From NCBI RefSeq assembly GCF_030552895.1, contig NZ_CP130649.1:1054001-1118000 (forward strand): a stretch of DNA of 64,000 nucleotides. The letters are read 5' to 3'. Below the pieces are notes generated by a model. That model saw only the letters and a program-made list of their open reading frames with translations, did no database searches and had not been told where the DNA came from. The position numbers were made by a program, and so were the translations under genes. Shown here one piece after another: positions 1-64,000 of the stretch. The stretch is from Tatumella ptyseos (GTDB taxonomy: Bacteria > Pseudomonadota > Gammaproteobacteria > Enterobacterales > Enterobacteriaceae). Numbering within the stretch: position 1 is the stretch's first letter; each line of letters opens with the position of its first letter.

Positions 1-393
1 ATAGTTTTCTGCCCAAGCTGTCATACGGATAACATGCGCAGTGGGTTGCTCGTAATACATGGCGTCACCCGCATAAAGTAATCCTTTGATATCAGCTTGG
101 CGTAAAGCATCGATAACAATCTCAGTATCTTTTGCTGGCAGGGGATCACTATTTATCACTGAATTTGTCTGGTAATCGTAAGAGTAAGTCCCATTACAGC
201 AGATGACGGGGTCTGTCAGGGCTAGGGTCTGGTAAATAGGATGAATTGCGCTATGGTGACGTCCTGTCACAATTAATACTCGGTAGCCTGCTGCTTTTGC
301 TCGAGTGAGTGCGTCAATTGACTCTGGAAGCACCTGTTTCTGGCTGGTTAAGAGAGTTCCATCTAAATCTAATGCGATAACTCGATAATCCAT
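1..393 (-). CDS. ybhA: HAD-family sugar/pyridoxal phosphatase YbhA, partial (C-terminus beyond window)
   Basis: The N-terminal 131 residues are visible and the gene runs off the left edge. The protein opens with the HAD motif I, DLDGTLL, at about residues 9-15, which carries the nucleophile Asp. Motif II (VTGR) follows near residue 42. The Cof-type HAD phosphatase YbhA of E. coli, which dephosphorylates pyridoxal phosphate and sugar phosphates, matches over the whole visible stretch (for example CCNGTYSYDY). The ATG at 391-393 is the natural start. It is divergent from pgl, as in E. coli, and the 136-bp gap must hold both promoters. The function is inferred from the family. Confidence 0.9.
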   Translation of the reverse strand, partial: MDYRVIALDLDGTLLTSQKQVLPESIDALTRAKAAGYRVLIVTGRHHSAIHPIYQTLALTDPVICCNGTYSYDYQTNSVINSDPLPAKDTEIVIDALRQADIKGLLYAGDAMYYEQPTAHVIRMTAWAENY

Positions 394-529
394 AATAACG
401 TCACCTAATTGTATGATGTCTAAAAAAAGTCTACACCCTAATTGAGCGAAGCAGCAAATCCCGCACAAAATCACTGTTACAATTATAGAATTGGTGCAAA
501 CTAGATCTAACAAAAGTTAAGGAGAGCGC

Positions 530-1522
530 ATGAAACAAGTTATTTATACTGCTAGCCCAGAAAGTGAAGAGATCCATGTATGGCAACTGTCTGAACAGGG
601 AGAACTGTCTTTACTGCAAACGGTTAATGCACCTGGACAACCGCAGCCCTTGGCTATCAACCCTCGCCAGCAAGTTTTGTACGCAGGAGTAAAGCCTGAT
701 TTTCGTGTAGCAGCCTGGAAAATTGGTGAAACGGGATCACTTTCTTGGTTAGGCGAAGCTGCGCTGCCAGGAAGTGCGACCTACCTTGCTACGGACCGAG
801 AGGGAGAGGCGCTCTATGTTGGCTATTATCATGATGGTTTCGTTAGTTACGGTAAGTTGGGTGCTGAAGGCGAACCTAGCTCGCCATCACAAGTTTTGAA
901 AGGGTTAGACGGTTGTCACTCTGCCAATATCAATCTGGCCAATGACAAGCTTTATGTTCCCGCGTTAAAACAAGATCGAATTTGCGTCTACCCTCTGCGG
1001 GACGACAAAAGCTTAGATAATGCTAAGGTTTCGCAAATTGCGTCCGCGCCAGGGGCTGGCCCACGACATATGGCTTTTCATCCCCAAGGTCAATTTGCTT
1101 ACATCATCAATGAACTCGATAGTACGGTGATGGTGGTTGCTTTAGGTCAAGGTAACGACCAAGTCGTGCAGACTTTGCCGACTCAACCCGACGATTTCAC
1201 GGGCACGCCATGGGCTGCTGATATTCATCTTACTCCGGATGGTAAGTTCCTCTATACCTGTGATCGTACCAGTAGTTTGCTGACTATCTTCGCAGTCTCT
1301 GCGCAAGGTGATTCATTAACGTTAGTAGGCTTCCACCCGACAGAAACTCAACCGCGTGGTTTCACTCTGGATAAAGCAGGACAATTTTTAATCGCAACAG
1401 GCCAGAAATCTCACCATGTTGCGGTGTATCGTATTGACCCGCAAAGTGGAAAGTTAACCGATTTAGGCCGTTATGCGGCAGGTCAGGGACCAATGTGGGC
1501 AATCGCCCACACCCCTGAGTAA
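530..1522 (+). CDS. pgl: 6-phosphogluconolactonase
   Basis: Cytosolic enzyme hydrolysing 6-phospho-glucono-1,5-lactone to 6-phosphogluconate in the oxidative pentose phosphate pathway. At 330 aa it is essentially the length of E. coli Pgl (YbhE), a seven-bladed beta-propeller lactonase. Repeated blade-like segments (HMAFHPQGQFAYIINE, HLTPDGKFLYTCDR) and the conserved ending RYAAGQGPMWA are visible. The ATG is preceded by a good ribosome site (AAGGAGAG). The gene is monocistronic, with a strong terminator just after the stop codon, and divergent from ybhA. E. coli has several genes between pgl and bioA, whereas here they are direct neighbours. Confidence 0.96.
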   Translation: MKQVIYTASPESEEIHVWQLSEQGELSLLQTVNAPGQPQPLAINPRQQVLYAGVKPDFRVAAWKIGETGSLSWLGEAALPGSATYLATDREGEALYVGYYHDGFVSYGKLGAEGEPSSPSQVLKGLDGCHSANINLANDKLYVPALKQDRICVYPLRDDKSLDNAKVSQIASAPGAGPRHMAFHPQGQFAYIINELDSTVMVVALGQGNDQVVQTLPTQPDDFTGTPWAADIHLTPDGKFLYTCDRTSSLLTIFAVSAQGDSLTLVGFHPTETQPRGFTLDKAGQFLIATGQKSHHVAVYRIDPQSGKLTDLGRYAAGQGPMWAIAHTPE

Positions 1523-1525
1523 AGT

Positions 1526-1555
1526 AAAAAGTGCCACTTCTGTGGCACTTTTTTT
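1526..1555 (+). terminator. Intrinsic terminator of pgl
   Basis: A 7-bp GC-rich stem, GTGCCAC (1531-1537) with GTGGCAC (1542-1548), has a TTCT loop, is extended by A/T pairs, and is followed by a run of T. It begins 3 bp after the pgl stop codon. Confidence 0.9.
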
Positions 1556-1609
1556 GGCTGCTGACGATAAAGGCAGTTAAGCGCCAACGTAGGGGATCAT
1601 TCGCATCAA

Positions 1610-2899
1610 CTACTGAAATAGCACCTCTTGATCAACGGCAGCCGCAATAGCTGCCATCAGTTGTTCAAGCTGCGGTTTGGAAATGAGATAAGGGGGCATG
1701 AGGTAAATCAATTTACCAAAGGGCCTGATCCATACACCCGCTTCCACGAAGAACGCCTGAATTTCCGCCATCGCCACCGCGCGGTGACACTCCACCACCC
1801 CGATAGCGCCTAATACCCTGACATCTTTTACGTTTGGGTGATGGATTAGAGGGCCGAGGCCAGCGTTCAACTGCTCTGTTATGCTTTTAACCTGTTGTTG
1901 CCACGCACCTTCGCGTAAGATTTTTAAACTCTCTGTAGCCACCGCGCAGGCGAGAGGATTGCCCATAAAGGTTGGGCCATGCATAAAACAACCCGCCGGG
2001 CTACGACTAATACCTTCAGCAACACGATCAGTCGTCAGCGTCGCCGCGAGCGTCATCGTGCCACCTGTCAGGCCTTTCCCTACACAGAGAATGTCTGGAG
2101 AAATAGAGGCGTGTTCACAGGCAAACATCTTACCCGTCCGTCCAAAACCGGTAGCAATTTCATCAGCAATCAATAGCACATCATACTGGTCGCAGAGTTC
2201 CCGAACACGTTTAAGAAGTTCTGGATGGTAAAAACGCATCCCTCCGGCGCCTTGTACGATAGGTTCCAGGATCACGGCAGCTAAGCTCTGATGGTGTTCA
2301 GCAAAAGCGGAGCGAAGCGCATCGGCCTCACTTTCAACCCATGTTTGGTCAAAAGTACAATGTGGAACCGGCACAAATACGTGCTCCGGTAAGTAACCTT
2401 GCCACAGGGAGTGCATCGAATTTTCGGGATCACATACTGACATCGCTGCATAGGTATCACCGTGATAACCGCCCCGTAACGTTAGAAATTTCTGTTTACT
2501 TTGCGAAGTACCACTCCAATATTGCACCGCCATTTTCATCGCGACTTCGACCGCAACTGATCCTGAATCGGCTAAAAAAACTTTTGTTAAACCGGCTGGT
2601 GCTATCTCCAATAACGCGCGGCCTAGTGCTACCGCCGGGCCATGGGTTAAGCCTCCAAACATCACGTGAGACATTTTAGAAATTTGCTCGGTCATCGCGA
2701 GATTTAATCGTGGATGGTTATAGCCATGAATAGCGGCCCACCATGAAGACATCCCCTCGACTAACTCTTGTCCGGTTTCAAGAGTGATGCAGCAGCCCTG
2801 AGCAGAGGCAACGGGATAGCATGGCAGAGGATCGAGCATCGAGGTGTAGGGATGCCAAAGATGATTACGATCGAATTCACTGTCTTCTGTCGGGAACAT
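1610..2899 (-). CDS. bioA: Adenosylmethionine-8-amino-7-oxononanoate aminotransferase (DAPA synthase)
   Basis: PLP enzyme converting KAPA to DAPA using S-adenosylmethionine as amino donor, in the antepenultimate step of biotin synthesis. It has 429 aa, the usual length. The PLP-binding lysine sits in VGKGLTGG (Lys275) and the PLP-contacting Asp in ADEIATG (Asp246). The class III aminotransferase signature and the BioA-specific [12 protein letters not shown] are present. It is divergent from bioB across a BirA operator. The start (ATG at 2897-2899) lies only 5 bp from the operator edge and has no recognisable Shine-Dalgarno, yet the N-terminus aligns residue for residue with E. coli BioA ([10 protein letters not shown] against RHIWHPYTS). 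Confidence 0.97.
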
Positions 2900-2904
2900 A
2901 ATTG

Positions 2905-2937
2905 TTGTAAACTGTTTCTGATAAATTTAGTTTACAA
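2905..2937. promoter_or_regulatory. BirA (biotin repressor) operator with overlapping divergent promoters
   Basis: Interrupted palindrome TTGTAAACT - 15 bp - AGTTTACAA, which fits the bacterial BirA operator pattern (TTGTAAACC-N15/16-GGTTTACAA in E. coli) with one symmetric change at each inner edge. It lies between divergent bioA and bioB. A -10-like TATAAC (2939-2944) faces bioB and a -10-like TATACT on the other strand (2937-2942) faces bioA. Biotinoyl-AMP-loaded BirA bound here would block both. birA itself is not in the window. Confidence 0.93.
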
Positions 2938-2980
2938 GTATAACCACAATAACCAGATGTTTAAAGTTATGGAGCAAGCC

Positions 2981-4012
2981 ATGTCACAACGTTGGACACG
3001 TCAGCAAGTTACTGAACTGTTTGAGATGCCTTTTTTGGAACTTATGTTTAAGGCCCAGCAGATCCATCGTGAAAATTTCGATCCTGCCAAAGTGCAAGTC
3101 AGTACTTTACTCTCGATTAAAACGGGCGCATGTCCCGAGGATTGTAAATATTGCCCGCAAAGTGCACGGTATAAGACCGGTTTAGAATCTGAAAAATTAA
3201 TGGAAGTTGAAGAAGTCCTAACGTCTGCCCGCAAAGCTAAAGCCGCAGGATCAGGGCGATTCTGTATGGGCGCAGCGTGGAAAAACCCACATGCGCGTGA
3301 CATGCCTTATTTGAAAAAAATGGTCGAAGGCGTCAAGGCAATGGGCCTTGAGACCTGCATGACACTTGGGACGCTCTCTCCTGACCAAGCTGATGAGTTA
3401 GCCACCGCTGGATTAGATTATTACAACCACAATTTAGACACCTCACCTGAATTTTACGGCAACATTATTACCACGCGTAGTTATCAAGAACGTCTGGATA
3501 CGCTGTCGCATGTCCGTGGGGCGGGTATTAAGGTCTGTTCGGGTGGGATTGTTGGGTTAGGTGAGACTATTGGCGATCGTGCCGGACTTTTGATGCAGTT
3601 AGCGAATCTTCCTACTCCTCCAGAAAGTGTTCCCGTCAATATGTTAGTCAAAGTGAAGGGAACGCCACTGGCTGATAACGACGACGTCGATCCCTTCGAT
3701 TTTATCCGTACCATCGCCGTTGCAAGGATATTAATGCCAAGTTCCTATGTGCGGCTTTCTGCCGGGCGTGAGCAGATGAGTGAACAAACTCAGGCGATGT
3801 GTTTTATGGCGGGTGCGAACTCAATTTTCTACGGTTGTAAATTACTGACCACAGAAAATCCAGAAGAAGATAGCGATGTACAACTTTTCCGTAAGCTTGG
3901 ATTAAAACCGGCACATGCCCATACGGAGTTAGGGGTGGAGTCTGAATCTGAAATGCTGCATCAGCAGATCACCAATGCGGATACATCACTCTTCTATAAC
4001 GCGGCCGTCTAA
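2981..4012 (+). CDS. bioB: Biotin synthase (radical SAM)
   Basis: Inserts sulfur into dethiobiotin to make biotin, using a radical-SAM [4Fe-4S] cluster and a sacrificial [2Fe-2S] cluster. The radical-SAM CxxxCxxC is at Cys51, Cys55 and Cys58. The Cys ligands of the second cluster are visible in [15 protein letters not shown] and KVCSGGI, with the Arg ligand in YVRLSAGR. It has 343 aa (E. coli 346). An in-frame extension reaches back to 2768, but it runs through the operator and antisense to bioA. The start at 2981 has GGAG six bases upstream and matches the family N-terminus. Its stop codon overlaps the bioF start (TAATG). Confidence 0.97.
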
Positions 4013-5160
4013 TGTCTTGGCAACAACGTATCGAAAGCGCTTTACACCAACGCCAGCAGCAAGGATTGCTGCGGCGGCGGTTAGCGGTCACGGTTGCCCC
4101 GCAGGCTAACCTTACTCATAACGGTCAACACTTCACCCATTTTTCCAGTAATGACTATTTAGGACTAAGCCATCATCCTGCAGTGATTGATGCGTGGTGT
4201 AAAGGGGCGCAGCAGTGGGGGACGGGCGCAGGAGCTTCAGGGCATGTTACCGGGTACTCACCTTGCCATCAACAGCTTGAGCAAACGCTAGCCGAGTGGC
4301 TAGGCTTTCCACAAGCTATACTCTTTAGCTCAGGGTTCGCGGCAAACCAAGCGTTAATTTTCGCTCTTGCCGAGTCCAGTGATACGCTTATCGCTGATAA
4401 ACTAATGCATGCTTCGTTACAGGAAGCGGCGGCGCTATCTCCAGCCCGTTATCGCCGTTTCCCTCATAACTCGTTAGATGGCCTTGCGCGGCAATTAGAG
4501 GCGACCGATACGCAGAACCGGCTGGTGATTACCGAAGGCGTTTTCAGCATGGATGGCGATCAAGCTCCCTTAGCTGCGATCAGTAAAATGTGTCGCGAAC
4601 ACCAAGCCTGGTTAATGGTCGATGATGCTCATGGTGTTGGGGTGCTGGGTGATGAGGGACGTGGCAGTTGCGCACAGCAGCAGATTAAACCCGATATATT
4701 GATAGTGACCTTCGGTAAGGCCCTTGGAGTGAGTGGTGCAGCCATTCTCTGTTCGGAAGCGGTGGCGGCGTACTTGGAACAGTCTGCTCGTCATCTCATT
4801 TATAGTACAGCATTGCCTGCGGCGCAGGCCGCTGCCGTCATGGCAAGCATTGAAATACTTCGTCAGCAACCAGAATACCGAGTAAAACTGGCCCAAAACA
4901 TTAGCGATTTTCGTAACTTATGTACGCAGAAAGGGATAACGCTGACCGATTCAATGACCGCGATTCAGCCAGTGATTATCGGTGATAACCATCGAGCTCT
5001 GGAGGTAGCCCACAGCCTTCAATCCGCGGGGCATTGGGTGCAAGCGATTCGTCCACCAACGGTACCCGTGGGGAGCGCTCGTCTAAGAATTACCCTGAGT
5101 GCCGCACACAGTACCGATCAGATTACCCGTTTGGTTGAGGCCTTGCATCGTGTCCTCTAA
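4012..5160 (+). CDS. bioF: 8-amino-7-oxononanoate synthase (KAPA synthase)
   Basis: PLP-dependent condensation of pimeloyl-ACP/CoA with L-alanine to give KAPA. It has 382 aa. The alpha-oxoamine synthase signature TFGKALGVSGA carries the PLP lysine (Lys236), with the conserved DDAHGVG at residues 204-210 and the substrate-pocket SSNDYLGLS near residue 45. The ATG overlaps the bioB stop by one base, indicating translational coupling, and the 3' end overlaps the bioC start. It is the second gene of the bioBFCD operon. Confidence 0.97.
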   Translation: MSWQQRIESALHQRQQQGLLRRRLAVTVAPQANLTHNGQHFTHFSSNDYLGLSHHPAVIDAWCKGAQQWGTGAGASGHVTGYSPCHQQLEQTLAEWLGFPQAILFSSGFAANQALIFALAESSDTLIADKLMHASLQEAAALSPARYRRFPHNSLDGLARQLEATDTQNRLVITEGVFSMDGDQAPLAAISKMCREHQAWLMVDDAHGVGVLGDEGRGSCAQQQIKPDILIVTFGKALGVSGAAILCSEAVAAYLEQSARHLIYSTALPAAQAAAVMASIEILRQQPEYRVKLAQNISDFRNLCTQKGITLTDSMTAIQPVIIGDNHRALEVAHSLQSAGHWVQAIRPPTVPVGSARLRITLSAAHSTDQITRLVEALHRVL

Positions 5161-5914
5161 TTCCTGTATTCAAGTCGATAAAAAGGCGCTCGCGCGAGCA
5201 TTTGGCCGCGCCGCGAAACAGTATGACCATTTCGCCGCTTTTCAACGTACTGTCGGCGAGCAATTGATGGCGCACTGCGACTGGCATACCCCTGGTTTAT
5301 TGGTGGATGCTGGAGCGGGTTCAGGTTGGTTCAGTCGTTATTTTCGCGAGCAAGGTCACTGTGTGACGGCCTTCGATCTTTCCCGCGGAATGCTTCAACA
5401 GGCAGCGCAGCAACACTCGGCTGATCACTATGTATGTGGTGATCTTGAGGCTTTCCCCTTTCATTCGCAAAGTGTGGATTACTTATGGAGTAACCTCGCG
5501 CTACAGTGGTGCAGCGATTTCCAACAAACCCTGCAGCAGTTGCAACGTTCACTGACTGCCGAAGGTAAACTTGCCGTCTCGACCTTAGCTGCTGGCTCTT
5601 TACCAGAAATTGAACAGGTTTGGCAGCAGATGGGGCGCTCAGCACCGATCAATCGTTGGTCCAGTGCTGAATCACTGCTTAACGCTACCGAGTCTCTAGG
5701 CCTTCGTGCTTGGCAAGCGCCTATCGTCTGTCATTTTTCATCGCCCCTCGATGCCCTCTGGTCGTTAAAAGGTATCGGTGCATCACACTTGCATGCTGGT
5801 CGCCAGTCAGGGCTCGGCGGACGTGAATTCTTCACCCAGCTGGCTGAACACTGGCCGCGAGACGATAAAGGTTACCGTCTCACCTATCACATCGTTTTTG
5901 GAGTTACCCGATGA
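5150..5914 (+). CDS. bioC: Malonyl-ACP O-methyltransferase
   Basis: SAM-dependent methyltransferase that masks the free carboxyl of malonyl-ACP so the fatty-acid synthase can build the pimeloyl chain. The SAM-binding motif I is VDAGAGSGWFS, the post-I acidic residue lies in VTAFDLS, and the conserved SNLALQWC and SLKGIGASH segments match E. coli BioC. The most likely start is GTG at 5150 (254 aa, E. coli 251). It overlaps bioF by 11 bp and has GAGG nine bases upstream. A start at 5099 would overlap bioF needlessly and add residues not found in the family. The stop overlaps bioD (ATGA). Confidence 0.94.
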   Translation: MSSNSCIQVDKKALARAFGRAAKQYDHFAAFQRTVGEQLMAHCDWHTPGLLVDAGAGSGWFSRYFREQGHCVTAFDLSRGMLQQAAQQHSADHYVCGDLEAFPFHSQSVDYLWSNLALQWCSDFQQTLQQLQRSLTAEGKLAVSTLAAGSLPEIEQVWQQMGRSAPINRWSSAESLLNATESLGLRAWQAPIVCHFSSPLDALWSLKGIGASHLHAGRQSGLGGREFFTQLAEHWPRDDKGYRLTYHIVFGVTR

Positions 5915-6594
5915 GTCACACTTATTTCTTAACCGGAACCGATACGGATGTTGGCAAAACCCTCGTCTCGGCCGCACTCCTGCAAGCTGCGGGACGCGCG
6001 GGTTATACCACCGCAGGTTATAAACCTGTTGCATCAGGCTCTGAATGGACATCAGAGGGGTTACGCAATCGTGATGCGTTGATTTTACAACGGTACAGTA
6101 ATGTTGACTTGCCTTATGCTTTGGTAAACCCCTTAACCTTTGAACAACCGACTTCTCCGCATATCGCGAGCCAACGAGAAGGCCAATCGATTAGCTTCCC
6201 GCGAATCGATGAGGGCTTATCTGCATTACAAGCTCAGGCGGATTGGGTACTCGTTGAGGGAGCAGGTGGGTGGTTTACTCCGTTATCTGCAGAGCAACAT
6301 TACGGGGAATGGGTGATTGCGCAGCAACTGCCGGTGATTTTAGTCGTGGGAATGAAATTAGGCTGCATAAATCACGCATTGTTAACGCAAGCTGCTATTC
6401 AGCAAACTGGGCTGAGGTTAGTCGGCTGGGTAGCGAATAGTCTGAGTGCGGAACCGCATGAATATGATGCCTATCGCGATTATCTAATTGCTCAGATTAA
6501 GGCGCCTTTACTGGGTGAAATCCCGTTCCTCAGCGATGCGAATCAATTGGATAACATTGGGCACTCTCTTACATTACCCGCGTCAATGCCTTAG
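5911..6594 (+). CDS. bioD: Dethiobiotin synthetase
   Basis: ATP-dependent carboxylation and ring closure of DAPA to dethiobiotin. It has 227 aa. The P-loop GTDTDVGKT is at residues 9-17, the substrate Lys lies in GYKPVASGS, and EGAGGWFTPL and VVGMKLGCINHA are conserved. It starts inside the bioC stop (ATGA) and is the last gene of the operon. Its last 26 bp overlap the 3' end of a convergent ATPase gene, and no terminator is visible between them. Confidence 0.97.
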   Translation: MSHTYFLTGTDTDVGKTLVSAALLQAAGRAGYTTAGYKPVASGSEWTSEGLRNRDALILQRYSNVDLPYALVNPLTFEQPTSPHIASQREGQSISFPRIDEGLSALQAQADWVLVEGAGGWFTPLSAEQHYGEWVIAQQLPVILVVGMKLGCINHALLTQAAIQQTGLRLVGWVANSLSAEPHEYDAYRDYLIAQIKAPLLGEIPFLSDANQLDNIGHSLTLPASMP

Positions 6595-7306
6595 TACCCC
6601 ACTCCACCGCGCCGCTGAAGCGCATTAAATCGGCGGCCGTCCCCGACATAATACTTCGACCATGATGAAGCAGGGTAAAGTTGTCGGCAACCCGCTTCAC
6701 AAAGTCTAGATTCTTATCCATCAGTAACACGCTAATATTATGTTCCTTAGTCAGCGCGGTGATAATCGCTACAAGGTGATCGGCTTCCTCAACCGCTAAT
6801 CCTTCAGAAGGTTCATCCAGTAAAATTAACTTAGGATAGGTGATCACGGCTCGGGCTAGCGCCAATTGATATTGTAAGCCTTTCGCTAGCGTCCCGCTAC
6901 GGTGATGGCGCTCGGCGAGAAGAGCAGGGAAAAGCTCACTGATTATCGAGGGTAAAGTGATAGGTAAGCTTCTTGTATAGACAGCTTTCAACGCTATCAA
7001 TAAATTTTCCTCAACACTAAGTTGTGAGAATATCGGACTTCCTTGCGGAACATAAGTAATGCCCAATTGCGAACGATGCTGACTGGGAAGCGATATTAAA
7101 CTGCAGGGGAGGGAGTTCTGGGGGTGCCACGTCATTTCACCACTCATGATGGGTAAAAATCCCAGAATACAATGAAACAGGGTTGTCTTGCCGGTACCTT
7201 GTTGTCCAATAATGGCTGAGCAACTATTTTGACTCACTTCAAGATTGATATCCCAGAGCGTATGGTGGTCGTCGTAGGCTTGATTGATCTCTCGTAATTG
7301 AAGCAT
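6569..7306 (-). CDS. Orphan UrtE/LivF-like ABC transporter ATP-binding protein with degenerate motifs
   Basis: A 245-aa ABC ATPase of the branched-chain amino acid/urea importer class (LivF/UrtE-like: YVPQG, then FSQLSVEENLL). Walker A is GQQGTGKTT (34-42), the Q-loop is Gln88, and Walker B is LILLDEPSEG with Asp164/Glu165. The ABC signature is altered: residues 140-145 read LAKGLQ instead of LSGGEQ, losing the conserved Ser and first Gly. The switch position that is Q in LivF/UrtE (VEQ) is Lys198 here (MDK). No permease, binding protein or second ATPase lies beside it. The ATG at 7306 has GGAG eight bases upstream and beats a TTG at 7321. It is either a relic of a urea/amino-acid importer or a diverged subunit. 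The substrate is unknown. Confidence 0.8.
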   Translation of the reverse strand: MLQLREINQAYDDHHTLWDINLEVSQNSCSAIIGQQGTGKTTLFHCILGFLPIMSGEMTWHPQNSLPCSLISLPSQHRSQLGITYVPQGSPIFSQLSVEENLLIALKAVYTRSLPITLPSIISELFPALLAERHHRSGTLAKGLQYQLALARAVITYPKLILLDEPSEGLAVEEADHLVAIITALTKEHNISVLLMDKNLDFVKRVADNFTLLHHGRSIMSGTAADLMRFSGAVEWGTKALTRVM

Positions 7307-7604
7307 GGTGTCATCTCCCAATCCATTAGCAAGCTATGTAATAAAGATGTTAAGCAAAAAACGCGCCAGTTTTTTATAAGGTTAAGCATCATGGTTGAGT
7401 GAAGTGGTTGTAGGTTGAGAACAAAAGAGATGTACTTAATTGGTGCATAACGACTCATTTAATGGCAATTATTTCTCACACTCACTATTGACTTTCCCCG
7501 TTCTATTAAGGTTTTTTGAATCTTTTACTGAGAATTTATCAAAGTAAAAAAATGCCATCATTGAAAAAAAAATTTTTTTACAGGGTTGTCATCTTTCTGA
7601 AAAA

Positions 7605-7613
7605 TTATACACA
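7605..7613 (+). promoter_or_regulatory. DnaA-box-like motif 1
   Basis: TTATACACA fits the relaxed DnaA consensus TTATNCACA exactly. It sits at the edge of an AT-rich tract and overlaps the left arm of the inverted repeat at 7611-7633. Confidence 0.55.
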
Positions 7614-7639
7614 GCCCACCGTTACTGGGCTGTCAGGAG

Positions 7640-7648
7640 TTATCCACC
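7640..7648 (+). promoter_or_regulatory. DnaA-box-like motif 2
   Basis: TTATCCACC is one mismatch (last base) from the strong DnaA box TTATCCACA. It faces motif 3 head to head with 5 bp between. Confidence 0.5.
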
Positions 7649-7653
7649 ATTCC

Positions 7654-7662
7654 TGTGGATAA
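7654..7662 (-). promoter_or_regulatory. DnaA box (perfect) motif 3
   Basis: TGTGGATAA on the + strand is a perfect strong DnaA box (TTATCCACA) on the - strand, arranged as an inverted pair with motif 2. Confidence 0.65.
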
Positions 7663-7863
7663 CCATGTGTATTACCCTCTGAAAACAGGGGCTAGCCACT
7701 GAATAATGCGGCTTGGCATTGGAGTGGTTGTAAACTACACTTATTTTTATATAAATTTAAAATCAATATGTTACGCAAAAGCAATAGCGTAGCGGGTAGC
7801 TAACGAGCCACGCCGCGAACTTAATGACAAATGCTTGACAAAAATAAATTAGCTAAAGCTGTC

Positions 7864-7872
7864 GGTGGATAA
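7864..7872 (-). promoter_or_regulatory. DnaA-box-like motif 4
   Basis: GGTGGATAA reads TTATCCACC on the - strand, one mismatch from the strong box. It lies about 70 bp upstream of the SOS box. Confidence 0.45.
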
Positions 7873-7943
7873 CCCTAAAAGAAGATTGACTGGCTGATTT
7901 TTATTCAGCTTCAGATAATCATAGCGATAATAGTGCCAATTAG

Positions 7944-7959
7944 CTGGATATCTATCCAG
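7944..7959. promoter_or_regulatory. LexA (SOS) box of uvrB, variant
   Basis: CTGG-N8-CCAG (CTGGATATCTATCCAG), near-palindromic, 75 bp before the uvrB start. The LexA consensus is CTGT-N8-ACAG. As I recall, the E. coli uvrB box has CCAG in one half only, whereas here both half-sites carry the C/G variant. The position and the SOS membership of uvrB support the call. Confidence 0.75.
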
Positions 7960-8034
7960 TAAAATCTGTACTTCTGAGAGCTAAGTAGTAAAATTACCCC
8001 TCATCCTGATACTGACTAACCGGAACCAATGATT

Positions 8035-10065
8035 ATGAGTAAAGTTTTTACCTTACACTCGGAATTTAAGCCTTCTGGTGATCAGCCTGAAGCGATAAAA
8101 AAATTAGAAGAAGGGCTGGACGATGGTTTAGCCCATCAAACCTTACTTGGCGTGACGGGGTCCGGGAAAACCTTTACCATCGCTAATGTTATTGCCGATT
8201 CAAACCGTCCAACAATGATAATGGCGCCGAATAAAACTTTGGCGGCGCAGCTGTACGGTGAAATGAAAGCTTTTTTCCCTGAAAATGCGGTAGAGTATTT
8301 CGTGTCTTACTATGATTACTACCAGCCTGAGGCTTATGTACCCAGCTCAGACACCTTCATCGAGAAAGATGCTTCAGTCAATGAACATATTGAGCAGATG
8401 CGTCTCTCAGCGACCAAAGCCCTGCTTGAACGCAAAGATGTCATCGTCGTCGCCTCGGTTTCTGCCATTTATGGACTGGGTGATCCCGACGCTTATCTAA
8501 AAATGATGCTGCATCTCACTCGTGGCATGATTATTGATCAACGTAGCATTTTGCGCCGACTGTCAGAGTTGCAATACACTCGCAATGATCAAGCTTTTCA
8601 GCGTGCCACCTTCCGTGTGCGCGGCGATGTCATTGATATCTTCCCTGCAGAGTCAGACGATTTGGCGCTGCGCGTCGAATTATTTGATGAAGAAGTTGAA
8701 AAGCTCTCTCTTTTCGACCCCCTAACTGGGCAAATAGAGCAATCAGTGGCACGCTTCACTATCTATCCTAAAACACACTATGTCACCCCGCGTGAGCGAA
8801 TACTGCAAGCGATGGAAGAGATCAAAGTTGAGTTAGCCGATCGTAAGAAAGTGCTATTAGAAAATAACAAGTTACTTGAAGAGCAGCGGATCACTCAACG
8901 TACGCAATTTGATCTGGAAATGATGAATGAATTGGGTTACTGCTCGGGTATTGAAAACTATTCTCGCTATCTCTCTGGGCGGGGACCGGGTCAAGCTCCG
9001 CCAACCTTATTCGATTATCTTCCTGCTGATGGGTTATTAGTGGTAGACGAATCGCACGTGACCATCCCGCAAATTGGCGGAATGTATAAAGGCGACCGTG
9101 CCCGTAAAGAAAACCTTGTTGAATATGGCTTCCGATTACCCTCTGCGTTAGACAACCGCCCGATGAAGTTTGAAGAATTCGAAGCGTTGGCGCCGCAAAC
9201 CATTTACGTCTCAGCAACGCCTGGTAAATACGAGTTAGAAAAATCAGGTGATGAAGTAATTGATCAAGTGGTTCGTCCAACAGGGCTGTTGGACCCGATA
9301 TTGGAAATTAGGCCGGTTGCAACACAGGTCGATGATCTCCTCTCGGAAATTCGTCAACGTGTTGAAATTAACGAAAGGGTGCTAGTTACCGTACTGACTA
9401 AACGTATGGCAGAGGACCTGACCGAATATCTCGAAGAACATGGTGAGAAAGTCCGCTATCTGCACTCAGATATTGATACAGTCGAGCGTATGGAAATCAT
9501 TCGTGACCTACGCTTGGGTAAATTTGATGTATTAGTCGGCATCAACTTACTCCGAGAAGGCCTCGATATGCCAGAAGTTTCATTAGTGGCGATTTTAGAT
9601 GCGGATAAAGAAGGATTTCTCCGATCTGACAGGTCGTTGATTCAGACTATAGGACGGGCGGCTCGCAACGTGAGCGGCAAAGCTATCCTCTATGCGGATA
9701 AAATCACGCCATCTATGGCTCGTGCGATAGAAGAGACTGAGCGTCGTCGTGAGAAGCAAGAAGCTTGGAATAAAGAGCATGGTATTACGCCAACCAAGTT
9801 GAATAAGAAAATCACGGATATTCTTGAGATTGGCGGTGCGTCTGTTTCGGGTAAAAAAGCCAGCCCATCGAAGGGCGATATTGAGTTGAAAGCAGCGGAA
9901 ACTGCTGCAGAATATTCATTAATGACCGCGCCAGAGTTACAGAAGAAAATTTCGGAATATGAGCGGACGATGCAGAAACATGCACAAAACCTCGAGTTCG
10001 AAGAGGCTGCTCGTTTACGTGATGAATTACATCAACTTCGCGATCTATTACTTATTGCTATGTAA
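8035..10065 (+). CDS. uvrB: UvrABC excinuclease subunit B
   Basis: Damage-verification subunit of nucleotide excision repair. It is loaded by UvrA, opens DNA with its beta-hairpin and recruits UvrC. It has 676 aa (E. coli 673). Walker A is GVTGSGKT (39-46). The beta-hairpin region [13 protein letters not shown], the helicase motif VDESHVTI, the motif VI region QTIGRAARN and a C-terminal UVR domain ([16 protein letters not shown]) are all present. The second ATG (8035) is preferred because GGAA lies nine bases upstream and the product begins MSK as in E. coli. The ATG at 8029 is too close to that site. SOS-regulated through the box at 7944-7959. Confidence 0.97.
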
Positions 10066-10073
10066 TAAATTGC

Positions 10074-10108
10074 CTGCAGCATGTCATGCTTAGTGTAGCG
10101 TGCTGCAG
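10074..10108. terminator. Stem-loop between convergent uvrB and ybhK
   Basis: CTGCAGCA (10074-10081) pairs with TGCTGCAG (10101-10108). There is no clear T-tract on either strand, so its role as a terminator is tentative. Confidence 0.4.
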
Positions 10109-10113
10109 TGATC

Positions 10114-11028
10114 TCAATGTAAAGCTTGGAAGGCATCTTCTAAAGCTTGGCGAAGAAGTTGCCGGTCATGGCGGTATCCTACGTCGCTGGCATCCAGCGG
10201 GCGCTGGAGACGTAATCGCTGTGTAATACCGCTAGTATCTGCTGTGGGACCTAAAATAACCCCATCAATGACCCGACGGCCAATAGCGCTCTCAATTAAC
10301 GTCAGCTTTTCAGCAACCAATAGATGTCCTGCGGGACTGAGCTCAGTGCCTAAATTATCGACGAATAACATTTTGGCTTGAGTCCGACGCAGCGCTTGGC
10401 TGAGTTCTTTAACCAAAATGACCGGCATGATACTGGTATAGAAACTACCAGGCCCCATAATAATCAAGTCTGCATCCCTAATAGCTTCTATGGCTTCTCT
10501 TGTTGCTTTAACCGGGACAGATAGGTCTAAACTACTCGGCCACTCCTTCATGGCATCGATCTCGGTTTCCCCATGAATCAAGGTACCGCGAGCATCGGTT
10601 GCAACCAGGTCGACCGGTTGTTCTGACATCGGGATGAGGAAAGCATCGACCTTTAATACGTTTCGAATAAGATTGATGGCCTCCAGCGGGCGTACACTCA
10701 AATTATCGAGGGCCCGCAGCATTAAATTTCCTAGATTATGTCCTGCTAATTCACCTTGTCCCGAGAAACGGTATTCGAACATAGCAGAGGCCACACTGGG
10801 CTGCGTAATGAGCTGATTCAAGCAGTTACGCGTATCACCCCACGCAATGCCTCCCTCTGAACGACGAATACGACCCGTCGAGCCTCCATTATCAGTAGTG
10901 GTAACAATACCGGTAAGGCGCGAACCGAGAGATGAGAGCGAGGACATTACGCGTCCTAAGCCATGACCACCGCCGATGGCGACGACTCGGTCCAGATCTG
11001 CTAGGGTTCGGTTCATTAGGGGCATCAT
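10114..11028 (-). CDS. ybhK: Gluconeogenesis-factor-like protein YbhK (YvcK/CofD-like family)
   Basis: 304 aa. The N-terminal [11 protein letters not shown] is the nucleotide-sugar/CofD-like Rossmann motif. [21 protein letters not shown] and [11 protein letters not shown] are hallmarks of the family. B. subtilis YvcK binds UDP-sugars and links carbon metabolism to the cell wall, and the role in enterobacteria is unsettled. The start is ambiguous: tandem ATGs at 11028/11025 abut an AAGG, while the ATG at 11016 gives the N-terminus MNRTLADLD that matches E. coli. It is divergent from moaA, as in E. coli. Confidence 0.9.
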
Positions 11029-11248
11029 CCTTAAAGGTGTGAGTTCTTCGGTTATTACAGTTGGGTATTATCTTATGTTCTCAATATATTGCCTATGAGA
11101 AATTAAAATTTTGAGAGAATTTCTGGGCTAAACATGACACCTATTCCTATTCGAGCTAGGATGAAGTGATAACTTCTCCAATTTATTTTGTAGTGTGACT
11201 GTTTGGTGGAGGCCTATTTTCTTGTATCACTTTTGACGAGGTACCTAT

Positions 11249-12229
11249 TTGTCCGCCTTGACCGATACCTTTCAACGCAAATTTTACTACTTACGGCTAT
11301 CGGTCACAGATATCTGTAATTTTCGTTGCACCTATTGTTTACCTGATGGTTATCGTCCCCAAAAAGGGAGAGAAGCTTTCTTATCTATCGACGAAATCAC
11401 TCGGGTGGCCCAAGCCTTCGGTCAATTAGGGACGACGAAAATACGCTTAACAGGCGGTGAACCCTCAATGCGCCGCGATTTCAGCGATATCATTGCAGCC
11501 ATTCATCAGCAACCTGCAATACAACAGATTGCCATGACAACTAATGGTTACCGCTTAGCGAAAGAGGCAGCAAACTGGCGAGCGGCAGGGTTAACTGCGG
11601 TTAACGTCAGTCTCGATAGCCTAGATGCGCGTCAGTTTTATCAAATTACTGGTCAGAATAAATTCACTGAGGTCATGGCTGGAATCGATGCCAGTCTGGA
11701 AGCGGGATTCCCGGTAGTTAAAATAAATGTTGTATTGATGAAACACTTAACCCAACAGCTTCCCGAATTCCTCGCGTGGATTAAGTACCGTCCTCTTCAG
11801 CTCCGCTTTATCGAATTAATGGAAACGGGAGAGGGGAGTGATCACTTCTCTAAGCATCATCTATCCGGTAAACATCTGCGTCACCAATTAGTGGAACAAG
11901 GTTGGCAAATCGTTGCCCGATCGCCAGAAGCAGGACCAGCCCAAATCTTTAGTCATCCGGATTATCAAGGCCAGATTGGCTTAATCATGCCTTATGATAA
12001 AGATTTTTGTGATAGCTGTAATCGACTCCGGGTCTCGGCTGTTGGTAAACTACATTTGTGTTTATTTGGTGATCAAGGGATTGAACTGCGCGATCTATTA
12101 CAGGCTGACAGTCAACAATCGTTGCTAGCAGCACGAATTCAGTCGAGCTTACTACAAAAGAAACAGACACATTTTCTCCATCAAGGGATGACAGGCATGG
12201 CACGTAATCTCTCTTATATAGGTGGTTAA
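11249..12229 (+). CDS. moaA: GTP 3',8-cyclase (radical SAM), molybdenum cofactor step 1
   Basis: Converts GTP to 3',8-cyclo-GTP with MoaC acting next to yield cyclic pyranopterin phosphate. It has 326 aa (E. coli 329). The N-terminal [4Fe-4S] CxxxCxxC is at Cys23, Cys27 and Cys30. The second cluster Cys residues lie in [10 protein letters not shown] and HLCLFG. The C-terminal Gly-Gly needed for catalysis is present (SYIGG). It starts with TTG at 11249, backed by GAGG seven bases upstream. The ybhK-moaA gap is about 220 bp; E. coli carries a molybdenum-cofactor riboswitch there, but I could not fold one convincingly here. Confidence 0.96.
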
Positions 12230-12243
12230 GGCGAGGAGCTGAA

Positions 12244-12765
12244 ATGGAAAATCCACAAGCAAAAACATCTTCTCTGAACGTTGCTGTGTTGACGATCTCG
12301 AACCATCGTAATGATAAAAATGATACCTCTGGCGACTACTTGCAACAGGCAGTGGAAGGTGCTGGTCATCACGTTGTTGAGCGAACCATTTGCCCTGACA
12401 ACCGCTATGCTATTCGAGCCATAGTCTCACAAGCGATTGCCAGTCAACATATTCAAGTAGTACTCATTAATGGAGGGACGGGGTTTCATGAACAAAACGC
12501 CACGCCCGAGGCGATAATCCCGTTATTCGATAAGGAAATTACTGGCTTTGGCGAGCTCTTTAGAATGTTCTCCTTTGAACAGATCCAGCAGGCAACCTTG
12601 CAATCTCGTGCGGTGGCTGGCTTAGCTAACCATACGGTGATTTTTGCGTTTCCTGGGTCCACTTCAGCCTGTGAATTGGCATGGGATCAGATCATTGAGG
12701 CGCAACTCGATATCAACACCAAACCTTGTAATTTCGTCTCACAACTTAAGAAAATCGCGAAATGA
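12244..12765 (+). CDS. moaB: Molybdenum cofactor biosynthesis protein B
   Basis: 173-aa MogA/MoaB-type molybdopterin-binding domain protein. The [10 protein letters not shown] segment is the MPT-binding loop (TGGTG in E. coli) and [10 protein letters not shown] matches the conserved PGS loop. In E. coli moaB is dispensable because mog does the adenylylation, so its role here is likely minor or redundant. It lies 14 bp after moaA and its stop overlaps the moaC start (ATGA), so it is cotranscribed. Confidence 0.93.
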
Positions 12766-13247
12766 AGCAATTATCTCACCTCAATCATGCGGGCGAGGCG
12801 AATATGGTGGATGTTAGCGATAAAGCGCTCACATCCCGTCACGCCCGTGCTGAAGCCTATCTCTCATTAGATAAACTTACGCTGCAATTGATTACTGAAG
12901 GCAAACATCCTAAAGGCGATGTCTTTGCCGTTGCACGGATCGCGGGAATTCAGGCGGCGAAAAAGACGTGGGATCTCATCCCATTATGCCATCCCTTAAT
13001 GCTAACTAAAGTTGAAGTACTGTTAACCCCTCAGTGGGATCCTTGTCGTATCCATATCCAAACTTTTTGCAAGCTGAGTGGCCAAACTGGCGTAGAGATG
13101 GAAGCGCTGACAGCGGCATCGGTCACTGCATTGACCTTATATGATATGTGCAAAGCTGTGCAGAAAGACATGGTAATTGAATGTATCCGGCTGGTGGAAA
13201 AGCAGGGGGGGAAATCCGGTGACTATCAGAGAAGTTGGGATGATTAA
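12762..13247 (+). CDS. moaC: Cyclic pyranopterin monophosphate synthase
   Basis: Rearranges 3',8-cyclo-GTP to cyclic pyranopterin monophosphate. It has 161 aa (normal). [16 protein letters not shown], the active-site segment LIPLCHPL, and the conserved [23 protein letters not shown] are all intact. The ATG overlaps the moaB stop, and the 3' end overlaps the moaD start by 8 bp. Confidence 0.97.
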
Positions 13248-13485
13248 CGTCCTTTTTTTTGCGCAGACGCGTGAACTGGTTGAGTGTGAAAAGCTTACGC
13301 TAGCGGCTGATTTCGATAATGTTGAACAACTTCGCGCCGCCCTAATTGAACGCGGTAAACGCTGGCAGTTAGCACTGGCCGATGGACGATTGCTGGTTGC
13401 AGTAAACCAAGAGATTTGCGATTTTTCACATCCTCTAGGGCCAGGTGATGAGGTGGCATTTTTTCCACCGGTGACGGGAGGGTAA
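13240..13485 (+). CDS. moaD: Molybdopterin synthase sulfur-carrier subunit
   Basis: 81-aa ubiquitin-like sulfur carrier. It ends in the obligatory Gly-Gly (PPVTGG), which MoeB adenylates and which is then thiocarboxylated. The ATG at 13240 gives [13 protein letters not shown], matching E. coli MIKVLFFAQVREL and its 81-aa length. A longer frame from 13177 runs inside moaC and is not needed. It is coupled to moaC by an 8-bp overlap. Partner MoaE is next, and the activating enzyme MoeB is encoded at 39683-40432. Confidence 0.95.
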
Positions 13486-13487
13486 CG

Positions 13488-13958
13488 ATGCATGCGTTAA
13501 CCCGTATTGAGATCGCTACCGCTCCATTTTCTATTGATGATGAGTATCGACTTGCCGCTAGCCAACATCAAGATGGCGCTATCGTCTCTTTTGTGGGCAA
13601 AGTGCGTGATCTGAACCAAGGCCACGCAGTGAATCAACTGACCTTAGAGCATTATCCGGGGATGACTGAGCGGGTGTTGAAAAGTCTGGCGGATCAAGCT
13701 AGAGAGCGCTTTGCAGTGAATAACATCACTATCATTCACCGCGTCGGGACCTTCGCTTTAGGAGAAGAAATTGTATTGGTGATGGTGAGCGCAGTTCACC
13801 GGCATGCAGCCTTTCTCGCAACAGAATTTATTATGGACTTACTGAAAAGCCAAGCCCCTTTTTGGAAACGTGAAAAGACAGAAACGGGGGAGAGGTGGTT
13901 ATCTCCCTCAGTGCAAGACAGTTCCGCTGCAGAAAAATGGACAAATAAGGAATTATAA
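13488..13958 (+). CDS. moaE: Molybdopterin synthase catalytic subunit
   Basis: Large subunit of the MoaD2-MoaE2 complex that transfers two sulfurs to cyclic pyranopterin. It has 156 aa (E. coli 150). LTLEHYPGMTE, TIIHRVG, SAVHRHAAF and the catalytic-lysine region LKSQAPFWKRE are conserved. It starts 2 bp after the moaD stop. The next gene's ribosome site (AAGGA) lies inside its last codons. Confidence 0.96.
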   Translation: MHALTRIEIATAPFSIDDEYRLAASQHQDGAIVSFVGKVRDLNQGHAVNQLTLEHYPGMTERVLKSLADQARERFAVNNITIIHRVGTFALGEEIVLVMVSAVHRHAAFLATEFIMDLLKSQAPFWKREKTETGERWLSPSVQDSSAAEKWTNKEL

Positions 13959-13960
13959 GT

Positions 13961-15064
13961 GTGACTCGATCGACTATTGTTAAGATGACTACGTCGAGTG
14001 TTTTAGCGTTACTGCTCGCAAGCTGTGCATCAGAAAAACCTAAAGCCCCGGTACGACCAAAAGTTAGCGTAACGACTCAAGTTAAACAGCTGCTACCGAG
14101 CTATGTCACGAATAAAACGCAGTGGTCTGAAGATATCTACCAAGCATTTTTACATCAACAGCTCGATGCCGATGTCTCGAACCTGTGTGCAGTCATTGCT
14201 GTGGCGGGCCAAGAGACTAATTTTAATGCCAATGCGCCGGTGAAAGGACTACCGCAGATTGCTTGGCAGGAGATTTATCGTCGAGCTGGCTCACTGCACA
14301 TTCCTGAATTCGTAGTACGCACTGCATTGAAAATTCCCTCGACGAATGGCAAAAGCTACACAGAGCGGTTAGATACAGTACGCAGTGAACGTGAACTAAG
14401 CGATATTTTTGACGACTTAATCGATTCCGTCCCGCTAGGCCAGCGGTTATTTGGTCGCTTCAACCCGATTCACACAGGGGGACCGATGCAGGTAAGTATC
14501 GCCTTTGCAGAACAGCATGCAGAGAATTATCCCTATAACGTCGAGAAAACTATTCGTAAAGAAGTACTCACCCAGCGCGGTGGTATCTACTTTGGTACAC
14601 TACATCTGCTCGGCTATCCCACCCATTATTCAGTGCCTTTATACCGTTTTGCCGACTATAATGCAGGGTGGTATGCCAGTCGTAATGCTGCTTTTCAAGC
14701 CGCAGTCTCCTATTTGAGCGGACAAAAATTGGCATTAGATGGTGATTTAATTCAATATCAGAGTGATGCACCGAGCCGTACTGAGTTGGCGATTAGGTCT
14801 ATCCGCTCTACACTGCAACTGAGCGATTCAGCGATTCACCAACAGTTATCACAAGGAGAATCACTGGAATTTGAACAAAGCCAGCTGTGGAAAAGGGTCT
14901 TTTCTGCAGCCGATAAAAAACGGGGACAGGCTTGGCCACACGAGCGATTACCGGGTATCGCGTTAGAAAGCCCTAAAATTTCTCGTAATTTGACTACCGC
15001 GTGGTTTGCACAACGCGTAAACCAACGTTATCAACACTGTTTACTTCAAGCTAGGGAGGAGTAA
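13961..15064 (+). CDS. DUF1615-family lipoprotein
   Basis: 367 aa with a short lysine-containing N-region, a hydrophobic stretch and the lipobox LLASC (Cys22), so it is predicted to be lipidated and envelope-anchored. The mature part has LCAVIAVAGQETNF and LPQIAWQEI, which recalls the catalytic Glu neighbourhood of lytic transglycosylases, then RLFGRFNPIHTGGPMQVSIAFAEQHA and YRFADYNAGWYASRNAAFQ, typical of DUF1615. The function is not established. It starts with GTG 2 bp after moaE (AAGGA nine bases upstream) and overlaps ybhL by one base, so it is probably expressed from the moa transcript. E. coli has no such gene here. Confidence 0.82.
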   Translation: MTRSTIVKMTTSSVLALLLASCASEKPKAPVRPKVSVTTQVKQLLPSYVTNKTQWSEDIYQAFLHQQLDADVSNLCAVIAVAGQETNFNANAPVKGLPQIAWQEIYRRAGSLHIPEFVVRTALKIPSTNGKSYTERLDTVRSERELSDIFDDLIDSVPLGQRLFGRFNPIHTGGPMQVSIAFAEQHAENYPYNVEKTIRKEVLTQRGGIYFGTLHLLGYPTHYSVPLYRFADYNAGWYASRNAAFQAAVSYLSGQKLALDGDLIQYQSDAPSRTELAIRSIRSTLQLSDSAIHQQLSQGESLEFEQSQLWKRVFSAADKKRGQAWPHERLPGIALESPKISRNLTTAWFAQRVNQRYQHCLLQAREE

Positions 15065-15774
15065 TGGAAAATTATCAACGTCCTTCGTCGTTAGGACACA
15101 CCTCGTCGGGCAGTCGCGTGCAAGCGTACATGACCCAAGTTTATGGTTGGATGACTACTGGCCTGCTATTAACGGCGTTTGTCAGTTGGTTTGCTGCAAG
15201 AACACCTGCAGTAATGGAAGCGATCTTCTCCAGTCGTATTACCTTCTTTGGGTTAATCATTGCTCAGCTTGCGGTAGTCTTCGTACTGTCAGGCATGGTG
15301 CATAAGATGAGTGCGGCTCTGGCCACAGGCCTCTTTATGCTGTATTCAGTATTAACTGGTTTAACGATGGCCAGTATCTTTCTCGCCTTCACTTATTCCT
15401 CTATTGCCAGCACCTTTGTGGTGACAGCGGCGATGTTTGGTGCGATGACCGTCTATGGTGCGGTAACGAAACGAGACCTCAGCAAGTTGGGCAGCTTACT
15501 GTTTATGGCATTGATTGGTATATTAATCGCTTCATTGGTCAATTATTGGCTTAAAAGTACCGCTTTGATGTGGGCGATTACCTATATTGGTGTGGTAGTT
15601 TTCGTCGGCTTAACGGCTTACGATACCCAAAAATTACGTCAATTGGGTGAGAATATTGATTCGTCTGATAAGGCGAATTTCCGTCGTTACAGTATCATTG
15701 GTGCACTCACCCTATACTTAGATTTCATCAACCTTTTCATGATGTTACTAAGGATTTTTGGTGACAGACGTTAG
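15064..15774 (+). CDS. ybhL: Inner membrane protein YbhL (Bax inhibitor-1/YccA family)
   Basis: 236 aa with about seven hydrophobic membrane segments and the BI-1 family pattern (MTQVYGWMTTGLLLTAFVSW at the N-terminus, FVGLTAYDTQKL and LYLDFINLFMMLLRI at the C-terminus). It is nearly the length of E. coli YbhL (234). Family members are linked to pH-sensitive ion leak and to FtsH regulation (YccA), but the exact role of YbhL is unknown. The start overlaps the preceding lipoprotein stop (TAATG). A strong terminator follows. Confidence 0.93.
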   Translation: MENYQRPSSLGHTSSGSRVQAYMTQVYGWMTTGLLLTAFVSWFAARTPAVMEAIFSSRITFFGLIIAQLAVVFVLSGMVHKMSAALATGLFMLYSVLTGLTMASIFLAFTYSSIASTFVVTAAMFGAMTVYGAVTKRDLSKLGSLLFMALIGILIASLVNYWLKSTALMWAITYIGVVVFVGLTAYDTQKLRQLGENIDSSDKANFRRYSIIGALTLYLDFINLFMMLLRIFGDRR

Positions 15775-15797
15775 TTAAACAGCAGAAGATCGTGAAT

Positions 15798-15823
15798 AGA
15801 GGGGATTTTCCCCTCTTTTTTTT
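15798..15823 (+). terminator. Intrinsic terminator after ybhL (end of moa transcript)
   Basis: Stem AGAGGGG (15798-15804) / CCCCTCT (15810-15816), loop ATTTT, followed by a T-tract. Confidence 0.9.
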
Positions 15824-16224
15824 GTGTAAAAAAACAGCAGATATTTCTTAAGTTCGAATACCTGAAAAGCTAAGGTTTATTTTAAATTATTGTTTGTAGT
15901 GGATTTTTATAAAAAATAATAGCTTTCTGGGTGTTTTTTAATCGACGTAAAGTGTTTTATTATATTGTTCTAATTAATCTATCTATTCAGCTTTTTTGTA
16001 GTATTTCATACTGATTAATCTCTGGCTTTAAAACAAAATATGATATTTCTCCTCGTTTGTGGCAGACTGAGGCCGTCTTCTTAAGGAATTATCTGAAGAA
16101 ACATCGATCTTATCACAATTGCAGTATTGCGTTGTGGTCAGCCGATTTATTTCGATTACTCTCGGAAGACAATTACTGGCGTTTGGGTGTTTTACTCTAC
16201 CGCGAGTATTACTAGGAGATAACT
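15824..16224. other. AT-rich gap between ybhL and ybhQ
   Basis: About 400 bp with no coding signal on either strand. The left two thirds are strongly AT-rich (TTTTTATAAAAAATAATAG at about 15904-15922). The right third is less so and contains a short inverted repeat TCTTC/GAAGA (about 16076-16100). It presumably holds the ybhQ promoter. A small RNA is possible, but nothing supports one. Confidence 0.4.
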
Positions 16225-16617
16225 ATGAAATGGTCTAACCGTGTTCAGATTGTCACTGGGCAAACGTGTTTTCATATCGCGATGCATTTAACCATCGTGG
16301 CTTCATTAGTTTGGGGTTTTAAACACAAGTTGTTAATTGAAGTCAGTGCCGGATTGGTCGCAAGTTATGTCGTTTTGCTGGTCGCTATGTTGATTACGCA
16401 AAATGTCTCGCGCTTACGCGCAGTGGGAGATTATTTAGAAGAAGCCTCCACCACTTACTATTTTGGTGCGGCGATGTTGTCACTCTTCTTATTCTCTCGT
16501 GTATTGCACAATCCGCTACTGATTTGTGGATTAGGTGTGGCGATGCTCATCGGCCCCGCACTTTTCTCATTGTTCGCCAAAGGTTCTGGCCAGCAAGTTG
16601 AGAAAAAACGCAGCTAA
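16225..16617 (+). CDS. ybhQ: Inner membrane protein YbhQ
   Basis: 130-aa hydrophobic protein with about four membrane segments. It begins MKWSNRVQIVTGQ and contains YLEEASTTYYFGAAM, matching E. coli YbhQ (MKW.QRV...TG and EELTTTWYFGAAL; 136 aa). The function is unknown. Good ribosome site (AGGAG) before the ATG. It is monocistronic with its own terminator. The E. coli neighbours ybhM-ybhP are absent. Confidence 0.87.
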   Translation: MKWSNRVQIVTGQTCFHIAMHLTIVASLVWGFKHKLLIEVSAGLVASYVVLLVAMLITQNVSRLRAVGDYLEEASTTYYFGAAMLSLFLFSRVLHNPLLICGLGVAMLIGPALFSLFAKGSGQQVEKKRS

Positions 16618-16624
16618 TACCTTC

Positions 16625-16651
16625 AAGGCCAGTCATTCGGCTGGCCTTTTT
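16625..16651 (+). terminator. Intrinsic terminator of ybhQ
   Basis: Stem AAGGCCAG (16625-16632) / CTGGCCTT (16641-16648) with T-run, 7 bp after the stop. Confidence 0.9.
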
Positions 16652-16800
16652 AACATCCTCGCAGTCCTGCATAAAGTCTGATACACTTCCGGCACTTATC
16701 GCATTGTAGTTTGCGTTGAACTCTCTCAATTTAGTGACATTGTCCCCCCTGAAAACTGCACCGTGAATAGACGGTCAGGGCGTCTCTGGAGCAATACCCC

Positions 16801-18132
16801 ATGACTTTCGATTCACTCGGTTTACAAGCCGAGATTTTGCGTGCTGTTAACGAACAGGGCTATACCACCCCTACGCCAATCCAACAACAAGCGATCCCTA
16901 TCGTTTTAGCGGGGGATGACTTATTAGCCAGTGCACAAACTGGTACGGGTAAAACGGCTGGGTTTACCTTGCCACTGTTGCACCGTCTTGCCGCAAACGA
17001 AAAGCCTATTAATGGCCGCAGACCTGTACGAGCGTTAATTTTAACTCCGACTCGTGAACTGGCCGCGCAAGTCGGTGAGAACGTTCAAAGTTACAGCCGT
17101 TATCTCAAATTACGGTCTCTGGTCGTATTCGGTGGCGTCAGTATTAATCCACAAATGATGAAATTACGTGGTGGTGTTGACGTACTGGTCGCCACACCAG
17201 GGCGATTACTCGATCTCGTGCAGCAAAATGCGGTGCAATTATCGAATATCGAAATTTTAGTGCTGGATGAAGCCGACCGCATGTTAGACATGGGCTTTAT
17301 CCATGATATCCGTCGTATCCTAGCTAAATTACCGGCTCGTCGTCAGAACTTACTGTTCTCGGCGACCTTCTCTGACGAGATCAAAGCACTGGCGGAAAAG
17401 TTACTAGATCGACCAAAATTAGTCGAGGTGGCTCGCCGTAATACCGCTTCCGAACAAGTATCTCAACAGGTGCATTTCGTTGATAAGAAGCGTAAGCGTG
17501 AATTGCTTTCTTATTTAATCGGTAAGGAAAATTGGCAGCAGGTATTAGTCTTCACCCGTACCAAGCACGGTGCTAACCACCTTGCAGAGCAGCTCAATAA
17601 AGATGGGATTACGGCAGCTGCGATTCACGGTAACAAAAGCCAAGGTGCGCGCACGCGTGCGCTTGAGCATTTTAAAACCGGTGAAGTGCGGGTGTTAGTC
17701 GCGACCGATATTGCGGCACGTGGCATCGATATTGAAGAATTGCCTCACGTCGTGAACTACGAGCTTCCTAATGTGGCGGAAGATTATGTGCACCGTATTG
17801 GTCGTACTGGCCGTGCAGCGGCCAGTGGTTCTGCATTGTCACTGGTCTGTGTAGATGAACACAAATTATTGCGCGATATCGAAAAGCTATTGAAAAAAGA
17901 GATCCCTCGTCTAGCTATTGCAGGCTACGAGCCGGATCCATCTATTAAAGCTGAGCCGATTCAAAACGGACGTCAAGGCGGACGTGGTGCCGGTCGCGGC
18001 GGACGCTCTGATCATAATGGCTCGCGCGGACAGGGCCGTCCTCAAGGACAAAACAGCCCACGCCCTCGTGCACGCAATGGAGCTTCTGCGTCAACAAAGC
18101 CTGCCGCGAAGAAACCGCAGGGTAATCGTTAG
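16801..18132 (+). CDS. rhlE: DEAD-box ATP-dependent RNA helicase RhlE
   Basis: 443 aa with two RecA lobes. Q motif [10 protein letters not shown], motif I AQTGTGKT (45-52), Ia [39 protein letters not shown] and [10 protein letters not shown] are all intact. The C-terminal tail (about 380-443) is basic and Gly/Arg-rich ([11 protein letters not shown]) and is likely RNA-binding. RhlE acts in ribosome assembly and with the RNA degradosome in E. coli. GGAG precedes the ATG. dusC starts 4 bp after the stop, so the two are probably cotranscribed. Confidence 0.96.
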
Positions 18133-18136
18133 TTCT

Positions 18137-19084
18137 ATGCGTGTATTGTTAGCACCAATGGAAGGTGTGCTGGATGCCTTAGTCAGGGAGCTCCTGACTA
18201 AGGTCAACGACTACGATCTCTGTGTTACAGAGTTTTTACGTGTCGTTGACCAGTTACTACCCAAAAAATCGTTTTATCGTTTATGTCCAGAATTAGCACA
18301 TCAGAGCCGTACGCCAACCGGGACTTTGGTTAGGATTCAGTTACTAGGTCAGCACCCACAGTGGTTAGCTGAAAATGCTCATCGCGCAGTAGAGTTAGGA
18401 TCTTGGGGCGTTGATCTAAATTGTGGTTGCCCTTCTAAAACAGTTAATGGAAGTGGCGGTGGAGCCTCGTTATTGAAAGATCCTGAACTTATTTATCATG
18501 CAGCGAAAGCGATGCGTCAAGCCGTGCCTGCGGCACTTCCTGTGACCGTTAAAGTTCGCTTAGGGTGGGACTCCATCGATCACAGTAATGAGATTGCCGA
18601 TGCGGTAGAGCAGGCTGGGGCCACGGAAATCGTTATTCATGGACGCACGAAACAGGATGGCTACCGTGCAGAGGCGATTAACTGGCCGGCGATAGCTGCT
18701 ATTAGGGAGCGGCTGACGATTCCTGTGATCGCGAATGGCGAAATTTGGGATTGGCAATCGGCTCAAGCTTGTTTGGCTACGACGGGCTGTAATGATTTGA
18801 TGGTCGGTAGGGGCGCACTCCATATTCCTAACCTGAGCAAGATGATCAAATATAATCATCCGGCAATGCCGTGGCCAGAAGTGGTGGCGCTATTGGAGGA
18901 TTATTGTCATCTTGAAAAACAGGGTGATACTGGAATGTACCACGTTGCGCGGATCAAACAATGGTTAGGCTATTTGCGAAAATCTTACTTTCAAGCGGAT
19001 GAGCTATTCAGTCAAATCCGTCCGATGACTCACTCTGCCCTGATTGCCAAAGCGATTAACAAAGAGTTAATAAAATTAACCTAA
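18137..19084 (+). CDS. dusC: tRNA-dihydrouridine(16) synthase DusC
   Basis: FMN/NADPH enzyme reducing U16 of tRNA. It has 315 aa (E. coli DusC, YohI, is 315). The N-terminal [11 protein letters not shown], the catalytic-Cys segment [17 protein letters not shown], the phosphate-binding IANGEIWDW and the DusC-type [13 protein letters not shown] are present. The ATG at 18137 fits the family N-terminus exactly. A frame open back to 17918 only overlaps rhlE. In E. coli dusC lies near 48 min, not beside rhlE. Confidence 0.95.
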
Positions 19085-19128
19085 TACCAACCTTGCGAAG
19101 CCATCTCCTCTAACTGATATGCTATGCT

Positions 19129-19146
19129 GAGGATATTCCTCTTTTT
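19129..19146 (+). terminator. Weak stem-loop after dusC
   Basis: GAGGA-TAT-TCCTC followed by TTTTT. The stem is only 5 bp and lies just ahead of the next start, so it may instead be a leader element of the transporter gene. Confidence 0.35.
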
Positions 19147-19154
19147 ATCTTGGT

Positions 19155-20363
19155 ATGTGTATGCCTCAGCACAGTGAACCAACACGTGGTCAATTAAATA
19201 AACGTATTTTGTCGGTAATGATCTTTACCTTTTTCTGTTACCTTTCAGTCGGCCTCCCTCTTGCAGTCTTACCCGGTTTTGTTCATCACCAACTTGGTTA
19301 TTCACCTTTCATTGCCGGGCTGATTATCAGTCTTCAATATTTCTCAACGTTAATCAGTCGTCCGCAAAGTGGCAGACTAGCTGATCATTTTGGCCCCAAA
19401 AAAGTGGTGATGTTAGGGATGGTACTCTGTGGGCTGAGTGGGGCGATGACACTAATAGCTGCATTATTCGTAAGTCATCCGATAATAAGTTTACTACTGC
19501 TTGCTGTAAGTCGTATCTGTTTGGGAATTGGGGAAAGTTTCAGTAGTACTGGTGCTACTTTATGGGGAATGAATCTCGTTGGCTCTGTTCATACTGCACG
19601 GGTAATTTCGTGGAACGGCGTAGCCACTTATTTCGCGATGGCTGTCGGGGCACCGTTCGGCGTTATGCTGAACCAGTGGTTTGGTATTAGTGGCTTCGCG
19701 GGATTAATTACTTTAATGGGAATAGTCGGTTTTTTTGTGGCGCGTAGCAAAGCCAGTATCACCATTTCTCTCACCGCACCACGCTTACCCTTTCGTCAAG
19801 TATTGGGTCTGGTTAGTCCTTATGGGTTAGGTCTAGCCTTAGGCACACTGGGTTTCGGGGTGATTGCGACCTTTATCACTCTCTATTTTTCCAGCCGAGG
19901 TTGGCAGGGCGCTGCGATGACACTTAGCCTATATAGCTTAGGTTTTGTTTTATCGCGCTTCTTATTTAGTCATATGATTACCCGTTTAGGGGGACTCACC
20001 GTTTCTTTAGGTTGTCTCGTGACTGAAGCTATCGGTCTATTTATGCTGTGGCATGCAGAAAGCGTTCTTTGGGCTGACGTTGGAGCATTGCTGACTGGTG
20101 CAGGTTTTTCATTAGTCTTTCCCGCCTTGGGCGTCGAAGCCGTCCGTCGAGTAAGCGAGCAAAGCAAAGGATCAGCGCTGGGAACTTATTCCGCATTCTT
20201 AGATTTAGCGCTAGGATTAACCGGACCTGTGGCGGGTTTACTAATGAATCAGAGTGGGATTCGATCAATCTATTTGGCTGCAGCGATTATGGTCTGTTTA
20301 GGGGCAGTACTTGTGGCAACATTACTTTATAAAGGCCGTAGGCAAATAGAGCGTACACAGTAG
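19155..20363 (+). CDS. MFS transporter, YhhS/YfcJ (arabinose-efflux-like) subfamily
   Basis: 402 aa with a 12-helix major facilitator pattern. The motif-A region is SGRLADHFGPKK, with YLSVGLPLAVLPGFVHHQLG near the N-terminus and the subfamily signatures GFGVIATFITLYF and LTGAGFSLVFPALGVEAV. It is closer by eye to E. coli YhhS than YfcJ. The substrate is unknown; the family is described as putative sugar or drug exporters. Two in-frame ATGs (19155, 19161) are equally close to a poor ribosome site, so the start may be 2 codons later. Confidence 0.85.
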   Translation: MCMPQHSEPTRGQLNKRILSVMIFTFFCYLSVGLPLAVLPGFVHHQLGYSPFIAGLIISLQYFSTLISRPQSGRLADHFGPKKVVMLGMVLCGLSGAMTLIAALFVSHPIISLLLLAVSRICLGIGESFSSTGATLWGMNLVGSVHTARVISWNGVATYFAMAVGAPFGVMLNQWFGISGFAGLITLMGIVGFFVARSKASITISLTAPRLPFRQVLGLVSPYGLGLALGTLGFGVIATFITLYFSSRGWQGAAMTLSLYSLGFVLSRFLFSHMITRLGGLTVSLGCLVTEAIGLFMLWHAESVLWADVGALLTGAGFSLVFPALGVEAVRRVSEQSKGSALGTYSAFLDLALGLTGPVAGLLMNQSGIRSIYLAAAIMVCLGAVLVATLLYKGRRQIERTQ

Positions 20364-20371
20364 GGCAAATC

Positions 20372-20393
20372 GGCCATAACGGGAGTTATGGCC
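20372..20393. terminator. Stem-loop between convergent MFS gene and ldtB
   Basis: Perfect 9-bp stem GGCCATAAC / GTTATGGCC with a GGGA loop. There is no T-tract on either side. A shared bidirectional terminator is likely but not certain. Confidence 0.5.
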
Positions 20394-20403
20394 AATGAAA
20401 AGA

Positions 20404-21462
20404 TTACTCTTCAACCGGAGGTGGCTGAGTTACTGCATCACTCGCCCCTTGAGCGGAGAAAGTTGAATCTGGTGCTTCAGTAGGTTGTGCATCGCTTTGC
20501 TCAGCGACCGGTTGCGGGGTATTGGCATGAGCTTCTGCTACGCCATTTACTTTCACCGGCATACCTGAACGGTTTTTTAGCGCTTGATTGACCACATCTT
20601 GATTGACGCTTGAATCGGAAAGCACTTTACTTACTGATTCAGTCAGAGAAATTGGTACGACAGCATTACTACTGAATTGCTCTTCAGTCGTCGAGAGGGG
20701 GTTATGCACTTCAAGATAACGTGATCCATCCGCTTCAACGGAAGCCTTAACGGGTTGGTTAACAAATTGAACACGCGTTCCGACCGGTACATGCTCAAAT
20801 AACCACTTGATATCATCTCCGCGAAGACGAACACAGCCGTGACTTACCCGTAGACCGATTCCGAAATCCGCATTGGTTCCATGGATGGCATACATTTTAC
20901 CGATATAGAGTGCATAAAGTCCCATAGGATTATCGGGTCCTGCAGGGAAGATGGTCGGTAAATTTTTACCGTCATCAGCATATTCGCTATGCATTTTTGC
21001 CGTTGGCGTCCACGTTGGGTTAGGGCGTTTGCTCTCTACCTTGGTCACCCAGTTTAGCGGCGTATCTTTACCTAGCTGACCGATACCAATAGGCAGCACA
21101 ACAACGGTATGCCCCCCTTTTGGATAGTAATACAGACGCATTTCAGCACTGTTAATCACAATCCCTTCACGTGGCGCATCAGGTAAAATCAGTTGTTGAG
21201 GGATGATCAGTTTAGAGCCGGCTTTAGGTAGATAAACATCGATACCCGGGTTGGCTTCTAAAATATTGCTTAGTCCCATCTCATATTGTGCAGCAAAAGC
21301 TTCCAACGGTAGTCTGCTGTCAGTAGGGATAGAAACTTCAAGGTTCTCACCAGTAATACTACTGTTGGCTGCCGGAAGTGGATATACCACCGCGTGTGCA
21401 GTCTGAGAAAAGGCTGCAATGGTCATGGCAGCAGAAATCAACGCGCGGATGCTCTTTTTCAT
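20404..21462 (-). CDS. ldtB: L,D-transpeptidase (LdtB/YbiS type) with C-terminal extension
   Basis: Periplasmic enzyme attaching Braun lipoprotein to peptidoglycan. Signal peptide residues 1-24 (cleavage AHA|V). LysM-like segment about 45-92 ([14 protein letters not shown] ... LIIPQQL). YkuD catalytic domain about 98-235, with His194 (AIHGTN) and catalytic Cys210 (SHGCVRLR). The E. coli enzyme is 306 aa and ends near [11 protein letters not shown]. This one continues for about 45 residues rich in Pro, Ala, Glu and Gln, probably a disordered tail. In E. coli it sits by ybiT, while here it is between an MFS gene and yohD. Confidence 0.93.
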
Positions 21463-21611
21463 AGAATGTATGGCTTAAACCTGATTAACGGTAGTGTGAA
21501 CAAGGTAATAGGCTGAATTCACGTCAGCCTTATGCCTAGTATAGGTGTAGACGAGATGAATGAACATCTGCTTTTTAATTTCAGTGAAAGATTCTGATAT
21601 TTCTGGTTTCT

Positions 21612-22187
21612 CTAATCAGTATTGCGATTTCTAAACCACTGAATCAACTTCCACGCTCCCCAAAGCACCAATACTGCGACAACTACCCAGAATAGCGGTT
21701 CAAGATAGCCTTCAATACGGTTAAGCCACGGAGTGATAATTTTCCCCGCATAAAAGCCGAGGCTCGCAAATATCCCCGCCCAGAGCGCAGCACCGATCAC
21801 ATTGAGCAAGACGAATAGCCAAGGATGTAACCCACTTGATCCAATAATGATTGGCCCAATGATACGAAAGCCGTACATAAATCTTGCCCCAATCACGAAT
21901 AGGGCAGGATGTCGGTGAATGAGGGTATTTGCCTTATCAATTTTACTTTGCTGCTTCTCGAAGCGGGTCAAGAATTTGGTACCATAGCGCCAACCTAGAA
22001 AGAACAGAATCTGGTCACCAATTATTCCGCCTAGCATGGCGGCAGCAATCACCCAATAGAGGTGCAGTAACCCTTCGTGTGCGGCAATACCCCCTAGCAG
22101 AACAAAGGTTTCACCTTCAGCCATACAGCCAATGATTAGCGCGAGATAACCATAATGTGAGATGAGAGAATGAATATCGATAGACAA
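21612..22187 (-). CDS. yohD: DedA-family membrane protein YohD
   Basis: 191-aa DedA/SNARE-associated protein with several hydrophobic segments. The family motifs GCMAEGETFVLLGG, GGIIGDQILFFLGWRYG and FVIGARFMYGFRIIGPIIIG are present, matching E. coli YohD (192 aa) along its length. DedA proteins are implicated in undecaprenyl-phosphate flipping and membrane homeostasis; the specific role of YohD is unknown. The start is TTG (22185-22187), with AGGG about eight bases upstream, and no in-frame ATG gives a full N-terminus. It is divergent from pbpG, as in E. coli. Confidence 0.9.
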   Translation of the reverse strand: MSIDIHSLISHYGYLALIIGCMAEGETFVLLGGIAAHEGLLHLYWVIAAAMLGGIIGDQILFFLGWRYGTKFLTRFEKQQSKIDKANTLIHRHPALFVIGARFMYGFRIIGPIIIGSSGLHPWLFVLLNVIGAALWAGIFASLGFYAGKIITPWLNRIEGYLEPLFWVVVAVLVLWGAWKLIQWFRNRNTD

Positions 22188-22419
22188 AATAGGGCCCTGA
22201 AGTAAGTAAATGTTCGTTTTATCATCAAGAGTGTAATCTTTCTGGAAAATAACATTGAGTTGACAGATTTTTTTACAAATACCAGGCCAAATCCGTAAAC
22301 AGACTTAGCTTTTTCTAACTCTACACGCGTATGATGCTGTCGCCAGCTTTTTGCCCTTTTGGGTGGAAGGCAGCCTGTATCCTGTACAGAAGATTGACTT
22401 TGACAATATTAGACGAAAA

Positions 22420-23325
22420 ATGCCAGTAAAACGCCACCATTGTATCCTAGCTCTCCTGTTATGTTGTTGTTTTTCCGTGTCAGCGAAAGTGACTCCGGCT
22501 AAGTATAGTGCAAGCCAAGAGAATCGATTAGTTCAACCGCCGATAGCCTCGGGTAGCGCCTTGGTCGTTGACCTTACGACCAATAAAGTGATTTTTTCAC
22601 TCCACCCAGACCGAGTTAGGCCTATCGCCTCGATCACCAAACTGATGACGGTAATGGTGGCCTTGGATGCTAAACAGCCATTGAATGAGATGTTACCCGT
22701 GGATATTCATCAAACCGCGGAGATGCGTGGCGTATTTTCGCGAGTTAAAGTTAATAGCCATATTAGTCGTAGAGACATGATGTTACTTGCATTGATGTCC
22801 TCTGAAAACCGTGCGGCAGCAAGCTTAGCAGCGAACTACAAAGGCGGCTATAACGCTTTCATTCAAGCGATGAATGCTAAGGCTCGTGCTCTGGGGATGT
22901 ATCATACCCACTATGTTGAGCCGACCGGACTGTCTATCCATAACGTTTCTGATGCCGAGGATTTAGTTAAATTACTTAAAGCAACTCGTGCCTATCCTCT
23001 CATCGGACAATTGAGTACGACTCAAGAAACCACTGCTTCTTTCCAAAACCCGCGTTACAACCTACCCTTTCGTAATACAAACCACTTGATTTATAACAAG
23101 AATTGGCAAATAGCCCTTACCAAGACAGGTTATACCGATGAGGCAGGACATTGTTTAGCGATGCGTACCCTAATAAATGGCCGACCCGTAGCATTGGTGG
23201 TACTCGATGCATTTGGTAAATATACCCATTTTGCTGATGCCAATCGAATTCGTAGTTGGTTAGAAACGGGTAAAGCGGCACCGGTACCGGCTGCTGCATT
23301 AGCCTACAGAGCCGCGGCCAAATAG
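22420..23325 (+). CDS. pbpG: D-alanyl-D-alanine endopeptidase (PBP7)
   Basis: Periplasmic DD-endopeptidase cutting peptidoglycan cross-links. Signal peptide is about residues 1-22 (MPVKRHHC...SVSA). Active-site tetrad SITK (71-74), second motif SEN (in LMSSENRAA) and KTG (in [13 protein letters not shown]) are intact. It has 301 aa from the ATG at 22420, close to E. coli PbpG. The frame is open back to 22351, but that would bury the signal peptide behind 23 residues. A gap of 93 bp separates it from the channel gene downstream. Confidence 0.93.
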
Positions 23326-23418
23326 CCGTACGCCGTTTTAAGCTACCGTCTGATAGGCAGATTTTTGACAACTCCCTATACTTAATGACAGCGATAGGGA
23401 AGGAATTTAGGAATGTGT

Positions 23419-25845
23419 ATGAGTCGTTCACAAAAAGTCATCTTGACGCTCTGTATGCTCTTTACCTTGGCGGTACCGATGAGTTCGGTATTTGCTGAGG
23501 ATAGCGCTGATTCAAGCAGTGAGACCACGGCACCTAAAGTAAATGCTGCGGTTGAACTGCCGAAGATGCAAGTTATCCTCGACAAAATTAAGGGACAAGT
23601 CTCAAGTGCCTCTGATGAGTCGCAACTTGCCCAATTGAATGATATGGCTGTTGAGCTAGGTGAAAATGCGAGTACGCTTTCACAAAATTTAGTCCCACAG
23701 AGCCAGCAGATCGATGCGCAACTCGCAGTATTAGGCCCTGCCCCACAAGCCGGCAGTGGCGTAAAAGAGACTGCCGATGTTACGACTCAGCGCCGGCAGT
23801 TGATGGCGCAAAAAGCTCGCTTAGATGACCAAATTAAGCAAGCCAATTCGTTACAAAATGGCGCAACAGTACTGTCGTCACAGATTTTAAATTACCGTCG
23901 TGATCGGTTAAAAAATCAAGTTACGCTTAATACTGGTAGTATACTCGCCGCAAAGTTTTGGCAGCCGCTATACAATAACCCTGTCGACGGGCCAAAAATT
24001 GTTGGATTTGCCCAAGATCTTAAGCAGAGCGTACAACTATCTTTTTCTCCGGGTTACCGTTTAGGGTCGGCATTGTGGTTTCTTGCTGCGATCCTCGTAA
24101 TGGTTATTGGTCGCCGTTATATGGAAGAGTTTCTGGCATGGATTAGTATTAATAAGCTCTCTGAGGGGCGATTACGACGTAGTTTTCTGGCCTGCGCGAT
24201 TGCGATAACCACTCTGCTCGCCATCACACTATGTTGTAATTTCTTGGCCTTAGCTTTCGCTCGTCATCCTGATGCGGCGGATGATGTTCAGGATCTGGTA
24301 TCGAGTTTAGGTATCCAAAGTCTATTAGCAGGACTGATTGCGGGCCTGGGAAGAGCGTTTCTCTCCACCCGTCGACCTAGCTGGCGTTTACCGGTAATCA
24401 ATGATGAATTAGCCAAAGCACTTAAACCTTTCCCTATTGTTATCGCAACATTAGTCTTTATTTTCCAAGGGCTCGAAGCTTTTAACCGCGCCATTGAAAC
24501 GAGCGTCAATACCACTATCTTTGGTAACGGGCTTACCGCTATCTTAATCGGCTTACTCTGCTTACTGATGGTAATCCGAACCCGCCGTATTCGTCGCAAA
24601 TTAGCACTTAATGGCCATGAGGTTGAACGGTCACGTATTGCTGGCTTAGTCGATATTGCTCTGATCTTAACGGGCATCACTATCCTAATCTGTCTAGTGA
24701 TTGGGTATGTTGGACTCGCACGTTATTTAAGTTACGAAGTCATTTGGGTGGGGATCCTCTTAAGTACTTTTTATTTTCTTAATGCCTTAGTCATTGATGG
24801 TTGCCAAGTCTTATTTTCAACCAATAGCGCGCCAGGTAAATTGGTAACACGTTCCTTAAATCTGAACGAGAAGACGTTACTGCAACTAGGTAGCCTCTTT
24901 TCAGGGTTATTAAAATCGGCATTAATTATTATGCTGATTCTATTGTTAATGAACGGTACGATTTCCTCCTCCAGTCCGGGTGAAATCCTGAGTCGTATTA
25001 TTGATTTCTTTGCGGGGCGTGGTTTAGAGAAACTGAATTTAATTCCCTCGCATATCGTGATGGCTCTAATAACTTTAGTGGCAGGCATCTACGTTCTGCG
25101 TTCAGTGCGTAACTGGTTGGATAACGACTTCCTTCCCCAGACTTCGATGGATGCGGGAATGCGGGTGTCGCTTGTCACCTTGTTCAGTAATATTGGCTAT
25201 GTCCTGGTATTACTCATGAGCCTGTCCGCAATTGGCGTTCAGTGGAATAAGTTAGCATGGATTGTTAGTGCATTATCTGTCGGTATTGGTTTTGGCTTAC
25301 AAGAGATCGTTAAAAACTTTATCTCTGGGCTAATCTTACTCACTGAACGTCCTGTTAAGGTCGGGGATTTAGTGACAATTAGTGGTATTGAAGGGGATAT
25401 TCGCCGGATAAATGTGCGTGCCACTGAAATATTATTAACAGATAAGTCCACGGTAATAGTGCCAAACTCACAATTTATTTCGCAAAATGTTCGTAATGCT
25501 ACCATGGGTAACGCTCAAGGGGTCGTCACGATTCCGTTAACTTTCCCATTAGATATCGATCCTGTTCAGGTAAAAGATATTTTATTAGGTGCCTTTAACG
25601 ATAATGAGAAAATTTTAGACAATCCTGCCCCTTCAGTAAGTTTTAAAGACCTCTCTGCACAAGGTATTTTATTAAGTGTGACAGGAAACGTGAATTCGCA
25701 GCGATTGATTTCATCGACTCGTAGTGAATTATTGTTTGAAGTGTTGGTCAGATTACGGTCGGCGAACGTCGCTCTCTCCTCGCCACAAACTATGGTTATT
25801 GAGCAAAAAGCATCAGAACCGTCTCTTCCTGTCGACGCATCGTAA
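23419..25845 (+). CDS. Large MscS-type mechanosensitive channel with N-terminal DUF3772
   Basis: 808 aa. Signal peptide is about 1-26. A periplasmic coiled-coil-like DUF3772 region (about 35-210, many Gln/Leu: [30 protein letters not shown]) is followed by about ten or eleven membrane segments and a C-terminal MscS domain. The MscS pore helix region is ALSVGIGFGLQEIVKNFISGLILL, then the beta domain GDLVTISGIEGDIRRINVRATEI. It is not YbiO, the MscS member found in this part of the E. coli map, but resembles the DUF3772/MscK-like group. It would act as an osmotic safety valve. The ATG at 23419 has AGGA six bases upstream; the ATG at 23413 is too close. Confidence 0.85.
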   Translation: MSRSQKVILTLCMLFTLAVPMSSVFAEDSADSSSETTAPKVNAAVELPKMQVILDKIKGQVSSASDESQLAQLNDMAVELGENASTLSQNLVPQSQQIDAQLAVLGPAPQAGSGVKETADVTTQRRQLMAQKARLDDQIKQANSLQNGATVLSSQILNYRRDRLKNQVTLNTGSILAAKFWQPLYNNPVDGPKIVGFAQDLKQSVQLSFSPGYRLGSALWFLAAILVMVIGRRYMEEFLAWISINKLSEGRLRRSFLACAIAITTLLAITLCCNFLALAFARHPDAADDVQDLVSSLGIQSLLAGLIAGLGRAFLSTRRPSWRLPVINDELAKALKPFPIVIATLVFIFQGLEAFNRAIETSVNTTIFGNGLTAILIGLLCLLMVIRTRRIRRKLALNGHEVERSRIAGLVDIALILTGITILICLVIGYVGLARYLSYEVIWVGILLSTFYFLNALVIDGCQVLFSTNSAPGKLVTRSLNLNEKTLLQLGSLFSGLLKSALIIMLILLLMNGTISSSSPGEILSRIIDFFAGRGLEKLNLIPSHIVMALITLVAGIYVLRSVRNWLDNDFLPQTSMDAGMRVSLVTLFSNIGYVLVLLMSLSAIGVQWNKLAWIVSALSVGIGFGLQEIVKNFISGLILLTERPVKVGDLVTISGIEGDIRRINVRATEILLTDKSTVIVPNSQFISQNVRNATMGNAQGVVTIPLTFPLDIDPVQVKDILLGAFNDNEKILDNPAPSVSFKDLSAQGILLSVTGNVNSQRLISSTRSELLFEVLVRLRSANVALSSPQTMVIEQKASEPSLPVDAS

Positions 25846-25855
25846 GTTAGGCTCG

Positions 25856-25878
25856 GGCACGGCGTTTAACGTCGTGCC
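25856..25878 (+). terminator. Stem-loop after the channel gene
   Basis: GGCACGGCG / CGTCGTGCC (one G-T pair) with a TTTAA loop, 11 bp after the stop. It is followed by a T-rich but not uniform tract. Confidence 0.5.
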
Positions 25879-25986
25879 TCCTATTAATTTATTTTCTCTT
25901 TTTTACAAGATTCTGACATTATCATTACTCAATCATCCTCTCCCTTTAGCGGGTTGTCGCGGGGGGTATCTCAAAGAGAGTTGTTA

Positions 25987-28284
25987 ATGAAATCGATGTT
26001 TCCGAAGGCCATTGTCTTACCGCTAACTTTTTTCTGTGCCACCCTCTTTGCTGAGCCCATTGAACCTCAGGTTATTAATGAGACTCAACGCGACCATTTT
26101 GTCTCTGCGCTATTAAAGAAAATGACCTTAGATGAGAAAATTGGTCAGTTAAGATTGATCAGTGTTGGTCCTGAGACGCCTAAATCAACGATTAAAGAGA
26201 TGATTGAAAAGGGGCAAGTAGGCGCCATCTTCAATACGGTTACACGCCCCGATATTAGGGTTATGCAAGACCAAGTGATGCAGCTTAGCCGCCTAAAAAT
26301 CCCCCTGTTTTTTGCTTATGACGTGGTACATGGTCAGCGCACTATCTTCCCAATTCCTCTCGGTTTGGCCGCGAGTTGGGATACCAAAGCCGTCGCAACG
26401 GTTGGCCGTATCTCGGCGTTAGAAGCGGCGCAAGATGGTTTGAATATGACTTGGGCACCGATGGTGGATGTGAGCCATGAACCACGTTGGGGGAGAAGCT
26501 CTGAGGGATTTGGCGAAGATACTTATTTAACCTCGATAATGGGAAAAACCATGGTCGAGGCGATGCAGGGAAACAGTCCTGCTGATCGTAATTCAGTAAT
26601 GACCAGCGTTAAGCATTTTGCGTTATACGGTGCGGTAGAGGGGGGCAGAGAATATAATAGTGTCGATATGAGCCCTCAACAGATGTTCCAACACTACTTA
26701 CCCCCTTACCAAACAGCACTGCAAGCGGGGAGTGGTGGGGTAATGGTTTCGCTTAACGCTATTAATGGTGTACCGGCGACGGCAAACCACTGGTTACTTA
26801 CTGATCTTTTACGTCATCAATGGCATTTTAAAGGGATTACCGTCAGTGACCATGGTGCGATTAAAGAACTAATCAATCACGGCGTTGCGAGCGATCCTGC
26901 CGATGCAGTACGTATAGCGATCAAGGCCGGCATTGATATGAGTATGAGCGATCAGTATTACAGCCAATATTTACCAGGATTGGTGAAAAGTGGCGCGGTA
27001 ACCGTGGCAGAAGTCGATAATGCTACGCGTCATGTCCTGAATGTGAAATACGATATGGGATTATTCCGCGATGCCTACCGTCATTTAGGCCCAGTGGGAA
27101 GCGATCCTCAAGACACCAATGCGGAAGAACGTCTGCATCGAGCACAAGCAAGAGACGTCGCTGCGAAAAGCCTAGTACTGTTAAAAAACTGGCATAACGT
27201 CCTGCCCCTTAAAAAGCAGGGGACTATTGCTTTGATTGGTCCGCTGGCTGATAGCCAACGAGACATCATGGGAAGTTGGTCAGCAGCAGGGGTGGCTAAA
27301 CAGTCAGTGACTTTGTTACAGGGCATGCGTGAGGCTGTCGCGAACAGAGCAACCTTACTTTATGCCCGTGGCTCAAATATCACAGATAATGCAAAGGTTC
27401 AGGCTTTTCTTAATCTTTATGAGCCAGCGGTTGTCGTTGATTCTCGAAGTGCTAAGCAGCTTCGAGATGAAGCCGTTGCGACGGCGAAAAAGGCGGATGT
27501 CGTGGTGATGGCGGTAGGGGAGTCTCAAGGTATGGCGCATGAGGCCTCAAGTCGTAGTGATATCCGTTTACCTAAGGCGCAGCGTGATCTTATTACCGCA
27601 GTCAAGGCCACCGGGAAACCCCTTATCTTGGTATTGATGAATGGCCGAGCATTAGATATTACCCAGCAAGATGGTCAAGCAGAGGGGATTTTAGAGACCT
27701 GGTTTAGCGGCACAGAAGGCGGCCATGCGATTAGCGATGTTTTATTTGGTGATGTGAACCCATCAGGCAAGCTACCGGTGACCTTCCCGCGTTCAGTTGG
27801 CCAGTTACCGCTCTATTATAATCATCTACCAACCGGACGCCCTTACGACTTTACGCATCCGAATAAATATACCTCACATTATTTTGATATTAATAATAGC
27901 CCGCTTTATCCATTCGGCTTTGGGTTGAGCTATACCACGTTTTCAGTATCACCGATTACCCTTGCTTCAATCAGCTCAGAACAGGGTGTGAAAGCAGCAT
28001 CGGTGACGGTGACAAATAGTGGTAAACGCGCAGGGAGTACAATAGTGCAACTCTATTTGCACGATCCTGTGGCCAGTATTAGTCGACCCGTCAAAGAGTT
28101 GAAAGCCTTCCAAAAAATCCAGTTGCAACCAGGTGAATCGAAAACAGTGACCTTTGCACTAAGTAAGAATGATTTGGGCTTTTGGAATCAACAGATGAAG
28201 TGGGTCGTTGAACCTGGGGAGTTCGATGTAATGATTGGTACCGACTCAGTACATACCGAAACCAAGTCATTTACCTATCCCTAG
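25987..28284 (+). CDS. bglX: Periplasmic beta-glucosidase (GH3)
   Basis: 765 aa, the length of E. coli BglX. Signal peptide is about 1-21 (ends TLFA|E). GH3 N-terminal domain with GLNMTWAPMVDVS, RWGRSSEGFGEDTYL, KHFALYG and the nucleophile Asp in TVSDHGA. GH3 C-terminal domain with GSWSAAG, GEAQ-like GESQGMAHEASSRSD and a fibronectin-like end (RPVKELKAF). It hydrolyses beta-glucosides in the periplasm. The ATG at 25987 directly precedes the signal peptide; the frame open to 25954 adds nothing. A strong terminator follows. Confidence 0.95.
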   Translation: MKSMFPKAIVLPLTFFCATLFAEPIEPQVINETQRDHFVSALLKKMTLDEKIGQLRLISVGPETPKSTIKEMIEKGQVGAIFNTVTRPDIRVMQDQVMQLSRLKIPLFFAYDVVHGQRTIFPIPLGLAASWDTKAVATVGRISALEAAQDGLNMTWAPMVDVSHEPRWGRSSEGFGEDTYLTSIMGKTMVEAMQGNSPADRNSVMTSVKHFALYGAVEGGREYNSVDMSPQQMFQHYLPPYQTALQAGSGGVMVSLNAINGVPATANHWLLTDLLRHQWHFKGITVSDHGAIKELINHGVASDPADAVRIAIKAGIDMSMSDQYYSQYLPGLVKSGAVTVAEVDNATRHVLNVKYDMGLFRDAYRHLGPVGSDPQDTNAEERLHRAQARDVAAKSLVLLKNWHNVLPLKKQGTIALIGPLADSQRDIMGSWSAAGVAKQSVTLLQGMREAVANRATLLYARGSNITDNAKVQAFLNLYEPAVVVDSRSAKQLRDEAVATAKKADVVVMAVGESQGMAHEASSRSDIRLPKAQRDLITAVKATGKPLILVLMNGRALDITQQDGQAEGILETWFSGTEGGHAISDVLFGDVNPSGKLPVTFPRSVGQLPLYYNHLPTGRPYDFTHPNKYTSHYFDINNSPLYPFGFGLSYTTFSVSPITLASISSEQGVKAASVTVTNSGKRAGSTIVQLYLHDPVASISRPVKELKAFQKIQLQPGESKTVTFALSKNDLGFWNQQMKWVVEPGEFDVMIGTDSVHTETKSFTYP

Positions 28285-28301
28285 AGAATATCAATATTAT
28301 G

Positions 28302-28332
28302 AAGCTGCCTTGCGATAAGGCAGCTTTTTTTT
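28302..28332 (+). terminator. Intrinsic terminator of bglX
   Basis: Perfect 10-bp stem AAGCTGCCTT / AAGGCAGCTT with a GCGAT loop and a run of T. Confidence 0.92.
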
Positions 28333-28383
28333 TAGCAGGGCTGCTACACTTATGCTTCGAGCCTGTCATAAAGTGGTGAAAGT

Positions 28384-28908
28384 ATGGAAAATATTGAGGT
28401 GATTCTGGTGGATGAACAAGATAATCCACTGGGCCAGATGGAAAAATTAGAAGCGCATCGTCAAGGTCGTCTTCATCGAGCTATCACTGTGTATATTTTT
28501 AATACTAAGCAGCAACTGATGCTGCAACAACGAGCGTTCAGTAAATATCATTGTGGCGGGCTGTGGAGTAATACATGTTGTGGTCATCCTTTCCCTAATG
28601 AGAGTACTCAGCAGGCGGCAGAACGACGTCTTAACGAAGAGATGGGATTAAAGCTATCTCTACGTAAGATTACTCAAACCTATTATAATCTACCGGTGAC
28701 GGATGGTCTGGTTGAGCATGAGTTAGGCCATATTTTTACGGGGTATACCGATCAATTACCGGAGCTTAATCCAGAAGAAGCCGAAAATTTCCGTTTTGCT
28801 TCGTTGCCAGAAATTGAGCAAGCGTTAATGGCTTCGCCAGAGCAGTTTACGCCTTGGTTTAGAAAAACTTTTCCCATATTAGTAAAGCAATTTCAGGCGG
28901 GGGAGTAG
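28384..28908 (+). CDS. idi: Isopentenyl-diphosphate delta-isomerase, type I
   Basis: Interconverts IPP and DMAPP in isoprenoid synthesis. It is a 174-aa Nudix-fold enzyme. N-terminal VDEQDNPLGQMEKLEAHRQGRLHRA, the catalytic Cys66 in NTCCGHP, metal-binding His residues (HRQGRLH, CGHP) and the Nudix helix AAERRLNEEMGL are visible. In Pantoea-type relatives idi can belong to carotenoid clusters, but no crt gene is adjacent. The MEP pathway makes both isomers, so this gene balances the pool and is usually non-essential. It lies apart from the position of idi in E. coli (about 65 min). Confidence 0.94.
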   Translation: MENIEVILVDEQDNPLGQMEKLEAHRQGRLHRAITVYIFNTKQQLMLQQRAFSKYHCGGLWSNTCCGHPFPNESTQQAAERRLNEEMGLKLSLRKITQTYYNLPVTDGLVEHELGHIFTGYTDQLPELNPEEAENFRFASLPEIEQALMASPEQFTPWFRKTFPILVKQFQAGE

Positions 28909-28926
28909 TCCCCCTACGATGAGAAA

Positions 28927-29031
28927 TTACTTACCGATGACAATTGAGTATCCCATCAGCGCCACGCCACCAATTCCTCCCAAAGCCATCAAGATAAAAA
29001 GAATAATAAAAAAAATTTTTTTGGTATTCAT
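28927..29031 (-). CDS. yohO: Small membrane protein YohO
   Basis: 34-residue gene on the - strand. The product begins MNTKKIFF and has a single hydrophobic helix with MALGGIGGVALMGY. That core matches E. coli YohO (MALGGIGGVMLAGY; 35 aa), a tiny inner-membrane protein of unknown function. The ATG is at 29029-29031 and TAA at 28927-28929. The ribosome site is weak. It is convergent with idi with only 18 bp between stop codons. In E. coli yohO lies near bglX/pbpG, which agrees with the other genes of this block. Confidence 0.85.
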   Translation of the reverse strand: MNTKKIFFIILFILMALGGIGGVALMGYSIVIGK

Positions 29032-29178
29032 TTATAGGGTCTCAAAGATATTTTAGAGGGGGATGATACTCCTAACCTAGTAATCAATAAAGTCGTCCGC
29101 AAGTTCAGTACTCAATAAGATAACGATATGATGCTCGCAGAGGTTGATCCTGTAAAGTTTCCCAGAAAGGGGATTATT

Positions 29179-29703
29179 ATGAACATTTCTCGTATGACCT
29201 CACCTGTGACAGATGAGGACTTAATGCAGCTTACGGCATTAATGCAAGAAGCAGTGAGCTTGGGGGCGAGTATCGGTTATACCGATGCTGTTGGGCAAAT
29301 TGAGGCGATGACCCACTACTGGCAACAGCAGAACCAAGCTATGGCACAGGGGACGGTACAATTTTATTGTGCCCGCCACGAAGAACAACTCATTGGGATT
29401 ATTGGTCTTGAACTCTGCGCAAAACATAACGGAAAACATCGTGGTGAAATTTTTAAGTTAATCGTCGGTGAGGCGTGGCGTCGTCGGGGGATAGCGAAAA
29501 AGCTGATGCAGGCGGCGGTTGACGGTGCAACACAGCTAGGTCTTACGCTATTAGTACTGGATACGCGCACGGAAGACTTTACCGTTGCATTTTACCAGTC
29601 CTTGGGTTGGAGCATAGCAGGTGAAATTCCCTACTATGCACAGTCGACATCAGGAGAATACCAAGCAACCACTGTGATGTTTCGCACTCTGACTCAGGAT
29701 TAA
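29179..29703 (+). CDS. GNAT-family N-acetyltransferase
   Basis: 174 aa. The acetyl-CoA-binding motif A is present (IFKLIVGEAWRRRGIAKKLMQAA, with the Q/RxxGxG/A pattern RRRGIA), followed by the C-terminal FYQSLGWSIAGEIPYYA strand-turn. The substrate cannot be read from the sequence; small-molecule, antibiotic or protein targets are all possible. The ATG at 29179 has AAGGGGA five bases upstream and is clearly better than the frame start at 29128. It is unlinked to its neighbours by operon structure. Confidence 0.82.
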   Translation: MNISRMTSPVTDEDLMQLTALMQEAVSLGASIGYTDAVGQIEAMTHYWQQQNQAMAQGTVQFYCARHEEQLIGIIGLELCAKHNGKHRGEIFKLIVGEAWRRRGIAKKLMQAAVDGATQLGLTLLVLDTRTEDFTVAFYQSLGWSIAGEIPYYAQSTSGEYQATTVMFRTLTQD

Positions 29704-29738
29704 AAAAATTGCGCACAATTACTGACGTTACCTAGATA

Positions 29739-29754
29739 CTGTGTAAAAATACAG
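29739..29754. promoter_or_regulatory. LexA (SOS) box of dinG
   Basis: CTGT-N8-ACAG (CTGTGTAAAAATACAG), a perfect match to the core consensus, 26 bp upstream of the dinG start, where SOS control is known in E. coli. Confidence 0.9.
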
Positions 29755-29780
29755 GCTGTTTCACTCGATAATGGGTTGTT

Positions 29781-31958
29781 ATGGCACTCACTTCAGCAAT
29801 AAAAGCGCAAATCAGCGATTGGTATAAAAAACTTCAGCGTAATGTTGATGACTTTATCCCTCGGCTGGCTCAGCGTCAGATGATGGCGGAAGTTGCCAAA
29901 ACCTTGGCCGGCGAATCGGGGCGGCATTTGGCTATCGAAGCGCCCACTGGAGTAGGTAAAACCCTTTCTTATCTTATTCCTGGTATCGCAGTGAGTCGGG
30001 AAGAGAGCAAAACGCTCGTCGTGAGTACGGCTAACGTCGCGTTACAAGATCAAATCTACGGTAAAGATCTTCCATTACTTAAACGTTTTATCCCGGATCT
30101 GACTTATACCACTGCGTTCGGTCGCCGACGCTATGTTTGTCCACGTAATCTTTATTTCACCGGCGATAACAGCCAACCGGATCTACTCTATCTGATGGGC
30201 GATGATTCATTGATGAGTCAAGCCCCGGGGGCCCTCTCGCCGCAGGAACAACAACAGTGTGAACAGTTACAGCAGCGGCTTGATAAGGGAAGTTGGGACG
30301 GTGTACGGGATCACTACCCCGAAAATATTAACGATCGTTTATGGGCGCGCTTATCAACGGATAAAGCACACTGTTTGGCTCATCATTGTCAATGGTATAA
30401 AGAGTGTCCTTTTTTTTCGGCACGGCGCGATATCGATAATGTCGACGTGGTGATTACCAATCATGCGCTGGTAATGGCCGCTTTAGAGAGCGACTCGGTA
30501 TTACCTCCCGCAAAGGATTTATTACTCATTATGGATGAAGGGCACCATCTTCCTGATGTCGCCCGCGATGCCTTAGAGACTAGTGCGGAGATTACCCCGA
30601 GCAGTTTAGGTTTCCAACTCGATCTGTTCGCAAAAGCGATTGAGCAAATAACTTCGCAATTTACGTTGAAATCTCCCCCTGCACTGGCGAAGCCCGAACG
30701 ATTGTCTACTCACCGTGAAACTATTGATGAGCTAATCAAGGCCTTTACACAGGCATTGTTGCCACAGGTCAAGGCCGCGCCTGAGCAGAGTTATCGGTTT
30801 GTCATGGGAGAGTTGCCGGATGCGCTGAGAGAGCAGTGTGAACAGCTCTATAAACTATATGATGGATTACGTGCTGCGACTGAGACGCTATTGAATTTCT
30901 TGGGGGAGCAGACAGGTAAAGCAGATATGGTACGGATCCATCGTGGCATGCTGCAGCTAAATCGTTTTTTTGGGCATTTTGAAGCTCAGTCAAAATTATG
31001 GCGTTTAGCAGCGTTACGTCAATTATCAGGCGCACCGGTATCGAAATGGGCAACCTTGGAGACCGTGGAAGATAAACCGCAATTATGGTTACATTGTGCC
31101 GGAATAAGGGTCAGCACCCAGCTGGAGAATATTCTTTGGTCGAAAGTCCCTCATACTATTTTGACTTCGGCTACCCTGCGCAGCTTAAATACTTTCAATC
31201 GCTTCCAAGAGCTATCAGGGTTGAGCGAAAAATCGACAGACCGCTTTGTCTGTCTTGATAGTCCGTTCAACCATGCTGAACAGGGTAAACTCGTTATCCC
31301 GCAGATGCAGTATGAACCAGACTTTCAGCACGAAGCCTTACATCTTAGTGAGATGGCGGGGATCTTTCGTCAGACATTGATCGACTCCGAGCATAAAGGA
31401 ATTTTAGTATTATTTTCCAGTATGCGGGCATTGCAGCAATTTGTGACATTGATGAGTGATAAACGCTTAGCCATGTTGGTGCAAGGCGACCAACCTCGCA
31501 CTCGACTTATTGAACTCCATCGCGAAAGGGTGCAGGCTGGGCAACAAAGTATCCTAATAGGTTTACAATCTTTTGCAGAAGGGTTGGATTTAAAAGGTGA
31601 TTTATTGACGGCGGTACATATCCATAAAATTGCGTTTGCCCCTATCGATAGCCCTGTCATCGTTACTGAAGGGGAGTGGCTCAAAAGTAAGCAAAGATAT
31701 CCTTTTGAAAGTCAGAGCTTACCCACAGCCTCCTTTACGTTAATACAGCAAGTAGGACGATTAATTCGAAGTCATCATTGTCATGGTGAAATTATTATTT
31801 ATGATCGGCGATTGATCACACGTCCTTATGGAAGTCGGCTTTTAGCGTCGTTGCCAGTATTTCCCATTCAGCAGCCAAAGTTTGCGCTGAGTGACGCTAG
31901 CCCAGTATCTTTAGGCTCAAAAAAGAAAACCACTCGCCGCCGTACATCGTATAAGTAG
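29781..31958 (+). CDS. dinG: ATP-dependent 5'-3' DNA helicase DinG (Fe-S, XPD-like)
   Basis: 725 aa (E. coli 716). Damage-inducible helicase that unwinds R-loops and forked DNA. Walker A is EAPTGVGKT (53-61). The Fe-S cluster cysteines are in YVCPRNL and in HCLAHHCQWYKECPF. The Walker B variant is MDEGHHLPD, with motif III LTSATL, motif V LQSFAEGLDLKGD and motif VI QQVGRLIRS. The basic tail (KKKTTRRRTSYK) may aid DNA binding. It is preceded by an SOS box and followed 7 bp later by ybiB, as in E. coli. Confidence 0.96.
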   Translation: MALTSAIKAQISDWYKKLQRNVDDFIPRLAQRQMMAEVAKTLAGESGRHLAIEAPTGVGKTLSYLIPGIAVSREESKTLVVSTANVALQDQIYGKDLPLLKRFIPDLTYTTAFGRRRYVCPRNLYFTGDNSQPDLLYLMGDDSLMSQAPGALSPQEQQQCEQLQQRLDKGSWDGVRDHYPENINDRLWARLSTDKAHCLAHHCQWYKECPFFSARRDIDNVDVVITNHALVMAALESDSVLPPAKDLLLIMDEGHHLPDVARDALETSAEITPSSLGFQLDLFAKAIEQITSQFTLKSPPALAKPERLSTHRETIDELIKAFTQALLPQVKAAPEQSYRFVMGELPDALREQCEQLYKLYDGLRAATETLLNFLGEQTGKADMVRIHRGMLQLNRFFGHFEAQSKLWRLAALRQLSGAPVSKWATLETVEDKPQLWLHCAGIRVSTQLENILWSKVPHTILTSATLRSLNTFNRFQELSGLSEKSTDRFVCLDSPFNHAEQGKLVIPQMQYEPDFQHEALHLSEMAGIFRQTLIDSEHKGILVLFSSMRALQQFVTLMSDKRLAMLVQGDQPRTRLIELHRERVQAGQQSILIGLQSFAEGLDLKGDLLTAVHIHKIAFAPIDSPVIVTEGEWLKSKQRYPFESQSLPTASFTLIQQVGRLIRSHHCHGEIIIYDRRLITRPYGSRLLASLPVFPIQQPKFALSDASPVSLGSKKKTTRRRTSYK

Positions 31959-31965
31959 AGAAATG

Positions 31966-32925
31966 ATGGATATTAAACAGATAATTAAAGAAATTGGTCG
32001 GGGCAAACTGCATGCAAGGCATCTTGACGAGCAGACTGCGACGGCGCTTTACCGTGCGATGCTAAATGATGAGGTTGATGATCTCTCTTTGGGGGCGATC
32101 CTTATCGCCTTACGGATTAAAGGTGAAGGCGAAGAAGAATTACTTGGCTTTTACCGAGGATTGGAAGATTTTTTACCGCAATGGCCAGCCTTATCAAATA
32201 CCATCATTATTCCCAGCTATAATGGCGCACGCCGTCAAGCAAATATGACTCCGCTTTTAGCGCTTTTACTGCACAAATTTGGTGTGAATGTATTTCTACA
32301 TGGTGTTCACAATGATCCAACACGTGTGACGAGCGCGCAGATCCTCGCGGCAATGAATATTAAACCCGCGCGAGATATCACCGAAAGTCATCGACAAATC
32401 TTGGAGACAGGATTCTCCTTCATGACCATCGACACGCTGTGCCCCCCTTTGGCGAAACAACTCGACTTGCGTTGGCATCTAGGCCTCCGTAATAGCGCCC
32501 ATACCTTGGCTAAACTCATTTCACCTTTTGTAGCACAAGCCGGGGTAAGGCTGACCAGTGTGTCACATCCTGAATATCTCCCCAAAGTGACACAGTTTTT
32601 CAGTGATATTGGCGCAAAAGCTTTAGTTTCTAACGGTTGTGAAGGCGAGGTGTACCTTAACCCGCAGCGTCCTTCAGCCATGCACTATGTGGATAATGAT
32701 GGAAGCGATATCTCAGAAATAGTGGCCCGTGGCACCGCTGCTAAAACGCCGCTAGCGGCGAACAAAGAGATAGCCACAACGCTGGCGTGGACACAGGCAG
32801 TACTCACTAAACAATGTCCTATTCCCTTGCCACTCCGTGAACAGATTATTAGTTGCTTAGTCGTTTGCGGACGTTTTGCTTCACCAACTGAAGCAGATTC
32901 ATGGCTCGTGGAGCAAGGTTACTGA
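31966..32925 (+). CDS. ybiB: TrpD2-family nucleic-acid-binding protein YbiB
   Basis: 319 aa with the anthranilate phosphoribosyltransferase fold (LRIKGEGEEELLGFY, IPSYNGARRQANMTPLLALLLHKFG, NSAHTLAKL, SVSHPEYLPKV). E. coli YbiB lacks Trp-pathway activity and binds DNA/RNA, with its gene in the LexA-controlled dinG-ybiB operon. The second ATG (31966) gives MDIKQIIKEIGRGK, matching E. coli MDYRKIIKEIGRGK. The ATG at 31963 adds one Met. The stop overlaps the rlmF start (TGATG). Confidence 0.9.
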   Translation: MDIKQIIKEIGRGKLHARHLDEQTATALYRAMLNDEVDDLSLGAILIALRIKGEGEEELLGFYRGLEDFLPQWPALSNTIIIPSYNGARRQANMTPLLALLLHKFGVNVFLHGVHNDPTRVTSAQILAAMNIKPARDITESHRQILETGFSFMTIDTLCPPLAKQLDLRWHLGLRNSAHTLAKLISPFVAQAGVRLTSVSHPEYLPKVTQFFSDIGAKALVSNGCEGEVYLNPQRPSAMHYVDNDGSDISEIVARGTAAKTPLAANKEIATTLAWTQAVLTKQCPIPLPLREQIISCLVVCGRFASPTEADSWLVEQGY

Positions 32926-33824
32926 TGCATCCTAGAAATCGTTATCAAGGTCATTATGATTTAACGGCATTGTTTGCTTTAGAGCCTAGCCTAAAAAAAT
33001 GGGAAAGTTTAACGCCAGCTGGCAAAGTGAGTTTTAATTTTAGTGAGCCTGAAGCGGTCAAGTCGTTAAATAAAGCGCTACTAAAACAGTGGTACCAGCT
33101 GGAATGGACGTTACCTGATGATCATCTATGTCCGCCTATACCGGGACGCGCCGATTATATTCACCATTTGGCGGATTGTTTGGCGGAAGATATACCCAGC
33201 TATCAGGGTCCCCAAATTACGATCTTGGATATTGGTTGTGGAGCGAACTGTATTTATCCCTTAATCGGTAATGCAGAATATCAATGGCGATTTACAGGTA
33301 GCGATTGTCAGCCGGAGTCGCTTCGGGCCGCCCAACACCTGTTAACCCTCAATAAAGGATTAACGCGATCAATCAGATTAAGGCGGCAAAAAGATCAACG
33401 TAAAGTGTTCGATGGCATTATCCATCCGAACGAGTTCTATCATGCAACCTTATGCAACCCTCCTTTTCATCCTTCCTCTCAGGCAGCAGCCGAAGGTACT
33501 GCACGAAAAAATAAGCACTTAGGTATCGCGGAAAAACAGCTTAATTTTGCAGGGCGTTATCATGAATTATGGTGCCCGGGTGGAGAAATTGGCTTTATCA
33601 CCCAAATGATCGAAGAAAGTGTATTGTTTCAACATCAAGTATTATGGTTTACAACATTAGTTGCTAAGCAGCAAAGTTTAGGACCGCTTAAAAAATTATT
33701 GAAAGAAAAGTCTGTACCGGTGGTGAAAGAAATTGAGATGGGCCAGGGGAATAAGAAAAGTCGTCTACTTATTTGGAGCTTCCATAATAAACGCGAGAGA
33801 AAAGGTTTAGTGAAGCCAGCCTAA
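32925..33824 (+). CDS. rlmF: 23S rRNA (adenine(1618)-N6)-methyltransferase
   Basis: SAM-dependent methylation of A1618 of 23S rRNA. It has 299 aa (E. coli RlmF/YbiN 308). SAM motif I is ILDIGCGANCIYPLIG, the catalytic NPPF is in CNPPFH, and PGRADYIHHLADCL and GFITQMIEES are conserved. The ATG at 32925 sits inside the ybiB stop (TGATG) and gives MHPRNR, matching the family. A longer frame from 32901 overlaps ybiB. The stop codon falls in the loop of the following stem-loop. Confidence 0.93.
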   Translation: MHPRNRYQGHYDLTALFALEPSLKKWESLTPAGKVSFNFSEPEAVKSLNKALLKQWYQLEWTLPDDHLCPPIPGRADYIHHLADCLAEDIPSYQGPQITILDIGCGANCIYPLIGNAEYQWRFTGSDCQPESLRAAQHLLTLNKGLTRSIRLRRQKDQRKVFDGIIHPNEFYHATLCNPPFHPSSQAAAEGTARKNKHLGIAEKQLNFAGRYHELWCPGGEIGFITQMIEESVLFQHQVLWFTTLVAKQQSLGPLKKLLKEKSVPVVKEIEMGQGNKKSRLLIWSFHNKRERKGLVKPA

Positions 33825-33833
33825 GCTGGCTTC
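33812..33833. terminator. Stem-loop between convergent rlmF and dps
   Basis: Perfect 9-bp stem GAAGCCAGC / GCTGGCTTC with a CTAA loop containing most of the rlmF stop codon. It lacks T-tracts, and is likely a shared boundary element. Confidence 0.5.
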
Positions 33834-33841
33834 TTAAGTGA

Positions 33842-34345
33842 TTACTCAATGTTAGCTTCGATAAACCATAAGAATTTATCTAAATCACGTGATGCTGCGG
33901 TGAAGATGTCGGCAGTATCTTCATCGTTAACATCGCTGATTGCTTTACGTACGTCATTGGCAACAAGAGCGTAACGCTCTGCAAGCGCGACAAGGTGCTC
34001 TTGAACGTTATGAATATTCAGTGGGTAGCTTTTTAGCGGTGTTTTATCGTTGACAACTTGCGTTGTCCCCAACGCAACCCCACCTAATTGTACGGCACGT
34101 TCGGCAACGTTATCTTGGTGTTCAGTAATAGCCGTACGGAACCCATCAAGCATTTCATGGACAGCCATGAAGTTTGCACCGCGCATATTCCAGTGCGCTT
34201 GCTTGGTAATCAATGAGAGATCAATCAGTTCAACTACGATTTTATTTAAGATTTGAATCGTTGCTGTTTTATCTTCATCCGATACGTCGTTACGGGTATA
34301 AAGAAGTTCGGTGTTATTTGTTTTAACAAGTTTTGCAGTACTCAT
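33842..34345 (-). CDS. dps: DNA-binding protein from starved cells (ferritin-like) Dps
   Basis: 167 aa, identical in length to E. coli Dps. The dodecamer stores iron, uses H2O2 as oxidant and compacts DNA in stationary phase. N-terminal Lys-containing DNA-binding tail MSTAKLVK. Ferroxidase ligands lie in [19 protein letters not shown] and the inter-subunit Asp/Glu. The C-terminus is [15 protein letters not shown]. It has its own promoter (see 34391-34421). Confidence 0.97.
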
Positions 34346-34390
34346 GAAAAATTCCTTCTTGTTATGAACCTATTGAAATCAACTGAATCC

Positions 34391-34421
34391 AGTATAGCAG
34401 TGCTCCATAAAACTGCAGCAA
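34391..34421 (-). promoter_or_regulatory. Probable dps promoter (sigma-S/sigma-70 type)
   Basis: On the - strand the -10 reads CTATACT (34391-34397), the C-13-containing element favoured by sigma-S. A weak -35 (TTGCTG) lies 19 bp upstream. The expected transcript start would give a leader of roughly 40 bases, as in E. coli dps. Confidence 0.5.
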
Positions 34422-34460
34422 GGTCTAGCCTATTAGTGAGATAGACTGAGTAATTTAACT

Positions 34461-35372
34461 CTAATGAGAATGATTTTTCTTTTTAATCTTGATCCGTTTA
34501 ATTCGATTCGCTTTTGGTTTCATGGTTAGTGCTGACCCAGCTGAGGCTAGAACTATCGCGAAGAGCCCAGTAAGTTGAATGAAAGTTAGGTGTTCATTAA
34601 GGAATAGAAACCCAGAGAAGGCAGCAACCGCAGGTTCCATACTCATCAATGTTCCAAATACTCTGGCCGGTAAACGAGTTAACGCCATCATTTCCAGTGA
34701 GTAAGGTATAGCGTTTGAGAGTAAAGCGACGAGAAGCCCTACAGGGATAATGGACCAATGCCAAATCCCAGGTTCTGCCATCACCAACCCGGTAGGGACA
34801 AAAACAATTGAGGCAATGAGCGAGCCGACGGCTACCGTTGCTGCGCCATGTTCCGCTCCTGCTTTTTGACCAAATATAATATAAATGGCCCAGCAGGCTC
34901 CTGCGGCCAAGGCAAAAAAAGCACCAAGAGGATCAATGTTATTTGCCCCGCCGTGTACCGGAAGCAACATCCAGAGTCCACTGACGGCAATGATAATCCA
35001 TAGAAAATCGGTAATCTTTCGGGAGTTTGCCAAGGCTAGGGTTAAAGGACCGACAAATTCCAGCGCAACGCCAATCCCTAAAGGGATAGTGCGTAATGCC
35101 ATATAAAAGAGAAAGTTCATTCCTCCCAGTGCCAAGCCATAAAATATTAAGGGGCGACGCTGCTCTACCGCAAAGGTCAAACGCCAAGGCTTAAACATAC
35201 CCCATAACATAATAGTAGAAAGACCCAAACGTAACGCGGCAACACCCGGTGCGCCGACCTCAGAGAATAAGGATTTAGCCAAAGAGGCTGCACCTTGTAG
35301 TGTAAACATGGCGATTAACAGCAAACCAATGGGATATAACGCGGATCCTGCAATTTTTTGCGAAGTGGCCAT
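34461..35372 (-). CDS. rhtA: Threonine/homoserine exporter RhtA (EamA family)
   Basis: 303 aa, ten predicted membrane helices, with two EamA repeats. LQGAASLAKSLFSEVGAPGVAALRL, IPLGIGVALEFVGPL and LEMMALTRLPARVFGTLMSMEPAVAA match E. coli RhtA, which exports threonine and homoserine. The basic C-terminal tail (KRIKIKKKNHSH) is longer than usual. The order dps-rhtA-ompX is as in E. coli. Confidence 0.93.
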   Translation of the reverse strand: MATSQKIAGSALYPIGLLLIAMFTLQGAASLAKSLFSEVGAPGVAALRLGLSTIMLWGMFKPWRLTFAVEQRRPLIFYGLALGGMNFLFYMALRTIPLGIGVALEFVGPLTLALANSRKITDFLWIIIAVSGLWMLLPVHGGANNIDPLGAFFALAAGACWAIYIIFGQKAGAEHGAATVAVGSLIASIVFVPTGLVMAEPGIWHWSIIPVGLLVALLSNAIPYSLEMMALTRLPARVFGTLMSMEPAVAAFSGFLFLNEHLTFIQLTGLFAIVLASAGSALTMKPKANRIKRIKIKKKNHSH

Positions 35373-35526
35373 AGAAAGCTCAAAAATTGGTTAGAGAGTG
35401 GCGAGAATTGTATTGAAACGTGAAGAAATTGCTATAGAGATTCAGAATATGCTTAAAGATTTGTCATTTTAGAAAAAAAATATAGGCATAGTTTATGGCA
35501 AATTAACCATATTTATCATAGGGATA

Positions 35527-35573
35527 GTTGTTGTTGTACACGTTGTGTTACATGTTACACGGTGTTGGACAAC
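35527..35573. repeat. TGTTACA-type short repeats upstream of ompX
   Basis: The ompX upstream region contains TTGTTGTTGTACA, then GTGTTACATGTTACAC with two tandem TGTTACA units (35546-35559), then GTTGGACAACAA. The block is a partly symmetrical GT/AC-rich patch in otherwise AT-rich DNA. It could be a regulator site or a leader stem, but I cannot assign it. Confidence 0.45.
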
Positions 35574-35659
35574 AAAAATCGGGCAGAGTTTCTTACTTTT
35601 TTTTGTTATATTTCATCTGTTGTCAGTAAAAATAAAAGTAATTTCACATTGAGGTTATT

Positions 35660-36187
35660 ATGAAAAAAATTGCATGTCTTTCAGCTTTAGCTTGTTTACT
35701 CGCCGTTTCTGCAGGTTCTGCGATGGCTAAAAGCACCGTTACTGGTGGTTACGCACAAAGCGATTACCAAGGTGTTTTAAACAAAGCTAACGGTTTCAAC
35801 TTAAAATACCGTTACGAAGATGAGTCTAATCCATTAGGCTGGATCGCATCTTTCACTTACACCGAAAAAGATTCTAACAAAAACGTAAACGACTACCGTA
35901 AAGGTCAGTACTACGGAATCACTGCAGGTCCAGCTTACCGTCTGAATGACTGGGCTAGCATCTACGGTGTAGTGGGTATCGGTATCGGTCGCGTTCAAAA
36001 CAACGCTGAAGGTCACGGTGCAGCAGGTTACAACAACAAGAGCAACAGCGATGTTGGTGTTGCTTACGGTGCTGGCCTGCAATTCAACCCGTGGGAAAAC
36101 GTTGCACTTGACGTTGGTTACGAGCAAAGCCGTATCCGTAACGTGGATGTTGGTACTTGGATCGCTGGTGTTGGTTACAGCTTCTAA
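35660..36187 (+). CDS. ompX: Outer membrane protein X
   Basis: 175 aa, an eight-stranded beta-barrel of the OmpX/Ail/PagC family. Signal peptide is residues 1-23 (SAMA|K). Alternating-hydrophobic strands (TVTGGYAQSDY, GFNLKYRYE, YYGITAGPAYRL, VALDVGYEQSRI) end in GVGYSF, with the C-terminal Phe needed for BAM recognition. The ribosome site is GAGG. The codon bias is strong (GGT, AAC, CGT), as expected for an abundant protein. In E. coli ompX mRNA is targeted by small RNAs; no such RNA gene is visible here. Confidence 0.96.
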   Translation: MKKIACLSALACLLAVSAGSAMAKSTVTGGYAQSDYQGVLNKANGFNLKYRYEDESNPLGWIASFTYTEKDSNKNVNDYRKGQYYGITAGPAYRLNDWASIYGVVGIGIGRVQNNAEGHGAAGYNNKSNSDVGVAYGAGLQFNPWENVALDVGYEQSRIRNVDVGTWIAGVGYSF

Positions 36188-36204
36188 TTGTACACTTCCT
36201 AAAA

Positions 36205-36230
36205 AACGACCCTTAGGGTCGTTTTTTTTT
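36205..36230. terminator. Bidirectional terminator shared by ompX and the mntS-like gene
   Basis: Stem ACGACCC (36206-36212) / GGGTCGT (36216-36222), loop TTA, flanked by A-run on the left and T-run on the right, so it works on both strands. The - strand mntS-like gene stops at 36229. Confidence 0.9.
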
Positions 36231-36375
36231 ACCTGAAAAAAATATGCACTAAGCGTTTTAAAAAATAAAGGCGTAATTGAAAAGGAGAGAGTGTCGCGAA
36301 TCCATATAGCGACATATCAGGTGACGGTAAGCGGGAGCTATTCACTGCGCTGGGCTGTTGGTAACCACGAGTCAT
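36229..36375 (-). CDS. mntS: MntS-like small manganese-response protein (putative)
   Basis: 48-residue gene read from ATG 36373-36375. A textbook Shine-Dalgarno AGGAGG (36383-36388) lies 7 bases upstream. The product has a C-terminal core FATLSPFQLRLYFLKRLVHI that resembles the E. coli MntS core FSHSPFKVRLMLLSMLCDM (shared SPF-x-x-RL-x-x-L). As in E. coli, it lies between ompX and mntR, divergent from mntR, behind two MntR boxes. E. coli MntS raises intracellular Mn by inhibiting the exporter MntP and is repressed by MntR. The N-terminal half is not conserved with E. coli. Homology rests on the short core plus context. Confidence 0.72.
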   Translation of the reverse strand: MTRGYQQPSAVNSSRLPSPDMSLYGFATLSPFQLRLYFLKRLVHIFFR

Positions 36376-36427
36376 GTCGCATCCTCCTAATCGATGGTGA
36401 CAAAAAAATAGTCAATAGTATTATTTT

Positions 36428-36441
36428 ATAGCATAGGCTAT
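36428..36441. promoter_or_regulatory. MntR box 1
   Basis: ATAGC-ATAG-GCTAT, a perfect 5-bp palindrome with 4-bp spacer, matching the enterobacterial MntR operator core ATAGC-N4-GCTAT. It overlaps the likely promoter of the mntS-like gene (on the - strand TTGTAT, 17 bp, AATACT). Confidence 0.8.
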
Positions 36442-36446
36442 ACAAT

Positions 36447-36460
36447 TTAGCCAATGCTAT
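36447..36460. promoter_or_regulatory. MntR box 2
   Basis: TTAGC-CAAT-GCTAT, the same palindrome with one mismatch, 19 bp (about two helical turns) from box 1 and therefore on nearly the same DNA face. Confidence 0.72.
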
Positions 36461-36548
36461 GCGAGAAAAAGGGTTGAGCTTGATCTCATCTCGTTTAAGA
36501 TAGTGAGTATGGTCGGTAACGCCGACATTGGCCTTGTAAGGAATTTTG

Positions 36549-37016
36549 ATGAACACCCCAAATACTCGTGTAAAGCCAACTATTGGCCCGATCAAAGATC
36601 TGGAAAACCATGTTGAAGGTTTCAAACAGGTCAGAGAAGCACATCGCCGTGAATTAATCGATGACTACCTCGAGTTAATTTCTGATCTTATTCATGAATT
36701 TGGTGAAGTTCGTCAAGTGGATATGGCAGCCCGTTTAGGGGTTTCACAGCCTACAGTTGCAAAAATGCTTAAACGATTAGCGGCTGCAGGACTTATCCAG
36801 CAGATACCTTATCGGGGCGTATTTCTTACCCAAGAGGGGGAGAGTTTGGCCCAACAGAGCCGTGAACGCCATGCCATCGTTGAAGAATTTTTATTAAGTC
36901 TAGGGATCTCTCCTGAAGTTGCTCACTGCGATGCGGAAGGTATTGAACACCACGTGAGTGACGAGACCTTAGCCGTTTTCAAAACCTTTATCGCAAAAAA
37001 GAACCTCAATCCATAG
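36549..37016 (+). CDS. mntR: Manganese-responsive transcriptional regulator MntR
   Basis: DtxR-family repressor of Mn uptake. It has 155 aa, as in E. coli. The winged-helix DNA-binding part is [28 protein letters not shown] (recognition helix SQPTVAKML). Metal-binding residues lie in [13 protein letters not shown] and the [12 protein letters not shown] region. The ATG at 36549 has AAGGAA five bases upstream; a TTG at 36546 is too close. It is divergent from the mntS-like gene, with the two MntR boxes between them. Confidence 0.95.
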
Positions 37017-37483
37017 TGTAACCTGCATTTCAAATAGTCATCGTCCAGTACAACCGATGGGGAATAAAACTAATTTATTTTTTATTCCCTCAAGAGATTT
37101 AGTGATATCTATACATTATAGATTGCTACATAGATTGCTACCTGACCTATCATTATTTTTTCTAAAATTTATGTTAATAAATTAAAATCGCCTTACACTT
37201 ATTGAGAATCTACATGACACAATTAAAGAATGGAATCAGTACCAGATTTATCTGAAACTGGTTTTTTGCTTAATAAATAGTAATTAGCTGTAAGATTAAA
37301 AGGGTTTATTGATTTAACATTTTCAAAAGTAATGAATTTGTAATGAAGGCGTCAGGCTTCTTAAGTTTGAAATAATCTTTAATTTGGAAATTAATATTTT
37401 CTAATTTCCTATTTATTTTCTAAACTCTTTTAGGTAACCTTGGCATTATTGTGATTATTTAATTTTGTAGAAAGGGAAAAATA
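37017..37483. other. Strongly AT-rich region upstream of the H-NS-like gene
   Basis: 467 bp without a gene. It contains a 10-bp inverted repeat GGGAATAAAA / TTTTATTCCC (37060-37069 and 37080-37089) that may end mntR transcripts, a tandem 12-bp repeat (listed), and an AT-rich 8-bp inverted repeat GGAAATTA / TAATTTCC (37386-37393 and 37402-37409). Such curved AT-rich DNA would suit H-NS-type autoregulation. Confidence 0.5.
37118..37141 (+). repeat. Perfect tandem 12-bp repeat
   Basis: ATAGATTGCTAC occurs twice with no gap (37118-37129, 37130-37141). It may be a protein-binding repeat or simple slippage. Confidence 0.75.
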
Positions 37484-37882
37484 ATGAGCGACGTTTTTAA
37501 ATTACTGAACAATATCCGTACACTCCGCGCACAAGCTCGTGAAGTTGAGTTAACTGACCTAGAAGAGATTTTAGAAAAATTAACGACTGTTGTGACTGAG
37601 CGTAGAGAAGAGATTGAAGCTGAAGAAGCGTTAAATCGTGAAAAAGCTGAAAAACTTTCTAAATACCGTGAATTATTAGCAGCGGAAGGTATCGACCCAA
37701 GCGAACTATTGGGCACGACTGAGACTAGTAAAAAACGTGCAAAACGTGCACCTCGCCCAGCTAAATACGCTTATACCGATGAAAATGGCGAGAAGAAATC
37801 TTGGACTGGACAAGGCCGCACGCCAGCTGCAATCAAAAAAGCACTGGACGAAGGTAAGTCTCTCGACAGCTTCTTGATCTAA
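37484..37882 (+). CDS. H-NS/StpA-family nucleoid-associated protein
   Basis: 132 aa. N-terminal dimerisation helix region [30 protein letters not shown]. Charged coiled-coil linker to about residue 75. C-terminal DNA-binding domain [25 protein letters not shown], with the AT-hook-like QGR motif. Length and the ending [10 protein letters not shown] are closer to StpA (EGKSLDDFLI) than to E. coli H-NS, while the N-terminus looks like H-NS. Whether it is the main H-NS or a paralogue cannot be decided from this window. Position (between mntR and ybiT) differs from both E. coli genes. AAAGGG lies before the ATG, and a UUCG-capped terminator follows. Confidence 0.92.
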
Positions 37883-37900
37883 CTTTTAGCTTTTCCTAAG

Positions 37901-37926
37901 AACCAGTGTTCGCACTGGTTTTTTTT
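37901..37926 (+). terminator. Intrinsic terminator of the H-NS-like gene
   Basis: AACCAGTG-TTCG-CACTGGTT, an 8-bp stem with the stable UUCG tetraloop, followed by T8. Confidence 0.95.
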
Positions 37927-38061
37927 GTTTTTTTGTTTGTACTATTCAGAGATTTTTTTCAGATGAGTTATAATCATGACTTCGCGGAATGATTATGCTG
38001 CGCTTAATTTTTCAAGTCATACTCCATCAGTGCCCAATCTCATAAATTAAAAGGCTTAAAC

Positions 38062-39654
38062 GTGTTAGTAACCAATAACGTAACCATGCAATTTGGTAGT
38101 AAACCACTATTTGAAAATATTTCTGTGAAATTTGGCGGGGGCAACCGCTACGGGTTAATTGGCGCAAATGGTAGCGGCAAATCCACTTTTATGAAAATTT
38201 TAGGGCGTGATTTACAACCGACAGCAGGAAATGTTGCGTTAGACACGAATGAGCGTATTGGTAAATTACGTCAAGACCAGTTTGCATTTGAAGCTTTCAG
38301 TGTGCTGGATACGGTAATTATGGGCCATGATGAGTTATGGCAAATTAAGCAGGAGAGAGACCGAATCTACGCTTTACCTGAGATGAGCGAAGAAGAGGGG
38401 TATAAAGTTGCCGATCTTGAAGTTCTCTATGGTGAGATGGATGGATACAGTGCGGAAGCGCGCGCAGGAGAACTGTTACTTGGCGTGGGCATAGAGGTTG
38501 ATCTGCATTACGGGCCAATGAGTGAAGTTGCTCCAGGTTGGAAGCTTCGCGTATTACTTGCCCAAGCCCTATTCTCTAATCCAGATATTCTTTTATTGGA
38601 TGAACCGACGAACAATTTGGATATTGATACCATCCGCTGGTTAGAACAAACCTTAAATGAACGCGATAGTACGATGGTTATCATTTCGCATGACCGCCAT
38701 TTTTTGAATATGGTTTGTACGCACATGGCCGATTTAGATTACGGTGAAATCCGTGTTTATCCCGGTAATTATGATGAATATATGACTGCGGCAACACAGT
38801 CTCGTGAACGTCTACTCTCTGACAATGCTAAAAAGAAAGCGCAAATTGCAGAATTACAATCCTTTGTAAGTCGTTTCAGTGCTAATGCTTCAAAATCTCG
38901 GCAGGCGACATCGCGTGCAAAACAGATCGACAAAATTAAATTAGATGAAGTAAAAGCCTCTAGTCGCCAAAACCCATTTATTCGCTTTGAGCAAGATAAA
39001 AAACTATTCCGTAATGCTTTAGAAGTCGAGGCATTAACGAAAGGATTTGATAACGGTCCTCTATTTTCAAAACTTAGCCTTTTGCTAGAAGTTGGCGAAA
39101 AATTAGCGATTATTGGTACGAACGGTATCGGTAAAACGACCTTGCTCAAGACCTTAGTCGACGAACTTACGCCAGATAGCGGTAGTGTTAAATGGTCAGA
39201 AAATGCCTCTATTGGATATTACGCTCAAGACCATGAATACGAGTTCGCTAATGATCTAACAGTTTTTGATTGGATGAGCCAATGGAAACAAGCAGGTGAT
39301 GATGAACAAGCGGTGAGAAGTGTATTAGGTCGCTTACTATTTAGCCAAGACGATATTAAAAAACCTGCCAAAGTATTATCGGGGGGGGAAAAAGGTCGGA
39401 TGCTATTTGGTAAATTAATGATGCAAAAGCCCAATATTCTGATTATGGATGAGCCGACTAACCACTTAGATATGGAGTCCATTGAATCACTGAATATGGC
39501 GTTGGAAATGTTTGAAGGAACATTAATCTTCGTTTCTCACGACCGCGAATTTGTAAGCTCTCTAGCCACCCGCGTACTCGAAATTAAACCAGGTAAAGTC
39601 AATGACTTCACCGGTAATTATGAAGATTATTTAAATTCCCAAGGCATCAACTAG
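38062..39654 (+). CDS. ybiT: ABC-F family ATPase YbiT
   Basis: 530-aa soluble ABC-F protein with two ATP-binding cassettes and no membrane part. Cassette 1: Walker [10 protein letters not shown] and [11 protein letters not shown]. Linker about 240-310 ([32 protein letters not shown]). Cassette 2: [19 protein letters not shown] and [14 protein letters not shown] proteins act on the ribosomal E site in translation or stress; YbiT's exact task is debated. The start is GTG (38062) with AAGG eight bases upstream. It is convergent with moeB. Confidence 0.95.
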
Positions 39655-39660
39655 AGCATA

Positions 39661-39692
39661 TTGTGCCTAGTAAATCATTATGCTAGGCACAA
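39661..39692. terminator. Stem-loop between convergent ybiT and moeB
   Basis: Perfect 10-bp stem TTGTGCCTAG / CTAGGCACAA with a 12-nt loop. The right arm covers the moeB stop codon. There is no T-tract. Confidence 0.5.
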
Positions 39693-40432
39693 AGCTTACA
39701 GTGTGGATTACGTTTCACTTTCAGTGGAGTGAAGCTGAAATTCATCGCATCATAGAGTAAATACCGACCTTTCGTTTCACTCCCATATTGCGTTAAATGT
39801 CTAATCGCCTCCATTGCTTGTAAACTACCAATTATTCCAGTAAGAGGTGCCATCACACCGTTCTCAACACAGCTTTCAATAGGTTCGCCAAAGAGGTGAC
39901 TTAGGCACTCGTAGCAGGGTTCCTCTTTTTGCCAAGTAAAGCTGATAACACAGCCTTCCATTCGGATAGCGGCCCCAGAAATGAGAGGCGTTGAGGTCGT
40001 GAAGCACAAGCGATTAATGGTAAGTCGGCTAAGAAGCTGATCAGTGCAATCTATTACAATATGATGTTCAGCGCAGCACGCCGCCCATTCCTGTGAGTCG
40101 TCTAACGCCTGCTGAGAGACCACCACTTGGCAAGCAGGGTTACGTAAGAGGAGTTGCTGTTTAGCGACTACAACTTTTGCCTGTCCGCAGTCCGCCTCAG
40201 TGAAGAGAATCTGTCTGGGAAGATTAGAAAGGCTCACCGTGTCGGGATCGACTAAGGTAAGTTGACCGACACCACTGGAGGCCAGGTAAGTCGCTACGGC
40301 ACAACCTAGACCTCCTATTCCAACAATCATTACCTTCGCCTCGGCGAGCATCTGCTGTTTCTCAACATCGAAATCTTTCAATACGATCTGGCGGTCATAG
40401 CGTAATAATTCGTTATCCGACAAATCCATCAT
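39683..40432 (-). CDS. moeB: Molybdopterin-synthase adenylyltransferase
   Basis: E1-like enzyme that adenylates the C-terminal Gly of MoaD so it can receive sulfur. It has 249 aa. Nucleotide-binding VGIGGLGCAVATYLASSGVG, Arg finger region RQIVL, and zinc CxxC pairs (PCYEC and HCKLC) are present. It is coupled to moeA by an ATGA overlap. The second ATG (40429) has better spacing (6) from the AAGG and may be the real start, one residue shorter. Its substrate MoaD is encoded at 13240-13485. Confidence 0.95.
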   Translation of the reverse strand: MMDLSDNELLRYDRQIVLKDFDVEKQQMLAEAKVMIVGIGGLGCAVATYLASSGVGQLTLVDPDTVSLSNLPRQILFTEADCGQAKVVVAKQQLLLRNPACQVVVSQQALDDSQEWAACCAEHHIVIDCTDQLLSRLTINRLCFTTSTPLISGAAIRMEGCVISFTWQKEEPCYECLSHLFGEPIESCVENGVMAPLTGIIGSLQAMEAIRHLTQYGSETKGRYLLYDAMNFSFTPLKVKRNPHCKLCA

Positions 40433-41661
40433 GCACCTTCTAAGAAATCAGGAAAGGGTTGAATGGCCACTCTCTCACCTTGTGCCAACGAACTTGATTC
40501 ACGCGGTAAGCAGATAAAACAGTTCGCATGGGTAAAAGTACTAAACATATGAGAACCTTGTTTAGCCTCCGCGGTAACGCGAAGCTCCCCGTCTTGAAAT
40601 AGAAAATGTCCGCGTTGGAATTCGGTACGGCCTGGCTGTTTGGCAATCGGGTTAGTCAATACTGCACGATAAGACGCGAAAGGTTTCTCGGTAATTCCCT
40701 GTAAGCGTAAGATCATCGGATAAACCAGCTGACAAAAAGTGACGACTGCAGAGACAGGATTACCGGGCAATCCACAAAATAGACTTTCACTTAAGCGACC
40801 AAATGCGAAGGGTTTTCCTGGTTTCATAGCCAGTTTCCAGAACGTAATATCACCGCATTCTACTAAGACATCTCGTGTGTAGTCAGCCGCGCCAACAGAT
40901 ACTCCACCAGTACTAATCACCAGATCAGCTTGTTGGTCCGCTTGGTGAAACGCTTCGCTAAGTGCCGTTTTATTGTCTGGGATGATGCCGAGATCGATTA
41001 CCTTACAGTTCAGGCGCTGCAACATAAGCGCTATTGAAAATCGATTAGTATCGTAAATTTGTCCGGTAGTAAGCGATTCTCCAGGCGAGACGAGTTCATC
41101 ACCGGTGGAAAAAATTGCTACACGTAGTTGGCGCCTAACCTTAACCCGATTTATTCCTAAGGATGCTAACAGCGGGAGATCTTTAACTTTAAGGCGAACG
41201 CCGGCATCAAACACGACTTGCCCTTGTTGGATATCCTCACCGATCCGGCGAATATTTTGGCCAGCGCTGACGGTTGCAGTAAGCTCGATACCTTGTGCGG
41301 TTCGCTGGGTGTGTTCTTGCATAATCACAGCGTCGCAGCCTTCAGGAATCGGTGCACCAGTCATAATCTGAATGACCTGTCCTGCTGGCAGGGGAGCAGG
41401 ATAAGGCTTACCCGCAAAGGCTTGTCCGGCAATCGGTAACACATGTTCGGCATCAATATCGGTGAGACGTAAGGCGTAGCCATCCATCGCTGAATTATCG
41501 AAACCGGGGACATTCAGTGGGGAGATTATGGGTTCGGCCGTAACCCAACCTAGCGCTTCATTAATCGTGAGGGTGTGTGAGGAGAGTAGCGGGGAAATCC
41601 CACGTAATAGTAATGCCTGTGCATCTTCTATGGAGAGCAGGTCAGCAGTAAAGGGTTCCAT
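40429..41661 (-). CDS. moeA: Molybdopterin molybdenumtransferase
   Basis: Inserts molybdate into MPT-AMP. It has 410 aa (E. coli 411). PGFDNSAMDGYALR near the N-terminus, the GEDIQQG segment, the MPT-binding STGDELV and STGGVSVGAADY loops, MKPGKPFAFG and LFCGLPGNPVSAVV are all conserved. It is first in the moeAB operon and divergent from dacC across 276 bp, which has no other gene. Confidence 0.95.
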   Translation of the reverse strand: MEPFTADLLSIEDAQALLLRGISPLLSSHTLTINEALGWVTAEPIISPLNVPGFDNSAMDGYALRLTDIDAEHVLPIAGQAFAGKPYPAPLPAGQVIQIMTGAPIPEGCDAVIMQEHTQRTAQGIELTATVSAGQNIRRIGEDIQQGQVVFDAGVRLKVKDLPLLASLGINRVKVRRQLRVAIFSTGDELVSPGESLTTGQIYDTNRFSIALMLQRLNCKVIDLGIIPDNKTALSEAFHQADQQADLVISTGGVSVGAADYTRDVLVECGDITFWKLAMKPGKPFAFGRLSESLFCGLPGNPVSAVVTFCQLVYPMILRLQGITEKPFASYRAVLTNPIAKQPGRTEFQRGHFLFQDGELRVTAEAKQGSHMFSTFTHANCFICLPRESSSLAQGERVAIQPFPDFLEGA

Positions 41662-41937
41662 CTTGACCTCATTTAATGTGGTAATTCACTACAGAGTAAC
41701 ACGTTCTTAACGATTCCTAAGAGGAAGGTCATGATTAACAGACGCCTTTAAAAATGTTCTGAGTGCTAAATTTGTGATAGTTCCCAGACAATAAAGCATT
41801 GGCGTGGGTTATTTCGCATTATTGACGACTTACCCATGAAAAAAAATTGTAAATCTTTTAACACGACGGTAGATACTAACACTCTGGCAGGATATCCTCG
41901 TTTTCAACGAGTTAATTAGGATTGAGTAAAAAAAATA

Positions 41938-43134
41938 ATGCGCCCATTAAAGATGTCAACCTCACTTCGCCCAGCGTTACTAGCCGTACTGATTATAGCC
42001 CCTAGCATTACTTTTGCTGACCCTCAACCTAATGCGCCTCAGGTTGATGCAAAGGCATGGATACTTATGGACTATGATAGCGGAAAGGTACTCACTGAAT
42101 CTCATGCCGATGATAGATTAGACCCTGCAAGTTTAACGAAAATGATGACCAGCTATGTCGTCGGTCAAGCATTAAAAAGCGGGAAAATTAAATCAACGGA
42201 TAACGTAACCATCGGTCAAGATGCATGGGCTACCGGGAACCCTAAGTTACGTGGCTCGTCGGTGATGTTTCTTAAACCCGGCTCACAGGTTTCTGTGGCT
42301 GATCTCAATCGCGGAGTCGTGATCCAATCGGGGAATGATGCTTGTATTGCACTTGCTGATTATGTTGCGGGTAGTCAAGATACCTTTATCGGCTTGATGA
42401 ATAATTACAGTCAAAAACTCGGCCTTACCAACACGCATTTTACTACGGTACATGGTCTCGATGAACCAGGCCAATACAGTACTGCGCGTGACATGGCTTT
42501 GATTGGTCAGGCATTAATTCGCGATGTACCTGAAGAATATGCGCTTAATAAAGAGAAAGAATTTAGCTTCAATAATATTCGTCAACCTAATCGTAACCGT
42601 CTGCTATGGAACGCTTCACTGAATGTTGACGGGATTAAAACTGGCTACACTTCAGGGGCGGGAAATAATTTAGTTGCCTCAGCCACGTCCGGCAATATGC
42701 GCTTAATCTCTGTGGTATTGGGCGCGAATACCGATAATATTCGTTTTCGTGAAAGCGAAAAATTATTAAATTGGGGATTCCAAAATTTTGAAACGCTATC
42801 ACCGATAAAAGCAGGTAAACCCTTTGTACAAACTAAAGTCTGGTTTGGTGAATCAAAACAGGCATCATTAGGGGTAATAAATAATGCATCGATTACTATT
42901 CCCAAAGGCCAAGTGAATGCGCTCAAGGCAGATTACACCTTAACGCAACAACAACTTTCAGCCCCTCTTACTAAAGGACAAGTTGTGGGACAGGTCAATT
43001 TCCAAATCAATGGAAAAATTATTGATCAAAAACCTTTGGTGGTTTTAGAAGATGTGAAAGAGGGTGGAATAGTAAGCCGTTTACTTGATTACGTTTGGCT
43101 TCATATTTCATCACTGTTTGCTAAATGGTTCTAA
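41938..43134 (+). CDS. dacC: D-alanyl-D-alanine carboxypeptidase (PBP6 type)
   Basis: Trims the terminal D-Ala of peptidoglycan pentapeptides. It has 398 aa. Signal peptide ends near residue 27 (TFA|D). Active-site SLTK (in PASLTKMM), SGN (QSGNDAC) and KTG ([11 protein letters not shown]) are intact. The C-terminal beta domain and an amphipathic end ([16 protein letters not shown]) anchor it to the inner membrane. A second ATG at residue 6 would shorten the N-terminus slightly. A small inverted repeat CTCGTT/AACGAG lies in the leader (about 41897-41911). Confidence 0.93.
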
Positions 43135-43155
43135 TGGCGAGTCGGTAGCAAAAAT

Positions 43156-43183
43156 AAAAAAGCCAGGTTTACCTGGCTTTTTT
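43156..43183. terminator. Bidirectional intrinsic terminator (dacC/ybjG)
   Basis: AAAAAAGCCAGG / CCTGGCTTTTTT, a symmetrical 12-bp stem with a TTTA loop, giving a T-run on each strand between convergent genes. Confidence 0.93.
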
Positions 43184-43196
43184 GTCACTGTGATAA

Positions 43197-43802
43197 TTAA
43201 TGTTGTGTCCAACCCCATCGGATGGGTAAGGCAAATAATTGACGATAAACTTTATGTGCAAAGCCTAAAAGTGACTGGCCATAAAATTTCCAACCAAGCT
43301 CTGCAGTTAAACAGCCAATCATACCCACTAATAATCCGCCAATCATATCTAGTGGCCAATGCACCCCAAGATAAATACGTGACCAGGCGATTAATACACC
43401 AATTACAAGTAATGCTAACCCAGACCATGCCCGATGCCAGAACATGAAGGCTAGACTGAAGGTGAAGATAAATGTCCCGTGGTCACTCGGGAAGGACGTA
43501 TCGGCAGAATGGTTCAACCAATGATAGCCCAATCCAATTGCGAAGGGGCGGGGATGAGGGAAGGCTAGGCCAATGGCGAAAGAAAATACGATAGCATAGA
43601 GTAAGGCGGTCGCGGTTTTAAGAACCAGCTCGCGGCGTGAATCGATGAGTCGTTTAGGCGACCATAGCCATAAACCGACTACCAGTAGCGGAATGATACC
43701 GATAACATCTTTAGCTAAAATGATGGCAAAATTGATTAGCCATCGAGGAGAATCAGGAGTCGCATTAAGCCATAAAAAAAGCTGGGTATTCAACTGCTCC
43801 AT
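43197..43802 (-). CDS. ybjG: Undecaprenyl-diphosphatase YbjG (PAP2 family)
   Basis: 201-aa membrane phosphatase recycling undecaprenyl pyrophosphate for cell-wall synthesis. The PAP2 motifs are FPHPRPFAIG, SFPSDHGTF (active-site His) and SRIYLGVHWPLDMIGG (nucleophilic His). Several membrane helices are evident. The product matches E. coli YbjG throughout, and the dacC-ybjG pairing is as in E. coli. Confidence 0.94.
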   Translation of the reverse strand: MEQLNTQLFLWLNATPDSPRWLINFAIILAKDVIGIIPLLVVGLWLWSPKRLIDSRRELVLKTATALLYAIVFSFAIGLAFPHPRPFAIGLGYHWLNHSADTSFPSDHGTFIFTFSLAFMFWHRAWSGLALLVIGVLIAWSRIYLGVHWPLDMIGGLLVGMIGCLTAELGWKFYGQSLLGFAHKVYRQLFALPIRWGWTQH

Positions 43803-43916
43803 AATATCGATATTCTCCTTGGGGCGGGTAGCATTAATTGTTAACTTTAGATGTTAATATAATTAATGTTTTAGGGCTAGGGTGAAAAGTCTTAACTTTT
43901 CACCCCAAAGTGAAGA

Positions 43917-45599
43917 CTACCCTCCGGGCCACAACATGACCACTAGCGTTCCGGCGAGGGTCAATATTACGTTAGCGATAGCGTAGGTTCCCGCATAACC
44001 CAGTGCGGGAATACTGCTGCGAGCAGTATCGCTAATGATTTCGAGTGCCGGAGCACAGGTACGAGCCCCCATCAATGCCCCAAACAACATCGCTCGGTTC
44101 ATCTTTAACACATAAGCCCCAAAACAGTAACAGATTACAACAGGCAGAAGGCTGACCACTACACCACATAACAGCATGGAGATTCCATTTTCCCCCAATC
44201 CATGATGTAATCCACTCCCCGCGCTTAGGCCAACGCCTGCCATAAAAACGAGTAATCCAAACTCCTTCACCATGGTTAAAGCGCCTTGTGGAATATAACC
44301 AAATGTGGGGTGGTTGGCGCGTAGGAAACCTAACATGATCCCAGCGAAAAGTAGTCCGGCAGCATTTCCAATGCCAAAACCGAAATTACTGAATTGAAAT
44401 GTCACCATACCGATCATTAATCCCACAATAAAGAAGGAACAGAAGGCTAGCAAATCGGTCATTTGACTATGAATGGCTACAAAACCAATGCGATCCGCAA
44501 TACTCTTTACCCGTCTCGTTTCACCGCTAATCTGTAAAATATCGCCCTTATTTAAGAGTATATCGTCATCAATTGGCATTTCGATCTGGTTACGGATTAC
44601 GCGGTTAAGAAAACATCCATGATCGGTTAACCGCAGTTTACCTAGACGCTTATTTACGGCGTTATGGTTTTTCACTACGATCTCTTCGGTAACGATACGC
44701 ATATCTAATAAATCACGGTCAAAGACTTCTTTTCCATGACGAAAACTGGGATCTAAACGCGCATGGGCATCCGGATAACCGACCAGAGAAATATCATCGC
44801 CTTCTTGTAACACTGCGTCGCCATCTGGACTCGCTAAGATACCATTGCGTCGGATACGTTCGATATAGCATCCAGTATGGCGATAAATCCCTAGTTCGCG
44901 AAGATTTTTACCACCACTCCATTCGACGAGTTCTTTTCCCACACGGTAAGCGCGAATGACCGGTAAAAACACCTTACGCTGGCTATCGGCATCCAAACCA
45001 CGTTCTCGGGCGATTTGTTGTGCGCTGGTCGGAAGATCTTGGTGCTGCAGTCGTGGAAGATAGCGGGCGGCAAAAATTAAACTCACCAGGCCGACCAAAT
45101 AAGTGAGTGCATAGCCTAGGCTGAGGTTATCTTGCAGCAGGGCGAGTTGTTGTGGATCGGTAATGACTTGCCGCAGTGTGTCACCCGCACCGACCAGGAC
45201 TGGAGTCGACGTCATTGAGCCCGCCAATATGCCTGCAGAAAGACCGATATCCCAATGAAAAAGTTTTCCTAAACCTAAGACGATAAGCAAGGCACTGCCT
45301 ACCATCACCAATGCCAACATTAAGTAGTTTTTTCCGTCGCGGAAAAAAATGGAAAAGAAGTTAGGTCCGGCTTCGATACCCACGCAGAATATAAACAGCA
45401 TGAAACCTAAGCTCAGTGCATTAGTATTAATAGAGTAATGTTGTTCACCGAGTAGGAGAGAGACCACCAGTACCCCGATTGAGCTACCGAGTTGGATACT
45501 ACCAAGTCGAATTTTTCCTAGGCATAGACCGAGAGAGAGCACTACAAAAAGAAGCAAGACATCATTGGCGCTGAGCAAATTTGCAACGTTTATATTCAC
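43917..45599 (-). CDS. ybjL: AspT/YidE-family putative transporter YbjL
   Basis: 560 aa (E. coli 561). Two AspT/YidE duplication domains of 5-6 helices each (residues about 8-180 and 390-560) flank two RCK_C/TrkA-C domains (about 200-375; [49 protein letters not shown]). The mirrored motifs [16 protein letters not shown] and [16 protein letters not shown] are conserved. The transported substrate of YbjL is not well defined. The start is GTG (45597-45599), matching the family N-terminus MNINVA, with a poor ribosome site. Confidence 0.93.
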
Positions 45600-45753
45600 G
45601 AGTCAATTTTCATTTAATAAATCAAAGAAGTGATTCCATCAGCCGGTTTAGGACTTAGGCTAACGGTTCTAAAAAACCGACTCATTCTAATCGTTCACTT
45701 GCCTAACTGCTATAACTGATTGAGAGAAAAAATGATTTTAGTTAGAAGGATGG

Positions 45754-45777
45754 CGGGTACTGATCTGTCAGTACCCG
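45754..45777. terminator. Strong stem-loop just after grxA
   Basis: CGGGTACTGA / TCAGTACCCG, a perfect 10-bp stem with a TCTG loop, 6 bp from the grxA stop. There is no T-run directly after it on the grxA strand, so it may act as an mRNA 3'-end stabiliser rather than a pure terminator. Confidence 0.55.
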
Positions 45778-45783
45778 AGGAGA

Positions 45784-46047
45784 TTATTGGTATAGTCCGA
45801 GATGTTGTTTGGCATAGGCTTCAAATTCTGTAAAGCCGCCAACGTGGGATTCGTCGATAAAGATTTGTGGAACAGTTTCCACTGTCTTGCCTGCACTTTT
45901 CGATAAGTCGTCTTTGCTAATACCTTCGGCATGGATATCCACGTAGCGATAGCTAAAATCATCGCGTTCTTCAGTCAATTTATCCGCTAACTCTTTTGCG
46001 CGGACACAATAGGGACAGCCGGGGCGACCAAAAATTACCACAAACAT
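45784..46047 (-). CDS. grxA: Glutaredoxin 1
   Basis: 87-aa glutathione-dependent dithiol oxidoreductase (E. coli 85). Active site GCPYC, the cis-Pro loop TVETVPQIF, and the GSH-binding GGFTEFEAY are present. The ATG at 46047 is right: GGAG lies just upstream and the product starts MFVVIFGRPGCPYC. The frame open to 46128 adds residues absent from the family. Divergent from nfsA. The small ybjC gene that separates them in E. coli is missing. Confidence 0.95.
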   Translation of the reverse strand: MFVVIFGRPGCPYCVRAKELADKLTEERDDFSYRYVDIHAEGISKDDLSKSAGKTVETVPQIFIDESHVGGFTEFEAYAKQHLGLYQ

Positions 46048-46212
46048 AACAGCTCCTTTAGATAGTAAACGATTTATCATGCCTTCCTCGCTAAGAGATT
46101 GGAAGTCGAGAACAGGGCTTATCACCAATTTCGCACAATCGGTGAGGTGCTTGGGATGTTATCTGGTGAACCAATGGCTACACTTTAGGCTTTAGAAATT
46201 TTGGAGCCACTT

Positions 46213-46935
46213 ATGACCCCGACTATCGAACTTCTTCGCCAGCATCGTTCCATCCGTCATTTTAGCGATGAACCCATTAGCGCAGAACAACGTGAGGCGA
46301 TTCTGTTAGCAGCCCAGTCAGCGTCGACCTCGAGCTTGTTACAATGTGCATCGGTAATTAGGATTACCGATAATGCAAAACGTCAGCGTTTGGCTGAACT
46401 TGCTGGCAACCAATCTTGGGTCACTGAGGCTGCCGAATTCTGGGTACTCTGTGCTGACTTTAATCGACATAAGCAAATCAGTGAGCACGCGGAGTTGGAA
46501 TATGCCGAACAACTGATCTTAGGCTGTGTCGACACGGCTTTATTAGCCCAGAATGCAATGGTAGCCGCGGAATCGCTTGGTTTGGGAGGCGTTTTTATCG
46601 GTGGCCTTCGTAACCAGCCTCAGGCCGTTTCTGAGTTACTTGAACTCCCAAAATTCGTATTACCTCTATTTGGACTTTGTCTCGGTTGGCCGACCGATAA
46701 GCCGGAACTGAAACCGCGTATGCCACTCTCTATGCTGGTGCATGACAATAATTACCAGCCGATTAATCCAGATACTCTCGCGACCTACGATCAACATCTC
46801 TTGGCCTATTACCAACATCGTAGCAGTGCAAACCGCCATGAAACATGGAGCGAGATGGTGGAACGAATGATCACTAAAGAGAGCCGCCCTCATATGTTAG
46901 CTTTCCTTCAACAGCAAGGATGGATTACGCGTTAA
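46213..46935 (+). CDS. nfsA: Oxygen-insensitive NADPH nitroreductase
   Basis: FMN-dependent two-electron reductase for nitro compounds and quinones. It has 240 aa, the E. coli length. N-terminal MTPTIELLRQHRSIRHFSDEPI, FMN contacts RSIRHF and SLGLGGVFIGGLRN, and the C-terminal KESRPHMLAFLQQQGW are conserved. The ATG at 46213 has GGAG six bases upstream; the frame open to 46201 begins with TTG inside that ribosome site. rimK and ybjN, which follow nfsA in E. coli, are absent. Confidence 0.94.
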   Translation: MTPTIELLRQHRSIRHFSDEPISAEQREAILLAAQSASTSSLLQCASVIRITDNAKRQRLAELAGNQSWVTEAAEFWVLCADFNRHKQISEHAELEYAEQLILGCVDTALLAQNAMVAAESLGLGGVFIGGLRNQPQAVSELLELPKFVLPLFGLCLGWPTDKPELKPRMPLSMLVHDNNYQPINPDTLATYDQHLLAYYQHRSSANRHETWSEMVERMITKESRPHMLAFLQQQGWITR

Positions 46936-47022
46936 GCACCATTGCGGGGTGAGCCATAGGATTTCATCCCGCTTCAGTGCTATAATGCTGCGCCCCAATT
47001 CACTTTCGTCCACAGGTAACCT

Positions 47023-48150
47023 ATGTTTTGCCCTCGCTATGACGCGGGTCAGTGTCGTTCTTGTCAATGGCTCCCCAAAGAATACGTTACGCAACTCGCC
47101 GATAAACAGGCAAAAATTGAGCAACTATTAACCGATACACCGGTAACCGAATGGCGTCCCCCTGTCGCTTCTGCACAATCGAGGTTCCGTAACAAGGCAA
47201 AGATGGTCGTGAGTGGCTCAGTGGAACGGCCGATTTTGGGGATCGTTAATCCCGAAGGTGAAGGCGTGGACTTAATCGACTGCCCCCTTTATCCAGAGAC
47301 TTTTGCTCCAGTTTTTCGCCAATTATTACCTTTTATCGCGAAAGCTGGCTTAACCCCTTACCATATAGCACGGCGCAAAGGTGAACTGAAATACTTACTG
47401 CTGACAGAAAGTACCCAGGGCGGGATGATGCTTCGCTTTGTGTTAAGGTCAGACAAAAAATTAGAACAGCTTAAAAAAGTATTGCCTGAACTCCAGCAGT
47501 GTTTGCCGCAATTAACGGTAATTTCTGTGAATATTCAGCCTGTTCACATGGCAATTATGGAGGGCGAGCAGGAAATTATCTTGAGCTACGCCTCAGCATT
47601 GGCTGAGTCGTTCAATCGTATTCCGCTATGGATCCGCCCGCAAAGCTTCTTCCAAACAAATCCTGAGGTTGCCGCTAAACTCTATTTGACGGCGCGTGAA
47701 TGGACCCAAGGGCTGAAGCTCGACACACTATGGGATTTATTTTGTGGGGTGGGGGGCTTCGGACTGCATTGTGCCAGAGCTGAAACACACTTAACGGGAA
47801 TTGAAATCTCGGCTGAGGCGATTGCCTGTGCACAAGACTCTGCCCGTAAACTTGGATTAAAGAATACGGAATTCCGTGCGCTAGATGCCGCCCGTTACGC
47901 CGTTAATGAGGAGAGTGCACCGGATCTGTTGTTAGTTAATCCGCCAAGACGGGGAATTGGCCAAGCGCTTTGTGACTTTATCGTCAGTGTTAAGCCTGCG
48001 GTAATCCTCTATTCGAGCTGTAATCCAGAAACTCTGGCAAAGGATATTGCGCGACTGCAAGGCTACCGTCTCGAACGCGTTCAGCTATTCGACCTTTTTC
48101 CGCATACGGCTCATAGCGAAGTACTCTCATTACTGATTCGCGAACAATAA
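47023..48150 (+). CDS. rlmC: 23S rRNA (uracil(747)-C5)-methyltransferase
   Basis: SAM-dependent m5U747 methylation of 23S rRNA. It has 375 aa. The N-terminal Fe-S Cys cluster is C3, C11 and C14 ([16 protein letters not shown]). [15 protein letters not shown] motif [21 protein letters not shown], the catalytic nucleophile Cys in [11 protein letters not shown] and the end [13 protein letters not shown] are present. The match to E. coli RlmC (RumB) is close. The stop codon lies inside the left arm of a perfect hairpin. Confidence 0.95.
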
Positions 48151-48171
48151 GTTGCCAGAAGGCAACTTATT
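48146..48171. terminator. Bidirectional stem-loop between rlmC and artM
   Basis: Perfect 11-bp stem AATAAGTTGCC / GGCAACTTATT with an AGAA loop, including the rlmC stop codon. The A/T ends give weak T-runs on both strands. Confidence 0.7.
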
Positions 48172-48173
48172 CA

Positions 48174-48845
48174 TTAAGCGCGACGCTCAAAGCGTAAGGC
48201 ATAGGCTTCGATAGCGCGCATCAGTAAGGTCAATAGGCCATTAATACAGAGATAGATAATACCTGCCGCGACAAAAACGTTGACGTCGTAAGTCCCACCA
48301 TACAGTTGTTGGCTTAACCCCATTACGTCCATTAGGGTAATGGTATAGGCGAGTGATGTGCTTTTGAACACCAATACTACTTCGTTGGAGTAGGAAGAGA
48401 GTGCCCGTTTGAACGCATAAGGAAGTAACACTTTAAGTGTCTCTCCACGTGTCATTCCCAAGGCGTAACAGGATTGCCACTGGCCAGCGGGAATAGCCTT
48501 TACCGCACCGTATAACAGCTGTGTAGTATAAGCGGCGCTGTTTAACGATAAGGCGACTACCGCACAAAACCCAGGTTGAGAGAGTATCGACCATAACGTG
48601 GGATAGTGCTGTAAGATCGGGAACTGCCCAGGCCCGTAATAGATTAAAAAGATCTGTACGAGTAACGGTGTCCCAGTAAACAGTGTTAAGTAGCCGTGGA
48701 TCACTGCATTAGTTACGCGATGACGTAATGCTAGAAGAATGGTGAGGGTTACAGCAATCAGTAAGGCAATAAGCACTGCACTGAGGGTAAGACCAAGACT
48801 GACAGGTAAGCCAGCGCTAAGCTTCAGTAAATAGTCGCCCATCAT
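48174..48845 (-). CDS. artM: Arginine ABC transporter permease ArtM
   Basis: 223-aa HisM-type inner-membrane permease of the ArtPIQM arginine importer. About five helices are visible. The cytoplasmic EAA-type loop is ALGMTRGETLKVLLPYAFKRAL, which contacts the ATPase ArtP. TPLLVQIFLIYYG near residue 58 is typical of polar amino-acid permeases. It overlaps artQ by one base (TAATG). Last gene of the operon. Confidence 0.93.
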   Translation of the reverse strand: MMGDYLLKLSAGLPVSLGLTLSAVLIALLIAVTLTILLALRHRVTNAVIHGYLTLFTGTPLLVQIFLIYYGPGQFPILQHYPTLWSILSQPGFCAVVALSLNSAAYTTQLLYGAVKAIPAGQWQSCYALGMTRGETLKVLLPYAFKRALSSYSNEVVLVFKSTSLAYTITLMDVMGLSQQLYGGTYDVNVFVAAGIIYLCINGLLTLLMRAIEAYALRFERRA

Positions 48846-49558
48846 TATTGCTCCAACTCAAAGCGTGTGACACGGCGCTCAGCAAATTTTAAGATTGCCT
48901 GACTCAACAAAGTAATAATCAGATAGATACCGGCCGCAACAAGGTACCATGTAAAAGGCTGTTCGGTGCGCGTAGCAATACCTTTGGTTTGTAACATCAA
49001 ATCATTCACACTGATGAGTGAGACTAACGCCGTATCTTTTAATAGTACTAACCACTGGTTCCCTAATCCGGGCAGGGCGTGACGCCACATTTGTGGCATA
49101 ACAATAGTAAAAAAGACGGTCGATTTGCGCATACCTAGCGCATAGGCCGACTCTCGCTGACCTTGAGGTACCGCACGTAAGGCACCGCGTAAGGTTTGCG
49201 AGGCATAAGCTGAATACAACAGCGCAAGCGCAATCACACCACATAAAAATGGGCTGACGTCGAAGTTTTCAATCTGGAGTTGAAAATGTAAGGTCGTGAA
49301 GCCCAAAGGCAGTGTAAAGCCATCAGACAGTGTAAGTAACAGCTGCGAGGAACCGTAATAGACCCCTAACACCACTAAGATTTCCGGCAAGCCACGAATC
49401 AGCATCACCAGTAAACTTCCGAGCCAAGCTAAGGGTTTACAGGAGAGGGATTCCCAACTGGCGAAAATCATCGCCAGCGTTAAGCCGACGACAAGTGCGC
49501 AAAGGGCAAGGCCGACGGTTAAGCCGCCGGCATTAAGAAGATAGGGTAATTCATTCAT
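48845..49558 (-). CDS. artQ: Arginine ABC transporter permease ArtQ
   Basis: 237-aa partner permease of Art[50 protein letters not shown] and the EAA loop with [25 protein letters not shown] match E. coli ArtQ. The start is taken at the ATG at 49558 (MNELPYLL, as in E. coli MNEFFPL). A TTG at 49564 lies two codons upstream in frame. Translation is probably coupled to artI, whose stop is 6 bp upstream. Confidence 0.93.
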
Positions 49559-49564
49559 TAGCAA

Positions 49565-50296
49565 TTATTTCTGGAACCACTTGTCGTAAATTTTTTGGTA
49601 TTCACCGTCGGCTTTAACTTTCGCTAAACCTTGGTTAAATTGCTGTTGTAATGCACTGTTCCCTTGACGAACGGCAATCGCGACACCGGTACTAAAGTAA
49701 TCTTTGTCTGTGACTTTATCCCCAACAGGTGCTAGTGATGGGTTGTTTTTTAACGATTCATTGATAACGGCTGTATCACCAAACACGGCATCGACACGAC
49801 CATTTTTTAAGTCAAGAATAGCATTTTGGTAACTATCGTAAGGGACAGTTTTAATCTCGCTGTGTTTGTCTGCTAGGTACTTCTGGTGAGTCGTGCCATT
49901 TTGTACACCGACCTTTTTACCTGTTAAGGCGGCTAAGCTTGCTACCTTACCTTTTTCAGCAATAAATAGCGCAGAGTTAAGGTAGTAAGGAGTGCTGAAT
50001 AACACCTGCTTTTGGCGCTCAGGGGTGATGTCCATCCCCGCCATGGCCGCATCGATTCGACGGAATTTCAAGCTCGGGATTAAACTGTCGAAGGATTGAT
50101 TCGTAAAGCTACAGCTTGCATTAATTTGTTTACAGACTGCCATCGCCAAGTCGACGTCGAACCCTTGAATTTTATTATCACTCCCGACGAATTCAAAAGG
50201 AGGATAGGAGGCTTCTGTGCCGAAACGTAACGTTTGAGCCGCGAATGCAGAGGCTGACAGGCTGGTGAGAAGTGCAGCGATAAGAATTTTTTTCAT
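49565..50296 (-). CDS. artI: Arginine-binding periplasmic protein ArtI
   Basis: 243-aa class II solute-binding protein. Signal peptide is residues 1-19 (SAFA|A). Ligand-pocket strand RFGTEASYPPFEF, AAMAGMDITPERQKQVLFSTPYY, KVGVQNGTTHQKYL and DAVFGDTAV match ArtI. The ATG at 50296 is correct; the frame open to 50443 runs into artP. E. coli has a second binding protein gene, artJ, between artM and rlmC, but here artM directly follows rlmC, so artJ is absent. Confidence 0.94.
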   Translation of the reverse strand: MKKILIAALLTSLSASAFAAQTLRFGTEASYPPFEFVGSDNKIQGFDVDLAMAVCKQINASCSFTNQSFDSLIPSLKFRRIDAAMAGMDITPERQKQVLFSTPYYLNSALFIAEKGKVASLAALTGKKVGVQNGTTHQKYLADKHSEIKTVPYDSYQNAILDLKNGRVDAVFGDTAVINESLKNNPSLAPVGDKVTDKDYFSTGVAIAVRQGNSALQQQFNQGLAKVKADGEYQKIYDKWFQK

Positions 50297-50309
50297 GGTA
50301 ACCCTGTCC

Positions 50310-51038
50310 TTAATGTGAAAGATAGTTCGCAAATTCGCGTGTTTGAGGATGCGTAAAACGATCAGCTTTTCCTTGCTCAACAATACGTCCATTTTCCATA
50401 TAGACAATATGTGAAGCGGTTTTTTTTGCGACCTCAACTTCATGGGTCACGATAACTTGCGTGATCTTGGTCGCCGAGAGTTCATTAATAATTTGGACTA
50501 CTTGGCCGGTAATTTCAGGATCGAGGGCTGCTGTGGGTTCATCGAACAGCAACACTTGAGGTTCCATCATCAGCGCTCGTGCAATAGCAACCCGTTGTTG
50601 CTGTCCGCCTGAAAGATGCAGGGGATAGCGTTGCGCATAATCTGCCAAGCGTAAGCGCTCTAAATATTTCTTGGCGCGAGTTTGGGCCTCGCTGCGGCTT
50701 AAGCCTAAGACTTTACATGGGGCCTGTATTAGGTTTTGTTCAACGGTAAGATGCGGCCATAGATTATATTGTTGGAATACCATACCGACATCTTGGCGCA
50801 AGGTTCGAATCGCCGCGGTAGAGGGGCGTTGGGTAAAATCGAACTGTTGATTAGCAATGGATAACTGGCCAGAACGCGGGATTTCTAAAAGGTTTAATAC
50901 ACGCAGCAGTGAGCTCTTTCCTGCGCCGCTCGGGCCGAGCAGCACTAGCGTCTCTCCTTGAGCACAGTTCAAAGTAATATCGTACAGGGCCTGTTGACCG
51001 CCGTAGAAACAATTTACGCCTTTTAAATGAATGCTCAT
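50310..51038 (-). CDS. artP: Arginine ABC transporter ATPase ArtP
   Basis: 242-aa ABC ATPase. Walker [11 protein letters not shown]-loop [14 protein letters not shown], signature [15 protein letters not shown], Walker [13 protein letters not shown] and the switch His in VTHEVEVA are all intact, in contrast to the orphan ATPase at 6569-7306. The ATG at 51038 gives [14 protein letters not shown], matching E. coli. First gene of artPIQM. Confidence 0.95.
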
Positions 51039-51090
51039 GCGATAAATCTGACTTTTATAAGAGTGTATTTGGCCAGATAGTAATTCATTA

Positions 51091-51104
51091 TGCATAAGTA
51101 TGCA
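51091..51104. promoter_or_regulatory. Candidate ArgR box upstream of artP
   Basis: Palindrome TGCATAAGTATGCA resembles the ARG-box core TGAAT-N4-ATTCA with a symmetric change in each half. It overlaps the -35 (TTGCAT) of a likely artP promoter (17-bp spacer, -10 TACTAT) about 50 bp upstream of the gene. A properly phased second box was not found, so the call is tentative. Confidence 0.4.
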
Positions 51105-51201
51105 ATTATCGTGCTGGTTTTTATTACGTTAATCAGGACTCAGTTTGGTCAATCGAGCGAACAGGGGTAAAGTAATACGTCACTCGAAAAAGGGGTTAAA
51201 A

Positions 51202-52035
51202 ATGAAAAAAGGATTTCTCATTACGCTGGCACTGCTATCAGGTTGCCAGTCGACCATGCCTCCCACATCGGTAACGCAACAAACCATCAACACTACCTAT
51301 GTTGCGAGCAGCCATCAACCAAGAATTAATACCATTGTGATCCATTACACAGTGGCAGATGAGCAGCGGTCTCTAACGCTTTTGACGGGTAAGCAAGTCA
51401 GTAGCCATTATTTAATCGCGCAGAATGCAAAGGCTAATCAAAGGTCGCCTGAAATTTATCAACTCGTGCCTGAGAATCAGGCCGCTTGGCATGCCGGAAT
51501 GAGTGCGTGGCGGGATACGATAAACCTCAATAAGACCTCGATAGGCATCGAACTGGTTAATAGAGGGTTCACTCAGTCCGCTGGCCAGCAATTTGGTCAT
51601 TGTGAAAGCTATCCCCCGCAACAGATAGCAGTGCTCACTAATCTGGTCCGTGATATTGCTAATCGCTATAAGATCGAACCTGAAAATATTATAGGGCACA
51701 GTGATATTGCGCCACTGAGAAAAGTTGATCCAGGGCCCTGTTTCCCTTGGCAACAGTTGGCTGAGAAGGGGATTGGCGCGTGGCCCGACAGCCAATTAGT
51801 GACGAAATTATTGGCTGGCCGAGACGCCACCACACCGGTCGCTAATTCATTATTACTCCCATTACTTAAGCAATATGGTTATGCCATTAGCGCCCATGCG
51901 ACGCCGGAGGAACAACAGCAGTTCATTCGCGCCTTCCAAATGCATTTCCAGCCAGAGAATAGTAGCGGGGTAGGGGATCAACTTACCCTCGCGAGGTTGC
52001 AAGCGCTTCTTTTACAGTACCCATGGCATCGGTAA
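51202..52035 (+). CDS. amiD: N-acetylmuramoyl-L-alanine amidase AmiD (lipoprotein)
   Basis: 277 aa (E. coli AmiD/YbjR 276). The lipobox is LLSGC (Cys15). The Amidase_2 (T7 lysozyme-like) zinc domain has VIHYT, AWHAG and GHSDIAPLRKVDPGP, carrying the zinc His ligands and catalytic residues. A C-terminal peptidoglycan-binding region is about 205-277. It cleaves anhydro-MurNAc and MurNAc amides at the outer membrane. The ATG at 51202 has AAGGGG upstream; the frame open to 51145 would mask the signal peptide. Confidence 0.93.
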   Translation: MKKGFLITLALLSGCQSTMPPTSVTQQTINTTYVASSHQPRINTIVIHYTVADEQRSLTLLTGKQVSSHYLIAQNAKANQRSPEIYQLVPENQAAWHAGMSAWRDTINLNKTSIGIELVNRGFTQSAGQQFGHCESYPPQQIAVLTNLVRDIANRYKIEPENIIGHSDIAPLRKVDPGPCFPWQQLAEKGIGAWPDSQLVTKLLAGRDATTPVANSLLLPLLKQYGYAISAHATPEEQQQFIRAFQMHFQPENSSGVGDQLTLARLQALLLQYPWHR

Positions 52036-52169
52036 AGATATTAACTATTACCAGCAATTATCGAAAAGCGTGCGGGGCGTTTTGTGGTCGACAAATGAAT
52101 ACTCAAACAGAGTAGATGATGCACCACTCATACACTTAGCACTTTTACTTTACGATTTACGAGGTCACG

Positions 52170-52388
52170 ATGACGACAGATGCTGAATATAATGATGGGA
52201 AAAATATTTGTAATGAAATAGGCGGTGCAGTGCTTACTGTACTGGGGAATCACCACCCTCTGACGGTGCAAGCATTGATTGACTGTTTACGGCAGGCACA
52301 AGGTGATAGCCATGATTACGATGAGAGTCGCGAAAAGGGTATGGCGTACGCTATAGCGATCTTATCGAAATTTACCGAAGCAGATTGA
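52170..52388 (+). CDS. Small acidic protein, possibly YmgB/AriR-like
   Basis: 72 aa, preceded by GAGG at a good distance from the ATG. It is not confidently recognised. It appears all-helical and acidic, with an EIGGAVLTVLGNHHPLT...ALIDCLRQ segment and an ending AIAILSKFTEAD. The spacing of hydrophobics, the D..R..A and the FT..D ending recall the small YmgB/AriR biofilm-regulator family, but only weakly. It has its own leader (about 130 bp after amiD) and a stem-loop shared with poxB behind it, so it is probably a separate transcript. Confidence 0.7.
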   Translation: MTTDAEYNDGKNICNEIGGAVLTVLGNHHPLTVQALIDCLRQAQGDSHDYDESREKGMAYAIAILSKFTEAD

Positions 52389-52390
52389 TT

Positions 52391-52409
52391 AGCCCCTCGA
52401 TGAGGGGCT
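52391..52409. terminator. Stem-loop between the small gene and poxB
   Basis: AGCCCCTC-GAT-GAGGGGCT, a perfect 8-bp GC-rich stem between convergent genes. The following sequence lacks a T-run on either strand. Confidence 0.55.
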
Positions 52410-52423
52410 GAAAAGATTAAGGG

Positions 52424-54145
52424 TTAACGAAACAGGTTAGTTTTCGCTAAATCAATAATTTCACTGCCTTGACCATTGATAATGGCTTTCATCATGTACA
52501 AGCTAAACCCTTTAGCCTGCTCAAGTTTGATCTGCGGAGGCATGGCCAGCTCATCTTTTGCAGTCGTCACATCAATCAGCGCCGGGCCAGGGTGATCGAA
52601 GGCTTGTTGTAAAACATCGCTTAATTCAGAGGCCTTTTGCACACTGAATCCTTCAATATTGCAGGCTTTAGCGATGGCGGCAAAATCGGGATTATCTAAC
52701 TCTGTCCCATCGGTTAAATATCCCCCGGCTTTCATTTCCATTGCCACAAAGCCCAGCACGCTATTATTGAAGATTACCAGTTTGACCGGTAGTTGATGTT
52801 GAGCAATTGTCAGTAAGTCACCCATCAACATGGCAAATCCACCGTCTCCACACAAAGCGACAACTTGGCGCGATTTATCAACGGATTGTGCTCCCATCGC
52901 TTGAGGCATCGCATTTGCCATTGAACCATGATTAAAGGATCCCAATAAACGCCTTTTACCATTCATAGAGAGATAGCGTGCTGCCCAGACTGTTGGGGTA
53001 CCCACATCGCAAGTAAAAATTGTTTCATCAGTGGCCAGTCGATCAATTTGCTGGGCAAGATACTGTGGGTGGATAGGGCGATGGTCATTGGCCACCGCGA
53101 GATCATCTAATTGTTGGCGGCTTTTTGCATAGTGTTTAACCGATTTCTCGAGGTGAGCAGAATCGTGAGAGGTAGTCAGTAACGGCAGTAAAGCGGTAAT
53201 TGTTGCTTTGATGTCACCTATCAGCGGGAGGTTGACGTGGCAGTGTGACCCAATACTTGAGGGGTTGATATCGATTTGGATGATGTTTGCTGATTCTGGA
53301 TAAAACGCGCGATAAGGGAATTGGGTGCCCAATAACACTAGCGTATCCGCATTGAGCATAGCGTGATATCCAGATGAGAATCCAATCAGTCCCGTCATTC
53401 CAACATCATAAGGATTATCATATTCTACATGTTCTTTACCTCGTAGTGCGTGCACAATCGGCGCCTGAAGCTTCTCAGCCAAAGCCACAACGTCGTCATG
53501 AGCTCCTGCACAGCCACTGCCACACATCAGCGTAATATTATGTGCACTGTCCAACGTCTCAGCCAGTTGCTTGAGTTCTGTGGCGATGGGTTTTACTTCG
53601 GGGAGTACAGGTGGATACCACTCAACGCTGTTGGGGATCTTAATACTCTGTAGTGCGATATCACCTGGAAGCACTATTACCGCAACACCGCGCTTGACGA
53701 TAGCGGTACGCAGGGCAATAGCAAGAATTTGCGGAAATTGTTCGGGATTACTCACAAGTTCACAGTAGTGACTACATTCTTTAAATAATTCTTGTGGGTG
53801 GGTTTCCTGGAAATAATTACTGCCTATTTCACTGGAAGGAATGTGGGCCGCAATGGCCAGAACCGGTTGATGGTTTCGGTGACAATCAAATAGACCATTA
53901 ATTAAGTGCAAGTTACCTGGGCCACAGGAGCCAGCGCAGACCGCCAGTTCATTAGTGACTTGAGCTTCTGCTCCAGCGGCAAAAGCTGCTGCCTCTTCAT
54001 GTCGAGTTGACATCCACTTAATGGCTGACTGCTTATTAAGACTATCGCTGATCCCATTAAGCGAATCCCCGGTTACTCCCCAAATATGTTTGACGCCTAC
54101 TTCAGTTAAGGTCTCAACCAATAATGCTGCGACTGTCTTCTCCAT
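52424..54145 (-). CDS. poxB: Pyruvate dehydrogenase (quinone), pyruvate oxidase
   Basis: Peripheral membrane ThDP/FAD enzyme oxidising pyruvate to acetate and CO2 with ubiquinone as acceptor. It has 573 aa (E. coli 572). N-terminal [12 protein letters not shown], the ThDP Glu region [15 protein letters not shown], the central FAD domain and the ThDP-Mg motif [32 protein letters not shown] are present. The C-terminal lipid-binding peptide ending [10 protein letters not shown] is intact. In E. coli it is induced by sigma-S on entry to stationary phase. Confidence 0.96.
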
Positions 54146-54396
54146 TTACGACTTCCCCTTGGATTTACGTTAACCCGATAATTGTAGTTCAACATTTACG
54201 CCTCCTTGAGGAAAGGGGATAGACCTAGAGTGCGGTTATACAAAGAAAAGTAGGTGAATCGCTTGTCATGAGGTTTTTTTTAGTTGTATTGTGCCAAAAG
54301 GACTAGACTGAAATAAGGTCGGTTCTGTGAAATGCTAAGGTTCATGGTAAACTCACAGCAAAATTGAGCTTTTCATTCAAGTATTGCTGGGTAATT

Positions 54397-54717
54397 ATGG
54401 CTAACACGCATCATGGTTTCGACTTCGAACAACTTTTAGAGAGCAATCTCGATGAGGCATTACAACCGCCGTCAATGTATAAAGTTGTATTATTGAATGA
54501 CGATTACACTCCTATGGAGTTTGTAATCGAAGTTTTACAGAAATTTTTCTCGCTAGATATTGAGCGTGCAACGCAACTGATGCTTACCGTGCATTATGAA
54601 GGAAAGGCGATTTGTGGTGAATTTACCGCCGAAGTGGCGGAAACAAAAGTCATGCAAGTGAATCGTTACGCGAAGGAAAATGAGCATCCGTTGCTATGTA
54701 TGCTGGAAAAAAGCTAA
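54397..54717 (+). CDS. clpS: ATP-dependent Clp protease adaptor ClpS
   Basis: 106 aa, as in E. coli. N-end-rule adaptor that hands substrates to ClpAP. The flexible N-terminus is followed by the core [28 protein letters not shown] (including the substrate-pocket NDDYTPMEF), [13 protein letters not shown] and AEVAETKV. The ATG at 54397 gives the standard length; the earlier frame start at 54364 is not family-like. clpA follows after 53 bp, containing a short CAGCC/GGCTG stem-loop. Confidence 0.95.
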
Positions 54718-54770
54718 TCAGCCCATATATCTAGGCTGAGACCCAAGCGTTAACCGATCGGAGGTGCCTA

Positions 54771-57056
54771 ATGCTCAATCAGGAACTGGAACTCAGTTTA
54801 AATATGGCTTTCGCCAGAGCGCGTGAGCACCATCACGAATTTATGACCGTCGAGCATCTACTCCTCGCGTTAATCAGCAATCCCGCTGCGCGCGAAGCGC
54901 TAGAGGCCTGCTCGGTCGACCTCACTGCACTGCGTGCGGAACTGGAAACGTTTATACAGAAAACGACGCCAGTCCTTCCCGAAGCTGATGAGGAAAGAGA
55001 AACTCAACCCACTTTAAGCTTTCAACGCGTTCTGCAACGTGCGGTTTTCCACGTCCAATCATCAGGGCGAAGCGAAGTCACTGGTGCTAACGTGCTGGTT
55101 GCCATCTTCAGTGAACAAGAGTCTCAAGCGGCCTACTTGCTTAGGAAATATGAAGTAAGTCGTTTAGACATTGTTAATTACCTCTCACATGGCACGCGGA
55201 AAGATGAGAGCGCTGAGGACAAATCATCTGAAAGTAGTGCTTCCTCAGATGACGCGGCAAGTGGCTCCAGCGAAGAACGTATCGATAGTTTCACGACCAA
55301 TCTCAATCAATTGGCTCGTGTTGGGGGCATCGACCCATTAATTGGCCGTGAGAAAGAGTTAGAAAGAACGATTCAAGTTTTCTGCCGTCGCCGTAAAAAT
55401 AACCCGCTGTTAGTGGGTGAGTCTGGCGTGGGTAAAACGGCTATCGCTGAAGGCCTTGCTTGGCGTATCGAGCAAGGTGATGTACCTGACGTAATGAAAG
55501 AGTGTGTAATCTATTCGCTCGATATCGGCTCGCTTTTAGCGGGAACAAAATATCGAGGTGATTTTGAAAAGCGTTTCAAAGCTCTGCTAAAACAGCTTGA
55601 GCAAGATCAGAATAGTATTCTTTTCATCGATGAAATTCATACCATCATTGGGGCAGGTGCAGCCTCGGGTGGCCAAGTCGATGCAGCAAATTTAATTAAG
55701 CCTTTACTCTCCAGCGGCAAAATCCGCGTGATGGGCTCCACCACCTATCAAGAATACAGCTCAATCTTTGAGAAAGACCGGGCTTTAGCTCGCCGTTTCC
55801 AGAAAATTGATATTGTCGAACCGACTCTAGATGAGACGGTAAAAATTCTGACTGGGCTTAAACCGAAATATGAGAAGCACCATGATGTGCGCTATTCGGC
55901 TAAAGCCATCCGCGCTGCGGTAGAGCTAGCTGTCAAATATATCAACGACCGCCATCTTCCCGATAAGGCGATAGATGTGATTGATGAGGCGGGTGCGAGG
56001 GCGCGTTTGCTCCCTAATAGTAAACGCAAAAAAACGATCAATATTCAAGATATCGAGACCGTCGTCGCGCGTATTGCACGGATCCCTGAAAAAAGTGTTT
56101 CCGCTACCGACCGCGATACCTTACGCAGTCTGGATGACCGTTTGAAAATGCTGGTATTTGGTCAAGATAAAGCGATCAATGTGTTATCAGAAGCGATCAA
56201 AATGAGTCGAGCAGGCTTGGGTAATGAGCATAAACCAGTCGGGTCATTCTTATTCGCAGGGCCTACTGGTGTGGGAAAAACTGAAGTGACGGCCCAATTG
56301 GCGAAGGCTTTGGGAATTGAACTATTACGGTTCGACATGTCCGAATATATGGAACGTCACACCGTTAGCCGTCTGATAGGTGCCCCTCCTGGCTATGTCG
56401 GCTACGAACAAGGTGGTTTATTAACCGACGCGGTTATCAAGCATCCACACGCCGTGGTATTGCTGGATGAAATAGAGAAAGCGCACCCGGATGTGTTTAA
56501 TTTACTCCTGCAAGTGATGGATAACGGCACGCTAACCGATAATAACGGCCGTAAGGCAGATTTCCGTAACGTGATTTTGGTGATGACTACCAATGCGGGA
56601 GTCCGTGAGACTGAACGTAAAACCATTGGTTTGATTCAACAAGACAATAGCACCGACGCGATGGAGGAGATTAAAAAGCTGTTTACTCCAGAGTTTCGTA
56701 ATCGTCTTGATAATATCATTTGGTTCGAACATCTCTCGACGGCAGTGATTCAACAAGTTGTAGATAAGTTTATTGTTGAACTGCAAGCCCAACTCGATCC
56801 GAAAGGTGTGTCGTTGGAGGTGAGTGATGAAGCACGTGAATGGTTATCCGAGAAAGGTTACGACAAAGCGATGGGAGCTCGTCCGATGGCTCGAGCTGTA
56901 CAAGAAAACCTGAAAAAGCCTTTAGCGAATGAACTGCTCTTTGGTTCCTTAGTTGATGGCGGTTCAGTATCAGTTGGTTTAGATCGTAAAAAAGATCAGC
57001 TGACCTATCATTTTGAAAGTGCAGCGAAACAAAAAGCTGAAGGGACTGTTCACTAG
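54771..57056 (+). CDS. clpA: ATP-dependent Clp protease ATP-binding subunit ClpA
   Basis: Hexameric AAA+ unfoldase of ClpAP. It has 761 aa (E. coli 758). The N-domain (1-145) binds ClpS ([34 protein letters not shown]). D1 has Walker [10 protein letters not shown] and [11 protein letters not shown]2 has [25 protein letters not shown] and the ClpP-binding IGL loop (KTIGLIQQD). The linker 148-170 is Ser/Asp-rich. A strong terminator follows. serW, which lies between clpA and infA in E. coli, has no room in the 56-bp gap. Confidence 0.97.
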
Positions 57057-57061
57057 CCAAG

Positions 57062-57091
57062 AAAAAGGCCGGATTATCCGGCCTTTTTTTA
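57062..57091. terminator. Bidirectional intrinsic terminator (clpA/infA)
   Basis: AAGGCCGGA (57065-57073) / TCCGGCCTT (57077-57085), loop TTA, with an A-run before and a T-run after. Confidence 0.92.
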
Positions 57092-57112
57092 TGGCAGTCG
57101 TTAAGTTAACAA

Positions 57113-57646
<534 letters not shown>

Positions 57647-58351
57647 CTAAAATAACCGCTGTTTAACCCAGCAGTCTGAGGGAATAATTTGTTTCTGAAG
57701 GTCCGCTAATAGCGTCATAAACTGTTGGCGGGGGATGTCGCGAGCCCCTAGCGAAGCGGTATGAGGATTTAAAATCTGGCAATCTATTAGTTTTCCACCA
57801 TAAGCCGAAAAATGTTGGCAAAGTTGATATAGCGCGAGTTTAGAAGCGTTAGGTTGACGACTAAACATCGACTCTCCGCAGAAAATACCACCTAGCGCCA
57901 TTCCATAGATTCCGCCAACAAGTTTGTCTTCACACCATACTTCGAGAGAGTGAGCTTGACCGATTGCGGCCAACTCACACCACGCCGTAATAACCTCTTC
58001 AGTGATCCAAGTTCCCTCAACATGTGTACTTGCACATCCCTCTATCACCGCTTGGAAAGCGTGATTAAGGGTGATCTGATAGGGGCAATGGCGTAGAAAC
58101 CGCTGCATGCTGCGACTAAGGTGAAAAGACTCGGTCGGTAAGACGGCACGGGGGTCCGGACTCCACCATAAAATAGGGTCTTCTTCGGAGAACCAAGGAA
58201 AAATTCCCTGCTGATACGCGCAGATTAACCTCTCAGGTCGTAGATCACCGCCGTAGGCGAGTAATCCTTGTGGAGAGGCTAATGCAGAATCCGGGGAAGG
58301 AAACTGCACAGTAGGCTGATTATCTAAGCAGGGGAGATAGATAGCACTCAT
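57647..58351 (-). CDS. aat: Leucyl/phenylalanyl-tRNA-protein transferase
   Basis: Adds Leu or Phe to N-terminal Lys/Arg/Met of proteins, creating primary N-degrons for ClpS-ClpAP. It has 234 aa, the E. coli length. [58 protein letters not shown] and [18 protein letters not shown] are family hallmarks. The ATG at 58351 overlaps the cydC stop (TAATG). It lies in the same 4-kb stretch as clpS-clpA, as in E. coli. Confidence 0.96.
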
Positions 58352-60087
58352 TACGCACGTTGCCCCTGCTGACGCTGGCGGAAGGCATGATAACGGGCTT
58401 TTTGTGCCATTAGCTGTTGATGTGTGCCTTCCTCTATAATACGTCCCTGGTCCATGACACAAATTTTATCGACCGCTTCAATCCCTGTCAGCCGGTGTGT
58501 CACCATCAACACCGTTTTTTGAGCCGTTACCTTTAGTAAGAGTTGCATAATCAGACTCTCGGTCTGAGCATCTAATCCTTCTAGGGGCTCATCTAATAAC
58601 CAAATCGGCGCATTGTGTAATAGCGCACGCGCTATTGCTAATCGACGGCGCTCGCCACCGGAAAGCGGTCTGCCGCCTTCTCCTAACCAGCTATCTAATC
58701 CTGCGCCTTCGAGGAGCGTTGTCAATCCTACGACGGTCAAACTTTCAATAAGTTGCGCATCGTCAGCCTGCGGATGGGCAAGCGTAAGATTCTCACGTAA
58801 GGTCTGATTAAAAATAGCGACACGCTGGCTGACTACCGTAATCATTGTCCTAAGTTGAGGTTCTGAATAGGCTTTTATGGGCTGATTATTGATACGAATT
58901 TCACCGGCTAATGGGTCCCATGCTCGGGTGAGTAACTGTAATAACGTTGTTTTCCCACATCCGGTGCTACCTAATAGTGCCACTTTCTGTTTCGCAGCAA
59001 GATGAAGTGTTAAGTGATTTAACACTTTGGGCCCTGTAGTGTGATAGGCAAAATCGACTGCCTCTACAGAAAACTCTGCAGCACTATCCTGAGTGATAAC
59101 GGGTTGAGAAGGAAAAGTCACCGCTGGCTGTTGCGTTAATAACTGGTTTAAGCGATCAGCAGCAATCGATACCTCAGACATATGTAAGAAAGCCGTTGCA
59201 ACTGGACCTAGCGCTTCAAAAGCGGCCAGGACACAAAATACTAATAGCGCATTATCAGCCGTAGCGATTTGACCCACCTGATGGCGAGACATAATGATAA
59301 AAACCGCGACGATGGTTAAGCCAGTAAGGAAAATAATCAAGCTCTGTGCCAAAGCATTGAGATTTTGCTGCCGCGCTTGAGTCGCTAACCACTCTCTCTC
59401 AGTCTTATCAAGTTCTGCCCGCCAGTCATGTAGCGGTGGAAATAATAATAGTTCAGACATTGCGCTAAGGTGAGTAGTGAGTTGTTGCCGATAGGCAGCA
59501 CTTAGGCTAGCAATCTTTTCACCTGCTGGTTTTCCGACACGATAGAAGAGTGGAGGGAAGAGCAGGATAACGGCGGTCATGACACCTGCGACCACAAGTG
59601 CAGCATGAAGATTGATATAACTTAACCCCACGCCGACTACCAGAGTGACCAGTAAAGCGCCTACTAAGGGTGAGATAACCCGTAAATATAAATGATCTAA
59701 GGTCTCGACATCGCCGACAAAACGATTTAGTAAATCGCCTTGACGAAATTGATGCGTCCCAGCAGGGGCAAGAGGATAAATTTTACTAAAGATGGTGACC
59801 CGAAGATGTTTCAATACCTTAAAGGTTGCATCGTGGCTCACTAAACGCTCGAGATATCGTGCAACGGTTCGAAGGATCGCCGCACCGCGTACCCCTGCTG
59901 CAGGTAGCATGTAGTTGAAAGTATAAATACCAGCACTTCCAGCCATTGCTGAGGCTGCGAGGAACCACCCCGAGAGGCTGAGCAGCCCCACACTGGCAAG
60001 CAGAGTTATCGTCGCTAATGCTACGCCGAGAATTAACTGCCAACGGTGCCTGCGCCACAGTGTTAAAAAAGGGAATAATGCTTTCAT
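58351..60087 (-). CDS. cydC: Heterodimeric glutathione/cysteine ABC exporter subunit CydC
   Basis: 578-aa type IV ABC exporter half: six N-terminal helices (1-310), then an ATPase with Walker [10 protein letters not shown], signature [15 protein letters not shown], Walker [13 protein letters not shown] and His in VTHRL. With CydD it exports cysteine/glutathione to the periplasm, which is needed for cytochrome bd assembly. The start overlaps the cydD stop (TAATG) and the stop overlaps aat, so cydD-cydC-aat is one coupled unit. Confidence 0.95.
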
Positions 60088-61862
60088 TATTCAATTTCTC
60101 CTGAGCGATGACTTAATAAGCGTTGGAACAGGCCACTCTCCGTGGCGAGCGAATTAAAATCACCCATTTGGACAATGTGTCCTGCCTCCATAACGAGAAT
60201 AGTTGGCCAGTCGGTCAGTTGATCAAGCTGGTGGGTGATCATAACGGTCATTTGTTGATGACTCGCCTGCTGCAAGCAGTCCATAATTTGTTGTTCATGA
60301 TGGCGGTCCAAACTGGCGGTTGGTTCATCAAGCAGTAAAAGTCCAGCCTGTTTTGCTAACGCGCGAGCAACCGCAATACGTTGTGCTTGCCCAACGGATA
60401 GATTCTGGCTCTCTTCATTCACTTCAGTGGCTAAGCCTTGTGGTAAACGATCAAGAAATTCATCAATACCGGTTTGCACGACCAACTCATTCAAGGCTTC
60501 GTCAGTCAGTTTTCCCTGCGCAGAAATATTCTCTGCAATTGAGCAGGGGAATAAGCGAGGATGTTGGCCGACCCAGCTTACCCATTTTAACCAGGTTTCA
60601 CGCGATAGTTGATTGAGCTCTACACCGTTAATCAGCAGGGATCCTTGATAGGGAAGAAAGCCCAGTAATGCATTAAGGAGTGTCGTTTTTCCCGAGCCAC
60701 TCGGGCCGACGATGGCTACGCGTTGTTTCGCCTTAAACTCAAAATTCAGTGGACCAACAAGGGAGACCCCTTCGATTGAAGTAATGACCCAGTCGCGGGC
60801 TTCGATTGTCAAGGTTGAAGCATTGTTTAGGATTGGATTGTGATGCTGTGCCGTAGAGCCAAGGTTTTCCGTTTCACAGAGGAAAGTTTCAATCTCATCG
60901 GCAGCCCCTGTGGCTTGCGCTTTAGCATGGTAAAAGCTACCTAAGTCCCTCAGTGGTTGGAAGAATTCTGGTGCTAGAATCAATGCAATGAAGCCCGCAA
61001 ATAAGGTCACAGCGCCGTGATAGCTCCCAAAATGAAAGACACCAAGATAGGAAAAACCAAAATAGACCGCGACAATTGCGATTGAGACCGAGGCGAAGAA
61101 TTCCAACACCGCTGATGAGAGAAAAGCGATACGTAGGACTTCCATTGTCCGTAAGCGGAATTGCTCCGTACTTTCAGCAATAGCTTGTTCTTCTGCTTGG
61201 CGTCGATTAAAAAGACGAAGGGTATCTAGCCCACGTATACGATCCAGAAAATCACCACTTAGGCGCGCTAGTGCAGCAAAGTTACGGCGGTTCGCATCAG
61301 CCGCTCCCATACCGACCATTGCCATGAAAAGTGGGATCAGCGGTGCAGTGAGGAATAAAATGGTCGCAGCGGCCCAGTTTATCGGAAACAGTGTAATCAG
61401 AATCAGGAGTGGGATGACGGCAGCCAAGGTCATCTGTGGCAGATAACGGGCGTAATAATCGTGCATTTTTTCAATTTGCTCATGCAGCAAGGTTGTCCAA
61501 CTCCCCACCGGCCGAGAACCTACCCAGACGGGTCCTAATGCCTCAAGACGGTTCAAAACGATTTGGCGGATAGATTGTCGTAGTGCTTCGCCCGCTTTGA
61601 CGCCAACTTTTTCGCGCAAGGTGTGCAGTACCGAGCGTAAGGTGAAACAACCGATTAGCAAGAGCAGCCAAGGATAAAGGGTAGGAAGGGGACGATGGTC
61701 GATAAGCGCTTGTTGCAGAAGTTCTGCTAAACAGTAGGCCTGCAGAAGAATAGCGAGTGCGCTGCTGGTGCCGAGAATGACCGAAAGATTAAGCCAACGT
61801 TTAGCATGAATACGTTGTGCTTTGAGCCAGAGGGTGAGTTGTTTTTGTCTTGATTTATCCAC
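60087..61862 (-). CDS. cydD: Heterodimeric glutathione/cysteine ABC exporter subunit CydD
   Basis: 591 aa. Six-helix membrane domain (MHDYYARYLPQMTLAAVIPLLIL and AADANRRNFAALARLSGDFLDRIRGLDTLRLF are typical). ATPase: Walker A GPSGSGKTT, signature LSVGQAQRIAVARAL (family-typical SVG), Walker B LLLLDEPTASLD and VTHQL. The start is GTG (61860-61862), giving MDKSRQKQL, matching E. coli MNKSRQKEL. It heads the cydDC-aat unit. trxB lies upstream on the same strand, separated by a terminator. Confidence 0.95.
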   Translation of the reverse strand: MDKSRQKQLTLWLKAQRIHAKRWLNLSVILGTSSALAILLQAYCLAELLQQALIDHRPLPTLYPWLLLLIGCFTLRSVLHTLREKVGVKAGEALRQSIRQIVLNRLEALGPVWVGSRPVGSWTTLLHEQIEKMHDYYARYLPQMTLAAVIPLLILITLFPINWAAATILFLTAPLIPLFMAMVGMGAADANRRNFAALARLSGDFLDRIRGLDTLRLFNRRQAEEQAIAESTEQFRLRTMEVLRIAFLSSAVLEFFASVSIAIVAVYFGFSYLGVFHFGSYHGAVTLFAGFIALILAPEFFQPLRDLGSFYHAKAQATGAADEIETFLCETENLGSTAQHHNPILNNASTLTIEARDWVITSIEGVSLVGPLNFEFKAKQRVAIVGPSGSGKTTLLNALLGFLPYQGSLLINGVELNQLSRETWLKWVSWVGQHPRLFPCSIAENISAQGKLTDEALNELVVQTGIDEFLDRLPQGLATEVNEESQNLSVGQAQRIAVARALAKQAGLLLLDEPTASLDRHHEQQIMDCLQQASHQQMTVMITHQLDQLTDWPTILVMEAGHIVQMGDFNSLATESGLFQRLLSHRSGEIE

Positions 61863-61936
61863 GGAAGAGTCACTAACCTGTTGGAATTGAACATCGACTA
61901 TCTGAAATTTTCGACAACTCTAGCACGTTGGACATT

Positions 61937-61962
61937 AAAAAGGCGACAGATAACCTGTCGCC
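61937..61962 (-). terminator. Intrinsic terminator of trxB
   Basis: On the - strand GGCGACAG / CTGTCGCC with a 5-nt loop is followed by TTTTT. It is about 31 bp after the trxB stop. Confidence 0.9.
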
Positions 61963-61992
61963 GGGATTAACCTAGATCATACAATTAACAAA

Positions 61993-63346
<1,354 letters not shown>

Positions 63347-63841
63347 ATGGTAGATAACAAAAAGCGTCCTAGTAAGGACCTCGATCGTATTGATCGCAAT
63401 ATATTGAATGAATTACAGAAGGATGGGCGAATCTCTAACGTAGAACTGTCAAAGCGAGTCGGCTTATCGCCAACACCTTGCTTAGAACGTGTACGTCGTT
63501 TAGAGCGTCAAGGTTTTATCTTGGGTTATACGGCACTGTTGAACCCTCATTACTTGGATGCTTCTTTACTCGTTTTCGTTGAGATAACTCTGAATCGTGG
63601 TGCTCCTGATGTCTTCGAACAATTCAATGCTGCGGTTCAAAAATTAGAAGAAACCCAAGAGTGTCATTTAGTCTCTGGCGATTTTGATTATCTGCTTAAA
63701 ACCCGCGTCCCTGATATGTCTGCCTACCGTAAACTGCTTGGTGAAACCCTGCTACGCTTACCCGGTGTGAACGACACAAGAACTTATGTTGTGATGGAAG
63801 AAGTTAAGCAAAGTAATCGTTTAGTGATCAAAACTCGCTAA
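63347..63841 (+). CDS. lrp: Leucine-responsive regulatory protein Lrp
   Basis: 164-aa global regulator (feast/famine family). N-terminal HTH: DLDRIDRNILNELQKDGRISNVELSKRVGLSPTPCLERVRRLERQGFI. C-terminal RAM/AsnC effector domain with GDFDYLLKTRVPDMSAYRKLLGETLLRLPGVNDTRTYVVMEEVK. It is practically the E. coli sequence. It responds to leucine and controls amino-acid metabolism, transport and fimbriae. ftsK follows 111 bp later on the same strand, as in E. coli. Confidence 0.98.
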   Translation: MVDNKKRPSKDLDRIDRNILNELQKDGRISNVELSKRVGLSPTPCLERVRRLERQGFILGYTALLNPHYLDASLLVFVEITLNRGAPDVFEQFNAAVQKLEETQECHLVSGDFDYLLKTRVPDMSAYRKLLGETLLRLPGVNDTRTYVVMEEVKQSNRLVIKTR

Positions 63842-63880
63842 ACCAGACAGGTGCAAAGGCTGAATTTTTTCGGTACACTC

Positions 63881-63896
63881 CTGTAAATGCATACAG
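63881..63896. promoter_or_regulatory. LexA (SOS) box of ftsK
   Basis: CTGT-N8-ACAG (CTGTAAATGCATACAG), perfect core, 57 bp upstream of the ftsK start. It corresponds to the LexA-controlled dinH promoter of E. coli ftsK. Confidence 0.88.
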
Positions 63897-63952
63897 GGAC
63901 AACGTATTAAGCGTTGTTCCTTCCTCCCTAGACAGGCACCTGGAGAGTACTC

Positions 63953-64000
63953 TTGAGCCAGGAATACATTGAAGATAAAGATATTGCATTAACCCCGATG
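63953..64000 (+). CDS. ftsK: DNA translocase FtsK, N-terminal fragment (runs off window)
   Basis: Only 16 codons are visible, starting with TTG (63953-63955) and preceded by GGAG seven bases upstream. The product begins MSQEYIEDKDIALTPM, matching E. coli FtsK (MSQEYIEDKEVTLTKL), which also uses TTG. FtsK anchors in the divisome and pumps DNA to resolve chromosome dimers. The rest lies beyond the window. SOS-box controlled. Confidence 0.9.
   Translation, partial: MSQEYIEDKDIALTPM

Follow-up and report, generated by a model that had tools for sequence, protein, structure and literature searches.

A small gene divergent from mntR in the genome analysed here appears to be a divergent MntS-type gene, of a known kind that lies outside the current NCBI model, and the family to which it belongs looks modular. 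We consider it probable that the ORF is a far-diverged mntS that Mn-loaded MntR would repress and whose peptide would, at low Mn, slow the exporter MntP. As far as sequence can support it, the mntS reading holds on position, orientation, predicted MntR boxes, core motif and selection. Our claim is that this is a divergent orthologue of the MntS kind; no membership of the NF033226 equivalog is claimed.

The gene was examined in a 64-kb stretch of DNA (the window) from a genome of 3.2 Mb. The MntR encoded in the window is 94-97 % identical to those of Rosenbergiella epipactidis, R. metrosideri, R. gaditana and R. collisarenosi, the nearest named mntR loci, and the next relatives (Tatumella, Pantoea and others) share 70-81 % identity in the best segment. 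Hence, the window genome was placed in Rosenbergiella, and the five Rosenbergiella referred to below are the window genome and these four species. The features are as follows.

35660..36187, plus strand: ompX, the convergent neighbour (NF006917, 295.8 bits, cut-off 176)
36201..36229: hairpin with A/T flanks, read from the sequence and kept in the five Rosenbergiella species
36229-36375, minus strand: mntS-like ORF of 48 codons with an ATG start, MTRGYQQPSAVNSSRLPSPDMSLYGFATLSPFQLRLYFLKRLVHIFFR, not in the ORF list
36268..36288, minus strand: codons of the conserved core SPFQLRL (residues 30-36), from an alignment of 35 family members
36383-36388, minus strand: Shine-Dalgarno sequence AGGAGG, 7 bases to the ATG
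36428-36441: predicted MntR box 1, ATAGCATAGGCTAT, exact arms, found in all five Rosenbergiella
36442..36447, minus strand: putative mntS -10 between and touching the boxes; AATTGT in the window, weak (3 of 6)
36447-36460: predicted MntR box 2, TTAGCCAATGCTAT, one mismatch, starting 19 bp from box 1
36474..36501, plus strand: putative mntR promoter TTGAGC-N16-TAAGAT, outside the boxes
36549..37016, plus strand: mntR (NF008273, 237.9 bits, cut-off 153)

The ORF and its conservation in Rosenbergiella

The 48-codon minus-strand ORF preceded by AGGAGG was present between ompX and mntR as originally predicted; it is divergent from mntR, on the ompX side of a gene whose product is 70 % identical, where aligned, to the MntR of E. 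coli. The claim of good spacing between AGGAGG and the ATG was also borne out, and the motif itself is retained in three of the five Rosenbergiella species, R. gaditana and R. collisarenosi having a weaker version. The T run of the hairpin at 36201..36229 extends to the stop codon of the ORF, and this hairpin is placed to serve as a candidate two-way terminator for ompX and the mntS-like gene, though a consensus terminator scan counted none at this position. After mntR lies an H-NS/StpA-type gene (37484-37882) that did not reach the curated cut-off of either model, and elsewhere in the window (22328-22410) a Peptidase-S11 RNA motif scored over the gathering score.

One of the results that would have spoken against the original prediction, the lack of a conserved frame in related genomes, was looked for and not found. 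When the 48 residues were used to search 59 genomes, including the window's own, strong matches were obtained in all four other Rosenbergiella (E 6e-12 to 6e-5) and nothing clear was found outside that genus, the next match having an E value of 0.01. The location, start position, core and both boxes are the same in these four genomes, and the frame is conserved in all of them. In a five-species DNA alignment, both boxes and the candidate terminator hairpin are conserved, as are the start codon and the core; the sequence varies between the boxes and the ATG and in the N-terminal codons. Three database clusters carrying no protein name have the same length as the window ORF and are 85-98 % identical to it; the closest of these is probably the window's own protein.

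Conservation as a protein is seen in the core, taken as 19 codons for the codon comparison, where dN was lower than dS in all seven pairs with finite dS among the ten pairs formed by the five species (dN 0.09 and dS 1.11 for the window and R. gaditana). Synonymous versus non-synonymous codon changes in the core numbered 9 versus 1 between R. gaditana and R. epipactidis, 8 versus 2 between R. gaditana and R. metrosideri, 7 versus 3 between R. gaditana and the window, 3 versus 1 between R. epipactidis and R. metrosideri, 4 versus 3 between the window and R. metrosideri, and 9-10 versus 5-6 in the R. collisarenosi pairs. The comparison of the window with R. epipactidis, at 2 versus 3, counts against the mntS reading. 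The N-terminal part changes faster than the core. Its dN was 0.36 to 1.5 in all of the ten pairs but the closest, for which dN was 0.07 and dS 0.06; nevertheless, dN was below dS in six of its seven finite pairs.

Predicted MntR boxes and promoters

The paired boxes 19 bp apart are as originally described, one exact and one with a single mismatch, and they are conserved in all five Rosenbergiella. No exact ATAGC-N4-GCTAT other than box 1 occurs in the 64-kb window, and box 2 is one of two sites with one mismatch. When up to two mismatches were allowed, 36 sites were found in the window, compared to an average of 29.0 in shuffled sequences, and 10 of 100 shuffles reached 36. As the two-mismatch pattern is therefore not rare in the window, the case for the boxes is made by the exact site, the pairing and the conservation. 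Boxes with up to two mismatches were also counted in 79 intergenic regions (77 named regions, that of E. coli and that of the window). Two were found in 74 regions, three in three and one in two, compared to an average of 0.12 in shuffled regions. The 19-bp spacing occurs in 77 of the 79, so the pair is general at the mntR locus and no peculiarity of the window genome. The window genome's own mntH also has a 19-bp box pair upstream, and its mntP, the only mntP scanned in this way, has one exact box upstream.

At the promoter, the predicted sites are conserved as sequence. The boxes bracket the putative mntS -10, a spot conserved across loci as A...T and occupied in E. coli by TATAAT, with the annotated 5' end of RybA 7 bases further on, but a scan with the sigma-70 consensus found no minus-strand promoter at the mntS-like gene and a single plus-strand match at 36397-36424. 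For mntR, 67 of the 79 regions have an element of the form TTGnnC-N16-TAnnnT that lies past box 2 by 9-15 bases, compared to 4 of 3950 shuffled regions. By this arrangement, the predicted operators would sit at the putative mntS promoter, whereas the likely mntR promoter lies downstream of them and is not covered. Hence, the suggestion that the paired operators could autoregulate mntR, also part of the original prediction, is not indicated and has become a weak one.

Relationship to MntS and spread of the family

E. coli MntS (b4705, within RybA; NF033226) is likewise divergent from mntR, with side and orientation as in the window, though opgE lies between mntS and ompX in E. coli whereas ompX adjoins the mntS-like ORF in the window. 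The two also have in common the MntR-type boxes 19 bp apart, a small ORF led by a Shine-Dalgarno sequence and the SPFxxRL core. The match of the core to MntS was confirmed in an alignment of 35 members, in which P31, F32 and L36 are invariant and S30, R35 and L38 occur in at least 90 %. As anticipated, the N-terminal half is unlike that of E. coli MntS: the window protein has 48 residues compared to 42, with 29 rather than 13 ahead of the core, and it lacks the C-terminal polar tail of the E. coli protein and contains no cysteine. Following SPF it has LKRL where E. coli MntS has LSML, the N-terminus is lineage-specific, and, at 25 % identity in the alignment, similarity outside the core is negligible.

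A profile built from 69 distinct family members, none of them from Rosenbergiella, ranked the ORFs of the window and the four other Rosenbergiella loci 1-5 of 2714 segments, with E values of 4e-5 to 0.012 (0.012 for the window) and the next segment at 0.15. None of 4677 scored shuffles (5000 were made) reached the 13.7 bits of the window protein. Because the best shuffle scored 13.6 and the window score fell to -1.9 once the seven core residues were masked, the sequence case consists of the core plus synteny; beyond the core, the mntS case rests on position and predicted regulation.

The window protein gave no match to the NCBIfam model for MntS (NF033226, cut-off 36 bits), and its relatives, one member of each type being run, were all below the cut-off: 14.0 for that of R. 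epipactidis, 29.1 for the Erwinia type, 20.7 for the Tatumella type and 16.5 for the Pantoea type. The E. coli protein, run without the initial Met, scored 93.4 bits. The window ORF matched no Pfam family. Many members from Erwinia, Pantoea, Mixta and Tatumella carry a precomputed assignment to PF26599, which is absent from the three Rosenbergiella clusters, and part of the breadth of the family may already be catalogued under this accession. Hydrophobic moments were scattered (0.03 to 0.41 among six members), and for this reason no amphipathic helix is claimed.

Among 80 named mntR loci kept of 271 found, a sample biased towards relatives of the window genome, 75 have a divergent ORF with SPFxxR and two more have one with TPF..R or SPF..K, giving 77 of 80. 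No mntS-like ORF was seen in the remaining three (Phaseolibacter flectens, Erwinia typographi and Buttiauxella sp. A111), though P. flectens (L216, the same organism as L063) has both MntR-type boxes 19 bp apart. Within the Erwiniaceae, the Erwinia type (about 30-45 aa), the Pantoea/Mixta type (about 63 aa) and the Tatumella type (63-77 aa) share locus, boxes and core with the window gene, and a long N-terminal part is common to the Rosenbergiella, Pantoea and Tatumella types. The expectation of a family broader and more variable than E. coli indicates was borne out by this occurrence in several classes of length and sequence.

When one genome per genus was surveyed, 71 of 154 sampled genera had mntR and, in 53 of these, a small ORF lies beside it (50 with [ST]PF..[RK] and three with SPL). 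In nine further genera (L184, L186, L233, L235-L238, L240 and L245), the mntS slot holds a SitA-type frame whose signal peptide contains the MntS core; family models were run on the L184 and L186 copies, and two of the nine frames end after 82-89 residues. Neither was found in the remaining nine genera, namely five with genomes of 0.7-1.2 Mb, two with an MntH-like frame, Phaseolibacter and one other. In the two with an MntH-like frame (L254 and L255), this frame, named by eye, is divergent from mntR and occupies the mntS slot.

The 2015 MntS paper remarked that the ORF could not be recognized outside close relatives of E. coli and raised the possibility that small size had hidden it elsewhere (PMC4361602). 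The synteny survey (53 of 71 genera) bears out the idea of an overlooked ORF within the family, the forms tested being below the NCBI cut-off, and suggests that the tiny MntS family is more widespread and more varied than its E. coli namesake.

The origin of the family was approached with profile A3, for which at most 15 candidates were scored in each of 394 genomes of the order. At least 20 matches had E values of 2e-11 or better, and the seven examined, the window among them, are MntS-like. Next were two long frames (E 5.6e-6 and 3.5e-5), both divergent from mntR, which encode PF01297 binding proteins whose best NCBIfam matches, below cut-off, are Mn/Fe or metal-binding types; we take these to be SitA-type. 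Their signal peptides contain SPFRLRLMLIGMI or SPFHLRLMLVGMI, and NF033226 matches residues 40-62 of one such protein at 26.1 bits (cut-off 36). A SitA/YfeA-type Mn/Fe-binding protein (PF01297) has a signal peptide with an SPFxLRLML core and a gene divergent from mntR. It is a full binding protein of >300 residues, whereas the window ORF stops soon after the core, at 36229, and is followed by ompX rather than by codons for a mature domain. From these sequences we arrived independently at an origin of MntS in a SitA signal peptide, as Wright et al. are said to have concluded in Mol Microbiol in 2024, and the likely evolutionary starting point is seen in those genera where a SitA-type gene fills the mntS slot.

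In the five Rosenbergiella, no core was found in the first 80 residues of the PF01297 proteins (nine full frames and a truncated tenth), and the two of the window genome are encoded away from the mntR locus. The second PF01297 protein of R. epipactidis (L040) is a 78-residue frame that covers only profile positions 201-260 and looks truncated. One more match to profile A3 (G510, E 3.1e-5) ranked between the two long frames; it is SPFWLRVVLLKTL, and the 28-residue frame that contains it lies opposite one of 424 residues.

Proposed function and alternatives

If the gene functions as mntS does in E. coli, from which MntR occupancy, membrane action and MntP inhibition are all carried over, then at ample intracellular Mn both boxes, which surround the -10 and start site of the divergent promoter, would be occupied by Mn-loaded MntR, and the mntS-like gene would be off. 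Scarce Mn would release MntR and allow the 48-residue peptide to be made. The hydrophobic segment of this peptide, SPFxLRLxLLKRL, matches the SitA-type signal-peptide core and would act at the inner membrane; by slowing the Mn exporter MntP, the peptide would let the cell retain Mn. The window genome has one match each to MntP and to the Nramp protein MntH, and mntP is present in all five Rosenbergiella genomes. A review names MntS as a presumed inhibitor of MntP (PMC10710835), and the evidence for such inhibition in the published account consulted is indirect. By aligned position, the Rosenbergiella proteins keep the core and not the residues outside it that the literature highlights, which fits inhibition of MntP by a hydrophobic core. 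The natural MntS variants are a ready set for locating the residues that inhibit MntP. No Mn riboswitch was found upstream of mntP in the five Rosenbergiella loci, but nothing is concluded from this, as E. coli mntP gave no match in that search either.

The changed residues after SPF, together with the lineage-specific N-terminus, would also be expected of a small membrane peptide that remained under MntR control and had switched its target from MntP to, for example, an importer. This is unlikely, given that mntP is present throughout the five Rosenbergiella and that the arrangement of the boxes is the same as in E. coli. The resemblance of the core to a SitA-type signal peptide, and the two surveyed genera in which a similarly starting frame beside mntR ends after 82-89 residues, raise the question of whether the ORF is merely the decaying, non-functional remnant of such a signal peptide. 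However, the start position, open frame and core have been kept in five species, the core has dN below dS and the boxes have been kept, making decay highly improbable.

E. coli mntS is annotated as the RNA RybA as well, and the 2015 paper leaves room for a role of the RNA in other contexts (PMC4361602). That a RybA-like regulatory RNA is what has been conserved, with the frame incidental, is nonetheless scarcely credible, as changes in the core follow codons and the stretch from the boxes to the start codon is variable. No Rfam family reached its gathering score in 36000-36700, a result that is not decisive because no family was obtained for the RybA region of E. coli either.

Returning to the mntS reading, a tentative extension, and one we hold to be rather doubtful, is that MntS is a modular family in which a signal-peptide-derived SPFxLRLxLL core would act on the Mn exporter and lineage-specific N-terminal heads would tune it. 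These heads have conserved cysteines in Pantoea and Mixta, are Cys-rich in most Tatumella, are almost absent in Erwinia, and are fast-changing and cysteine-poor in Rosenbergiella. If this were so, Mn export would respond directly to metal or redox state by way of the cysteine head. No paper on MntS was among those listed in a literature search that covered Pantoea and Erwinia.

CxxC precedes the core in 41 of 79 members (the Pantoea, Mixta and Tatumella types) and in none of the five Rosenbergiella, which also lack the C-terminal C..LIWRG that is usual in the Pantoea/Mixta type. At L067 (3023-3211), L068 (3028-3219) and other Pantoea/Mixta loci, members of about 63 residues have a CCxDCxKC-type N-terminus and a C..LIWRG C-terminus; the core dN/dS of this 63-residue Pantoea class was left out, as the fixed core window was partly misaligned. 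Among 15 distinct members of 64 residues, residues 1-14, which include the cysteines, had a median dN of 0.06 and dS of 0.64 (76 of 105 pairs finite), compared to 0.08 and 0.87 for the core and 0.49 and 0.97 for the linker, and by these values the cysteine part looks like a second constrained module in many Pantoea-group members.
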